A stretch of 64,000 bases of DNA from contig JAJGOT010000364.1 of NCBI GenBank assembly GCA_022457155.1, positions 1-64,000 on the forward strand, given 5' to 3'. Positions 1-64,000 of this stretch are shown here, piece after piece (the stretch's first letter is position 1; each line of letters opens with the position of its first letter). The stretch comes from Cladopsammia gracilis. Taxonomy: Eukaryota; Cnidaria; Anthozoa; Scleractinia; Dendrophylliidae. The notes under the pieces are model-generated. The model was not told the origin of the DNA and did no database searches. It saw only the letters and a program-made list of their open reading frames with translations. Made by a program: the position numbers and the translations under genes.

Positions 1-544
1 CATGCTTAGCTTCATGCAAGTAAGTTGTATCTGCTTCACTGCTTGTGTCAATACATGTACAAACACTGTTCTCACTAATGATATTAATTAATTGATCTGC
101 AAAAATTGATGCATTGATTCCTCTTTCAGATGTATCAATCACAAACTCAGTGCTTTATCTTGTCAGTCTTGTGTCACTGGGCAGAAAAGGATTGATTATC
201 TAAGTATATGTAAAGAGTGTTAAATAAACTGTACACCACAGTTATCAGTTCTGGCTGGCAGTGATGACTGGGGGGACATCATATTGTAAACTGAAGCATT
301 CCAAATAATAAATAACAATTTATATAGTGCATTATACATACAAAATGATCTAATGCAGGTTGACCAAAGAGTTGAACTCAGCTGTGATGCAAATCCAGCT
401 AGTGTTTTTTTTTTCTTTTTGCAGCCATGACTTGCAGACTACAAGTCCACTGCTTTATTCCTCTCCGTGTCACACCACAGTCTCATGTGTTGTTTATTTT
501 TTACCATTTCATTTTATTCTTACCCTGTTGTTTTTTATCTGTAG
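1..544. other. Intron of the CDKL5-like gene, no exon recognised
   Basis: No convincing coding exon or repeat was seen here. The stretch ends in a pyrimidine-rich tract and an acceptor AG at 543-544, just before the first recognised exon. The kinase-domain exons expected upstream lie outside the window. Confidence 0.5.
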
Positions 545-3500
545 GCAACATTACAGCTAGATCCCAAAGAACGATTTTCAATCATTGATGCTTACAATCA
601 CCCTGCTTTTCAACAAGAAAGGGAAACATTCGAAAAAACCTTGAAGGAGAAGGAGGGAGTCAACATGAAACAGGTCACAAAAAAGACTGATATTGCATTT
701 AAATCAAGACACTTTGCCCACAAGGGAGCCTCTTCGCACAGTGTTAAACCAACAGAGAGCTCACAAAATTTGAAAACACAAGTGCCGCAAGACATTAAAA
801 GTAATGTACATGGAAGTCTACCTGTTGGCAAAGACTTTAGCGATGAAAAGAAACTTGTCATGCAACAGATGGCTTCTAAAGAAAAACAGAAAGAAGCGAG
901 CCTGGATAATGTGCAAGTCATGAGTAGAACTATTGAAAATGGAAGCTCAGAAAAGGCTGAGAGTTCATCAGCTGCTACGAATGCAGAAATGGACAAAGTG
1001 TCGGGAAATCCTTCTTCATCAGTCAAATCTGTGGTGTACAGTTCGGCGGAAATCAAACCCCGTAATTTTACTTCACAAGGTGCAATTGTTAACTTGTCAA
1101 GAACAGGTTCTCAAACAGAGGAAAGAACTAATGTTGCTCAAAGTGATAAGAGCAGTGTTGTGGAGGAAGACAGTAGATTGAAGGTTAAACCTGGTGCTCC
1201 CTCCCACACCAGCCATCTTGTTGCTGCTAATTACAGCTTTTTTCCTGGAAGTGAGGAGCCCGAGTTCGAACAGCCAAAGAATGCAAAGGTAAAGAACATT
1301 TTTAAACTCAAATTTAAAAACAGCTATTCCTGGTGAGTAGTCAATGAGCTGCTTCCTTTCTTGTTAAAAAAACAATGTCTTTATCTTGAAATGGGTCTCT
1401 TGACCCCAGAGTAAAATTTGAGCACCAGTAAATACATGCACTCTTTCCCTGGAACAGTGCCCTTTAACCTTTTAACTTCCAGAGTCAATTATGGAGACGT
1501 GTAGCATAGTTCTTACTTTTGAGTCTGTCAATGAAATCCTATAGTGTGACCAAATGAAACTTCTTTAGCTGCAGTACTTTTGCATGGTACCCTTTGTTTT
1601 TCGACATTTCACAAAATAAAATTTGGGATTTTCCTTGAATTATCATTTTTGGCACTCTTGAGAATTAAAGGGTTAATTAACAAAGCACCAGTTGAAATAT
1701 TGGGAGTGCATTCACACCTGGTGTCCAAGCACTGTGCTTGGTTATGTGCTTGGAAGGGCACCAATGTAAACAGCCTTTTGTAAGGGCTGTGCCAAGAATT
1801 AAGTCAGTGCTTGGCACTGATGTTAAGACCTTGTACTCGGCAACTGATTCAGGTATCACACCGTTTTGTGAGTGCCCAGGCACTTTACCGACTGTCTCTA
1901 ACTTGCTGTTAGCTGTCATTTGACAACGTATTGGACACTGGAAGTAAAGAAACCATCTAAATCCTGAACAGGCCTGAGCTGTCATTCATGTTGTGTGTAT
2001 CAGGGCTTTATTAATTGGGGCACTTTCAATGTTCGAGTTTGTTTGCAAACAAGAAGTGGTTGTGGGATGCATCACAGTGTAGATGTGGTAATATTTACGG
2101 TGTGTACTTACGACCTTTTCAGCATCCTGGCTCATCCACAATTGCAGAGGAAATAAGAAAAACAAAGTCCGTCATTCTGGGCAAGAAAAAGGACAGAGAT
2201 GGATCAGCTTCAGTGAAGTCCAGACCACAACAGCTGATGGCAAGAAATGAGGTTTGTAACCCTTGACTGCTGGCGCTCTAAAACAGAAGTTTCACTCTTC
2301 TAGCCGGGCAGTGGGGTTGCTAGACAGTCACAAGCCCCCCAGGGTGTGCAGGCTGTTTGTTAGGTGGAAGGTTCCCCAACAGTTTACTGGTATCCATTAA
2401 TCAGCCATAAGTCGGGTTGTTTGATAAATTATTTAGGATTATTTACTGAGGTTCTTATTCATTTCTCTTCAAATGTGTTTTCACTGCTAATTTTAATGTT
2501 TGATAGAGTCCAAAGTTAAAACATAGGACAAAAACAATCAACAGGTGATCATTGAAGTTTATAAAATAGAACCCTTACATGCAGTCAAGTATTTAAATTT
2601 GGCATTGATGGGTCCTTGCCCATGCCAACTAAAACTGCTTTCTTTCAACAGGCCTCGGAACAACAAGGAAAGCAGAAAGGTGCTTATGATCGACAAGGAA
2701 AACCGGTCTTCACAGGTAAACTGTGTTTTCATCTTTTTTATCATAAATTGGTTGACAAAATCAGCTAGGCTATAGAAAATTGGTCAGTTTTGCATCCATT
2801 CCATTGCATCCATGTAAGTATGTGCTGCCACAAAGGCTTTGGGTTTTTAATGGTGGACCCAAACTCCATCGCAAAGGGGGCAGGTGGGGGAGTGAAAATG
2901 TTACTTGTAGTCTGCCCTTTGGACCCTATTTTTCGGCAAGATGGGAGGGATTCTTCCCTGGATCTGCCACTGGTTTATGTCAAAATTCAGTGGACAGTGA
3001 GATATCTTTCATTCAAGGATATTGGTGCGAGAAGTAGAACACGCGCTGGCGTGAATTACAATTCCTACTTTGCGGTAATGTCCCTCTTCCAGGTCCTCCA
3101 GCGCATTTTCATGCATGTGGCGATTGTCATGTGTGCTGTTGTATTTTGTTCCTCGCCTGTCTACCCCTGGGAAAAGGGGGGGCTGCTTTTCGTCTAAAAT
3201 ATTGGACGGGAACCCCTGGGATATGTGTGTATGGTGTCTAAGTTCAGTTGATTGCCCTTAACCCTACTTACGGATACACGAGGGAAGAAAAACTAATTAG
3301 CACATTTTCGAATAGCATGCTTATATTCCTTCTTTTCTGTCGGTAGATACTAGTGCTTTAAGTCGAGAAGAAGCTCTTCAGTCGAATTTCTCTTTTCAAA
3401 TGGGTATGAGCATGGAAAGAAGAGGTTCTAAATCAGACTTGTCTACATCAAGCTATGATTATGGAACATCTCAAGTCAAACAGCGTCAGGAGTCACAATG

Positions 3501-6500
3501 GTAATTTCGCTATCGACTAGACTAGACTAAGCTAGACACGGAAGGCTTACAGTTGAACCTCCATGTGCAACCACCTCTCCCAAGCGACCACCTCTCCCAA
3601 GCGACCACCTCTCCCAATCAACCACCTCTCCCAAGCGCCCACCTCTCCTAAGCGACCACCTCTCATAAGCGACCACCTCTCCTAAGCGACCACCTCTCCT
3701 AAGCGACCACCTCTCCTAAGCGACCACCTCTCCTAAGCAACCACCTCTCATAAGCGACCACCTCTCATAAGCGACCACCTCTTCTAAGCGACCACCTCTC
3801 CTAAGCGACCACCTCTCCTTAGCGACCACCTCTCCCAAGCAACCACCTCTCATAAGCGACCAACTCTCCTAAGCGACCACCTCTCCTAAGCAACCACCTC
3901 TCCTAAACGACCACCTCTCCTAAGCAACCACCTCTCCTAAGCGACCACCTCTCCCAAGCAACCACCTCTTCCAAGCGACCACTTCTCATAAGCGACCAAC
4001 TCTCCTAAGCGACCACCTCTCCTAAGCAACCACCTCTCCTAAACGACCACCTCTCCTAAGCAACCACCTCTCCTAAGCGACCACCTCTCCCAAGCAACCA
4101 CCTCTTCCAAGCGACCACCTCTCATAAGCGACCAACTCTCCTAAGCGACCACCTCTCCTAAGCAACCACCTCTCCTAAACGACCACCTCTCCTAAGCAAC
4201 CACCTCTCCTAAGCGACCACTTTCCAAAATACCAAATGTCTTCCAGTCAAATCACTTTAATTGAAACCTTTGGTAAGTGACCGCGACCACTTTCAACGCT
4301 GGTGATTTTAATTTTTTATTATTTTGAACCTGTGGTAAGCGACCGCTCGCCCATACATCTATGCCACTGCAGACCCAAATTGGATTTTGTGTTACGGTAC
4401 AACTCCAATAAAGCGAAAATTTTGTCCCTTGCATCGAATATTCAATATGATACAATATTTTATGCTAATAGGTGCTTTGTATATCGAAATTACTACAGAT
4501 TCATATGATTCAAAGTTAAGATCCCTGTGGTGTGATAGGTTCCCTGTACATTGAAATTGCTTTAGATTCATATGATTCAAAGTTAAGATCCCTGTGGTGT
4601 GATAGGTTCCCTGTACATTCAAATTGCTTTAGGTTCATATGATTCAAAGTTAAGATCCCTGTGGTGTGATAGGTGCCCTGTACATTGAAGTTGCTTTAGG
4701 TTCATATGATTCAAAGTTAAGATCCCTGTGGTGTGATAGGTGCTCTGTACATTGAAGTTGCTTTAGGTTCATATGATTCAAAGTTAAGATCCCTGTGGTC
4801 TGACCCCTCGTAAGCGATCACTTTAGCTTTGTATTTCGGGTGGTCTCTTACGGCAGGTTCAACTGTATTAACCCAGTAGAACGTGCTTGATAGAACCAGC
4901 TGCGTGCCAAGTAAAAGCACTGGCTAAACGTTTTGTAGTGTGATGTGAAACAATAGATGTCAGCAAATGTGTGCGATGAATCGGCGTTTTTCCGTTAATT
5001 AATTTTGGTAACCTTGTAGGAGGCAAGAATTCGGCAGCGAAGAAAACCAACCAAGGAATGCTTTGGGCCAAGACAAAAGAGACAAGAAGAAAAAGAAGAA
5101 AAAACTACAACAGGTCTGTTGAAGGTTGCCTCCCTGATTCATTTGGCATGCCATCATGCAATGCTCCTGCTATAATCTGACCTCCGCATAGGAGGGTGAG
5201 AAGATTCGGGCACAAGACAACATAGAGGGAAATAGAAATCCCCGAACGCTCCACTGAATCTCTGCGACGGAGAAAGTCTGGAGCGGACGAAAATTTATGA
5301 GAGTTAAAACTCGATGGGATCACGTAATATTTAGAGGTCAAATGATAGCAAGAGTTCAAAATTTAAAAGCATTCACCTATAAATTCAAGCAGTTTTAAAC
5401 TCAACCAGAGCGCATGAGAATTGGTAGTCGCGATCGTAATCTCTCATCAAATCCCGTTTTGTGATCCCAGCTTAACTATGTTTAACACATAAACTGCCGC
5501 TGTTGTTGGTGTTAGTTTGTTTGTTTGATTAAATTTAATTTCACTTTGCTATGTAGATATCAAGCTTACCTGCTCAGTCTAAATTTCATCACTTGGAATC
5601 GCAAGGGTAAGGACACCTTTAGCTGTGCAAGTGCACTTCTTAGTCCATATGCATGTGAAGCGCTGGATCATACACATCAACTTATTCTTGCCTTACCATA
5701 CACTCCATACCAGTAGCTAGAACATATCCCAAGTAGAATTTTGTTAACGCCAGAATAACAATTGTGAAAACGCTTTTCAATGTTTTCTTTTAGTAACTTT
5801 TGCAGTACATTGAAAGCACGCCAACAATACAAGATTTTTGCACGTTTAAGAGTCGCCTTTTAACTTTCAGCAGCACTGTTCAATCAATCAATCAATCATA
5901 GACAGCCTTTCGGTCGTACACCATCTATGAGCTCCTTCCAACCGTTCCCATTCAACATCAGCGATCGGATATCTTCAAGTGATACCTGCCCTGTATCCGC
6001 CTTTAAGGTGTCTATGAATGTCGTTGTAGGCCCAGGGATTTCGTTTGAGGCCGGAGGCCGGACGAAACGTCCGGTCGTTTGACATGTAAAGTCCGGTACT
6101 TTCACACGAAATAACTATTTTCTCAAGTGTAAATTAATCGCCCAAGTCCGTTTGTTCCACCAATAAATCCGGTACTTTAAAATGTTACCGAAAACCCTGT
6201 GTAGGCCTTCTTCCTATTGATGTCTTTCCAATGTCCGACTTCTAGAGTATCGTTTATGAAGTCATTTCTTCGCTGTGCCTTAAGCAGTGACCAGCTTACT
6301 GCATTCTCAGTCTCCTTACCCTCTCAGATTCAGATTCCAAATTCGTAGTACACATCTTGGTTAGGTATCTTTTCTGACCAAGTTCCTTATTGCGATAAAT
6401 AAGAACAACAAACGGTTTGTTTCGTTTTATTTTCTCTGCAGTGAATTAAGCAAAATGGGAGAGTGGAGTCGAAGCCCGGAAATGCAGGTAAACGGTCATA

Positions 6501-7987
6501 AAACGGCAATCCATTGGTGTTGCGGATAATGGTGATCACCAACTAACGCAAAACCAAAGATTAAAAAAGACAATAAAAAATAACCACAACACGACACTAT
6601 AGCTTGCCAACGATAGTGTTCGCAACACCAAGAAAAATCTGGTAAAACTAACCTCTATTTGATAAGAACTACCCGGCCAAACGATTTGCAAAGAAAATCC
6701 CGGTAAAACTAAGCCTATATTTGACAAGAAATCCCTGTTAAACTAAGGTCTATTTGAAAAGAAAACGTCGGTAAAACTAAGCCTTATTTGACTCGAAATA
6801 CCCGGTAAAATTAAGCCCCATTTGAAAAGAAAACCCCGGTAAAACTAAGCCCTATTTAACAAGAAATACCCGGTTAAACTAAGCTCTATTTGAAAAGAAA
6901 ACCCCGGTAAAACTAACCTTGTTTGAAAAGAAAACCCCGGTAAAACTAAGCCCTATTTGACAAGAAATACCAGTAAAACTAAACCCTATTTGACAAAACA
7001 TTGCTTTCAGTTCTGTGCTCAATTGTTTTAATGAAAATTAAAAAATGTCATTATCTTTCTTTGCAGTCTTTTGATATGCGCCCACATAAAACCATAGGAA
7101 AATTACCATCTGGTGAAAAGGTAAGTTTATAGTGTGCCACCAGTGCTAGTTTGTCTCCTAGATAAAGTTGCCACCGTACTTCCAGGCATCGACTTCGCAA
7201 TCGCTCTTTTTCTCAAGGATCGTCGAACAAGAAGTGTGACAAACACGTGTGATAATATCCGTACGCCCGTGAGCAGTTTTCGCGCGGCAGCTGATTTTCG
7301 CGCGTTTTGGCTTCTCGCTCGACTATTCCGAACAGCTGGCTGAGAGCAAGAATTTTCCTTTTTCTGGTGTGAATTTAACAATAGAGTATGCCTTTTTTGT
7401 GAGCCTCTTTCTTTCTGTTGTTTCACGTAAAGTACGTGTAATTTAAAGTACGTGTAATTATTTCTCTACTTATTAAAATACCTTGGTCGTTTTTCTCCTT
7501 CAAACAGGGTGTGTCTCACCTTGGGCCGTTAACAATGAGCTCGTCGACTAACAAACCTCTTGGAGACGTTCGCCTTCAGCCTCTTCAACACAAAAATTTC
7601 GCTCACCTATCACACAACACCTACCCAACCCGCAAACCGCCAGCCAAACGTGAAAGCCCTGAATCTCAACCCCTCGGATCCCTTTCTCCGTGGGCGGGAC
7701 AGTCCTCTTTGTCGCTACAAGGCCATATGCATAAACAAACGTTATCAGAGCCGGTAAATTTCACTTTTCCGGACCGGCCTGTTAGTCCGTCTACTGAACA
7801 GTTAGCACCTTTACCGAGAAAAGCCTCCCGGCCTCCGTCAGAAAGTGAAATGACAAATGATGATCGAGACATGAAGTTAGCAACTCCTTTTACGGGACTT
7901 AAACCGCTGACTCCTCCTAAAGAGCTTGCGAGCAGGTCAGGAAGTCGCGTGCCGGATTTGAACAAACTGGAAGAGACGCCATTATAG
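545..7987 (+). CDS. CDKL5: CDKL5-like serine/threonine kinase, 3' part (nine exons, 5' end outside window)
   Basis: C-terminal 604 residues of a cyclin-dependent-kinase-like 5 protein. Exons: 545-1288, 2123-2251, 2652-2715, 3347-3500, 5020-5113, 5557-5606, 6442-6487, 7067-7120 and 7508-7987. All junctions are GT/AG and all phases agree. The first exon opens inside kinase subdomain XI (LDPKERFS...NHPAF), which matches the end of the CDKL5 kinase domain. The rest is a long, low-complexity, Ser/Lys-rich tail. It includes a lysine cluster (DKRDKKKKKKK, fifth exon) that resembles the KKKKKK patch in the human tail. The last residues, SRVPDLNKLEETPL, closely match the end of the long human isoform (SRMPNLNDLKETAL, recalled from memory). 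Human CDKL5 acts at cilia, microtubules and synapses; the role here is inferred. The catalytic residues cannot be judged because they lie upstream. CDKL1-4 lack this tail, so CDKL5 is the best fit. Confidence 0.85.
1450..1682. repeat. Dispersed MITE-like repeat, copy 1
   Basis: About 230 bp bounded by CCTTTTAACTTCCAGAGTC and AGAATTAAAGGGTTAATTA. A second, clearly related copy lies at 24717-25000 with the same internal order, including the TGTGACCA and TTTGGGATTTT stretches. Both copies are non-coding. Confidence 0.6.
3567..4220. repeat. 17-bp minisatellite, consensus AAGCGACCACCTCTCCT
   Basis: About 38 head-to-tail 17-bp units with point variants (CATAAG, CCCAAG, AACGAC, CCAACTC). In the second half a block of eight units recurs exactly every 136 bp: the CATAAGCGACCAACTC variant lies near 3851, 3987 and 4123. 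That makes a higher-order repeat of 8 x 17 bp. The unit also matches the sequence just inside the terminal repeat of the host element. Confidence 0.9.
4500..4800. repeat. 67-bp tandem repeat, about 4.5 copies
   Basis: The motif TTCATATGATTCAAAGTTAA starts at 4500, 4567, 4634, 4701 and 4768, an exact 67-bp period. Units differ by a few substitutions (TTCCCTG/TGCCCTG/TGCTCTG). The array lies in the same DNA element as the 17-bp array. Confidence 0.9.
5881..6105 (-). mobile_element. LINE 3' fragment with (TGAT)n tail
   Basis: On the minus strand a short reading frame ends with a LINE-like C-terminus (TFIDTLKADTGQVSLEDIRSLM...WKELIDGVR) and is followed at once by a TGATTGATTGATT tail (5881-5899 on plus). 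This protein tail and microsatellite pattern is typical of CR1/L2-like non-LTR retrotransposon 3' ends. The copy is strongly 5'-truncated and lies in a CDKL5 intron. Confidence 0.6.
6637..7003. repeat. About 34-bp tandem repeat in a CDKL5 intron
   Basis: Roughly eleven irregular units built on GGTAAAACTAAGCCCTATTT followed by GACAAGAAATACCC or GAAAAGAAAACCCC. Two alternating variants can be distinguished. It lies between the exons ending at 6487 and starting at 7067. Confidence 0.8.
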
Positions 7988-8149
7988 CACATGCTGTTAT
8001 CTGCGGTTCTGGGTACGTGCAGTGTCACATGCGCTACAAACTCACCTTGATATGTCGCGCACAGTGATTGGCTGAAAAAATAACCACGTGCCTGCCCTAA
8101 TGTCGCACCTTGATCTGCCTCGTGTTTGCTGATATGTGTAGCACAACGA

Positions 8150-8940
8150 GAAATCTGAATTCTCTATTTTCGAATTGCCCATTATACACTTTGTTTGCCC
8201 CCAAAATTTTGCATAAACTATTGTTTGTAAGGCCCCGTCCACACGTATCCGGATATTTTTGAATCCGCAACTTTTTTGTTGCGGATTAGAAAATATTTGC
8301 GTCCACACGTAGCGTATTTGAATCGTATTTGCCCGTCCACACGTATCCGGATTCGCTCTAGCAGCCAGGGCTCCTCAGAATTTTTCAAATTTTTTTATTT
8401 ATTGCACTATTTCAGTAATTTACAAAAAAAAAACAAAAAGAAAAAACCTCTTTAAATGTTGTCAAAAAAGCATACGCAAAGGCCAAGTTCAAATCAAAGT
8501 TCAACTGTAAACACGTTATTAGACTAGAAATAAGTCTATGTAGAATTGAAGCGAGAACATTTCGGTCGGTCATGTTGAATTTTCGCGCGGTTAAAGACTG
8601 GATCTGATACTGTTACGTCAGCGTATTAAAAAATATCCGGATTCGACCGTCCACACGATGCCGTACTCGTAGCGTATTCAAAAATTTCCACTCTGGAGAG
8701 CGAATTCAAAAAGTTGCGGATTCGTGAGCCGAATTCGCCAGATACGTGTGGACGGAAGGCCAATCCGCCACAAAAAAGTTGCGGATTAAAAAATATCCGG
8801 ATACGTGTGGACGGGGCCTAAATGCTCTTGGGAGGACTGCATATTCCCAAGAGCATTTCAAAACAATAGTTTATGCACAATTTGGGGAGAAAACAAAGTG
8901 TATTATGGGCGATTCGAAAATAGGGAACACGAAATTACTA
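8150..8940. repeat. Outer inverted repeat around a Harbinger-like MITE
   Basis: The left arm (about 8150-8228, including TTTGCATAAACTATTGTTT) is complementary to the right arm (about 8860-8940, including AAACAATAGTTTATGCA). A short hairpin (AATGCTCTTGGGA / TCCCAAGAGCATT) follows the inner MITE at 8820-8860. The arms frame the element at 8231-8818, which suggests insertion of one foldback element into another. Confidence 0.7.
8231..8818. mobile_element. PIF/Harbinger-like MITE with TAA target duplication
   Basis: Terminal inverted repeats start GGCCCCGTCCACACGTATCC and end with the complement GGATACGTGTGGACGGGGCC. TAA borders both sides (8228-8230 and 8819-8821). A 3-bp TWA duplication is characteristic of the PIF/Harbinger superfamily. 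No transposase is present. The right end carries an extra internal copy of the terminus (near 8740-8760), so it is itself partly duplicated. Confidence 0.75.
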
Positions 8941-9147
8941 TCCAACTATTTTAGAACATTTTGGTCGTGTAATGCATAAAAAGAATATAAAATACCCGCT
9001 TTCTGCTTGCATATCCTGATACAAACACTCGAATGCGTTTGGACTGAAGAACTCAAACGTTCTTGCATCTACAGCTCTGATTCCCTAGTTGTCCCAAACG
9101 GACGAACTTACCGGAGGCTTTGCTTGTTTGCGACAGGCAATGTAAAT

Positions 9148-9834
9148 CCTGGGTTTCAGGGTCATAAGCATAAGCGGAGGCATCAGAATTTCCGCCAAGT
9201 GAAAACGAACATTGACATCAGCATCAGATTGGCCCATTTCACACTAGAAGACGGACAAATCGTCTGGACGGACAAGTCGTCCGACGATTTGTTCGTGTAA
9301 TGTGAATTCTAGACGGACAACTCATCTTGTGTTGGTCATCGTAAATTCATATCTGAACGAACAAACAGACGATTTTGAAAGCAAAGGGCCTGGCACTAAC
9401 AGGCTTGGTTACCTTGCTTTCTATCCGCCATTTTGATTTTCCCATAAACCATCACTCCCTTTACCAGTTTCATTCCCCTTAGCGAGTACTGGGACCGAGA
9501 TACAGCCATTTGTTTGTCTGGTGTGAATTTAAGTCGGACTTTGGACGACTTATCCGTCTAGACGAACAAATCGTCCTCGAAAAATCGTCTTAGTAGACGG
9601 CCAAATTGACGGACAAAATCAGACGACTTTTCCGTCCAAAATTTTGTTCGTCCCGTTTTCTCACTAAGACGACTTGTCCGTCTGAGACGACTTGTCCGTC
9701 CAGACGATTTGTCCGTCTCTAGTGTGAAAACGGCCATTGATCCTTATGCTAATGCTTGCGCTTATGCTTATGCTTATGTCGGGTCCATTTTTATGCCTCC
9801 GCTTATGCTTATGTCACTAGTGAAAACCAGGCTT
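9148..9834. mobile_element. Two nested inverted-repeat elements
   Basis: The inner element (about 9237-9735) begins TTTCACACTAGAAGACGG and ends CTCTAGTGTGAAAACGG. It is full of GACGGACAAATCGTC-type palindromic motifs. It sits within an outer element whose ends are CCTGGGTTTCAGGGTCATAAGC and its complement GCTTATGTCACTAGTGAAAACCAGG. The outer right arm also has a short array of CTTATG repeats. No coding capacity. Confidence 0.65.
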
Positions 9835-10306
9835 AAATCCCGCGGAGGTTGTCTGTTTTCAGCCAATCATCGTGCCGTTTTATGTCGGTATTGTGATATT
9901 GACGTTTTAAAACTTAATTGTACATGCAAAAGAGATGTCAGAAATTGATGCGAAGTCATGTGAACACAAAATTCTTCGCTTTTGAAATCCACACGTAAAC
10001 GATAAAATCTCCGTTTTTAAAATATTCAAATCTGCTCATCGTTTTATTGTTTGCGTGTGGACGCAATGTAAAAGTTCTTCAAAAGAACAAAATTATAAAG
10101 TTAATTTTAAATCTCAAAACTGTAATCGAGAATCCATGCATGCAGGTACACATTGCAAAAGCTGTGTTTATATTGTTTACCACTCGTCAGAAAAAAAAAA
10201 GATTAAAGGGTATCATTATGGCGCCACTTTTGATTCGCATAGTTTCGTGGAGAATGGTGATCCAATCACAATTCGAGAAAAGCTTTCAGGAAACCAATCA
10301 AATACC

Positions 10307-10550
10307 GCATTCACACCAACGCTTAAACATGTTCAAATGTTTCTTTAGTTTAAAACAGGTTTAGAAATATACCTGCTAACCTCCCATAATATTTGAAGTG
10401 AAATCTTTACTAAAAGAAACTTTAATGACTTTTATTGCCATTCCAGGTAGTTTGAGTCGTATACATTTAAAAACTTTCAACATAGAGACTAAAAACGCAG
10501 TTAAACTAAACAACATTTAAACATGTTTAACCTTTGGTGTGAATGGAGCT
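10307..10550. mobile_element. MITE with about 45-bp inverted termini
   Basis: The left terminus GCATTCACACCAACGCTTAA and following ACATGTTCAAATGTT are complementary to the right terminus AACATTTAAACATGTTTAA followed by CCTTTGGTGTGAATGG. Roughly 240 bp in total and non-coding. Confidence 0.65.
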
Positions 10551-12526
10551 TAAGTCACTTGCTGGAATCTATCCTCGGATTCTAATTGGAAAGATGAAGT
10601 CTAAGGGCTGGTTTCTACTAGCGACGTAATCGGAAGCGGAGTCGGAAGCGTAAGGGCTGGTTCCCACATGCGACGAAAGCAGCGGGATCAGAAGAAAAAG
10701 AAAACCTTTTAATCCTTCCGATTCCGAGTGCGACTTCATTTTTTTTAAATTAACACTAGAACGTAAGTCTCCTTACACTTCCGTCAGTAGTGTCAGTAGT
10801 GGGATCCAGCCCTTAGCTCGGTGAGAACAACGGTGAATTCAAAACCATCACATTAGCGTTTTTACGTTATCTGTATCCAGTTATCGCTTTCCAGTTACTT
10901 GTTAAATTATTTTATAAGGTTATTTTTATTGCATTAAACGTTGTAAATATGTTAAGATGAAGTTAAGGCTCGGTCGTACACTCGTTATTTATATATATAA
11001 TCGTTTTGTAGCAGAGTTAATTGGTAGATGTACGTTCAAAGCTCACACATAAACAAATTTATTACACGCTTTCGAGTTGCTTGTTTTGTGTTTTGCGAAG
11101 CCATTAAGCCTGTTTTTTTGGTCGGATGGGGGAGAGGGCGGGGGGAGGGGGACTACCATGTAAAAGTGACGGGGATGTTTGACCACTGTCCGAGTTGTCC
11201 TGTTACCGTTTATGGTGTTAGAAAGATGTGCTGACAGGAACAACATTTTAGAAAGAATTAAGGGGTAAATATTAGTGCAAGCCACACCCATAAAACGGAT
11301 TTATGGTACCTTGTACGGGTTACTTTCAAAATTTCCGACGACTACCCCCTTAGTTTTATATGGCAGTCCCCACCCCACCCCTTCGGGGGGTTTCGCTTGA
11401 GACGAAAAGCACTAGAGTTCCTAAAAACTAAAAGACATTTTGATTGTTGTGCTTTCGCTTTTTTTGTTATGTGGACTCTGTGCTTGTAGCGCAAATGAAA
11501 ATACGTTTTCTGCTTCACTGCTGACAGTTCACTTGTTTGCTAACATGTTCATGCTATTAGTTTCTAAGTTTTTGCAATTTAATTCGGTGGCTAAAAACGG
11601 CAAAGAAGACATTTGGCAAAAAAAAAACGTGAAACAAAATTACCAAGTTTTCCTCGATAGCACGATTGTTCAAAGTCCCTGGTAGCGCGTGAGAAGTTTG
11701 GGGCAGTACGCAGCTCTTACCAGGTCTTCTCTGATTTGCTGAGAAAACAATAGAACAAACAACACAACAATGGACCTTAGCCCTGAAAACAATAGAGCTG
11801 CGTGATACCCAGGTCCAATGAATTTAGAGGTTGTTAAGAGCTGCGTGGTATCGGAGAAGTTTAGTATTTGGTTTGTGATATAATGTTTATTAATCAATTT
11901 ATTTTAGTGTCGATGTTAATTATATTTAGAAAATAAGTCCTGCTACAGTACCACGGCTACCAGTTGGAGACAATACAAAACAAAATTGGCTTAAAATAAA
12001 ATAAGTGTGGCCTGAAAACAGCAAACAAAAATTAAATGCAATTTACTAAATAAACGGATCACAAATATTCATAAGTCTGAAAAGTCCACACCTGAAATGT
12101 CGGTCGCTCAAAATAACTTATTACAGTTAAACAAGACAGTCGTCAGATTTCGATCTCTTGTCAAAGGAAGCCAATAATCAGAAGTGTCTCAAGAGGGCAC
12201 GGAGTAATACTTGTAGTCACAGCTAAATCCAGCGTACCTGTTTATTTTGGTTAGAACACTCAATCGCGCTCGAGTGACAAGTAAACAACACCCGTGGCAT
12301 TTCCACGCTTTCAGCCAATCAGCAGCGGACTCAGCTCTGATCATTTTCGCTTTTTAGCTCTTGTTCACTGGCAGCAATGCAGGAAAGGAAAAGCTCGAAA
12401 CATGACGTGACTGAGGGCGGGTTGGGGTTAAGAAGCCTCTCAATAGAAAGGATTAGACATTGTTGGAGATTTGGAGCGAAACACAACAACGTGTGCAGGT
12501 ATCTCGTGCAGTTGGTTTGGTTAACA

Positions 12527-15500
12527 ATGAGTCGTTTATTGCCATTTCTGGTGGTAGTTTTCATATACTTGCGGGTGGCTTTGGTCTCTTCGCGCCCAAA
12601 AGCAAGTGTACGTACTTTGGGTGATGAAGACTGGACGCACCATAACTTTGTGCAAATGACCGCATACCTTCAAGACCTTCACCGACAGTATCCCAAAATC
12701 ACGCGTTTGTACAGCATTGGAAAATCGGTACAGGGTCGAAAGCTATGGGTTATAGAAATCTCTGATAATCCTGGAAAACACGAACCCGGTGAACCGGAGT
12801 TCAAGTATGTTGGTAACATGCACGGCAACGAAGTAATTGGTCGAGAACTGCTTCTACATCTTGCAAAGGCGTTTTGTGAGAATTATGGCCGAGATACGAA
12901 CCTGACTAAGGTGGTAGATAACACCCGTATTCACCTAATGCCAAGTATGAACCCAGACGGATACGAACTCGCTGCGGAGGGTAATAATCGCAAGGATTGG
13001 ATCATTGGGCGTAGTAACGCTAACAACGTTGACCTGAACCGGAATTTTCCAGATCAGTTTTTCAAGAGTGTGACGGGAGCGCCCCAGCCTGAGACATTGG
13101 CAGTTATGAAGTGGATACATGAATACCCGTTTGTTCTCAGTGCAAATCTGCATGGGGGCTCACTAGTGGCAAATTATCCATTTGACGACAGTCCCACAGG
13201 AAGAAGCGAATACAGCAAGTCCCCGGATGATGATATCTTTAAGGATTTGGCGAAAAGTTACTCCATGGCACACCCGACCATGCACCTCAAAAACCCACCG
13301 TGGCCCTGTCCTGAGGTCCCCCCGGATCACTTCAATGACGGTGTTACAAATGGCGCGGCTTGGTACAGTGTGTCAGGGGGGATGCAGGATTATAATTACG
13401 TGCACTCCAATTGTTTTGAGGTTACTATAGAGCAGGGCTGTAAGAAGTTTCCAGAGGCCAGTGAGTTACCTAAGGCCTGGGAAGAAAACAAAAAAGCGCT
13501 GATCGCTTTCATGGATCAGGTAATTATAATTAAAGTGCCTATCACCCCTAAAAAGTTATTTTCAGAATCAAATCTATGTACATTGCATAGTTGAATGGTA
13601 AAATATTTCATGTTTTGAACGTCACGTTTGTGAGTTATAGAGATTTGAATTTACAAAATACTAATTAGATGACGTCAACCCGGGAATTTGCCATTATTTC
13701 TACGCCAATTTACAATGCGCAGTTTACAGCTTGAGGTTAATTAATTTGATAAATACTAAAAATTAACTGTGGATAGTCAACTGACTCGTAAAAAATATTA
13801 CTTGGAGGTGAAAACAAGTAGTTGTATAATAAATGATTCCCGGGTTGACTTCATCTGATTAGCATTTTGTAAATTCAAATCTCTAAAACTCACTAACACG
13901 ACGTTCAAAACAAGAAATATTTTACCATTCAACTATTCAATGTACATAGAGTTGATTCTGAAAATAATTTTCTAGGGGTGATAGGCACTTTAAACTATAA
14001 CTAGTGTATCCAAAAGATAGTAATTGCTGCGGTAAATTTGTTGTAACAATGCTGTTTTATCGTCTCGCTGGTATTACAGAATTTTCTCCTTCGTTTTTTG
14101 AAGGGAAGCAAAGCAAATGTAACCGGAATGAATCGACGAAAATTCCAGCTCATAAGACTAATTTTGTTTTGTAATTCACGCATCAAGTTCCTGCAATGTC
14201 TGTGGAATATTGTTGAGTAAAGGACGCGTTCACCACGAGGAAGGTGTGAAAATTTAGGTTAATTACTGTGTGTTCGCGTCTCCCAAGCTCAGCTCAGGTT
14301 TCGCGTCCCCAAGCGCTCAGCTCAGCTCAGTCTCATCGACCCCTGTCGGAGTGATTTCAAAATAAATTTGTCTTTTATTCCGTACAATCTTCGAAAATCT
14401 TTGCCATTCAACGGTCCTATCACCATGCCTCGCAGCCCCCGCTCAACTCGTAGTAGTCTTCGACACTTCAGTTCCGATTTCGACTGGGGCATGTTGGACC
14501 AAAATACTGTATTACAAATCTCGCAGCCAACACTGAGCTTGAAGCAGCAACGGCGGCGAGGCTATCGTTCGTGGCGCAATGCATTCTGGCCCATAATGTG
14601 TTCGTGGCGCAGTGAATTCTGGTAAAAAGCGATCAAATCGAGATTTTTCCTAGCTTATATTTCTTTCTCATATATTTCTCTTAAATCCTGATTATGTTGC
14701 TGCTCACTAGCTACGCTCGTTCCGCAGCAATTAACTTAAAGTATGATTTACAAATGTATGGACACTAGAGCCTTCGTTTTGCGAGTTTCATCACTGAAAT
14801 ATCCATAAGTGAACTAAGCATTCCGTCTGTTTCTTTTCGGTGCTTAGGTACATAAAGGAGTGAAGGGATTTGTAAAAGACAGTCAGGGATCTCCAATTCC
14901 TGGTGCTGCAATCCATGTTGATAACCGCATGAAAGAAGTCATCACAGCTAATGATGGCGATTATTGGAGACTTCTGTTGCCCGGGGGTTACAAAGTCACC
15001 GCCACTGCCCAGGGATACGAGCCCCTTACTAAGGAGATCACGGTTACTAACGGCGATGCAGTAGAGCTTAACTTTGTTTTGAAGAAATCCGCGGAGAGTA
15101 ACAGCACCATGGACAGGGAACAACAGGACAGCCATGAACCGAACCCCGTTGAGGATTCGAAACCAGAAGCCGGATCTCCGGTTCCTGCCGTGGATCTGAG
15201 TGCTGCTACCGGGGGAGAAATGACACAGGCTGGGCCGGCAATGGGCGGGATGCCGGGTGGAGGGGACTACGGGATGGTTATGAATGGAGGTGGGATGGAA
15301 AGTACCATGCAGGACGGTCAATACGGGATGTCCAATGGGATGGGAAGTCCCATGAATAACATGGGCGGGAATATGGGCTTGGGAAGCAATGTTGACATGG
15401 GTGGTCCTATAAATGATGCAGAATTGGATCGGTTCGCAATGATGTCTCCATTCGAGGCCGAGTCTAAGGATAACACCAAGGGCTTCTTTCATGTCACAAC

Positions 15501-15606
15501 AGATGAGCACGAACCGCATGCGAATTACGTTAATGACGAGGTCGATATGAGTCAAAGTAGCAACATTATGAAAAAATCTGATCTTGGGCGCCCACGGAAG
15601 AAGTAA
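12527..15606 (+). CDS. Secreted M14 metallocarboxypeptidase, CPE/CPN/CPD type, two exons
   Basis: 583 residues from exons 12527-13519 and 14848-15606 (phase 0). The start was chosen at the ATG that gives a signal peptide ([15 protein letters not shown]...); the frame is also open upstream. The zinc ligands are H99 and E102 in the HGNE motif and H209 (NLHGG). N171-R172 (NRNFPD) bind the substrate C-terminus, and the catalytic glutamate is E302 ([14 protein letters not shown]). After the peptidase domain comes the transthyretin-like domain typical of the N/E subfamily ([25 protein letters not shown]). The family removes C-terminal Lys/Arg from peptides or prohormones in secretory granules or outside the cell. 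The tail is unusual: residues about 457-519 are Met/Gly-rich, followed by an acidic-to-basic end (GRPRKK). There is no hydrophobic segment for a GPI or membrane anchor. Which vertebrate paralogue it matches is undecided. Confidence 0.9.
13520..14005. repeat. Foldback repeat starting at the splice donor of the carboxypeptidase intron
   Basis: The left arm (about 13521-13685) and right arm (about 13838-14005) are near-perfect inverse copies of about 165 bp. Examples are AGTGCCTATCACCCCTA versus TAGGGGTGATAGGCACT, and GTCAACCCGGGA versus TCCCGGGTTGAC. The left arm begins within a few bases of the GT donor at 13520. The remaining intron (14006-14847) holds CTCAGCTCAG-rich sequence near 14280-14330 and nothing coding. 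Confidence 0.8.
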
Positions 15607-16835
15607 TTCAAACGTTATATTTATCGCAAAATCAGGATTTTATTTTTATAAAAATAACACGCAAATACATATATATATGTATATCAGACAAATAATCTTA
15701 TAACATCCTAACATAGGTAATGAATGAATGCAGCCAAGCGACAGATTAAAAACCCTTTAGAAACACGATAAATCTGCCATAGGCGGCTTTAAATGAAATG
15801 GAGAAGAACATTTTCCCTGTGTTCTTGTGGAATAAAAATTAAAACACTCACAAAATTTTGGGAGAACTCGGCTAAAGCTTCCCGTTCTCTCAAACTTCCA
15901 CTCGTAGCTAGTCGTGTTTATTAGACTACGAGGCCGAGTTTTATAGAATTTAATGCAATTGTTTTAGTGGTACCAGGAACGTCCAGCGGAACCCAATTCT
16001 CGTTCCCAGAACTCCACGGTTTTTTAATCGCGTCACGTGTTTCAACCGCTGACCAAACGAAACTAGGACTCTGGGGACGAGAAGGGCGGAACCCATACAG
16101 GAATAAAAACACAACGCTTTCTGTTGTCTTCTACACAGCCGTTATCTTGACTATCTTGACCTAAGCTGAATAACGACTGTTAGAGACAGTATGCTTTTTG
16201 TAGCTGTCTGAAAACACCCCATGATTTTTCAGGGTGGGACTGAATTAAAATTTGTAGACGAAATTAAACATCTGAGAATGATAATAACCTCAGTTATCAG
16301 AACCTCAGGTCTTAACGTTAAACGTAATTTTTTTCGGAAGCTCTAATTCACAACCGTAGATTCGACAGAATCTTTTTGTAGGATTATTTTCTATCGATCA
16401 AAAATATGTTTTTTTAAAGCTGGAAAACAAATTTTATTTGAAGGGAAATTATTAGAATATGTATTTGTATATTTTGATATTAAAGCAATCAATAAAATGA
16501 AGGGATAAATACGTTGTGTTCGCTCTTCCTTACAATGGAGGCAGAATGAATGAAATACTCACCTAAAATAAAAATAAAATCAGTAATCGATTGTCGTCTA
16601 TTTCGAGTATTTCTATGCGGAGTTATACCCGGCAAAGCTTTCCTTGGGTTTTCTAAACCACGAAATCAGTTTTGATCGACATATCCTCTACTTTCACGTC
16701 CCTTCCAGTTCAACAGAGTTCCGTACTGTAAAAACGGCAAACTGATCCTTACGGCAAGGAGAAGAGATGAGACAGAAGTGAAATAAAAAACAAACAGTTG
16801 AACATATTTGCCCGATATTTCGGTTTGCAGAACAA
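15607..16835. other. Intergenic, no gene recognised
   Basis: AT-rich 3' flank of the carboxypeptidase gene. A short ATATATATATGTATAT run lies near 15669. No exon, RNA gene or complete repeat could be supported. Confidence 0.5.
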
Positions 16836-16845
16836 ACCTTCTACG

Positions 16846-17255
16846 CCTGGGGGAGGGGGGGGGGGGGGTACTCTGCAAATTTTTGGGTGGGGGTGTGCCG
16901 CTGGGACTCTGAGACCCTTAACCTATACTAGACCATTTTAGCTGCATTTTGCAACCCTATTCTAGACTAAACACCGAAAAACCATACTCTATCCTAGACC
17001 AAATTTTTGAACGCTTTCTTTGTTATTAGTTACCAGGGGTCTGTAAAAATGCCGTACTGCCCGCCGTAACGATTTTTAAATGCCATTTGCCAATAAACCT
17101 TGTCTAGACTAAATTCTTCACGCAACTGATCAGTTTCGCGGAAAAATGATACCCTGGTCAAAATTCGTTGATTACTACATCCTATCCCAGACTAAACTGC
17201 CTTCACAGCGGCACATACCTATATAGCTCATATATGGGAGTACCCCCCATCCCTC
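16846..17255. repeat. Dispersed repeat with poly-G and poly-C ends, copy 1
   Basis: Starts with a G run and GGTACTCTGCAAATTTTTGG, contains GTGCCGCTGGGACT and several TCTAGACTAAA/CCTAGACC motifs, and ends CATATATGGGAGTACCCCCC. A closely matching copy is at 27357-27600 and a diverged one at 44611-44837. It is non-coding and probably non-autonomous. Confidence 0.7.
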
Positions 17256-17332
17256 GTGATTCTACGGGGGCTAGAAGACAAAAATGAATACATATATACA
17301 CTGATATATAAAAGGACCGTTACATATACCTA

Positions 17333-17487
17333 TTTCAATAAAGGTTGCTTTGGTCATTGGTAATTGGGCATTGGGAAGCTATTGTTTGGCCGTCACTCAA
17401 GCGAAACATTGCATTGTGTTCCGTATGCCAAATGCCAATTCCCAATTACCAATGACCAACTGCCAAAGCAACCTTTATTGAATTAGG
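17333..17487. mobile_element. Short MITE with about 45-bp inverted repeats
   Basis: The 5' end TTCAATAAAGGTTGCTTTGG and following TCATTGGTAATTGGGCATTGG are complementary to the 3' end, which reads CCAATTCCCAATTACCAATG then CAAAGCAACCTTTATTGAA. About 155 bp in total. Confidence 0.75.
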
Positions 17488-17558
17488 TGTATAAAATTTT
17501 TGAAATATGACATAACAGAATAACAGAAAATGATTTGCAAGAAAGAAGCTAAATGTCA

Positions 17559-17843
17559 CTAATTAAATTCATCACGTCTATTTATACCATGAGGATCAAG
17601 AGTCATCGCTTTATCTATAACATGGGCCTCGCGTGCCTTTCTGACTGAAACGCGATTGTTGTGGATGAGTTCCAAGGGAATGAGTTGGAAGTCGCTGATA
17701 GAGTGGCCAGGTTGGTTAAAATGTATTGAAACAGGAGTAGGATTGATAAGATGGTAGTGATTGAGGATGGAGCGGCGATGTTCCCCAAAGCGTTCAATTA
17801 GTTGGCGTTTGGTTTCCCCAATTACAATTACTGTTTTGCGCAT
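17559..17843 (-). pseudogene. Penelope-like element fragment, GIY-YIG endonuclease part
   Basis: A 94-residue reading frame contains IGETKRQLIERFGEHRRSI, then PVSIHFNQPGHSISDFQL and a basic segment RVSVRKAREAHVIDKA. This matches the C-terminal GIY-YIG-type endonuclease region carried by Penelope-like retroelements (ETKR..L..R..EH, then HFN..GHS). The reverse transcriptase that should precede it is missing, so this is a 5'-truncated remnant. The call rests on motif recognition only. Confidence 0.6.
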
Positions 17844-17878
17844 TTCTTATCACCACCATCTTATCAATATCCTAGCTC

Positions 17879-18117
17879 CCGTAGAAGGCATCCAAGCAAA
17901 AGAGAGCCGAAGGAGTTATAAACCTCCTGAAGAGCAAGGCAGTGGATGAAAGAGGAATATTTTACAGCCTTTCAGTTGAACTTTTGCTATTAAGGACATG
18001 TAAGGATACTCCCAAACTTCATGGGTGTCCTTCGGATAAAATTCATGCACTCGCCAGATTCAAAAAACTATATTTACAAACCATAGATCAATAGAAAGCT
18101 TTCAATAAAAATACAAT
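17879..18117. repeat. Dispersed repeat, copy 1 (second copy at 40612-40850)
   Basis: Shares long, nearly identical stretches with the copy at 40612-40850, for example AAAAGAGAGCCGAAGGAGTT, GAGGAATATTTTACAGCC and CAAACTTCATGGGTGTCC. This copy has a few extra bases after TTAAGGACATG. Family unknown; both copies end in AATAAAAATA-like AT-rich sequence, as a retroelement 3' end might. Confidence 0.65.
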
Positions 18118-18605
18118 ATTTTACTAATTAGTTAATAATTGAAATTAAAAAAATTAAAAAGTAATTGCAAAAGATTTGCTCCGGGCGTTTTGTTTTGCTT
18201 TTGGATTTCTATTGTTTTGGCTTTTGTTTTAGTTTTAAGAACGGTATGCATGTATGGGGTTACACGGAAATCTTTCCGATATCAATACTATCTCACTTGT
18301 TTACGTAACCTTGAAGCGTGGGGTTTTCTTGATATAGCTGTGATTTCCGCTTTCCTTCTGATTTCCCTCGTTCTCACTGCACTGACAGACGAGCAAGCGA
18401 CGTAAACACGATGACGACCAAAGGAAGGTAAAATGCACTCAGTCGAAGCATCGTGCGGCTGAAAAGTGCAAAATGACGTACGGAGGTTTTTTTTCTCTCG
18501 AACCAAAGCAAATTTCCCACCAAATCCAGTTTTTCCATGTTGACATTTCGCCTGCTAAAATGAGTTTATAGAACAGGATCTTAAAGCGATGACCGCGCGG
18601 TCGAA

Positions 18606-19080
18606 CTCCATACAACAACAACAACAACAATTTATTCAGTATTCCCATATATATACATGGCATTACCTACTTAATAAATCTGAATTACATTAAATAATTA
18701 TGTCTAATAATTAAACTAGCATTGATTGTCGATTAAGCATTGAGTCATAAATATAAGCAGCAATGGTTCTACAAACAAAAGGATCAACGTTATTAAAAAG
18801 AAACAGGATTTTTGAAATATTGTCGAGATCATTAAAATTTCGATATTTGTCGTTTATTTCATCAAAAAATTTCTTACGTGAAGCATTATAATGATTGCAA
18901 GAGAATAGAAAATGGAATTCGTCTTCGATTTGATTTGAATTACAGAGAGAGCAGGTTCTTAAATTTTCAGGTGTCTTGTTGTACCGGCCAGTTTCAATTC
19001 GCAGATTGTGATTTCCAAGACGAAATTTATTGATTTGTTTTTTGTGGCGTACATTTTTTATCGAATCCAAGGAGCCAGAT
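18606..19080 (-). mobile_element. Non-LTR retrotransposon 3' end with (TTG)n tail
   Basis: The minus-strand frame 18711-19070 encodes a LINE C-terminus with a Cys/His motif (RTCSLCNSNQIEDEFHFLFSC). It is followed by a 3' UTR and a TTGTTGTTGTTGTTG tail (ACAACAACAAC on plus, about 18611-18628). The Cys/His motif and preceding RIETGRYNK closely resemble the element at 37243-38320, so the two belong to one family or close relatives. 5'-truncated. Confidence 0.7.
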
Positions 19081-21022
19081 TTGTGACAATCTTGTTTAAA
19101 GATAGAGTAGCCTTTATACGAAATTGCTCACTTCAAGGTCAAAATGACGGTACTTTTTAAGTTATTAAAATATTTTAACGTTTCAAGATGGAAATGTGAA
19201 AGTGTGGATTTCAGAAAAGTAACTCAGAAATGCGCGACATTTTGATTTTCTTTCCAAAAAAATGACCTTTTTGCTATGATTTTAGGGTCAAATTGGGAGC
19301 CTGGTGACGAGTGAAATACTGTATAGGCAAATGTCAACCAATTTTTTGCCATGAGTACATTTTAAAAAAGTTAACGGCTTAATTCTAGAATTTAATAATT
19401 TAAAGTTAGTATAAACATTAATGATCATTGATTAGCCAATTTACCCGAAACTCACGCTCCTCTACGATAGCAAGTCGCTCACGCGATATGAACATCGATC
19501 TGCGTGCAGGCTGCCGGTGAGTAAAAGAGGCTTGAAAAGTGTTGACATATTCAAACCACGGGAGAACGAGTAGAGTTTTATGCAAAAAAATAAATAAATA
19601 AATAAATAAATGAAATGGGGAAAACATCCGACAGTAGTACGTATGTAGGAAATTTACCTTTTTGTTGCCAAAACCAAACACTGAAGTTCTCCGCAAATCC
19701 ACTTGTTACAAAGCTGCATCTCTATGGAATTCTCTTGACAATCATACGCGTGCAATCTCAAGCAAAAGCTTATTTAAAAACTCTCTTAATCGCAGAATTT
19801 CACACGAATAGCTTGATTTATGGATTAATATTTCCATTGGTTAGATTTTAAATTTTTAACTAGTTTTTAAGCTTTTTATTCAGTTGTAAACTGTTTAACT
19901 TTTTATACACGCTAAATTATGCAACACAATAAGCCAGCCAGGATGTGGGATGCAAGACAGCCTTTATTAATAATATACTAATTAATATTTTCTTCCTTAA
20001 TTAGGTACAACAAATAATTGTAACAAAAATAATAATAATATAAAAACTACTCCTGAATGAAAGTTGACTAGGTTAGAACGATACTAAATCATACAAAATG
20101 TAAACAATGAAACTATACACAAATACCCGGCTGTCATGTAAAAGGTCAATAGAAAACTACCCCCAGGGCGGGATGGGAGAGAAAAAACATAGATGCTAAA
20201 GACCGATGTTGCTTGTGCTACGATCTGATGTAAATGCTACCGAGCAATATTGGCTTGAGACTAAAACTACACTATACAAGTTATATTCCTAGCTGCAGTA
20301 AAATTACAGCCATGACCCAGTAAATACTTCTGGCCAATAAAAATGTGTTCCTGGCCTAAGATGTTGCAAGATAAACAGTGCTTATGCAACAGGCCTCGTG
20401 TACGGAAAATTACGAACATGCTGTACAATTCTTGCACCCCCATAGTTCACAATTTAGAACAGCATCAGTCTAGACTGACCGATGCCTACCACCACATCAG
20501 CTCCGCTGTAATTTTTATCGTGTTTAAATAAAATGTTGTTGTTGTTGTTGTCGACATCGAATTATTCTGTAAATCGTACTACAAGAATCGGAGCAAAGTC
20601 TGAGTTATTCTTCGTAATTCTTTGCATTTCGCCTCAAACCGGTTTTCATCATTCAAATTATAAAATTAAGCTGTATTATTTAACTTTTTTAAATTTTACT
20701 TTATTTTTAATTTTTAATTGTTTCAAATTTCAATTGTTAACTAATTAGTAAAATATGAAATCCATTTAATATTTATTCAATTTAATAAAAGTTAGTTCAG
20801 TCCATCTTTTCCATAGTCCAGCCCAGGGTCCATAGTCCAGCCCAGGGTCCTGGATGGCCGTAACCAGACACAGCAGGACAGTCGCGTGCTGAGACTGGCC
20901 TACTGACCCTGACTGGCAGTGTACGTGCAGTAATTCCGGCGTGGTTACTCAGCTTTGCAAAACATTTCCAAGAAATTGTGGAAGTTTTGATATTCGCAGT
21001 TCGTGAAGAATAATCGATTACG
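19081..21022. other. Intergenic; includes a probable plus-strand LINE 3' UTR ending in (TTG)n
   Basis: Mostly AT-rich, with an AAATAAATAAATAAATAAAT run near 19590. The segment ending in AAATAAAATGTTGTTGTTGT (about 20525-20551) has the same microsatellite tail as the two minus-strand LINE copies and probably marks another insertion. The last 200 bp before 21023 form the 5' flank of the next gene and carry two copies of CATAGTCCAGCCCAGGGTCC. Confidence 0.45.
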
Positions 21023-24000
21023 ATGGATGTAACAACTTTTGCTCCGTTGATCACCGCCATCTGCCTCCTAGAAATCGCTCCATTGCTTGTTCTATGCGGA
21101 GAACCGACGTGGAAAAATAAGATTGTTGTTTCGCAACACGATGGAATCGACAACAAAACGTGTTGGAATGGAACGATTCCTTGCAGAACTTTAGACTACG
21201 CCTTGCAGCATTTGTCTAATTCAACTCTTATTGAGTTACGGTCTGGAGAATACAATCTAAGCCAGCATTTCAACTTTACAAATGTGCAAGGCTTTGGATT
21301 AACTGGAGATGAAGGGCCGACTAACACTTCCATCAAATGCGAGAGTAATGCAGGCAGCTTGTCCTTTGAAAACAGCGAAGACATTATCATTAGAAGAATC
21401 TTACTAAATGGCTGTGGTGGCTTGCATGCCAGCACTACTGGCAGTGAGTTCAAGTACCCGCACATCCCATTTCTCTCTGCTGTGTTTTTCGTGTACTGTA
21501 AGAACATTGTTATTGATAACTGCAGCATAATCAATAGTCCAGGGATAGGAGTAAACATGTATGACGTGGGTGGTGACGTCAGGATTTCCAATTCTTGGTT
21601 TGAAAACAATCGACCAAATAAAAGTACCACAGTGAAAAACATTGCAGTGGCAGGAGGTGGTGTTTACATGGAGTTCACTTACCAAGGTGGATCATTTCCA
21701 TTTGACCTCAACTCAACAGCATTAGCAAAGTTTGACAGCAACAGTAGTTACACATTCTATAACTGTACCTTCATAAAAAACTCTGCTCCTAATCAGGACT
21801 ATGAAACGATAGTTAAGGAACCATTCAAAGATGATCACTTTCCATTTGGACGAGGAGGAGGGCTCTCAATATTTTTAAGAGGAAAAGCAGAAAATAACAT
21901 AATTCAAATCAATAAATGTCACTTTGAAGATAATTATGCTGTCTGGGGAGGTGGAGCTTTCATTGAATTTCATGATCAAGTACGAAATAACACATTAGAG
22001 GTGATAAGTTGCATGTTCAAAAATAATTGTGCACATCTTGCAGGTGGTGGTTTCAGGAGTGGAACAACTACTGACGGTTTCAGGGGATGGTTACTTGCAA
22101 ACAGAATGAAGTATGAAAATTGCAGATTTGAAAGTAACAGTGCAATTTTAGGTGGAGGGATTTCATATTATGAATACAGGGCACCTTTAAAAACGTATGA
22201 CAATAACCTGTTTATAGAGTTCAAAAACTGTGTGTGGAAAAACAACACAGCAACAATGGGCTCTGCTATTGCAATGGCCACTGTAGCATCTATAAATGGC
22301 CTTTGGGACACAACTGCTGAAGGATCAAAGCATCATGTTATTGTTCTTGAAGACTGTAATGTTACCAACAATAAAGTTATATTGACTGAAGATAAGAAAG
22401 TCATTGGCCAGGGAGCAATCTATTCCTATTCTCTGCCTGTTGTTTTTAAGGGAGTTGATAACATTGAATGTAACAACAGCACTGCCATGGTGATAGAAAA
22501 TGTAGTTGTCCATGTTTTTGGTAATGTGACCTTCAGAAACAACACAGGAGGCCTGGGTGGAGCTCTAGGATTGTATGGCACATCTGTTATAATGCTTATG
22601 CCACAAAGTCAGCTTAACTTTTTCAATAACATTGCCTCAGAAAGTGGTGGAGCCATTTATGTGATGGATCCTGGACCACCTGTTGTAGCTTTCGACTCAA
22701 CTGAGCTCAAGACACAACGGTGCTTTATTGCTTACAACAATAGCTTCAATCTCGACAAGGTCACTGAATGGCAAACTAAAATAGTTTTTAAAGACAATAA
22801 GGTGACAACTGAAGGTGGTGGGGATTCTGTTTTTGCTTCAACTCTCAAAGGATGCCGTCAAGATGGAGAACCTCGCATAAACAGTAAAGCTCTTGAGTGG
22901 TCCAATACTACTGATTATCAAGACTCAGATAAGAGCATTAAAAAGCAAATTTCTACTGACCCAGTCTTGATAAAATTCAATGAGTCAGAGTGGGAGGTGT
23001 CTCCCAGTGAAGTCTTTAATGCTAGCATTCAGTTGATTGATGAGAAGAACAGTTCAGTTCTAGGTGTGGTCAAAATAACCATCATTGATGAACTTGATCA
23101 AAATGCTGGTGGCAGTGTCAGACTTGGCACAGTTTCTCATTTGTTTCTTGTGCAAGGGGATTCTTCTTTTAAAATTGAGAATTTATACCTAGAAGGAAAG
23201 GTTAAACGGCAATTTAAAGTTCGTATCAGCACAACAGTGGGTTCTGTAGTCCAAAACACTTCAAAGCATGCATTAACTTTAAGACAATGTAAAGCTGGCT
23301 TTAAGCAAACTGACAGCAAATCATGTTCCTGCATATCAAGTGAAGTTGAATTAGGCATCCATAACTGTAGTACAGATTCCAAGTATGTGTTCCTAAAGAA
23401 AGGATATTGGGGTGGACTAGTAAGAGGTAAATTCAGTACGTACCCTTGTCCACCAAATCACTGCAACACCAGCAGAGATTCTTTCTTTCAATACAATCCT
23501 AAAACAATGTGTAACAAGGGACGTAATGGCTCGAGCGTCTTGTGTGGAGCATGCAAAGACCACTACTCTGTGAACTTAGGAAATGAAGATTGTAGCAATA
23601 AATGCACCAACAAGTACTTATGGCTTGGTTTGGCATTCTTTGTTGTAAGCACACTTCTAGTTCTGGTTGTGTTTTGTATCAGATTGGACATATTCACAAC
23701 GTATCTCAACACTTGGCTTTACTCTTATCAGATAATTTTGTTTCTTCTGCAAGAGGGGCCGCCATATCTCGATCCGTTCATCTCATTCATCATTGGTGTA
23801 GCCAACTGGAGGATTCAAGTTAAGGGTTTTGGAATGTGCCTCTACAGTGGAATGACCGACCTTGAGAAACTTGGTGTTAATTACATTCTACCAGCATATA
23901 TTCTTCTGTTGCTTTTTGTTTTGGCCAAGGTCGCAAGATGTCGCCCTGGCTGTTTTATAAACAGGAATGTTGCCCATGCCTTCTGCACACTATTGGTTCT

Positions 24001-24709
24001 CTGCTACACAAATGTTACAATGATTTCATTCAACATTGTCCACTATGTTCCCATCCATGGAAGGTGGTTGCTGTATACAGATGGTGACATTGACTTGACA
24101 AGAGACTGGAGAAAACACTTGGTGTTTACCATCATGGCTTGTCTGTGGATTGTTCTGTTTGTCATGTTAGTGCCATTGCTTCTTCTGTTTACACCATGGT
24201 TCTTGAGGCACATCCCTTACTTAAACAATTTTAGATTGTTCTTTGACACATTCCAACGGTGTTTCAAAGTCCAATGTAGATGGTTTGCAGCATATTACTT
24301 CATATGCCGTATTTTCATCCTTTGTATTGCACTGTATGTCCCCTTTGGGCCACTAAAGAGATCCGTCTTAGAGGTATCCAGCGTAATTATCATGGCTATA
24401 TGCCTTTACCTTCAGCCATACAATGATGAATACCAGTGGTTCAACAGGCTTGATGCAGTTCTTCTCACAAACTTATGTCTGGTTGTCAACTTCAGCTCAG
24501 TTGTCAGTGAAGCACTGCAGCCTAATATTCAGAATAGCCTTGGCAAAATCGTGAATGTTCTGGCCTATGTACCACTTGTTTACCTGGTTGTCCTCGTCTG
24601 CTATAATGGATGGAGATACTGTTGCCCAAGAAACTTTGATGGCTACTCAGAGGTGGAAACGGACCCACCGTCCATGACTGAAACTGGTGCTCCAAACCGC
24701 CCAGTTTAA
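21023..24709 (+). CDS. Intronless beta-helix / multi-pass membrane protein, paralogue 1
   Basis: 1228 residues in one uninterrupted exon. An N-terminal hydrophobic signal is followed by a large ectodomain (about residues 25-750). It repeats short turns of the type NC.F..N.A..GGG, as in right-handed parallel beta-helix (pectin-lyase-like) folds, and has many N-x-S/T sites. Residues about 750-860 form a Cys-rich stalk (CSCISS..., GRNGSSVLCGACKD). From about 865 to 1200 there are eight or nine hydrophobic segments, consistent with a polytopic membrane domain. A short polar tail follows. I do not recognise a named family. In cnidarian annotations such proteins tend to be called uncharacterised or Pmp-like because of the beta-helix. 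A surface receptor or adhesion role is only inferred from topology. A close paralogue lies 3.1 kb downstream in the same orientation. Confidence 0.85.
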   Translation: MDVTTFAPLITAICLLEIAPLLVLCGEPTWKNKIVVSQHDGIDNKTCWNGTIPCRTLDYALQHLSNSTLIELRSGEYNLSQHFNFTNVQGFGLTGDEGPTNTSIKCESNAGSLSFENSEDIIIRRILLNGCGGLHASTTGSEFKYPHIPFLSAVFFVYCKNIVIDNCSIINSPGIGVNMYDVGGDVRISNSWFENNRPNKSTTVKNIAVAGGGVYMEFTYQGGSFPFDLNSTALAKFDSNSSYTFYNCTFIKNSAPNQDYETIVKEPFKDDHFPFGRGGGLSIFLRGKAENNIIQINKCHFEDNYAVWGGGAFIEFHDQVRNNTLEVISCMFKNNCAHLAGGGFRSGTTTDGFRGWLLANRMKYENCRFESNSAILGGGISYYEYRAPLKTYDNNLFIEFKNCVWKNNTATMGSAIAMATVASINGLWDTTAEGSKHHVIVLEDCNVTNNKVILTEDKKVIGQGAIYSYSLPVVFKGVDNIECNNSTAMVIENVVVHVFGNVTFRNNTGGLGGALGLYGTSVIMLMPQSQLNFFNNIASESGGAIYVMDPGPPVVAFDSTELKTQRCFIAYNNSFNLDKVTEWQTKIVFKDNKVTTEGGGDSVFASTLKGCRQDGEPRINSKALEWSNTTDYQDSDKSIKKQISTDPVLIKFNESEWEVSPSEVFNASIQLIDEKNSSVLGVVKITIIDELDQNAGGSVRLGTVSHLFLVQGDSSFKIENLYLEGKVKRQFKVRISTTVGSVVQNTSKHALTLRQCKAGFKQTDSKSCSCISSEVELGIHNCSTDSKYVFLKKGYWGGLVRGKFSTYPCPPNHCNTSRDSFFQYNPKTMCNKGRNGSSVLCGACKDHYSVNLGNEDCSNKCTNKYLWLGLAFFVVSTLLVLVVFCIRLDIFTTYLNTWLYSYQIILFLLQEGPPYLDPFISFIIGVANWRIQVKGFGMCLYSGMTDLEKLGVNYILPAYILLLLFVLAKVARCRPGCFINRNVAHAFCTLLVLCYTNVTMISFNIVHYVPIHGRWLLYTDGDIDLTRDWRKHLVFTIMACLWIVLFVMLVPLLLLFTPWFLRHIPYLNNFRLFFDTFQRCFKVQCRWFAAYYFICRIFILCIALYVPFGPLKRSVLEVSSVIIMAICLYLQPYNDEYQWFNRLDAVLLTNLCLVVNFSSVVSEALQPNIQNSLGKIVNVLAYVPLVYLVVLVCYNGWRYCCPRNFDGYSEVETDPPSMTETGAPNRPV

Positions 24710-24716
24710 CCATTTT

Positions 24717-25000
24717 ACATGTACTCCCAGAGTCAATATGTCTTCATAATATTATTATTAATAATTTATTAATAATAATAAATTAATAATTTATAGAGAC
24801 ATGTAGTGTACAGTAGTTGTAACTTTTGAATCTGTCAACAAAATCCTATGGTGTGACCATTCAAATGAAACCTTTTCAGCTGTACTTCTGCATGGAACCA
24901 TTTGTTTTTCAATATTATTTTTACAAAATGAAATTTGGGATTTTTCTTGAATATTGATTTTTGGCACTCTTGGGAGTTAATTAAAGAGTTAACACCATAG
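24717..25000. repeat. Dispersed MITE-like repeat, copy 2 (copy 1 at 1450)
   Basis: Same order of motifs as 1450-1682, including GTGTGACCA, TTTGGGATTTTTCTTGAAT and TTTTTGGCACTCTTG. It is interrupted near its left end by an AT-rich AATAATTTATTAATAATA expansion. Lies directly after the stop of beta-helix paralogue 1. Confidence 0.6.
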
Positions 25001-27356
25001 TTAGCAGTTAACTTTTGTCACTAAATGACAGTGGAATGGTCAGAGAAGTAAGGTACGGTATTCTTGTAGGTCTGAGTCTGGTTGTTTGGGTAAAGGCTGA
25101 CTAATTACATACAGTTAAAAGTTAAAAAAGATAGAACAAATTATCAAAAGTTTCACATTGAGTCCCTAGGAATGCATTCAAAATTACAGCCCTTTTCTTG
25201 GATTAGCTCAAGGTGGCTCTCTAGAGTATTAACAAAAGCACAAAAAAAGACTATCTAGAGTATTAACAAAAACACATCCACTATCATGAGTTACAAAATA
25301 AAGCCTAGTCTTCTTGTCTTGCAGTTTTTGTTCGTGAGATTTACCAATGAGGATGCCAAAATATTATGCTTATCACTGGTAGAGACCATTGCCATGGAAA
25401 CAGCATCTAGAAAATCTGTTATCTTGCAGAATTAAACTAAAGGGAGCCACCTTAACCAGACCCTCGAGTTTGATCTCTGTTCTCCTGGCCTTTCCATAAC
25501 CCCAGGTGTATTTACATCAGGTTACTAGTGAATTTCTTATGGCTTCAGGGATGGGTTCACGGGTTATGTTTCAACCTCAAGGATGAGGCTCTGAAAGAGA
25601 ATTTATTAGTATTGCCATAAATATTATTATTCTTGCTCGTAAACAGCTCCAGCTAAACATTTTTCAAGGCTTTCACTTTCTCAATCCAGAATAATCTTGC
25701 AAACATTTTCAAAACCGTGCTCCATGTTGGACAAAACAATTTTTCTATGACGTCAGCTGTGCATCTGTACTCTGATAGATCATAGGCAACGACCAATAAC
25801 AGAGCGTGTAGTATTCAGTTCATTGTATAAATTATTATACATTCTGAGTAGACTCCCCTTAGACGGCCCAGCACTCATCCTAAATACTCTCATGCTTGCT
25901 GCTCTGTACCCAGATATCACACTTTGCATTTCTTATTCAACCATCAGGCTGTGTTGAATAATCTAGGAGCATTTACAACACCTGCCTCAGGACTCGCTGC
26001 CTAATGAAAAGCATGTTAAAATACTTGGAAAATTATCAACTTTATTGAACAATGTTGGAGGATTGAACACTGAAGCAACTTTAGGTGTGTGGGCCTTCAA
26101 TTTAAAATTGCCACAGGGAGCCCAAACAGCCTTACCTGCCTCATATATACAGAACCCTGCTTAATGGTCACCTGCTGACCTTATTATGGACAGTTTTGTT
26201 CGTCCTGGCAGAAAGCCTGTACATTCTGTAAAAAATTGACCCATTTAATATGGACACCCATTAATACCGATAATGGACAGTCTTTCCATCCAGAATGAAA
26301 GAAACTCCTGCAAAATTAACGTGGTTAATACAGCCAATTTGGCCAATTTAAGTGTTGAATATTTGTCAAATGCACTACATCATTCCTAGCTACTTTCTGC
26401 CCTGGGCGGAGGGTTTCTCCCATGTTAAAATGGTGGGGTGCTTGTTGGAAATAAATTTTTTTTAAAATATACCAGAATCTTGTTTGATGGGCGTGGCTAA
26501 AAAGATTTTTACCACTAAGTAAGAGGTACCAATAAATTATTGACTGTGAAGTTAACAAGATGTGAATGTACACTCTTTTATTGACGAGTCATGAATGAGA
26601 CAACTCCAACAATAAAAACCAGAAGCCTCATTTATTACCCTAAAAGGTACCGCAGGACTTTCTCTCCATGTGAACTACCCTAGGTCAGGAGTGATGAAAA
26701 GGGGCTGCATTCACAGGCTCAGGTCGATAACATGGATATGCAATTTAATTCTCAAAACTACATTTAATGTACCATTAAAGCTATTTTTTTGATAAGATAA
26801 GTAAATGATGGGTCGTCAGTTAAATGATATATCAAGTGAATACATTACACAAGCTACCTGAAGAATGAATGGAAGCAAATGTAATACTCTGTGAATAGAG
26901 TGTAGGTAGTATATTGTAAAGGGAATCTTTGATGATGCCTCTCCAGAAAATGAAATATTATAAAAGATATACTTCTTTCTTGGCAAAATGCTATTTGTTT
27001 AAGACAGTAAAATAAGAATATATATACTCATTAGTTTGTTCATTCAAGATTAGTATTTTAGCGAAACGATTTGAGGTAACTTTACATTTGTAACAGTTTT
27101 GTAACAAATCGATTTGCAGCCAAACAACTTGTACACCACAAGGGACCTGTACAGTCGACATTAGGTAACATAGGGTGAAGTAGGTCGGACACCTTATTGA
27201 TAATTATACAACGTTATGTCGACACTTGGAATTATATTTTCAATAAATTTTTATGTGTAAAAAACGGTAGGCTTACATAGCCCACATACCACTGTACCAC
27301 CTAGCTTCTCGGGTTGCTTAGTCCTATTTCTTTTTTTTTTTTGCTGACCCAAATCC

Positions 27357-27600
27357 CCGAAGGGTACTCTGTAAATTTTTGGGTGGGGGTGTGCCGCTGG
27401 GACTTTAAGACCCTTAGCCTATACTAGACCATTTTAGCTGCATTTTGTAACCCTATTCTAGACTAAACACCAAAAAACCCTACCCTATCCTAGACCTATT
27501 CCAGACTCGCTATTTTCCAGAAACACGTTCACTATCACAGTTATTAGTTATTATAAAGCTCATATATATGGGAGTACCCCCCCCCCCCCCCCCCCCCGGG
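27357..27600. repeat. Dispersed repeat with poly-C end, copy 2 (copy 1 at 16846)
   Basis: Shares GGTACTCTGTAAATTTTTGG, GTGCCGCTGGGACT, CTATACTAGACCATTTTAGC and the terminal CATATATATGGGAGTACCCC with copy 1. The interior is shortened. It ends in a run of about 20 C residues (near 27578-27597), only about 200 bp upstream of the second beta-helix gene. Confidence 0.75.
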
Positions 27601-27801
27601 CCCAAACCTCAACTGAAAGCTAACCAGTTAATCCGTTATATAACTCTCAATAAGGTGTCCAATCTTGACGTCACAATAGCGGAGAAGGGTCTGGGGATGA
27701 GTGTTGACGTCGCACCGAGAAGACCCTGGGAATAATTGAGTTTCGAAACCTCCCTCAAGGAAGCAAGGTTTCGTTTTGGATTTCTAAAGAGAGAATCTAC
27801 A

Positions 27802-30800
27802 ATGTTTCCATCAAATTTTCCTTCGTTTATCATCGCTGTTTGCATATTATTCGTGTTTCCTTTAATTTTGCCGCGCATAGAAGCGGAAAATATCATAGTC
27901 TCACAAGATAATGGAAGGGACAACAGTACGTGTTGGAATGAAAAAACAGTTCCTTGTCAAACCCTCAACTATGCTCTAAAACATGTCGTGAATTTTACGT
28001 TAGTACTGCTGCGGTCTGGGAATTATTCCTATAACCTAACGGAGCATTTTAACTTCATCAACATGAGAGAGATTGGATTAATTGGAGATCAAGAATCGAG
28101 CTTTGTATCAGTTGAATGCCGTCATAATGGGAGTCTGTCATTTGAAAAGAGCGAAAACATCACACTTAATGGGGTATTGCTTCGTGGATGTGGTGGCTTG
28201 CACAATAGTACAACTGGTGATGCGTTTGCAAAACATTCTCACATCCCATTTCTCTCTGCTGTGTTTTTCGTGTACTGTAAGAACATTGTTATTGACAACT
28301 GCAACATAACCAGTAGTCCAGGGATAGGAATAAACATGTATGACGTAGGTGGTGACGTTAGGATTTCCAATTCTTCGTTTGAAAGTAATGGTCACATTGA
28401 AAATTTTACTGGGAAGGATATTGCGCGTGCTGGAGGTGGTATTTACATGGAGTTAACATACCGGGGTGGAACATTCCCATTCGATCAAAATTCATCGTCA
28501 TTAGCTGAATTTGATAGCAACAGCAGTTATACCTTTTACAATTGTACATTCAGAGATAATAATGCTCCAAATCAAACATTTTCAACTATGATCGAAAATC
28601 CACAGGGAGATGACCACATTCCCTTTGGGAGAGGAGGAGGGCTGTCAATTTTTGTTAAGGGTGCTGCAAAAAATAATGTTATTCACATAAATCATTGTAA
28701 CTTTACAGACAATCATGCACTTTGGGGTGGTGGAATTTTCATCGAATATCAAGATGAAGTACAAAACAACAAATTGGAAGTTACAAATTGTATTTTCAGT
28801 AATAACACAGCAATCTATGCTGGAGGGGCTATCAGGAGTGGTACATCTGCCGGAAGTGACACACTGCAGTTAATTGCAAACCAAATGGCACATGAAGATT
28901 GCAAGTTTTATGGCAATCATGCAATTTTAGGTGGAGGAGTTTCGCATCATGGAACCAGCTCTTATTTACAGAATCTTGACAATAATAGCCTCCATATACC
29001 GTACATAAACTGTTTATGGGTAAACAATACTGCAACAATGGGCTCTGCTATTGGACTAGCTACACAAGCCTCTCTAAATGGTCTTTGGGACTTGGCTGGA
29101 AGAGGACCCCTACTTACCTATAGAATTGTTCTTGAGAACTGCAGTGTCTCCAACAATTGGATAGTTTTGACCGAAGATGAGCAAGTCATTGGCCAGGGAG
29201 CAATCTATTCCTACTCTCTGCCTGTCATTTTGAAGGGAGTTGATCATATTGAATATAACAACAACACTGCCATGGTGATAGAAAATGCAGCTGTCCATGT
29301 TTTTGGTAATGTGACCTTCAGAAACAACACAGGAGGCCAGGGTGGAGCTCTCGGATTGTATGGCATGTCGGTTATAATGCTTATGCCACAAAGTCAACTT
29401 AACTTTTTCGATAATACTGCTTCGGAACGCGGAGGAGCCATCTATGTCAAGGATTCTGGGCCACCTGTTGTGGCTTTTGAGACCACAGAACTCAGCACCC
29501 GTCAGTGCTTTATTGCTTATAACAATACCTTTAGTCTCAAGGAGGTCACTAAATGGAAAACTAAAATAGTTTTTAAAGGCAATAAGGTGGGGATGGATGG
29601 TGGTGGTGACTCTGTGTATGCTTCAACTCTCCAAGGATGTCGTCAACAAGGACAACCCCGCATAAACAATAAATCACTTGAGTGGCCGAACATGATCCAG
29701 TATCAAGATTCAGATAGGAGCTCTAAAGAACAAATTTCTACTGATGCAGTCAAAATAAAATTCAACCAATCAGACTGGGAGGTTTCTCCTAGTGAAACCT
29801 TTGATGCTGGTGTTGAATTAATTGACGAGAAGGACAGTTCAGTATTAGGTGTGGTTAATGTAACCATCATCAATGGTGATGTGACCCTTGGTACTGCTTC
29901 AAATTTGTTTCTTATACAAGGTGATCATCCCAAAATCAACAGCTTGAGTCTTCATGGAGGGACACACAGTGAATTTAAGGTCCATGTTAATACAATTGCA
30001 GGTCGTGTTGTACAGAAACGCTCAGAGACTGTAAAATTAAAAGGATGTTATCCTGGCTTCGAACAAAAGGATGGCAAAACGTGTTCTTGTATGGAAGGAA
30101 AGGAAGCTGGTATCTCAAACTGTAGTGCTAATTCCAAGCATGTGTTCCTAAAGAGAGGATATTGGGGTGGAATTTTGGAAGATACAAGTGAATTTAGTAC
30201 ATACCCTTGTCCACCACATCACTGCAATCATCGCAAAGATTCGACATTTAAGTACGATTCTAAAACAATGTGTAACAAGGGCCGTAATGGCTCAAGTGTT
30301 CTGTGTGGAGCATGTAAGGACAACTACTCTGTGAACTTAGGTGATGAGCGTTGCTCCGATGAATGTGTCAACAGTCACCTGTGGCTTCTCCTGGTATTCT
30401 TTATATTAACATTGTTGCTAGTATTGATAGTTCTACGTATTGAGTTGGACATCTTTACAACTTATCTCAATGCATGGCTGTACTCTTATCAAATAATCAC
30501 ATTTCTTGTACAAGAAGGACAATATCTTGATCCCTTTATCACTTTTATCATTGGTATAGCCAACTGGAGAGTGAAGGGCGTTGGAACATGCCTCTACAGT
30601 GGAATGACCAACCTTCAAAAACTTGGTGTTAATTACATTCTTCCCTCGTATGTTCTAATCCTCCTATTCGCTTCGGCTAAGATAGCGAGATACCGCCCAT
30701 CTTGTTACATAAATAAAAATGTGTCTCGTGCCTTCTGCACACTGTTGGTCCTCTGTTACACAAATGTTACAATGATCTCTTGGGACATTCTCCACTATGT

Positions 30801-31476
30801 TCCCATCCAGGGAAGATGGGTGCTGTATGCCGATGGTAACATTGACTTTAAAAGAGACTGGAGAGTACACTTGCCATTTACCATCATCGCTTGTCTTTGG
30901 ATGGTGTTCTTTGTTCTGTTTCTGCCATTGCTTCTTCTCTTCACCCCATGGTTCTTGAAGCGTATACCATACTTGAACAATTTCAGATTGTTTTTCGACA
31001 CATTTCAGAAGTCCTTTAAAGATGAGTACAGGTGGTTTTCAGCATATTACTTCATATGTCGTGTTTTCATCTTGTTTATCGCACTATATGTCCCCTTTGG
31101 ACCGCTACACAGATCGTTACTAGAGGTGTCCTGTGTCATCATCGTAGTCACTTGCCTTTACCTTCGTCCATACAAGACAAGTCAAAATGAAGATTACAAC
31201 TGGTTGAATACACTGGATGCTGTTCTTCTCACAAACTTATGCTTTGTTGTCATTTTCAGTTCCAGTGTCGTAAGTGATGCATCACAGGCCATTCAGGATG
31301 GCCTTGAAATAACTGTGAATGTTTTGGCATATGTACCGCTGGTTTATCTTGTTTGCCTTGTTGGTTATTATGGTTGGAAGTACTTCTGTCCAAGGAACTT
31401 GAATGAATATTTAGAGGTGCAACCAGAGTTAGCCTCAACATCAGATAGTGCCGTTCGTCCAGCCCAGCCAATTTAA
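27802..31476 (+). CDS. Intronless beta-helix / multi-pass membrane protein, paralogue 2
   Basis: 1224 residues, single exon. The ATG at 27802 was chosen because it opens a clear signal peptide (MFPSNFPSFIIAVCILFVFP...). The frame also extends 22 codons upstream without an ATG. Domain order matches the neighbour: beta-helix ectodomain with NC.F..N and GGG turns, Cys-rich stalk (CYPGFEQKDGKTCSC, GRNGSSVLCGACKDNYSVNLG), then eight or nine membrane segments from about residue 858. The conserved membrane-domain phrases LDIFTTYLN.WLYSYQI and NWR..G.G.CLYSGMT are shared. Both copies are intact, so neither looks like a pseudogene. Function unknown; a cell-surface role is inferred. Absence of introns in genes this long suggests either an ancient intronless family or origin by retroposition. 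Confidence 0.85.
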   Translation: MFPSNFPSFIIAVCILFVFPLILPRIEAENIIVSQDNGRDNSTCWNEKTVPCQTLNYALKHVVNFTLVLLRSGNYSYNLTEHFNFINMREIGLIGDQESSFVSVECRHNGSLSFEKSENITLNGVLLRGCGGLHNSTTGDAFAKHSHIPFLSAVFFVYCKNIVIDNCNITSSPGIGINMYDVGGDVRISNSSFESNGHIENFTGKDIARAGGGIYMELTYRGGTFPFDQNSSSLAEFDSNSSYTFYNCTFRDNNAPNQTFSTMIENPQGDDHIPFGRGGGLSIFVKGAAKNNVIHINHCNFTDNHALWGGGIFIEYQDEVQNNKLEVTNCIFSNNTAIYAGGAIRSGTSAGSDTLQLIANQMAHEDCKFYGNHAILGGGVSHHGTSSYLQNLDNNSLHIPYINCLWVNNTATMGSAIGLATQASLNGLWDLAGRGPLLTYRIVLENCSVSNNWIVLTEDEQVIGQGAIYSYSLPVILKGVDHIEYNNNTAMVIENAAVHVFGNVTFRNNTGGQGGALGLYGMSVIMLMPQSQLNFFDNTASERGGAIYVKDSGPPVVAFETTELSTRQCFIAYNNTFSLKEVTKWKTKIVFKGNKVGMDGGGDSVYASTLQGCRQQGQPRINNKSLEWPNMIQYQDSDRSSKEQISTDAVKIKFNQSDWEVSPSETFDAGVELIDEKDSSVLGVVNVTIINGDVTLGTASNLFLIQGDHPKINSLSLHGGTHSEFKVHVNTIAGRVVQKRSETVKLKGCYPGFEQKDGKTCSCMEGKEAGISNCSANSKHVFLKRGYWGGILEDTSEFSTYPCPPHHCNHRKDSTFKYDSKTMCNKGRNGSSVLCGACKDNYSVNLGDERCSDECVNSHLWLLLVFFILTLLLVLIVLRIELDIFTTYLNAWLYSYQIITFLVQEGQYLDPFITFIIGIANWRVKGVGTCLYSGMTNLQKLGVNYILPSYVLILLFASAKIARYRPSCYINKNVSRAFCTLLVLCYTNVTMISWDILHYVPIQGRWVLYADGNIDFKRDWRVHLPFTIIACLWMVFFVLFLPLLLLFTPWFLKRIPYLNNFRLFFDTFQKSFKDEYRWFSAYYFICRVFILFIALYVPFGPLHRSLLEVSCVIIVVTCLYLRPYKTSQNEDYNWLNTLDAVLLTNLCFVVIFSSSVVSDASQAIQDGLEITVNVLAYVPLVYLVCLVGYYGWKYFCPRNLNEYLEVQPELASTSDSAVRPAQPI

Positions 31477-34400
31477 GGTTCTAATCATTTTTCATATCTT
31501 CATCTCCATAAATGTGCAAGAGGGGAGTAAATTCTCTTTCCTTGTCAGGGCTCGAAATTCAAAAAAAATTCTCAATTGCAATTTGCAAGCAATTCCTAAA
31601 ATTTAGTCGCAAGCTTAGTTTGAAAATTTTAGTCGCAAAAAAAAAAAAATAATAATAAAAATAACTACTACAGTAACTACCAGAACTGGAAACGAGAAAT
31701 TTCTGAGAAAGTCTGAAAAAGTGCGCCTGTGATACACTTCTTGGAAACCGCATTAACAGGTTAATAGTGCGTGAAATCGACGATTAAGTCACGCAACATT
31801 CAACATGAATTTTGTAGGATTTTTTGGATAAAATTACAACTACCAGTTACAAGTAAGACAGAAGACTGTTGCATATAATTCCTTTATTAGCTAGGCAATA
31901 AAACAGTCACAAAATCACGACTAATAGACAAATTTTAGTCGCAAAAGCAAAATCTTTAGTCACAAATGCGCCCGATACAGGCGCAATTTTGAGCCCTGCT
32001 TGTTCCCAAATGTTTGTTACATGTATAGAAGTAGTGGGGAGGAGTTGTTAAAATATTAAGAGAATTAATCTTGGGTGATCATCATTAATTTTCTTTACCT
32101 CTCTGATTGATTGAGCATTATAGTACAGGGACAAATTATGTTCACAGAATTCTTCAGTGAGATGATGGTTCTCTTAACCCTTTAATTTCCAGTATCAAAA
32201 TACAAATTCTCCTTCCTTGTCTCCATACGTTTCTTATAGAAGTAACCTGCGATCAGGAGCTCTTTTTTCGGAGCGGGAGAGCACGAATGCGAAAGTCGGC
32301 AGAAGGGTGCGGGGAGGGAATTCCTCCCCTCGTTTCTTCCTTCCCCACTCTCCGCCTACTTTCCCTCCTTCAAAAAAGAGCGCCTGATCGCAAGTTATTA
32401 TAGAAGTAGTGGGGTGAAGTTGTTAAAATATCAAGAGAATTAATTCTGAGTGATCATATCCTTAATTCTCATGACCCCCTCTGATTGTTCAGCATTGATA
32501 TTACAAGGAGAAATTTGAAGATGATCACAATTGGGGCTTCTATTAAGACAAATCTGTTTGAGGTTGTACCAGAAGTAATACAATCCAGTAGTACCTCTAG
32601 ATTCCTTTACAACCACCTTTATAAAACTCAGTCCCAAAGAGACCACAGTGCATGTCACTGTTAATAATCCAATTATTTTTCTTTAGCGCGATTGGTCTAA
32701 ACGCCATGTGATGCAGCCAAAACTGAGGAATATCCAATGTTATAATTCAACATATTGATACTCTGCCCAAATATGGTAAAAAAGTTATCGATGTACGCTA
32801 TGTCTACATGACGTATATCCAACGATGGAGGTAACTTTTGCATTTTGACAAGAGAATGCAAAAATGATGGACCAGCCTCTTAATATTATTATTAATACAT
32901 TAATATTATAAGAGGTAAATTATGTTATAATTAATAAGGAGAATTATAAGATGATTTGTTAACATCAGTAGTCAAGAAGTTTATATTTTTAAACAGAAAT
33001 AGAATATTGTTAGAATGGCTGATGAAGAAAACTTTTATTTTAAAGTTTCCTGTAACTGATGAATAAAATCCATGAACTTTTGCTATTAAAAATGTTTAGC
33101 TTAATAATTATTGTTTTTATAATTGTTTCAGCACAGGGATACCATCCTCTGATCAATCGGTTGATGGAAATGGCTGCATCAGTTATCAAACAAACTCCCC
33201 ACCCACCCCCCCCCCCCAAAAAAAAGGCTGTTTTTATAGGGATTTCTAAACCTGTTTTAAACCGATTAGATTATAAAACACTGAAAAACACCACATTGGT
33301 TTTCTTTCTCAGTTGTTTTGAAGCTCAGACAGCTTCATTTAAACGATTTAAAATTTTGAATTTTCATTTAAATTTTATTGAGTTTAGAAATCCCTTACTT
33401 GTTTTCTTTAGAAAATCTTACTTAATAACTTGAACAGCCATTGACATTTCCAGTGCCACTTTTCATCTCCTAGTCATATGTATTGCTTGTAAAAGACCAC
33501 AACATTTGAAATAATTGATATCTCTACACATTGAATTTGCAAAGGATGATTTATGCCCGGGTAGATTGGTACCGCTTGGGGTGCTAAGCGGTACCTTTTA
33601 GGGTATTGCACCGAAAAAAATATGACCTGTTGTTTCGGTGGGTTCCCACAGGGGGTAGGGCAGCGAGAAAACACCTGACACTTTAGACTTTGAGCCATGC
33701 CCATCAAACGATTTAGGCCGTTTTTCGAAAATTTGCGACGAGCACCTTGTCAATTTGATATGAGAGTCCCCCCTGGGATTTACAGTCACATCGCCGTTTC
33801 CTTTCATTTTCACTTGGGGAGGGGTGTGAGGGAAGAAGCTAGTGCGCGGATGTTACCTTCCGTGCGCGAAGTCATGATGTACGTTCCTTTTTGTCTGTGA
33901 ATTTATAATTTGTATTCTGATTATTCGTGCAATTTTTGGCGTTACACTAACATTTCTGAACACTATAAAAATGGTCAAAAGTTTTTCAAGCAGAATTCTA
34001 CCGATATATTCATGAAATAGAAAAGTTGTTTATAGTTACTATTAAAAGAAACTGCGTGTCGACAAGGAATGAAACATGAAAATTTGGAATATAATGAGTT
34101 GATAAGTAGTTTGGCTAACCATAAACAGAATCCATTAAACAAAGGTTAATTTTTGAAACTCACAGCAGGCGGTTTCAATTCAGTTTCTTTGCAGGGCTCC
34201 GGTATTGTATTGCAAATTACGCTAGCTAAAAAAAGACAAAATAAGCCGAAATAACTCGGCCTCCCTACAGTTTTGTATAAAGTTTTGGACCAATCACATA
34301 TGTTGTCCCTGCGGTGAACCCAAGTGCTTAGTGATAGCATCCGATCCCACAGCTAAACAGTCAGTTCCCACATACCGTAATAAGTCTCAGGATTCCACTT

Positions 34401-34769
34401 GAATCTGTTTTTCCTGCATTGAGCACAGAATTGATTTTGAAGTTAAAAAAAAAAAGAAATATGGCAGAAGTTTGGGGTATTCGCACATTACCGCAAGTAA
34501 GTCTGATCAGTAGTGAATATTTAATATTCGTCTTGTTCTTGTTGTTGTGCTGTACACCGCTAGAAACCAACATTCATAACAATACAACATAGCAACGTTT
34601 TTTAATGTAAGTTTAGGAAAATAACACAGTTGCACCATGAAAAACTCAAATATTCGCTAGTGATGTGTCGCTGTTTCGCCGGATAAAAAGCGGCAATAGC
34701 TTTTAAGTAGTCAGATTAATACCTCTGTATTAAAGAAAATACTGCAATGATATTTTAGAGGAAACAACA
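31477..34769. other. Intergenic, repeat-rich, no gene recognised
   Basis: Contains a partial direct duplication (about 32030-32110 versus 32400-32480, both TAGAAGTAGTGGGG...GAGAATTAAT), a MULE-type MITE (listed), a poly-C tract near 33205, and repeat-like sequence at 33500-33800 (GGTACCGCTTGGGG / AAGCGGTACC). The frame at 33059-33433 has no protein-like features. Confidence 0.5.
32243..32397. mobile_element. MULE-like MITE with 9-bp target duplication
   Basis: 155 bp with termini TAACCTGCGATCAGG and, in complement, TAACTTGCGATCAGG. The 9-bp direct repeat TTATAGAAG flanks it (32234-32242 and 32398-32406). A 9-bp duplication points to the Mutator-like superfamily. It is inserted inside another dispersed repeat, whose sequence resumes cleanly on the other side. 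Confidence 0.75.
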
Positions 34770-35265
34770 GGACACAGCACAGGCAGACCAATCGTGATGT
34801 GTGAGTCACATCAAGGTACAGATTCGAAGCCAGTACACAGAAATGAAATATACTAGGTAATAATACGATTTGTTACGGAATTGAGAAGCGATAGAAAAAT
34901 CGAAAATATTACACAATATTACTTTAATATTACTTTACTTATGTATCCTGACTGGTTTAAATGCATTTTTACCACTTTTGTCACTCGCCCCACTATCCAC
35001 TGGATAGATTTTTACCACTTTTGTCAAAAGAAGTCAAAAGAAGTGGGGCGAGTGGCAAAAGTGGTAAAAATGCCTTTAAACCGGTCAGGATACATCAAGA
35101 GACAATAAAATAAAGATGAGAAGACTTTATTGTGTAATATTTTCGATTTTTCTATCGCTTCTCAATTCCGTAACAAATCGTATTATTACCTAGTATATTT
35201 CATTACTGATCTGTAACTTGATGTGACTCACACATCACGATTGGTCTGCCTGTGTCAGTACAAAG
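34770..35265. repeat. 0.5-kb palindrome (foldback element)
   Basis: The left arm begins near ACAGGCAGACCAATCGTGAT and the right arm ends ATCACGATTGGTCTGCCTGT. The arms of about 220 bp match almost throughout, including AATACGATTTGTTACGGAAT versus ATTCCGTAACAAATCGTATT. The short centre has CACTTTTGTCA and GAAGTCAAAAGAAGTGGGGC motifs. A transcript through it would form a long hairpin. Confidence 0.8.
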
Positions 35266-35462
35266 TAAGGTGACAATAAAAATAGGGCAGCGCGATCCAC
35301 GAAGTTAATTCCAGGTGAAGTAGAGTTGGTCGATCATATTTAATACATTCACAAATAGAGCCAGCTAGCAAAACTGTGCAAAGATTGTGTTCCGGCGTGC
35401 GGTGTTGAATTTTTTTACTCTTCTAGATTTTCTAGGTGTTTTAGGCGCTTTTGAAAGGTATG

Positions 35463-35464
<2 letters not shown>

Positions 35465-35527
<63 letters not shown>
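35465..35527. repeat. A-run followed by (TA)n microsatellite
   Basis: About 15 A residues followed by about 24 TA dinucleotides. Confidence 0.95.
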
Positions 35528-35529
<2 letters not shown>

Positions 35530-36061
35530 TTTAATACTGATCATCAGGATTCTTGCAAATTAAATTTTGGCGTTTTCCGAAAAAAATATAATTGACGCGA
35601 AAAATTCTAGCATTGCGAAATAGCTCGTTCTCTTCTTTTGTTGACTATTTGGTTGTTGTTATGTTTTAAAAAACTGCAGTGTTCGATTCAATTTTCTAAT
35701 TCATGGTAGGCGCAAGGAGACATGCAAACCTACTTCCGGTAAACGTTAAATTATTAAGGTTATTCCCTGAAGAAGTCAGGCCGTGCCTGACGAAATATTG
35801 GAAAAAATATTATAATCCCAGTTGTACAGTCAGCCTTGCTTTATTAGTTTTCGTATTTATATTAAATTTGCTGACTAGATCCCCCAGGATCCGACGCTTT
35901 TGCATTGTCCGTTGGCCCTTGCAGATATTTCCAAAGTGTTCAAGGCTAGAATGGCAGGTTTACTTCCGGTGTTATGAATGCTTCTGTGTACGCTACTTCC
36001 GCTTTCTAACACGCGCGACTCGCGCGACACAGCAGTTTATCAGTGAAATGTGACTTCAACA

Positions 36062-39000
36062 ATGGCGCCGCGTCAAATTTTTAACGAAGGCATCGTCTCG
36101 AATCCAATGCAAGCTTGGGGTGAAGAACAAGTGTTACAAGTAAACTAAATACGCATGCGAACTGAAATTTTTTTCCAAAGCATGATCATATTTACTAAAA
36201 ATTGTGATTTATTTTTAATTCTACAGCTCGACGAATCCGTAGTAACGCCGGGATTTGCCTACAACCTTGCCAGATATTTTCCTTCAGGGACACACAATGA
36301 TAAAGAGACGTGCATAGAACTTATGGACAAGATTGGAGGGTCACCGGACCCTGCAACGTGGTACTCAACAGGTGCGACGTTCTTAACGCAATAATTTCGA
36401 GTGTCAAAAAGAATTATCGAACTAATTTGTTGTTCTTATTTTTTTGAACAGTAACTCGCGCGCGCACTCCAACTTGGCCGAGAAGTGTACCTCCGCGAGC
36501 CCTTTTCCCCGAGAACGTTAAACACAGCTACACGAAAAACCCGGAGCTGTTCTACATGACCACAAATAAAAGAGAATTTGGAGGAACTTTTGGACCCCCA
36601 GCGGGAAATACGAGGTAAAAAGCCATGGCATAAGACAAGCTATTAGTGCTTAGCAACGGAATGTGAACCATTCATTTAAATACGGGACACGTTTAATTGT
36701 TCTTCTCTCTTTCTTTGTCTCACGCACAGGCCAAGTACGTCCGCGATCTTTCCAAGTAGAGACAATTATAACTCCACAACATACCAAACCGAATTTAATC
36801 AGAAAAAGGTCCAAAAGACACATGCGTTTCGCACAGGAAGCGCGTCTGGCAATAGAAGAAACAACCCGCATCCTTCAGAGGTATAGTAATGGTTGACTTG
36901 TAGAGCGAATAAAAGGCTGTTATGCGTAGAAATCTTTACTATCAATTTTTGCGACTTTGCTATACACATGTATACAATCTTGTGTGGTGTCTTTGCTTTG
37001 AGGGTATTAAATATTTTCTTCGGACAAACTATCCGAACCCCCCTCTCCCCCGACATAATTTAAGACCTCTCGGATGCAATCATCAAAGGTGCCGACAACA
37101 AAAAACTATGCGGATGAAAAATGAAATGTTATGTCCCATTAGCGCAAAAAATTTGCACCTCTTTAATGCTCATCTTGCTACAATGGCTGAGTAGTTAAGG
37201 CGTTGGATTTAATATGGCTGCTGCCTGACAACTCCGTCCTTTAAACAACAACAACAACTTTATTATACCTTATATCCCTACAGATATATTGGCAAAATAA
37301 TACTAGATAATATGAGTAAAGTACAAAATATAATGTCATTGCAAAAACAATTACACATCTATTAATTCTTTTGCTAATTCCAAAACATCATGAAAATATT
37401 TTGAAGATATATTAATAACGGAAACATCCTTCATTGAGAACAAATACAGGAATAAAGACCCCTTATCAAATACACGAAAAACATCATTGACGAACTTTTG
37501 AAGAAAGTCCTTTCTCAAGTTGACAAATTCATGGTTATTGCATTCAGTTATGTAATGTAGCTCATCGCCAATCCTGTTATCATTGCAAATAGTACAGATT
37601 CTAGAATCATAAGGTATCTTTTTGTACCGCCCAGTTTCAACTGGCAACCTATGTGCCGAGATTCGCAATCGGGTAACAGCTTGTCGATGTTTTACATTAG
37701 AGATTCTACTTAAATACTTCTCAAAGCACACATTATATTTTACAAGTCCGAATGTCCGTAATTTACCCCGCTGTACTTCACGAGAGTCAGAATGCCCTCC
37801 AAAGACCTCATTTTCCCAAAAACTAGAGTACAGATCATATAACTTTGTTTTAATTACTTTTATAAACTGTCCTAATTGTTTTGAAGGGACACGGAGATTT
37901 GAAACATCGTCAAGACCACACAACTTTAAGATATAATTCGCAAATGTAACACTTTGATTATTTGAATTAATACATATGCGTGAAGCCTTGCCAACAATAG
38001 TTTCACTAAGAAAGGGGTCATTCAAACGTACCCAATATTTCACAATAAGAGTAGATACCTGTAAAATTAGAGGCACCCTACCTAACTCGGCATAAACAGC
38101 TAGATTTGATGCTTTAGAATGAACACCTAAAATACGTTTGCAAAATTTCAAATGGAGCTTTTCGGCAAGGATATTGTTGAAAAAAGTTTCTTCTTAAAGA
38201 TATCAAAACCAGAAATCTTACCAAGAGCATATACTCCCCAAATTTCACACCCATATAAGAAAATCGGAATTACCATTGAGGAAAACAGTTTCAAAAGGAC
38301 TTTTACTGTAGTTTAAATATTGCACTTAATTAAAGTTTTACGAAAAGTTCTTTGAACTAGAAAGAAAAGGGAGGAAATCAGAACAATTTCCAATTAATTT
38401 GACTCAATAAGCTGGCAACATGTGTTTTTAAAAACACCTGCCACCACATATTGTGCAAAGCCAATATTATTTTTAAAAAAATTCCTTTTCGTAAGTAAGT
38501 TTGTGAAATAAATAGACAGAAATTATAAAAAAATGAAATTAATTTATTATTTTTTTATTTATGAAATATTTTTATAAACTTTGCCAAGAGGCCTGGATCA
38601 CTCACAGAGCAAGCACCACTGCGAGGTCCTGAAAAAAAAATTGCAATACAAATACTAACAAATACTAAATAATATTTAAATTTCAGTCATTTATGATTTG
38701 GAAATTTCCATGTCGCTTTCCACCACTCCTTGATGAGCAGACAAGTCCTGAGACAATGAATGAAGTTAACAAAGAGCAGATTAAATCCACTTATCAGTCT
38801 GATTACACAGGTATTCCACAAGGTAAGATTAAATTTATGTACCTTAGACTAACTTAGATATTTTAGTGAGTTACTGAGATGAGTGTTAATATACCCAGGG
38901 AGGTTCTCAGGTATAATTGTGAGGAAGGTCCAAATTAGACCCAAAAAAGGCCAACTGAGCCCAGAATGTAACCCCCCAAAAGTCACTTCTCTCTGTATAT

Positions 39001-42000
39001 TTAAAAGGTTATGGTTTTTGCTGACCCCCAAAGATGTCCTCACCAAAATCTTTCACCCAAAAAAGTCACCGCAAAATTTCTAATCTCAAAAAAGTCCTCA
39101 CATCGCAACTGTCAAAACCCAAAAAGGTCTTCACACCTTCCTGTCACTAGTGGTGCTTTCCTCTGGAATGATCTCTCAGAGGAACTACAGACAGCTGAGT
39201 CTTTAGGCCATTTTAAAAAAGGTGTCAATAAAATGGTCTTCTGTATTGGACTTCCACACAGCAATTATGTAAAACAGTGTATAGAATATTAATTTTATTA
39301 CTGAGTTTTTAAACATGTTTAGATAGCCCTTTTACAATCACATGTAAATTTTAAACATTTTTATGATGTTTTATATTTTTTATATACAGGGCAGGTATGG
39401 ATACCAGCCATTGGGCTGATTAGGCCGTTACCCTGCACTTAAATTTTAAGCTCCTAGAAAATGTTCTTAGGCAACAGCCTTGAAATAGTAGTAACAATAC
39501 ATTTATATATCAGATAATTAACTAAATTTTACATTTAGTTAATAACTATTTTAATTCATAATCATTAATTGTTTAATTATATACACTTCTTATGAAGTTT
39601 TATTTTGTATCTTTTATTTCATGGTGTACCTGGAAATTAGCACTCAAGCTAAGCGTACTGACCAAATTAAATAAAGGATTGATTGATTGATTGATTGATT
39701 GAGTGTTTAAAAGTTATTGCTGTTATTTTTAGGTGTGGATATTTCCACAGTATTTGAAGGAGATCTTGTGCCTGCACTCTACAAACCACCCTACACACTG
39801 GACTCAACATCACGGTACAGTTATCAGACTCCTGCTGTGAATAGTGAGTTGTCGGAAAGCTTAAGTCGCTTTGGATGCAACAAGTACAAGTATAGACCAG
39901 CTGTTGGCGCAGGTAGGTAACCAGACAAAACACTGGTCAGATTGTATCTCTTGTAATTTTATTTCCAGAAGATTACAGTCAAACCGGATGTTCTTTTGAT
40001 GGCAACTTTGCAAACTTCCGCCGCAACATTAGTATTTTGATAGACAGTTTGCTTCGAGCAAGTTGGAAGTTGTGCGAGCAAGTTGCAACTTTCGCGAGCA
40101 AGTTCCTATTTCAATCTTGCTGTCAGTTGCCGGATTTCTGAATTGAAAGTACTTGGTTTGGTTACCTTGCAGTATTCCACAAACTCTATGATGTCAGGAG
40201 TAGAAACTGTTCGTTCCTCTCAGCCAGGTTAACCGGGAAAATACGTCTCGTGTTGTAAAAATCTGTTTACAATATTGGATACAGTTTGCCTTGATAATCC
40301 AACAATGCGTGCGATTTGTTCTTGTTTTACACCAGACGACCATTATTCTCTATCTTTTCTCAACCGAGGTGGTATTATTGCGATGTACGCGAGCCATAAC
40401 TGAAGAAGGACGTGTTTTCACAAAATTTGCAATTTGCAACTGACAACAAGTTTGAAATAGCAACTTGCTCGCGAAAGCTGCAACTTGCTCGCGTAACTTC
40501 CAACTTGCTCGAAGCAAACTGTCAATCAAAATACCAATGTTGCGGCGGAAGTTTGCAAAGTTGCCATCAAAAGAACATCCGGTTTGACTGTAACAGAGAG
40601 GAAGAAATACAAGGCACCCATGCAAAAGAGAGCCGAAGGAGTTATAAACCTTCTGAAGAGCAAGGCAGTGGTTGAAAGAGGAATATTTTACAGCCTTTCA
40701 GTTGAACTTCTGCTATTAAGGATACTCCCAAACTTCATGGGTGTCCTTCAGGAAAAATTCATACACTCACCAGATTCAAAAAACTATATTTACAAACCAT
40801 ATATCAAGAGAAAGCTTTATAAATGTAGTTTTTAATAAAAATATAATTAGTTAAGCAGCTTTTTCTATAACAAGTAAACCCACAAACGAACAAAGGTTTG
40901 TTTAATCAACTTTATCTGGCTATGGAATGCCACAGCAGGAGTGAAATAGCTGCACAGAGTTAATACAAGGTATCAATCAACAAAACGCTTGAAGTATACC
41001 TCAAATTAATTATTGTCTTGTTTGTTTGTTTTCATTCTAGTTCCTACAGTCTTATACAATTCTCCTCAAATGCACCTCTATGGAAGGACACATTATTCCA
41101 GAGACTATGTTGACAAGTCTGCTGTTCTAAAGGTCATTTTAAAATTGACATTAGGATACAATGAGAACCTCAGTGGCCCAATTTGAATGATGGGTAGTCT
41201 GGTTATTACTATACTACTGCTGGAGGGCAAGGCTTTAATTAGGTTTATGATTCAAGAACTTGTATCTTGTACATTTTATTCAGTTCTTAACTGGCTCAAG
41301 AAACTTTAAAGTCAAAACCACTCTTTTTTTTCTAAATGGTGCCTGTATATGAGGCAGTCTATGATTCGCCAGCAAATAGATGCCTCCATTCATGTTTTTT
41401 TTTTTTTTTTTTTTTTTTTTTTGGGAAGGGGGGGGGGGGAGAGGGGAGAGGGTTGAGTGAGGTAGGTGAGAAGTTAGGCAGGAAGGCATGGGAACTTGGA
41501 GTAACGGAAACAGGAACTGGCAAGTTCAGACCCCATCCATAACCCCGAACTTTCCTGGTAACACTAGTACTGATATTAAAAAAAAAAAACACAAAATAAT
41601 ATAAGAATGTGTTGTCCCTGAAAAAATCCATACCCCAGTACCAACACAGAAGGTTTTATTTTTACAACTAATTGATACTCTGAACATTATTCTTGATACT
41701 GATGACTACATTGAAACATAGGTTAAGTTCTGGTTAAATGCTTTAAGGAACCATAAATTGATTTCTCAATGCTTAAAACTGCTGACATTGTTTTTCTCTC
41801 TTCATTGTAGGAAAAAGGCAAACAGTTCAAATCAGGCCCAATTCCACCCCTGGATGAGTACCTGAAAACTGCAAAACCACATGGTACAAAACTGTCTTTA
41901 ATGCTATTAAATTTTCAAAGTGTTACTGAAAGCTCATGTGTTATAACTATGTTCCGTGCGACAGTGCGTTTGTTGTTACTTTCTTTAAAACAACAAATAA

Positions 42001-42306
42001 TAAAACAATATTACTAGATACGGTTTTTGTGATATCTGGAATAATCAAGGTCTCAGGATGTGTTATCAGCTGTTGATTATTCCGGATATCACAAAAACTT
42101 TATCCAAAAATTATTTATTATTGTCTTGCAGTTTGTGGATTATTCCTGTTGATAATTTTATACATGAAAGTTTGAACAAAGTATTTTGTTATTCATTTGT
42201 TACAGAAAGGGAAAGCTTATTAAGAAAACTACAAAACATTGCTGTTAAAGACAAGCAACAGAACCGTGACCCTAGCTGGCTCTCACAATGGACTGGACCA
42301 GCATAA
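36062..42306 (+). CDS. TEX26: TEX26-like protein, nine exons
   Basis: Complete 372-residue gene with exons 36062-36139, 36227-36371, 36452-36614, 36730-36880, 38687-38822, 39733-39912, 41041-41132, 41811-41883 and 42206-42306. All junctions are GT/AG with consistent phases, and the ATG lies in ATGGCGCCGCG. No signal or membrane segment; rich in Pro, Tyr and Asn. Motifs recalled from human TEX26 align in order: TTYQTEF, MNEVNK, SLSRFGCNKYKY followed by VPTVLYNSP, and HYSRDYVDKS. The human protein (about 290 residues) is testis-expressed. Short repeated Tyr-containing motifs like these are common in axonemal and microtubule-associated proteins, so a ciliary or sperm-tail role is inferred. The N-terminal 60 residues have no match I recall. 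The symbol rests on remembered sequence, so treat it as probable. Confidence 0.75.
37176..37212 (+). other. Possible tRNA-Ser-like 5' fragment
   Basis: TGGCTGAGTAGTTAAGGCGTTGGA resembles the D-arm (box A) part of a eukaryotic tRNA-Ser/Leu gene. No matching B box or 3' half was found, so it is a fragment of a tRNA pseudogene or SINE head rather than a functional gene. Confidence 0.3.
37243..38320 (-). mobile_element. 5'-truncated non-LTR retrotransposon in a TEX26-like intron
   Basis: The minus strand encodes the end of a reverse transcriptase region (VIPIFLYGCEIWGVYALG, about 38210-38290) and, in frame 37351-38151, the LINE C-terminus with a Cys/His motif (RICTICNDNRIGDELHYITEC). A frame change near 38150 shows it is decayed. 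The 3' end has a TTGTTGTTGTTG tail (AACAACAACAAC on plus, about 37242-37257). Related to the copy at 18606-19080. Antisense to the host gene. Confidence 0.75.
39125..39703 (+). mobile_element. LINE (CR1/L2-like) 3' end with (ATTG)n tail
   Basis: The plus-strand frame ending at 39292 has the typical last segment of L2/CR1-type LINE proteins (SGAFLWNDLSEELQTAESLGHFKKGVNK). A roughly 400-bp 3' UTR follows, ending in GATTGATTGATTGATTGATT (39678-39702). Same tail type as the minus-strand remnant at 5881. Lies in a TEX26-like intron, just before the exon at 39733. Confidence 0.7.
39976..40590. mobile_element. Tc1/mariner remnant with long terminal inverted repeats
   Basis: Termini CAGTCAAACCGGATG and CATCCGGTTTGACTG are bordered by TA on both sides (39974-39975 and 40591-40592), the Tc1/mariner target duplication. 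The inverted repeats extend about 170 bp and contain repeated CTTGCTCGCG motifs. A transposase fragment lies between them on the minus strand. Located in a TEX26-like intron. Confidence 0.8.
40229..40342 (-). pseudogene. Tc1-type transposase fragment, helix-turn-helix part
   Basis: Minus-strand reading gives SSGVKQEQIARIVGLSRQTV followed by SNIVNRFLQHETYFPG and a stop. This fits the N-terminal helix-turn-helix of Tc1-like transposases (Q..IA...G.S..TV..I..R). No DDE catalytic region remains. Confidence 0.65.
40612..40850. repeat. Dispersed repeat, copy 2 (copy 1 at 17879)
   Basis: Nearly identical to 17879-18117 over about 230 bp and in the same orientation. It directly abuts the Tc1/mariner remnant, suggesting that element inserted at or near its 5' edge. 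Confidence 0.65.
42010..42112. repeat. Short inverted repeat in the last TEX26-like intron
   Basis: GTTTTTGTGATATCTGGAAT (about 42019) and its near-complement ATTCCGGATATCACAAAAAC are about 40 bp apart. Probably a small MITE. Confidence 0.55.
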
Positions 42307-43518
42307 ATCTGCTGTGCATTTAAAAAAAGGTCAACTAAAACCTTGCTGGAATCACAAAGGATTTTAATATAATTATTATTCCCATTCAACAATGATCCAG
42401 CTTTCCACTACGAAGCTGGAGAGAACATTAAAGAGTGATTTAAGAGCATTAAATTATTATTTCCAAGATAATGAGATTAAAAGAAATGTTGCACTTTTCC
42501 TATCTCTATACGTTTTGTTCTTTGCAGTTTACATCCATAACTTATCATAACAGTAACTGACTGACTGCTGTTTTTCAGTATTAAAATACCATTCAAGGTG
42601 GTCAATTCTTACCACACTAACAATCAAGCTTCCAGGAAAAAAGTAGGTTTGACTGTTGTCAAAAAGACTTGACAGAGCTATTTACTTCTTGTCACTTAAA
42701 TAAATATTATTTTAACAGCTGGATTGGCATTAAGAAGTGATCAATTTTTTTCTATAACTCTTTTGAACATTTTGCCCTTGTTTACAAGGCTGTTGTTTAA
42801 AGATCTGGTAACATCATTCTACCTGTTTGCTTAGACTGCTACATCTGCTTGCAATGTACTGTACTTTCATCTGATGTTTTGTTAGTATATAATTTTATTA
42901 CCTGGCTTTGCACAGACAGCAATCTAATAAAAATGATATGCAAATTGCCACTACAGAATGGGGACATCTCTAACTAAACATAAGGATGTTGTGACTTTAA
43001 AAAACAAAATTAAACTTGCCATTAAATAAACATTGCTTTTATTATATTTATGTACTATAAGAAGCTTAACAAATAAATCTGTTATGAGCTTCTGGTAGTA
43101 TAATAACTTGGGAGTTATGTAATATCTGCAAACCTCTACTGGTGAAAGTGCATCAGTTAATTAAAAATAGTCTGGAATTGTAGACTCATGGTAGTCATAC
43201 TAACTAATTTAAGTCAAGCCTTTGGTGGCTGACACGAGACTTGTTTTGGTGGCTTACATGATGTAATTGATGCTTTCTAGACTGTACATTAAAAAATGTC
43301 AACACCAAGGTGTGTTCGATTGAACATATTCCTGAATAAGAAATATGTTTTCAGGATTTGGAAGCCACTGGAAAGCTAAACATCTGTTGCCGTATTATAT
43401 GCATGTTTAATTGCCTGATTTATACTGCAAAAGTGCCTAAACAAACAATTCTCAGAGACTATTCTGTTTACCAGTATTCTTACAATTTCCAGAAGACAGT
43501 CAATCGAACAAGCCCTAA
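42307..43518. other. Convergent 3' flanks of the TEX26-like (+) and EXPERA (-) genes
   Basis: No other gene seen. It should hold both 3' UTRs. An AATAAA for the plus strand (43025-43030) and an AATAAA for the minus strand (43038-43043 on plus as TTTATT) lie seven bases apart, so the two transcripts may end in the same place or overlap. Which signals are used is inference. Confidence 0.45.
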
Positions 43519-46500
43519 CTAATCCTTTTTTCTATGGTTTTCCATGTTGTGAATAAGTACTGAGGTCAATTTACTGATGCAAAGGAATGGCACTGCAATC
43601 CAAATTGAATTTGGAATGACAAACATTCCAGCAAAGGAAGGCCATTCCACATGTTTAAACAGGTCTTCATCAGTGCACAGTGGTGTGGCCATAAGTGTGA
43701 AAAGGATGGTCTTGGCACAGGTCATTGTGCAAGCCACAAGTCCACATATCAGACAAATGATGTTGGATTTGCCATGCTGAAAAAGGTGTACAGCTTTAGA
43801 TTAAAATGTATGTGGTGAATAAGATGAACACTTTGGGCTTCAATATGAAACATCCGGACCCTCCCCTCTCTTACGTTTTGCTTCACTGACCCCACTCCCT
43901 TTGTCCATGAGCCAATTTGTGAATATGAAACATCCGGACTCTCCCCGCTCTTACGTTTTGCTTCACTGACCCCCCCCCCCCTTCCCACCCCTGTGTCTAA
44001 TTTGTCTATGAGCCAATTTGTGAATATGAAACATCCAGACCCTCCCCTCTCTTACATTTTGCTTCACTGACCCCCCCCCCCCCACCCCCTGTGTCTAACT
44101 CTGCTCTAACTCTGCACCCTCCCCGCCCTTCAACACCATCCCCATGGGTAAAGCTGGTGACCATTACATATATAGCTGGTTCACTGTTAACAGCCGATTT
44201 ATCAATTGAGCATGATCAAGTGACATTTTGCCCCCGCTGCAGCTATACATGTAACTCGTTCAATGGTTTCGCGTATTCACAAGTTAAATAATAATAAAAA
44301 GGACAGATTGCTTGGAACAAGATTTTCTGGTCAGTGGAAAAGGGTGCTTGATTTGCCTGAAAAATCTTGAATGTTTGATCCAAGGAATAAGAAAACAAAA
44401 TTAAAGGACTAATTACATTGTCAATAGAGAATGGAAGAGAAAATAAAAGATCACCAAATGTAATTGAACCTTAATAAGTTATTAATAATATTTTTTTTAC
44501 AAAAGTGTGTTGCATTAAACTCACCAGAATTAAAGTAACAATGTTCAGACACACTTCCACAAAGTTCATCCTAGAAATAATGACAATATGTGTAAACAAA
44601 ACACAGATTGGGGGGGGGGGGGGGGATGTTTTGGGTGGGTATGTGTTGCCCGGGTCTCCAAATTTGGACACTGTTTTAGAAAGAATTTGCATTCAAAATG
44701 ATGCCCTGTTCTAGAAATAGGTCAATTTTTAATACTCCGTTCTCTAAAATGGATACCCCGTTCTAGATTAGGAGTCCCAAAATCATGACCCCATTGGGCG
44801 GCACATACCTGTATAGGTATTTTGGGGGAGTAACCCCCCCCCCAGGATTAAGCATGACAGAAATCGTGGATGTGTGAGAGTCTATCATGCTGGAGTATGA
44901 TGAATGCTAAATTTTAAACAAATTTTAAAACAAATTTGAGTTTAAACACAATTACAGGGACGGATCTAGGGGGAGGGTGCAGGGGGTGCGCACCCCTCCC
45001 AGAAATGACCTAGTCTGCGTTGTTCGCTTTTAAAATTTGTTTACGTGACCCTTCAGTTACGTCATTCCTTAGAGGTGCACCCCCTCCTAAGAAAAATCCT
45101 GCATCCGCCCCTGAATTATATAATGCTGAGGAAAATTGCTGTCCCACTGGCCCTTATTAACAGCCCTAGCGGACAGGTAAAGTTCCAAAACATTCACTAA
45201 ACATTCAGCTAGCCTAAATAACCCCCACCCCAGGAGGGTCAAAGTATCATATTGACTAAAATATGCACATGTGTATCTGCATGAAATTACAAAATTGATA
45301 CTCTGATTACATATTCAAAATAAACAATCACAAAATTATATCTAGATAACTTAGTGTCTGCATATTTTAACACATTTTGTTACGATTTCAGCAAACAAAA
45401 AGAAACTTGGGAAAATAATCAACAAAAAACTTTTTGCCAAAATATACTGTTGTCTCAGAAAACCTGTGCAAACAGTCAATTCAATTACAAAATATAATTT
45501 TATTTGGCTACAGCAGCTTTAACGGCCCAAATGTAAATAATTATTGTAATCACAAAATTAAACTGTTATGACTAATATTGGTTATTTACCGTAGAAGCTG
45601 TATTATAAATTTAAGCTCCCGGAGGCTGATTCACCAAGAAAGAGAGGCTTTAGTTCCAGAAAATATTCATACCCCTCACACCAAAAGGTTTTGGTTTGGA
45701 CCCAACTGCCCCCACCCCCACCCCTTTAGAAATTCCATTATTTTGCTTCATATTTCCAGTTCCTTAACCCTTTAAGCCCTAAGAGTGATCAGCATCAAAT
45801 TTCTCCTTGTAATATCAATGCCTTATCAATCAAAAAGGTCATGAGAATTAAGGACATGATCATGCAAGATGAAATTATTCTCTTGACTCCCCAACACATC
45901 CATACGAAATGTATAGGACTAGAAATGAGAATTTAAACTTTGATACTTTGATATTAGGGCTTTAAAGGGTTAAAAACTTTGGCTTTTGAGACCCCCTTTT
46001 TGAGAGAAAAGAAATTAAAATTAAACTCGCTTGAAAATGTTTGAAACCAAAATTAAACCAATATTAACACTTACCAACTTTGTCCAATGACAAATTCATC
46101 TTTAAGATCCTTGTATCTTGTATCAACTTGGATGTAGATGTTATCTGAAATACAAACAGAAACATATTAAAATGGTGCTTTGCATTGGAACTGACAGCTA
46201 ACTTTTAATAAAATTAACCCAGCCACCCGGAAGACATTTAGGGGATCTGTAACCATGATCTGTGATCTGCAGTTGGCGAGTAAGAAATACAAAACAAGTG
46301 TCAACTCCCATAACTTGTTCATCATTGACTGAGCATTTCTTTAATACCATTATTGTAGCATCAACCGATAAAGAATTGTTGTATTGATCCATCAAAGTAT
46401 GATGGAAACAGCCATAAGTTATTATATGTGCTACTTTAAAAGATATCCTAGTGTCGGGGTAAATTCTGACAAGCAACATGCGGAAAATGTCTGCCCAACG

Positions 46501-49500
46501 GCCATTGCTACATGTATTCTGAGAAATAATTTTGCTAGTGGTGTGTTCACGAATTCTTTGACAGCTGGCATTCTTGAACATGACAGTTACATGATTGAAA
46601 GTTATTTTCTGAATTGGCTATGAAGTGCCTCTTCATATGAGCCCAGTTGACTGGCACGGGCTGGCCCAGTTACTAAGATCTTGCCTCACTCCTATCCAGA
46701 GATTCCAACCCTCCCGATTTGATCGGGAGTCTCCCGATTCGATGTCTTGCCTCCCACTCTCCCGATTTTTACCAAATTCTCCCGATTTATTATAAAATTC
46801 TAAAAACTAGGGGAAAATTGCTAATTTTTAGGATTTTTCTTGCGATCTGTTACTGCGAAACAAACATATTACACTTTCTTCTCAGATAATCAGGACGGGA
46901 TGATGTCAAAATGCAGGAAATGGCACTTGAAAGAACCTAAATTTGCAAAACCCCGGACCCCCTAGAAGCTCGCGCCTTCGGCGCTCAGGATGGCGCTAGT
47001 AATTACTCCCTATTTTCCATCACATGGGGTGGAATCTCTGCCTATCTCCTTTACAAAATTTTATATGTGTTCATATGAGAAGGCGGGTTGGCCCGGTTAC
47101 CAATATAGATCTCAGTTTGTCCAACTGGGATCTTGGATCAGGGCGCATAATCGAATAAATATGGTACTTCATCATCATCACTACAATCATTGTCATCGTC
47201 GGTGACGGTGGCATCATCGTCGTCGGTGGCGGCATCATCGTCATCATCACCAATTCTGTTGTGTCTGGATTATCCTCTTGAGATAGTTGAATATGAGTCA
47301 AAATACGCATCACTTTACCTTTTTTCTTCCCATGTAGTCCAGTCAATCTGTGGATTAAGTTCAAACTAATTGCAACAAAAGCTTTTTCAGCGAAATATGA
47401 AGCATCTAAATGACCTTTTTAACATATCAAAAGTTCCACAAGATTCCATGGTCGGAACACCTTGAAATTCGGAATCATTTATTTTTGCTTTTTTACCACA
47501 GGGTTCCCACGTATCGCACTATAGAAAAAACGGAATAAATTGAACAATTTAAAGTTTTTTCTTCGTGTAACTAAACCTAGAGGCGCTGAATTCGCTTGGA
47601 TTTCATTCAGGATACAATTAATGGCTACTATGTAGATTTTTAGTAGATAATTTTACTATTGTAGACTAACCACAGGGAGCCCAACCCACGAAATAATAAA
47701 ATACTGCAAAATTCTTACTGTTGTTTCATATTTACTGCTACTTTATACTTTATACTTTAGCCTTTTTATCATACAAGCATGGTTAACTTTATTCTCTTTA
47801 AATGTTGGATGTCCTGGATTCATTAAAGCTTCACGCTATTCGGCTAAATATTCATCAAAACTGGTCAAAGATTATACTTCAATAGTTTCTAATATAAATC
47901 CTCTTCATCGGTCAGATCAGACTCTGGTGCGTTTGTGCAGTTAACTCCTTTGCACCCGCTACATGCTGCAGAGCACTTCAAGTTGTTCTTCCGACAAGAG
48001 CATCTGTTGTTCCTGCAGTCACCCTTGCAGCCACAACGAATCATCTGCAGTATAGAGGCGTGTGCTGGAGGCAAACTGGTGCGCTCTGGGGTGAATTTTC
48101 CATTTTTCAGCTGCCAGCCCCATTCGAGAGGTGGCAAATCTATGCCTTTCCACTGTTGGACTTGGAGGAACACTCGCTGGCTGTGGTAACTGGCAGCAGC
48201 TGATGTTGGTGGAAGGTTCTCTGGCTGCAAAACAGCATTGCCCGTTGAAACTTTCTGGCAAAATCGCGAATAACATAGCATATTTAAGCTCTCATCTTTT
48301 CCGCCGCACAACAGACACACCAGTGCCCTTTCTCCTGCTGCAATCACGTCCTCTTTGCTAACAGCATTTGCATCCCCGGAGAACAATCTTGCCTGGTCTT
48401 TGAAATACGCACTTGCCTTGAACTTGTTCAGTCCGGTCGCCTTCTGATGAAAAGTGACAACATTTGGCCTTTGTCGAATAGTTGTGATTAATATTCTCTC
48501 TCCAAAATGTTCTTCTAGTTTTTTCTTCATGTATACTGAACTGTATGCTTGATCCTCTTCACCTTCAAGAAACTCCTCCATCTTTCCGACAAGGTCTTCA
48601 ATAGTGGGCTGTTCAACGTCGTTTTCCTCTAGAAATGCTATTACTTTAGAAAAAGCAGTGCTCTTCACCGCGTCTACAGGTCGTCCTTGGGTCTTAGCTT
48701 TCTTTGAGCTACTTTCTGCTCCAATGTTATGCTGTAAGGGAATATTTCTTCCTGTTCGGAAATTGCTGCTACATAGCTTGTGGTAGACAGCATCAGCTGC
48801 GTGAAGATCTCGAAGATATTCCAGACGACCCCGCACCGCTATCGCCCAATCGTCGTTCCGTTCCTTGCACAGTCTACCAATGGATTCTTGGAACTCTATT
48901 GTTCTCACGCTTATCATGACATCGAGCCCTTTTTTCTTGCCATCGTACTTTGCAGGCTGACCGCAAAATAAACAATACTCTGAAGAGCTGAAGGATAGGT
49001 GGGTTGAGCGCCGCCTGACTGCGCTTGCATTTTCCTCGCATTTCGTATCAGATGATTTCCCACGTGGTCTCAGCAGATCGAGCCGGCATTTCTTGTGAAC
49101 TTTTAGGCCAGGCTTTGCATTAACTGCAGGATTGATTTCATTAATTTTTAGGCATCCCTTCTCAGTTAGCTTGGAAAATAAGCTCTCATCCTTCCCCACG
49201 TTTTCACCACAGATGCAGCAGCGAGACAACTTCCAAACTTCAACTAAAAGTGACCGAACAAAGATGTGATTGAAATACTTATGCTTTAAATACATTATCA
49301 CTCAAAATTATGCATGGAAAAACACAGAAAAAGCTTAAACGAACTTACCTTCAGCAATTACATGCCCAATTAACAAAGAAAGAAGGAAAAACGTCATAAA
49401 AAGTAATAATATGCTGTTGAAATTACCATTCTTAGCTATCAAGCCAGTACCTCGTTCGATTGTGACAGGCGTTCCTCGCAGAAACGAGCAGTCCTGGATA

Positions 49501-52500
49501 TCAATTTTAGATAGTTTTAGCACATCATTCACTTGATTTTGTGCTGCTCTATTAGAACATATTTTGACTGTGATAGCTTTGTTCCACAATTTCAATCGTG
49601 AATACTAAAAAATCCTTTTTTTTAAATAGTGATAAACAAAGAACTTAATTTCCGCCAGATGGGATACCTGTGGATAAATCGTTTTTTTTTTCCTTTAAAG
49701 CTCAATTTGTGCAAAACGCGCGAGGAAAAGAGTAACAAGTTTACAGGACAGTACAAACAATGTTTTCAACATGATAAAAACTATTTCTATTTCCACGTAA
49801 TAATAGACACCCGTTATTTGTTATTTTTACAATGCGTGGGTACCCTGTGGTACACGGGAAGAAAATAAACGCCATTTTAACCTTGTTCCGACACGAGAAT
49901 TTTGTGGAACTTTTAGTATGATGTTTATGAAGGTAAAAGTAAGCCAAAACCGCCTTAAAAGCTTTTGTTGCAATTAGTTTGAACTTGGGCTACAAAAATT
50001 CATAGATTGACTGGACTAATGAGGGATAACTTATGGTGCTTTAAATATTTTACTAGCTCCTCTACTTTTAGCTTATTTAGCCTGTTCCAGGCGTTCAGAT
50101 AGTGGGAAAAGCGCTAATAGTTGGGGAAGGTGCAAAGAAAAGCGAGCGAAAAAAATGCGGGGAGACGAGGGAACGCCTGTAAACAAACTCAACAAAGGGT
50201 CCTTCCGCCCACTTTTAGACCGCCAGCTCAGTTGTCAATCATATGTCAATTAAAACCAGATAAGATTTCTCGGGATAAGATTTCCTGGGAAATATGATCT
50301 CAGTCTGCGTTTCGATGTCCGATTGTTGTCACGTTCTTCTGCAAATGAATTGCCAGTCCATCCTTCGATGTGTTGTAGGTTTTGCTAAAAAAATGTTAAG
50401 TTTTCATGAACCAAAGTTCCGCGTGTGTCCCTTTTTAGTGCAGTTAAAAATAAAGATATTGTTAGATATTCTGGAGCGGAGAGTTTGGTGTTGGCCAACA
50501 TTGCTTGCTCGTTAGGCCACAAACTGGATAAAAGTGAACAGAAATCTGATGTTAGCAAACCTACACAAGGTCGCCGATAGGACATACTCCAGCGCTGCAA
50601 AATTGCGACGTTCTCTCGCTTTTGCAAGCTCAGGTGAGGACCAAAATTCGCTTGGAGTGGCCCTTATTAATGATGCAATAGCGAAAAAATTGTGGGGTGA
50701 CGAGGGAACAAGGTTATTCAAGCAATCTTTCTGTTCTTCGCGAAGAGATACGATATTCGGAAAGTCTTTGAGTACATTGTTTACAACGATTTCGATCTCA
50801 GCGTGACTCGATGATAGCTGTCTTTCCTCCGCCATATCGCCTTACTCATCAGCACTCGAGTGTCAACAGAAAGTGTCATAATTGACCAATCAGAGGGTAT
50901 ACCGGATTCCGGTATACCAGAACAACTTTTTGTTAAGTTTGTTTACAGGTGTTCCCTCGCTTCCTCTCCCCGCTTTTTTTCGCTCGCTTTTCTTCGTGCC
51001 TTCCCCAACTATTCACGCTTTCCCCACTATCTGAACGCCTGGAACAGGCTATAGCTTATTTGGACTGTCATATGAGGTTGCCAGTTGTTGCCAATCATTA
51101 GTCATCATATTCTTTGGCTTGCCGTGCGTTTTTTTTTCTTATTTTTTCATTGGTTTTGACAAATATTGTTACACCGTTGGTGGGACAAAAGATGGCTCCA
51201 CTTTTTGAGGCTCAGATTCCATCTCAAAGCACTTCGGCAACTGACTATCTTTGGTGGGGATGCTCTTGAACATGTAGATTGTGCTATTCATAATTTAGAG
51301 AAGCAAAGTGCAGCCTGTTGTTGTTGATGATGATGGTGGGAACGATGATGTTGTTAATGCTGCTAATAATGATGATGATGATGATGACGGTAGTGAAAAC
51401 GAAGAGGATACTGAGAGTTTTAGTGACAATGATGAAGTTTAGAACATGCCTACACAAAAAATGTTGCAATGTACTAAATTTGTACAGTTTAATAACATTC
51501 ATCAAAAACTGGTGACACATTTTTTAAGTTGTGTATGCTATTTGAGCCATCAAGCACTTTAAGGCATTCCAATGTTAATACTTTGTATTGCTGTTATGTT
51601 AGTTGGAGCTCTGTTTCAGTCCATTCATTAGTCTTGATTTCAGTGGCTACTGCTAAACACAGAAATATTGGCATTTTTCCAGTTAAAGGAAGATTGAACT
51701 TTTTATTGAAGATTTGTAGTTGTTGTTGACTTAAAAGCAATATTAGCTTCACAATAAAAACACTTGACTTTTTTGTCAATAATAAAGTCCTGTAAAGAGT
51801 ATATTTATAAAGCAAATAAGCTAGCAAATTTTCTTCTTCAAGCATAGAGCAATTAGGATGGTCTTCTTTTATAAAAAAAAATCCACAAAATAATACTTCC
51901 TTTTTTTAATAAGTGGAGAAAAAAATTAGCACACCCCCCCCCCCCCTTTTGGTAATCCCCCCCCCCCTTGTCCCTTTCCAAAAATTTTAGATCCCCCCAA
52001 AAATCCTCTGTCTTGTCTTGGCAAGTCTACAAAATAATGTTAAAGAAAACCATCCAGATCGGCTAAAAATTGTTTTGACTTCGCAAATAGCGTTTAAGAA
52101 CAACTTCAGACTTTACATACAGGCTTCGTTGGCACCAAAGTTGCCAACTTCGTTTCAAAGTTCGCAATTTGGTTGGCAAACTGACAAATGCAATTAACAA
52201 CTTCGCAACGTAGTATCAAATTTGGCAACTGGCGCAGCCAAAGTATTAGCCGAAATCCACTGTAACTAGTTACTTTAATCCCTCCAAGCCTTGCCCGGAC
52301 GGTGGGGCATTTGACGCTCTGTGAAGTCCTGCACGGTGGGGCATTTGACCGTATAAACTGCCCACATAGTGGGGCATTTGACAATTTTTTTAAAAAAAAG
52401 TCAAATGCCCGGGGGTTTGCAGGGGGGGGGGGGGGGGGGATGGGCGGTCTTGAAATTGACTGGTACATTACAGGAAAGAAATTGAGTAATATTTTCGTGC

Positions 52501-52797
52501 ACGCTATCACGTACACAATCTCTTCCCAGTAACCTGGTGGAAATTTTTCATATGAGCACACGAAATAATTCGTCACGTTAACCGGCCGAGCCCCCTTATT
52601 TACTCTTACGTACGCGTTCACGTTTCCCGCGGGAATGATTTGAAAGCTTGATCATACTCACATGGTTTGAAAAGGTAATTCCATTTACCTCCAGGTAGTG
52701 TATAAGGGCGTAAAATTACAAACAAAGCGTCGATCGTACAAACAACGCTGGAAAACAAAAGCCAAAACGCGACCCAAGATGGAAGACTTCGCTGCAT
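43519..52797 (-). CDS. EXPERA-domain membrane protein, four exons, complete
   Basis: 169 residues from minus-strand exons 52662-52797, 46075-46144, 44525-44570 and 43519-43776. All have GT/AG junctions, and the phases (1, 2, 0) fit without a gap. Four hydrophobic segments span the protein. The first-segment signature is CTIDALFVILRP, followed by LPGGKW, then VDTRYKDLKDEFVIGQSWMN, and near the end IPNSIWIAVPFL. The length, segment spacing and closing N.(I/V)W...P motif fit the EXPERA domain shared by EBP, EBPL, TMEM97 and TM6SF proteins. These are ER or sterol-related four-helix proteins, and EBP is a sterol isomerase. Catalysis cannot be assumed here because the EBP active-site residues are not evident. 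The C-terminus NHRKKD is a possible dilysine-like ER signal. Intron 1 is 6.5 kb and full of transposons. A paralogous exon 1 lies at 63129 in the opposite direction. Confidence 0.85.
43842..44110. repeat. Tandem repeat, three units of 80-100 bp, with poly-C tracts
   Basis: AATATGAAACATCC starts at about 43842, 43922 and 44023. Each unit continues with CCTCCCCTCTCTTACGTTTT-like sequence and TTGCTTCACTGACCCC, and units differ mainly in poly-C length. Confidence 0.85.
44611..44837. repeat. Diverged copy 3 of the poly-G/poly-C repeat
   Basis: G run, then TTCTAGA-containing sequence, GGCGGCACATACCTGTATAG and GGGGGAGTAACCCCCC. The layout resembles the copies at 16846 and 27357 but identity is low. 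It lies in intron 2 of the EXPERA gene, directly upstream (minus strand) of exon 3. Confidence 0.5.
45766..45973. mobile_element. MITE with AACCCTTTAAGCCCTAA-type inverted ends
   Basis: Starts TTAACCCTTTAAGCCCTAAG and ends TTAGGGCTTTAAAGGGTTAA. About 208 bp, non-coding, in intron 2 of the EXPERA gene. Confidence 0.65.
46145..47335. other. Part of EXPERA intron 1; low-complexity repeats
   Basis: A cluster of CTCCCGATT repeats lies at 46695-46800 and a CATCATCATC/GTCGTCGGTGGCGGC trinucleotide stretch at 47168-47255. The minus-strand frame 46198-46581 has no recognisable protein. Nothing else supported. Confidence 0.45.
47336..50022. mobile_element. DNA transposon with about 200-bp inverted repeats carrying a CXC-domain gene
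   Basis: The left end (TAGTCCAGTCAATCTGTGG..., from about 47336) matches the complement of the right end (...GATTGACTGGACTA, to about 50022). Further shared blocks are TTCAAACTAATTGCAACAAAAGC, AAAAGTTCCACAA and TACCACAGGGT, giving imperfect terminal inverted repeats of about 200 bp. ATG borders both sides, a possible 3-bp target duplication. One spliced gene lies between the ends on the minus strand. Superfamily not assigned. Confidence 0.65.
47889..49397 (-). CDS. Transposon-encoded protein with N-terminal zinc motifs and C-terminal CXC domain
   Basis: 467 residues from exons 49349-49397 and 47889-49243 (minus). The donor (GAAG/GTAAGT) and acceptor (TTTTAG) are strong and join in phase 1. 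The start is uncertain; the ATG at 49397 gives a short hydrophobic N-terminus (MTFFLLSLLIGHVIAE). Two Cys/His pairs follow: CCICGEN...HKKC and CLFCGQP...YHKLC. A charged middle leads to LPPTSAAASYH, a WGW motif, and a Tesmin/TSO1-like CXC cluster (RCGCKGDCRNNRCSCRKNNL) ending CSGCKGVNC. I recall long uncharacterised proteins in cnidarian and arthropod genomes with the same start and end. This copy lacks any visible DDE catalytic centre, so it may be internally shortened or an accessory DNA-binding protein. The frame is intact across both exons. Confidence 0.7.
50078..51051. mobile_element. MULE-like transposon (974 bp) with 9-bp target duplication
   Basis: Termini TAGCCTGTTCCAGGCGTTCA and complement, with inverted repeats of about 115 bp that include AAGCGAGCGAAAAAAA-like sequence. 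The 9-bp direct repeat TAGCTTATT flanks it (50069-50077 and 51052-51060). This is diagnostic of Mutator-like elements. The interior carries a minus-strand frame starting close to the right terminal repeat but no transposase. Located in EXPERA intron 1. Confidence 0.8.
50512..50835 (-). pseudogene. Helicase-like N-terminal fragment inside the MULE-like element
   Basis: A 107-residue frame starts with ATG just inside the right terminal repeat. The early segment NVLKDFPNIVSLREEQKDCL resembles the start of RecQ-type helicase domains (F....LR.EQ...). The Walker A motif expected shortly after is absent, and the remaining sequence (SSPHNFFAIASLIRATPSEF...) has no match I recall. Best read as a truncated captured or self-encoded gene. 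Family assignment is tentative. Confidence 0.4.
51300..52661. other. Rest of EXPERA intron 1, low-complexity and repeat fragments
   Basis: GATGATGATG-type triplets at 51325-51400, two poly-C tracts near 51935-51967, and three GTGGGGCATTTGAC repeats with an inverted GTCAAATGCCC at 52302-52412, followed by about 18 G residues. Nothing coding. Confidence 0.5.
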
Positions 52798-52855
52798 CGT
52801 GAACTTGTGGGGTACCTTGACCAATCTCGCACTGCATCATGGGTCAGGATTTGTG

Positions 52856-52926
52856 GCGCGCGCGGTAGGTACGTGGTGTATGGGGACACATAGTGTACCG
52901 ACACTGGTCATTCAGTCCTTATACAG
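52856..52926 (-). promoter_or_regulatory. Conserved promoter-proximal flank of EXPERA copy 1
   Basis: 71 bp running from the satellite edge to a GCGCGCGC tract, starting about 59 bp upstream of the ATG at 52797. It matches 62970-63040 with only about two differences. It contains GGTACACTATGTGTCCCC and CCACGTACCTACC. Promoter function is inferred from position and conservation. Confidence 0.45.
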
Positions 52927-55142
52927 CTACATACAATCATATACAACCATATACCACCATATACTACCATATACAACCATATACAACCCTATTCAACCAT
53001 ATACAGCCCTATGCAGCCCTATACAGGCATATACAACCATATACCGCCATATACAACCATATAAAGCCATATACAACCATATACAACCATATACAACCAT
53101 ATACAACCATACACAGCCATATACCGCCATATACAGCCATATACAACCATATACAGCCCTATTCAACCATATACCGCCATATACAGCCATATACAGCCAT
53201 ATACAGCCCTATTCAACCATATACAGCCATATACAGCCCTATACAGCCTTATACAGACATATACAACCATATACAACCATATACAGCCATATACAGCCAT
53301 ATACAACCATATACAGCCATATACAACCATATACAGCCATATACCGCCATATACAGCCATATACAACCATATACAGCCCTATTCAACCATATACAGCCAT
53401 ATACAGGCCTATACAGCCTTAGACAGCCATATACAACCATATACAACCATATACACCCATATACAGCCATATACAGCCATATACAGCCATATACAACCAT
53501 ATACAGCCGTATACAGCCATATACAACCATATACAGCCCTATTCAACCATATACAGCCATATACCGCCATATACAGCCATATACAGCCCTATACAGCCTT
53601 ATACAGCCATATACAACCATATACAACCATATACAGCCATATACAGCCATATACAGTCATATACAGCCATATACAACCATATCCAACCATATACAGCCAT
53701 ATACAGCCATATACAACCATATACAACCATATACAGCCCTATGCAGCCCTATACAGGCATATACAGCCATATACAACCATATACAGCCATATACAACCAT
53801 ATACAGCCATATACAGCCATATACAGCCATATACAGCCATATACAGCCATATACAGCCATATACAGCCATATACAACCATATACAGCCCTATTCAACCAT
53901 ATACAGCCATAACCGCCATATACAGCCATATACAGCCCTATACAGCCATATACAGCCATATACAACCATATACAACCATATACAGCCATATACAGCCATA
54001 TACAGCCATATACAGTCATATACAGCCATATACAACCATATCCAACCATACACAGCCATATACAGCCATATACAACCATATACAACCATATACAGCCCTA
54101 TGCAGCCCTATACAGGCATATACAGCCATATACAACCATATACAGCCATATACAACCATATACAGCCGTATACAGCCATATACAACCATATACAGCCCTA
54201 TTCAACCATATACAGCCATAACCGCCATATACAGCCATATACAGCCCTATACAGCCTTATACAGCCATATACAACCATATACAACCATATACAGCCATAT
54301 ACAACCATATACAACCATATACAGCCATATACAGCCATATACAGCCATATACAGTCATATACAGCCATATACAACCATATCCAACCATATACAGCCATAT
54401 ACAGCCATATACAACCATATACAACCCTATACAGCCCTATGCAGCCCTATACAGGCATATACAGCCATATACAACCATATACAGCCATATACAACCATAT
54501 ACAGCCATATACCGCCATATACAGCCATATACAACCATATACAGCCCTATTCAACCATATACAGCCATATACCGCCATTTACAGCCATATACAGCCCTAT
54601 ACAGCCTTATACAGCCATATACAACCATATACAACCATATACAGCCATATACAGCCATATACAGTCATATACAGCCATATACAGCCATATACAACCATAT
54701 CCAACCATATACAGCCATATACAGCCATATACAACCATATACAACCATATACAGCCATATACAGCCATATACAACCATATACAGCCATATACAGCCATAT
54801 ACAACCATATACAAACATCTACCACCATATACAACCATATACAACCATATACAGCTATATACAGCCATATACAACCATATACAGCCATATACAGCCATAT
54901 ACAGCCATATACAACCATATACAACGATATACAGCCATATACAGCCATATACAGCCATGTATACCATATACAACCATATACAGCCATATACAGCCATATA
55001 CAGCCATATACAACCATATACAACGATATACAGCCATATACAGCCATATACAGCCATGTATACCATATACAACCATATACCGCCATATACAACCATATAC
55101 AGCCGTATACAGCCATATACAGCCATATACAACCATATACAA
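52918..55142. repeat. 10-bp satellite, left array, ATACARCCAT
   Basis: About 220 decamers, mostly ATACAGCCAT and ATACAACCAT, with rarer variants (ATACCGCCAT, ATTCAACCAT, ATACAGCCCT, ATGCAGCCCT). A variant string (CCCTATGCAGCCCTATACAG) recurs near 53731, 54091 and 54431, a higher-order period of about 340-360 bp. The array has few stops in any frame, so it gives long meaningless reading frames on both strands. Confidence 0.97.
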
Positions 55143-55269
55143 ACTTGTCTGCTTCCAATTTATTATTATAACAGATTAATTTCTTTTTTTTACAAATTCC
55201 CACCATTCATTATAAAAAAATCATCTATTTCTTTCGTAAGTTTTAGTGGTATTAATTCATCATCTTTTT

Positions 55270-56330
55270 TTTTTATTCTCTTAATGCTAAAGTGTTAATT
55301 TTATTTTTACAAATTAATCTTTTATCATCATTTGCAGATAATGCCACTTTAATCATTTTCATTGAGTAAATTTCATGATCTTTACTCCTAATTATATTCA
55401 TTGATCTCATTTCTTCTTTCTCAGTAAATAAACACTTCTTATAATCATCAAATGTATTCTCTTTTTTAATCACATTTTTTTATTCCTTTACACTTCTTTT
55501 CTTCTTTCATCATTCCATTTCCATCATGACCAATAATAAAAGAATAAAGTTTAGGTCTATTAGTCCAACAAAATGTGTAATTTGTTTACCACAAGCTTTA
55601 TCCTTAAACATTCCAATCACTTTCTTATTCACACCAATTTTTATACCAGACTTGTTTTTCTGGATAATCTGATGTATCCGAGGCAAACTTTTTTTAATAT
55701 CTTTCTTTATATCCTTATAAAAATCATCTGTTTTAAGGTTACAGAGTACCTTCAGATCGAAAATGTATTGAAATTTTTTTTGACATCAAGGTAAAGTTTA
55801 CAGAATGAACTTTTATCCAAAAAAAATTATCGAAAAATAGTGAAAATTGACGGAGAAATGACGGTAAAACCGTTTGTGGGCGGAGTTTGTTTATGAAGCG
55901 ATATATTTTTTTTAAGCGCTGTTTTCTCAAAGTTAATTTTTCGCTTGTTGGGGACACTTTAAAGAGCTACAACTCAAATGGCATTTGTTCGATTTTCCTC
56001 AAATTTGGACAGAAGCTAGGCTAACATATAATCAATAAAAATGTGTCGGCGAATTTCGTAATTCCGAAAACTTTTTCGTCAAGAGTCATTTCCGTGCGAT
56101 CATTCCAATTTTTTTCTCCCTTTTTTGAAAATATTCTGTAACTTTTCACTGCAATTGAATATGGGAAATCGCCGATACCTTTTTTAGCGCTTCGTGTCCA
56201 GAAACGTACCCGAAGGTACACTGAACCTTAATTTCATACATTAATGAATCTGTATCAGTAAATAATAATTCAGGTTTATTACCATGTTTATCTCTAATAT
56301 AATTAAGGAAAAAACACCACAAATTAAAGA
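55270..56330 (-). pseudogene. Second, partial copy of the PolB 3' end (left palindrome arm)
   Basis: On the minus strand the polymerase motif C region (LLFTDTDSLMYEIK, about 56225-56270) is followed by the TTAA-flanked insertion and then by the C-terminal part, including [15 protein letters not shown] (55273-55473). That 66-residue segment differs from the right-arm copy by a single residue. The N-terminal two thirds of the polymerase are absent here. Upstream of about 56310 the similarity to the right arm stops. Confidence 0.85.
55737..56227. mobile_element. TTAA-flanked MITE in the left-arm polymerase remnant
   Basis: 491 bp bordered by TTAA (55733-55736 and 56228-56231). The ends are GGTTACAGAGTACCTTCAG and the complement of GGTTCAGTGTACCTTCGGG. 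The TTAA target is typical of piggyBac and Kolobok classes. It is the same insertion as at 59202-59887 but about 195 bp shorter. Confidence 0.75.
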
Positions 56331-56395
56331 TTTTCTTAGAAATCATAGAAATATTAAAGTCAGAATGATAATGATTTGTTTAATGGAACAAGATG

Positions 56396-59300
56396 AATAT
56401 TAAATGAAACGATTACAACACAAGATAAAGCTTATTTTCATTCTGAAACATATATTAATCTTGAAGGTACTGATGTTAAGGAAATTTTATTTAAGATGAT
56501 TTATGAAATTCTTCATAAGATTTTAATTTATCAAAGAAATGGTTCAGGTTGGTATTTTGAAGAGGTTTTATCATTAGAAATACATACTGTTGATTACAAA
56601 CCTTTGAAAGGATCATCATACATTCCAAATCCTGATTTTATATCAAAAAAGAAAGCAATAATTAAAAGAAATAAAGATCAAAAGTGTTTTATGTGGTCAA
56701 TATTGAGATACTTACATCCGGTGAAAGAAAATCCAGATAGATTAACTGACCTTAAACAATATGGGAATGGAAATGACGTGACTGGGAATGAACTCAATTT
56801 TAAAGATATAGATTTTCCAGTAAAATTAAAAGATATTGATAAGTTTGAAAAACAAAACCCAAATCTTCCACGAATTAATGTGTTTTCAATTAATGAATAT
56901 TATAAATTTTATCCATTAAGAATGAATAAATTAGATTGTCAAAACACAATTGATTTATTTTTGTCTGAAAAAAGATGGAAAATCACATTATTCACTTATT
57001 AATAATTTTTCAAGATTTATTAGTTCTCAAGTGAGTAAAGATACTACAAGAAAAAAAATATTACTGTAAAACATGTTTATCACATTATACAAAGAAAGAA
57101 TTATTTGATAAACATATTACTTATTGCTGCGCTAATGAAACAGTTGCTGTTAAAATGCAACCTAAAAACTCATCAATTTATTTCAGAAATAATTACAAGA
57201 AATTGTCTATTCCATTTGTAGCTTATGCTGATTTGAATGTTTCACAAAACCGATGAAGAACTGTGAACAAAATTCAGAAAATAGTTTCACAATGGAATAC
57301 CAAAAACATGAACCTTGTGGATTCTGTCTTTATTTTAAACCATTAGATAATATAAAATTACAAATACATCCAAATCCACTAATTTATACTAAAGAAGGTG
57401 ATGAGGATATAGCAAAAATCTTTTGTAAAAAGTTAGAATTCATAACTAAATAAATTCAATTTAGAAAATTCTTTATAAATATCTCAAAAAGATGATTTTT
57501 AGAGATGAAAATAGATGAGATTTTAATAATTCATCTGTTTGTTATATATGTGAAAAACCTTTTGAGAAAAATGATAGGAAGGTTAGAGATCATTGTCATT
57601 TCTCTGGTGAATATAGAGGAGCTGCACATAATAGTTGCATTCGTAATTGTAAAAAACCTTTATTTCTTCCAGTAATATTTCATAATCTTCAAGGATATGA
57701 TGCACATCTTTTTATCAAACAACTTTTAAAGATTGAAGGAGAATTATCATGTATTCCATCAACAGAAGAAAGATATATTTCTTTTTCTAAGAAATTAAAG
57801 TTGATGAGTATACATTAAAAAAAGACTGGAGAGAAAGTATCATTAAACTTTGAAATTCGTTTTATTGATAGTTTTAAATTTATGCAAACTTCATTAGCAA
57901 AACTTGTTTCAAATCTTAAACCAGCAGATTTTCACCCTACAAAAAAGATTTTCAATAACTTCAATCTCTTAACAAGAAAAGGAGTTTATCCATATGATTA
58001 TGTAACTTCAATTGAAAAATTCAATGAAACACAATTACCTCCAAAATCAGAGTTTTATTCAAAACTAAATAATGAAGACATTTCAGATGAAGATTAGGAA
58101 CATGCTAAAAAAGTATGGAAAGAATTTAATTGTAAAACTATTCAAGATTATCATGATTTATATTTAAAGTCTGATGTATTAGTTCTTGCAGATGTTTTTG
58201 AAAACTTTCGTAAAACTTGTTTAAAACATTATAAATTAGACCCAGCACATTATTTTACACCACCTAGTTTAGCTTGGGATGCATGTCTTAAAGAAACAAA
58301 TCAGAATCTTCAACTAATACGTGATTATGATATGTTAATGATGATTGAAATGGGAATAAGAGGAGGAATTACTCATATTACAAAAAGATATTCAGAAGCG
58401 AATAATAAATATATGGAAAACTATAATCCTAAAGGGAAATCAAAATTCATTTCTTATTTAGATGCTAATAATCTTTACGGTTGGGCAATGTGTCAAAAAT
58501 TGTCAACTCATGGATTCAATTGGATGAGAGATGAACAACTAACAAATAAAGAAGTAATTAAACTTCTAGAAAAGAGAATTACAAATCATGGTTATCTTGA
58601 ATATCCAAAAAATTTATGGAATGAACATAATGATTATCCACTTGCTCCCGAAAAATTAAAGTTTGAAAAGTTTGAAAAACTTGTTGGAACTTTTTATCCA
58701 AAATATCATTATGTACTACATTATAAAAATCTTAGACAATATCTTGAACTCGGAATGATTCCTAAAAAAGGTACATGGAGGAATATCATTTTATCAATCA
58801 GAATGGATGAAACCATATATTAATAAAAATACGGAATTAAGAAAACAATCACAGAATAGTTTTGAAAAAGATTTTTTGAAATGAATGAATAATTCAGTTT
58901 TTGGTAAAACAATTGAAAACATTAGAAAAATTGATAGATAATAAAGAATAAGCAACAAATTAATAATATTACCATCAAAATCAAATTTTGATAGATCAAC
59001 AATATTTCATCCTCATTTGATTACAGTTCATATGAAAAAGACAGAAGTATATTTTAGCAAACCAATTTATGCAGGTCAAGCTATTTTTGTTTTATCAAAA
59101 ACTCATATGTATGATTTTCATTATAATTATATTAGAAATAAATATGGCAATAAAGCTGAATTATTATTTACTGATACAGATTCATTAATGTATGAAATTA
59201 AGGTTACAGTGTACCTTCGGGGGTGTCTCGAGTATAACAGTTCTAGCGTCTTAAGATTACACTTAATATACCTAAACCCAGATATCAAATTAAAGGTTAT

Positions 59301-60352
59301 AGAGCTGGCTATCTAAATATGGAAACCATTTGGTAATAAAATGAATTGTCGAATTTTTTACGACGTCTAAATTCGAACGTCCGAATCAGCTTTAAAATGC
59401 TATAACTCAAAGCGATTATTGTATTTTGCTAATTTGATTTGTTCTCGTGTTTCCGGACACGAAGCGCTAAAAAAAGGTATCGGCGATTTCCCATATTCAA
59501 TTGAAAAGTTACAGAATATTTTCGAAAAAGGGAGAAAAAAATTGGAATGATCGCACGGAAATGACTCTTGACGAAAACGTTTTCGGAATTACGAAATTCG
59601 CCGACACATTTTTATTGATTATATGTTAGCCTAGCTTCTGTCCAAATTTGAGGAAAATCGAACAAATTCCCTTTGAGTTGTAGCTCTTAACTTTGAGAAA
59701 ACAGCGCTTAAAAAAACATATCGCTTCATAATCAAACTCCGCCCACAAAAGTTATACTGTCATTCCTCCGTCAATTTTCACTATTTTTCGATAATTTGTT
59801 TTTTGGATGAAAGTTCATTCTGTAAACTTTATTTTGACGTCAAAAAAAATTTTCAATAAATTTTCGATCTGAAGGTACTCTGTAACCTTAAAACAGATGA
59901 TTTTTATAAGGATATAAAGAAAAATATTAAAAAAAGTTTGCCTCGGATACATCAGATTATCCAGAAAAACAAGTCTGGTATAAAAATTTGGTGTGAATAA
60001 GAAAGTGATTGGAATGTTTAAGGATAAAGCTTGTGGTAAACAAATTACACATTTTGTTGGACTAATAGACCTAAACTTTATTCTTTTATTATTGGTCATG
60101 ATGGAAATGGAATGATGAAAGAAGAAAAGAAGTGTAAAGGAATAAAAAAATGTGATTAAAAAAGAGAATACATTTGATGATTATAAGAAGTGTTTATTTA
60201 CTGAGAAAGAAGAAATGAGATCAATGAATATAATTAGGAGTAAAGATCATGAAATTTACTCAATGAAAATGAATAAAGTGGCATTATCTGCAAATGATGA
60301 TAAAAGATTAATTTGTAAAAATAAAATTAACACTTTAGCATTAAGAGAATAA
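56396..60352 (+). pseudogene. Decayed family B DNA polymerase of protein-primed (Polinton/Maverick-like) type
   Basis: Successive plus-strand frames give one degenerate polymerase. They include an N-terminal region (CFMWSILRYLHPV, 56690), an exonuclease-I region reading YADLNV where homologues usually have YADFE, an RDHCHF...HNSC zinc/endonuclease-VII-like motif (57583-57640), and exonuclease II (HNLQGYDAH, 57682). Polymerase motif A is YLDANNLYGWAM (58454), motif B NNSVFGKTIENIRK (about 58887) and motif C FTDTDSLMYEI (59167). The C-terminal segment is ALSANDDKR (about 60280). Several stops and frameshifts and a 686-bp insertion right after motif C show it is dead. The type is that of self-synthesising transposons and linear plasmids. 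The other usual Polinton genes (integrase, packaging ATPase, protease, capsid) were not seen. The region is distinctly AT-rich compared with its flanks. Confidence 0.9.
59202..59887. mobile_element. TTAA-flanked MITE in the central/right-arm polymerase
   Basis: 686 bp bordered by TTAA (59198-59201 and 59888-59891), ends GGTTACAGTGTACCTTCGGG and CTGAAGGTACTCTGTAACC. It interrupts the polymerase exactly between the codons for MYEIK and those for TDDFYKDI. Removing it in thought restores continuity at that point, which shows it is an insertion. The twin is at 55737. Confidence 0.8.
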
Positions 60353-60606
60353 AAAAAAGATGTATGCAGAAGAAGAGATTGAATTATATACTTCAAGATT
60401 GAAAAAATATAAGAACCAACTGAAAATGGCAATCAAAGTGACAACCAAAGTAACAAAAAAGAAACTGAAATTTGTGAAAAGAAAGAGATTGAAAATAATA
60501 TAGAATTTTGTTGTGATTGTGGATTACAAATACGGAAAATATTGAATCATGTTGACTCATATGATTGGGAAAGATGTTGTTATGGAAAAAGATCAGTATA
60601 TCATAG

Positions 60607-60909
60607 AAAGTATCATTTTCAGAAAAAATTGATGAAGTACAAAAAAAGATTGATCCGACTAATTCTGATATTTCAAAGATTAATGAAATACTTTTTAAAA
60701 ATGATAATGATAGAATCATCAAGAAAGTAAACAAAAAATATAAAAGAAAAAGAATTATTAATGTTATCTTTATTATAAAAAAGATATCAGTTATTCAAGG
60801 TTATGAAAATGTTGATGAATTAATACCACTAAAACTTACGAAAGAAATAGAAGATTTTTTTTATAATGAATGGTGGGAATTTGTAAAAAAAGAAATTAAT
60901 CTGTTATAA
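60607..60909 (+). pseudogene. Unidentified open frame downstream of PolB
   Basis: About 100 codons open to TAA at 60907, Lys/Ile/Asn-rich, with RKRIINVIFIIKKI and a hydrophobic-acidic end (EIEDFFYNEWWEFVKK). An overlapping frame upstream (about 60480-60640) has CCDCG and VYHRKYHFQKKL, suggesting a frameshifted protein with a zinc ribbon. The pattern (zinc ribbon, Y.R..HF, terminal helix) is vaguely like VLTF3-type late transcription factors found with such polymerases in some mobile elements, but I cannot confirm this. Its last codons are also present in the left arm; the rest was deleted there. Confidence 0.4.
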
Positions 60910-60930
60910 TAATAAATTGGAAGCAGACAA

Positions 60931-62985
60931 GGTTGTATATGGTTGTATATGGCTGTATATGGCTGTATATGGTTGTATATGGTGGTATATGGTTGTATAT
61001 GGCGGTATATGGTTGTATATGGCGGTATATGGTTGTATATGGCGGTATATGGTTGTATATGCCTATATATGGTTGTATATGGTTGTATATGGTTGTATAT
61101 AGCTGTATATGGCTGTATATGGCTTTTTATGGTTGTATATAGCTGTATATGGCTGTATATAGGTGTATATGGCTGTATATGGCTGTATATGGTTGTATAT
61201 AGTTGTATATTGCTGTATATGGCTGTATATGGCTGTATATGGTTGTATATGGCTGTATATATCTGTATATAGCTGTATATGGCTGTATATGGTTGTATAT
61301 AGTTGTATATGGCTGTATATGGCTGTATATGGCTGTATATGGTTGTATATGGCTGTATATATCTGTATATAGAGCGTATGCACATGACGTCACGGCGGCC
61401 ATATTGGTGTACCAAAACAATAGAACGGCGGCCATGTTGGTGTACCAAAACAATCCTGTGGGATTTGAACGCTTTTCTTATGTTAACACTTTCTTTTGTT
61501 CCAATAAATTTGCATAGCTGCTTGCCACGTGAGTGCATACGCTCTATAGCTGTATATGGCTGTATATGGTTGTATATGGTGGTAGATGTTTGTATATGGT
61601 TGTATATGGCTGTATATGGCTGTATATGGTTGTATATGGCTGTATATGGCTGTATATGGTTGTATATGGTTGTATATGGCTGTATATGGCTGTATATGGT
61701 TGGATATGGTTGGATATGGTTGCATATGGCTGTATATGGCTGTATATGGCTGTATATGGCTGTATATGGTTGTATATGGTTGTATAGGGCTGTATGTGGC
61801 TGTATATGGTTGAATAGGGCTGTATATGGCTGTATATGACTGTATATGGCGGTATATGGCTGTATATGGTTGTATATGGTTGTATATGGCTGTATAAGGC
61901 TGTATAGGGCTGTATATGGCTGTATATGGTTGAATAAGGCTGTATAGGGCTGTATATGGCTGTATATGGTTGAATAGGGCTGTATATGGCTGTATATGGC
62001 TGTATATGGCGGTATATGGCTGTATATGGTTGTATATGGTGGTAGATGGTTGTATATGGTTGTATATGGCTGTATATGGCGGTATATGGTTGTATATGGC
62101 TGTATATGGCTGTATATGGTTGAATAGGGCTGTATATGGTTGTATATGGCTGTATATGGCGGTATATGGCTGTGTATGGTTGTATATGGTTGTATATGGT
62201 TGTATATGGTTGGATATGGCTGTATAAGGCCGTATAGGGCTGTATATGGCTGTATATGGCGGTATATGGCTGTATATGGTTGAATAGGGCTGTATATGGT
62301 TGTATATGGCTGTATATGGCGGTATATGGCTGTATATGGCTGTATATGGCTGTATACTGCTGTATATGGTTGTATATGGTTGTATATGGCTGTATATGGC
62401 TGTATATGGTTGTATAGGGCTGTCTAAGGCTGTATAGGGCCGTATATGGCGGTATATGGCTGTATATGGTTGTATACGGCTGTATATGGCGGTATATGGC
62501 TGTATATGGTTGTATATGGCTGTATATGGTTGTATATGGCTGTATATGGCTGTATATGGCTGTATATGGTTGTATATGGCTGTATAAGGCTGCATAGGGC
62601 TGTATATGGCTGTATATGGTTGAATAGGGCTGTATATGGCTGTATATGGCTGTAAATGGTGGTAGATGGTTGTATATGGTTGTATATGGCTGTATATGGC
62701 TGTATATGGTTGTATATGGCTGTATATGGCTGTATATGGTTGAATAGGGCTGTATATGGTTGTATATGGCTGTATATGGCGGTATATGGCTGTATATGGT
62801 TGTATATGGTTGTATATGGTTGTATATGGCTTTATATGGTTGTATATGGCGGTATATGGTTGTATATGCCTGTATAGGGCTGCATAGGGCTGTATATGGT
62901 TGAATAGGGTTGTATATGGTTGTATATGGTAGTATATGGTGGTATATGGTTGTATATGATTGTATGTAGCTGTATAAGGGCTGAA
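60931..62985. repeat. 10-bp satellite, right array, inverted orientation (ATGGYTGTAT)
   Basis: About 188 decamers in reverse orientation to the left array, split at 61371-61545 by a short insertion. The outermost 200 bp carry the same unusual variants in mirrored order as the left array (GTATGTAGC, TATGATTG, TAGTATATGG, GGTGGTATATGG), so the arms share ancestry unit by unit. The innermost 440 bp are richer in the TATAGCTG variant. Confidence 0.97.
61371..61545. mobile_element. 175-bp MITE inserted in the right satellite array
   Basis: Ends AGAGCGTATGCAC and GTGCATACGCTCT are inverted repeats, bordered by TA-rich satellite. Inside, GCGGCCATRTTGGTGTACCA followed by AAACAAT occurs twice in tandem. 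It is absent from the left array, so it is younger than the arms or was removed from the left arm. Confidence 0.7.
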
Positions 62986-63040
62986 TGACTAGTGTCGGTA
63001 CACTATGTGTCCCCATACACCACGTACCTACCGCGCGCGC
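62970..63040 (+). promoter_or_regulatory. Conserved promoter-proximal flank of EXPERA copy 2
   Basis: Mirror of 52856-52926: about two mismatches in 71 bp, ending in GCGCGCGC. Beyond that tract the two sides diverge and need gaps, although short shared stretches (CTGACCCATRATGCAGTGCG, CACGATGCAG) persist up to the ATG. A promoter role is inferred. Confidence 0.45.
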
Positions 63041-63128
63041 GATGGAAGACGCTGACCCATAATGCAGTGCGAAGTAATGTGAGTAAACATCTTGCCTCAC
63101 GAATCCCTCAAGAGACGACTCCCTCACG

Positions 63129-63264
63129 ATGCAGAGAAATCTTCCATCTTGGATTGCATTTTGGCTCCTTTTAACGGCCATAGTCTGTACCATGGATGCT
63201 TTGTTTATACTTTTGCGACCTCATACATTACCTGGTGGAAAATGGAACTACCTTTTCAAACCAT
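63129..63264 (+). CDS. EXPERA-domain protein paralogue, exon 1 (rest outside window)
   Basis: The first 45 codons plus one base, ending at a strong donor (CCAT/GTAAGT), phase 1 exactly as in the complete minus-strand gene. The protein reads MQRNLPSWIAFWLL then CTMDALFILLRPHTLPGGKW, with 9 of 45 residues different from the paralogue and about 28 of 136 bases different. It retains an intact start, splice site and membrane segment, so it looks functional. It is transcribed away from the satellite/polymerase block, head to head with the copy at 52797. Exon 2, expected to start with a YNIYIQVD-like segment, was not found before the window ends. Confidence 0.8.
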
Positions 63265-64000
63265 GTAAGTGCAAATACAAATGGCTACTCTTTGTAACAC
63301 AAACCGTTTCAGTCGGTCTAGTAAAGCAACTTAAAGCTAATACATGTTCCACTTGAAAAAAGCTCCCAGGACGCGCCTGGCTTTATAAATGCTCTTCTTA
63401 CCGTTAAAACCAATACAGATTTGCTAATTTTTAAAATTATTCCAGCTGGATATCACCCTGGATCCAGAGGTCCGTTCTCTGAATATCATGAGTGAAATTA
63501 ACCGCATAAACGGTTAGAAGAAGCTCGCGAGACGGACCTCTGGTCACTCGAATATACAACCTCATTTCCATGCGAGGATTTAGTTCAGAATCTGAACTAG
63601 GTCGCTGATTGGTTCTCCTACTTGTTTCCAGACTCTACCGGGAGTTAACGATGCAACAGCAACTTCGATTGGCTGGACCGAAACAATTCGCAACGGGCAC
63701 GTGAAAAACCGGTTTCCCAAAGTGAAGCCACACAAACAACAATAGCGGACGTAGATAGAGATCGCGGCTTTTTGCGATCTTTAAGAAACGCTGTGGATTA
63801 CTCTTTAGTATCCAAATTTTCAAAATATCAGAGAACTAATTTATTCAGCGCAAGGATGTCTTGAAAAGAGGTGTTGACAGGCCAGACACGACTTATTAAT
63901 TCGTGTTATCGTGGAGTGTGGCCTTTAGAGTTTTGTTTGAACGAGGAAAATTTTTATCTCTAGCACGGAGGCATGCTTTGGAGTTGCAGGTATTCTCGCT
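63265..64000. other. Start of intron 1 of EXPERA copy 2
   Basis: No exon recognised. GAGGTCCGT near 63470 and its complement ACGGACCTC near 63533 suggest a small inverted-repeat element. Otherwise nothing supportable. Confidence 0.45.

What the first reader, a model, noticed from the sequence alone, without database searches (positions are those of the whole stretch)
52662..63264. Divergent EXPERA paralogues separated by a palindromic satellite/DNA-polymerase unit
Seen directly: exon 1 of two related genes, each pointing outward; between them two inverted arms of a 10-bp satellite and, at the centre, a decayed protein-primed-type PolB whose 3' end is duplicated in both arms. I know of no described element or gene locus with this layout. 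It could be a mobile element with very long satellite-containing terminal repeats that landed in a bidirectional promoter, or a host inverted duplication that captured half of an older PolB element.
Basis: partly seen in the sequence, partly recalled or inferred. Interest (0 to 1): 0.9.

Follow-up and report, generated by a model that had tools for sequence, protein, structure and literature searches.

The report
Foldback transposon carrying dead polymerase gene
A 10-kb jumping element, ended by mirror-image arms of a 10-base repeat and carrying a broken viral-type DNA polymerase gene as a passenger, has landed in the short gap between two back-to-back related genes; it is a new family of a known kind of transposon.

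Summary
The layout is real. It is a mobile element of 10,169 bp (52864-63032) flanked by an 8-bp target duplication, GCGCGCGC, inserted between the start codons of two divergent EXPERA-type paralogues (about 154 bp apart without it). Its 40-bp end has 35 hits in the genome (reversed control 0). Seven of seven end-pairs examined have perfect, different 8-bp duplications at other sites. Five further long copies carry the layout, one of them shortened. A 2.7-kb copy is only two inverted decamer arms, so the polymerase is not needed in cis. The polymerase was dead before the family spread: one frameshift is shared by 6 of 6 copies. Its relatives elsewhere in the genome lack the satellite (7 of 7 read, of 23 listed), so it was captured. 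I call it a non-autonomous foldback-type DNA transposon moved in trans by a transposase not identified: MULE and P-like hits lie near no terminus, and one KDZ hit of 39 lies 15 kb inside one, inconclusive. The class is known (FB, Tetris, Tm1); a captured polymerase whose end became part of the inverted repeat is the new feature.

The parts
52662..52797 (-). Exon 1 of the left EXPERA-type paralogue (host gene; start codon at 52797)
   Evidence: 78% identical to right exon 1 over 46 aa; a downstream exon at 43522-43800 hits PF05241 at E 0.014, below cut-off
52856..52863 (.). Left 8-bp target site duplication GCGCGCGC
52864..52903 (+). Left terminal inverted repeat (outermost 40 bp, GGTAGGTACGTGG...)
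   Evidence: 35 hits with up to 3 mismatches in the genome, 0 in the reversed control
52920..55141 (+). Left decamer satellite arm, about 222 units of TATACAGCCA/TATACAACCA
55144..56305 (-). Inner domain of the left arm: inverted second copy of the polymerase 3' end, lacking the counterpart of 60359-60805
55737..56227. TTAA-flanked insertion (GGTTACAG...), shortened copy in the left arm; boundaries read
56306..59123 (+). Middle domain: single-copy 5' and central part of the broken PolB gene
57519..57818 (+). Endonuclease VII-like domain of the PolB reading frame
   Evidence: PF02945 E 9.4e-5, just under the cut-off; phrog_423 E 1.6e-6
59124..60931 (+). Inner domain of the right arm: polymerase 3' end; stop codon at 60907-60909
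59202..59887 (.). TTAA-flanked insertion in the polymerase just after its DTDS motif (motif name recalled)
60934..62976 (-). Right decamer satellite arm
61373..61545 (.). Short insertion inside the right satellite arm with inverted ends (by eye); a secondary insertion, not part of the element
62993..63032 (-). Right terminal inverted repeat (40 bp, identical to the left)
63033..63040 (.). Right 8-bp target site duplication GCGCGCGC
63129..63264 (+). Exon 1 of the right EXPERA-type paralogue (host gene)
   Evidence: a downstream exon in L045 3256-3531 hits PF05241 at E 0.017, below cut-off

Best explanation
It is a non-autonomous foldback-type DNA transposon. A transposase supplied in trans (inferred) recognises the 40-bp termini and probably the phased decamer units of the arms (inferred), moves the segment, and leaves an 8-bp target duplication (shown). 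The polymerase gene is a passenger. An ancestral copy of this transposon picked up part of a PolB mobile element, which by the time of spread was disrupted by a TTAA-flanked insertion and a frameshift; the polymerase 3' end was included in the inverted repeat of both arms, and the whole unit spread recently (order inferred from shared lesions). At this locus it inserted at an alternating GC tract in the roughly 154-bp gap between two divergent EXPERA-type genes.
For: Termini are multi-copy: 35 hits of the 40-bp end and 91 of its outer 24 bp, each with up to 3 mismatches, 0 in reversed controls. 7 of 7 end-pairs examined carry perfect, mutually different 8-bp target duplications. Five further long copies at other loci carry the layout, C964 with one arm shortened and the 5' part of the polymerase missing. 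A 2.7-kb copy on C579 with target duplication ATCAAAAG consists of inverted satellite arms only. A frameshift at residues 481-486 of relative P0013 is shared by 6 of 6 polymerase copies, and the TTAA-flanked insertion is present in at least one arm of 6 of 6: by its end motif in both arms of the window, C737, C313 and C894 and in one arm of C1011b and C964; the second C1011b arm matches the window through it and the second C964 arm is too short to hold it. Inner arm blocks of 12 arms from 7 copies are 96.9-99.8% identical, and the two arms of one copy are generally no closer to each other than to other copies, so arms were paired before the spread. Of 40 listed places of the polymerase 3' end (216 candidates), 17 at 95-100% reach the satellite junction and 23 at 79-89% end before it; 7 of these 23 were read and none has the satellite.
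Against: No transposase was found inside any copy; only some of the open frames were scanned. 21 of the 35 terminal hits lie outside the seven pairs, so many ends are single or their mates have diverged. 7 of 30 termini read have no period-10 array just inside. Of seven loci with variant or single ends fetched, two have perfect 8-bp duplications (L052, L055), two match at 6 of 8 (L051, L053), two show none (L049, L050), and L054 has no mate in the 4 kb held (by eye). That the decamers are transposase binding sites is inference.
Confidence: 0.87

Rival explanations
1. Self-synthesising transposon: the polymerase was the element's own replication engine, as in Polintons, and the family descends from a protein-primed replicon with satellite-bearing ends.
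For: The polymerase lies in the same place in all six long copies read and its 3' end is part of the arms.
Against: The polymerase was dead before amplification; an arms-only copy exists with its own target duplication; seven free-standing relatives read lack the satellite, and five of them share other downstream sequence instead; the duplications are 8 bp, whereas Polintons leave 6 bp (recalled). No integrase or capsid domain came up among the pieces scanned with Pfam, but only part of the open frames was scanned.
Confidence: 0.05
2. Host inverted duplication: a palindromic duplication of the locus gave two EXPERA-type genes and the mirror-image arms.
For: The flanking exons are themselves an inverted pair (74% over 294 aligned columns, which include the element's outer end), and the empty site is more palindromic than 500 of 500 shuffles.
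Against: Six other end-pairs lie at other sites with their own 8-bp duplications and no excess palindromicity (6 of 6 unremarkable). The flanking pair is far more diverged than the arms inside (91-96%), so the two inversions have different ages.
Confidence: 0.03
3. Assembly artefact joining unrelated repeats.
For: Long mirror-image satellite arms are hard to assemble.
Against: Seven independent pairs with perfect target duplications are not expected from misjoins. The number of decamers per arm could still be wrong.
Confidence: 0.02

Closest known systems
Tm1 Mutator/Foldback family of root-knot nematodes (PMC3169594; abstract and passages seen)
   Same: Composite inverted repeats made mostly of a short tandem unit (13-15 bp) of variable number, unique outer motifs, other sequence (a histone hairpin, a gene called Cg-1) inside the element, target duplications without consensus, mostly MITE-like members.
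   Different: Target duplications mostly 9 bp; asymmetric end motifs; a Phantom-like Mutator transposase was found there, none here; the passenger is not a polymerase.
Tetris foldback transposon of Drosophila virilis (PMC4079207; abstract and passages seen)
   Same: Long inverted repeats with outer tandem-repeat domain and inner domain, variable middle domain, no transposase found, 8-10 bp duplications, shares ends with a MITE.
   Different: Repeat unit about 220 bp; the middle has no apparent coding capacity.
FB elements of Drosophila, TU elements of sea urchin, Galileo (details recalled; foldbacks of Drosophila and sea urchin are named in passages of PMC4079207, Galileo in a search listing)
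   Same: Long inverted repeats with tandem units; TU is recalled to leave 8-bp duplications.
   Different: Not compared here by sequence.
Zisupton / KDZ transposons (PMC12730594; abstract and passages seen)
   Same: 8-bp target duplications.
   Different: No KDZ gene found in any copy; the one KDZ hit near a terminus is inconclusive.
Polintons and polinton-like viruses (search listing only; features recalled)
   Same: A protein-primed family B polymerase.
   Different: 8-bp rather than 6-bp duplications; polymerase dead and dispensable in cis.
Coral CMITE elements (PMC2872659; abstract and part 1 of 4 of the text seen)
   Same: Non-autonomous inverted-repeat elements of corals related to piggyBac; the TTAA-flanked insertion nested in our arms looks of that general kind (not tested).
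   Different: Not the element itself: its duplications are 8 bp, not TTAA; the CMITE core sequence was not searched for here.

Membership tests
Foldback-type DNA transposon (structural class) | Long terminal inverted repeats containing arrays of short tandem units of variable number | tested here: met
Foldback-type DNA transposon (structural class) | Constant short target site duplication at unrelated loci | tested here: met
   8 bp in 7 of 7 pairs
Foldback-type DNA transposon (structural class) | Middle domain variable or absent between copies | tested here: met
   six long copies with the polymerase, one arms-only copy
Mutator (MULE), home of most foldback elements | 8-10 bp target duplication and a MULE transposase sharing the termini | tested here: inconclusive
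   8-bp duplications fit; 0 of 36 MULE hits lie within 20 kb of any of the 91 terminal hits, compared by eye
KDZ / Zisupton | 8-bp duplication and a KDZ transposase sharing the termini | tested here: inconclusive
   1 of 39 KDZ hits lies 15 kb inside a terminus (C260), but no mate end was found in the 30 kb read
P superfamily | P-type transposase sharing the termini | tested here: inconclusive
   0 of 32 PF21787 hits within 20 kb of a terminus, by eye; absence near these ends does not exclude an autonomous copy elsewhere. That PF21787 stands for P-type transposases is recalled
hAT | 8-bp duplication and hAT transposase sharing the termini | tested here: inconclusive
   150 of 890 candidates scored; one hit about 11 kb from a terminus but on its outer side (C583, by eye)
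Merlin | Merlin-type transposase sharing the termini | not tested
   the search did not complete
Polinton / self-synthesising element | Functional protein-primed polymerase | tested here: not met
   polymerase broken in 6 of 6 copies and absent from an arms-only copy
DNA_pol_B_2 (PolB) gene family | Sequence relatedness to PF03175 proteins | tested here: met
   about 70% identity in the best hits, some relatives carrying PF03175; the broken pieces scanned do not themselves hit PF03175

The most novel reading that the evidence does not exclude
The foldback family is driven by a KDZ/Zisupton-type (or undescribed) transposase, and in an ancestor the protein-primed polymerase and the satellite ends worked together: a transposon that replicated its own long hairpin-prone arms, with the polymerase's C-terminal coding end built into both inverted repeats.
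Probability: 0.06. Interest if true: 0.75.

Novelty: new variant of a known kind. Interest (0 to 1): 0.4.

Why it matters
It shows the coding end of a viral-type DNA polymerase turned into part of the inverted repeat of an unrelated transposon, an example, with its steps in readable order, of how foldback elements lengthen their arms and pick up passengers. It supplies a family with clean ends and 8-bp duplications with which to look for the missing transposase, and explains a set of dispersed 10-bp satellite arrays as transposon arms. At this locus it separates a head-to-head gene pair by 10 kb, a natural test of a shared promoter.

Tried and rejected
Palindromic target preference: suggested by the window's GCGCGCGC and its inverted surroundings, but 6 of 6 other empty sites are no more palindromic than shuffles. 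A second core (FEN/CXC-like open frames, names recalled; Pfam found nothing convincing) in the C1226 copy at first looked like an alternative passenger; it is more likely an independent nested element with its own inverted ends inserted in a satellite arm, since a polymerase end with satellite lies upstream. CMITE coral elements as the family: set aside because the target duplication differs. Viral contigs: 8 stretches matched a pattern, none confirmed as a relative of the polymerase piece. PDB: no sequence match for that piece. Transposase hunt: Pfam on ten open frames of L041-L043 and on four frames from inserts of two long copies gave an endonuclease/reverse-transcriptase domain (E 9.7e-6, below cut-off), a GIY-YIG domain and weak hits only; frames of L046-L048 and L053-L055 were looked at by eye alone. 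C1066 816728(+) and 856432(-) as a 40-kb element: their 8-bp flanks differ. Literature: no coral foldback transposon and no polymerase-bearing foldback element appears in the listings (the top 10-20 titles and abstract starts each; one search had a single result) of six searches; this is not proof of absence, as most subscription journals and Repbase are not held.
Full report
OBSERVATION. The window carries two inverted arrays of a 10-bp unit (52920-55141 and 60934-62976) that are 91% complementary over the outer 1,056 bp. Between them lies a broken family B polymerase frame, whose 3' end occurs in both arms (55144-56305 and 59124-60931, 94-96%). Left and right first exons of two EXPERA-type genes point outward (78% identical over 46 aa); later exons of both genes give PF05241 at E 0.014 and 0.017, below the curated cut-off, and resemble each other at 39%.

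BOUNDARIES. The element is 52864-63032 (10,169 bp). It begins GGTAGGTACGTGG and ends with the complement, and is flanked on both sides by GCGCGCGC. Without the element and one duplication the two start codons (52797 and 63129) would be about 154 bp apart (read).

IT IS MOBILE. The 86-bp end has 40 scored matches (48 candidates) in the 878-Mb genome. The 40-bp end with up to 3 mismatches has 35 hits, 0 in the reversed control; the outer 24 bp have 91, again 0 in the control. Seven convergent pairs were examined and 7 of 7 have perfect, different 8-bp duplications: GCGCGCGC, CGGACTTT, CTAGTTTT, CTCACCGC, CGGAAAGT, CAAGGTCC, ATCAAAAG. The other 21 of the 35 hits lie outside these pairs. Of 30 termini read, 23 carry a period-10 array just inside the end and 7 do not. 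Short relatives with variant ends exist; of seven further loci fetched, L052 (about 0.4 kb) and L055 (about 0.5 kb) have perfect 8-bp duplications, L051 and L053 match at 6 of 8, L049 and L050 show none, and L054 has no mate in the 4 kb held (read by eye).

THE POLYMERASE IS A PASSENGER. Six long copies (window, C737, C313, C1011 at 669 kb, C964, C894) have this layout, at 92-98% BLAST identity to the window over the larger blocks; C964 has a shortened second arm, lacks the 5' part of the polymerase and carries a large insertion, C737 carries further inserted sequence, and C313 a deletion in one arm. In all six the polymerase is broken. Against the related protein P0013 all six change frame at residues 481-486. 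A TTAA-flanked insertion beginning GGTTACAG sits at the same place in the polymerase part of the arms: by motif in both arms of four copies (window, C737, C313, C894) and in one arm of C1011b and C964; the second C1011b arm matches the window through that region, the second C964 arm is too short to hold it. The predicted relatives P0013 and P0004 continue in one frame where the copies shift. A seventh paired copy, C579, 2.7 kb, is nothing but two inverted satellite arms, yet has its own duplication. So the polymerase is neither functional in these copies nor needed in cis.

WHERE IT CAME FROM. The polymerase piece has thousands of relatives in public data: 7,808 of 8,000 scored candidates, some with PF03175 or PF02945, and 4 of the 120 listed named Porites. 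In this genome the 126 bp at its 3' end has 40 listed places of 216 candidates: 17 at 95-100% reach the satellite junction, 23 at 79-89% stop at or near the stop codon. Of these 23, seven were read: none enters the satellite in the stretch printed, and five share homologous sequence downstream of the polymerase, an open frame by eye. Two of the 17 read as controls (L063, L064) do enter the satellite. The junction therefore lies about 25 bp past the polymerase stop codon.

ORDER OF EVENTS (inferred). Polymerase element; TTAA insertion and frameshift; capture beside the satellite end; inclusion of the polymerase end in both arms; spread. The relative order of the first lesions and the capture is not resolved. 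Twelve arm blocks from seven copies are 96.9-99.8% identical (gaps ignored) and their substitutions are nearly all private. The two arms of one copy are generally no closer to each other than to arms of other copies, with C894 a partial exception, so the inverted pairing predates the spread. Two shared indels and one substitution split the copies into two groups (window, C737, C1011b and C313, whose second, partial arm lacks those columns, versus C894, C964, C232).

MECHANISM. Shown: insertion with 8-bp duplication, conserved 40-bp ends, arms sufficient in cis (one copy). Inferred: a transposase in trans, and phased 10-bp units (about one helical turn) as binding sites. MULE, P-like, hAT and KDZ domains were sought. 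MULE 0 of 36 and P-like 0 of 32 lie within 20 kb of any terminal hit. Of 150 scored hAT hits (890 candidates) one lies about 11 kb from a terminus on its outer side. Of 39 KDZ hits one, on C260, lies about 15 kb inside a terminus, but no mate end was found in 30 kb. By my arithmetic 91 termini with 20 kb inside each cover 0.2% of the genome, so about 0.08 KDZ hits and about 0.5 hits over the four families are expected by chance; the superfamily stays open.

KNOWN RELATIVES. The anatomy is that of foldback transposons: Tm1 has arms of a 13-15 bp unit and mostly 9-bp duplications (PMC3169594, passages); Tetris has arms with about 220-bp units and 8-10 bp duplications, and no transposase was found for it either (PMC4079207, passages). 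Zisupton leaves 8-bp duplications (PMC12730594, passages). None of the papers in the listings of six searches is, by title and abstract start, about a polymerase-bearing foldback element, with the limits of that library.

VERDICT. A non-autonomous foldback-type transposon family, recently spread, with a captured, dead polymerase, one copy of which sits in a head-to-head gene pair. New variant of a known kind; moderate interest.

Noticed in passing
window 47892-49301 (-): A 470-aa open frame with a cysteine-rich C-terminal stretch resembling a TSO1-type CXC motif (recalled); no Pfam hit at E 0.1.
   Followed up: no
window 61373-61545 and L016: A roughly 170-bp insertion with inverted ends inside the right satellite arm; part of the same sequence lies next to a terminus on C126.
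   Followed up: partly
L041 527-8391 (C1226): A 7.9-kb element with its own inverted ends and CXC/FEN-like broken frames (recalled names) nested in a satellite arm of what is probably another polymerase-bearing copy.
   Followed up: partly
L031 8167-8655 (-): A GIY-YIG domain (PF01541, E 6.1e-5) in an insertion within the C737 copy.
   Followed up: no
L056, L058, L060, L061, L062: Free-standing relatives of the polymerase are followed by a shared downstream stretch that looks like a second open frame; their host element is undescribed here.
   Followed up: partly
L065 (C260), 464533-464889 and 468674-469177 of the contig: A KDZ-type transposase piece and, by eye, a cysteine-rich domain, about 11-15 kb inside a terminal repeat of this family.
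   Followed up: partly
window 3570-4220: A 17-bp tandem repeat of 38 units.
   Followed up: no
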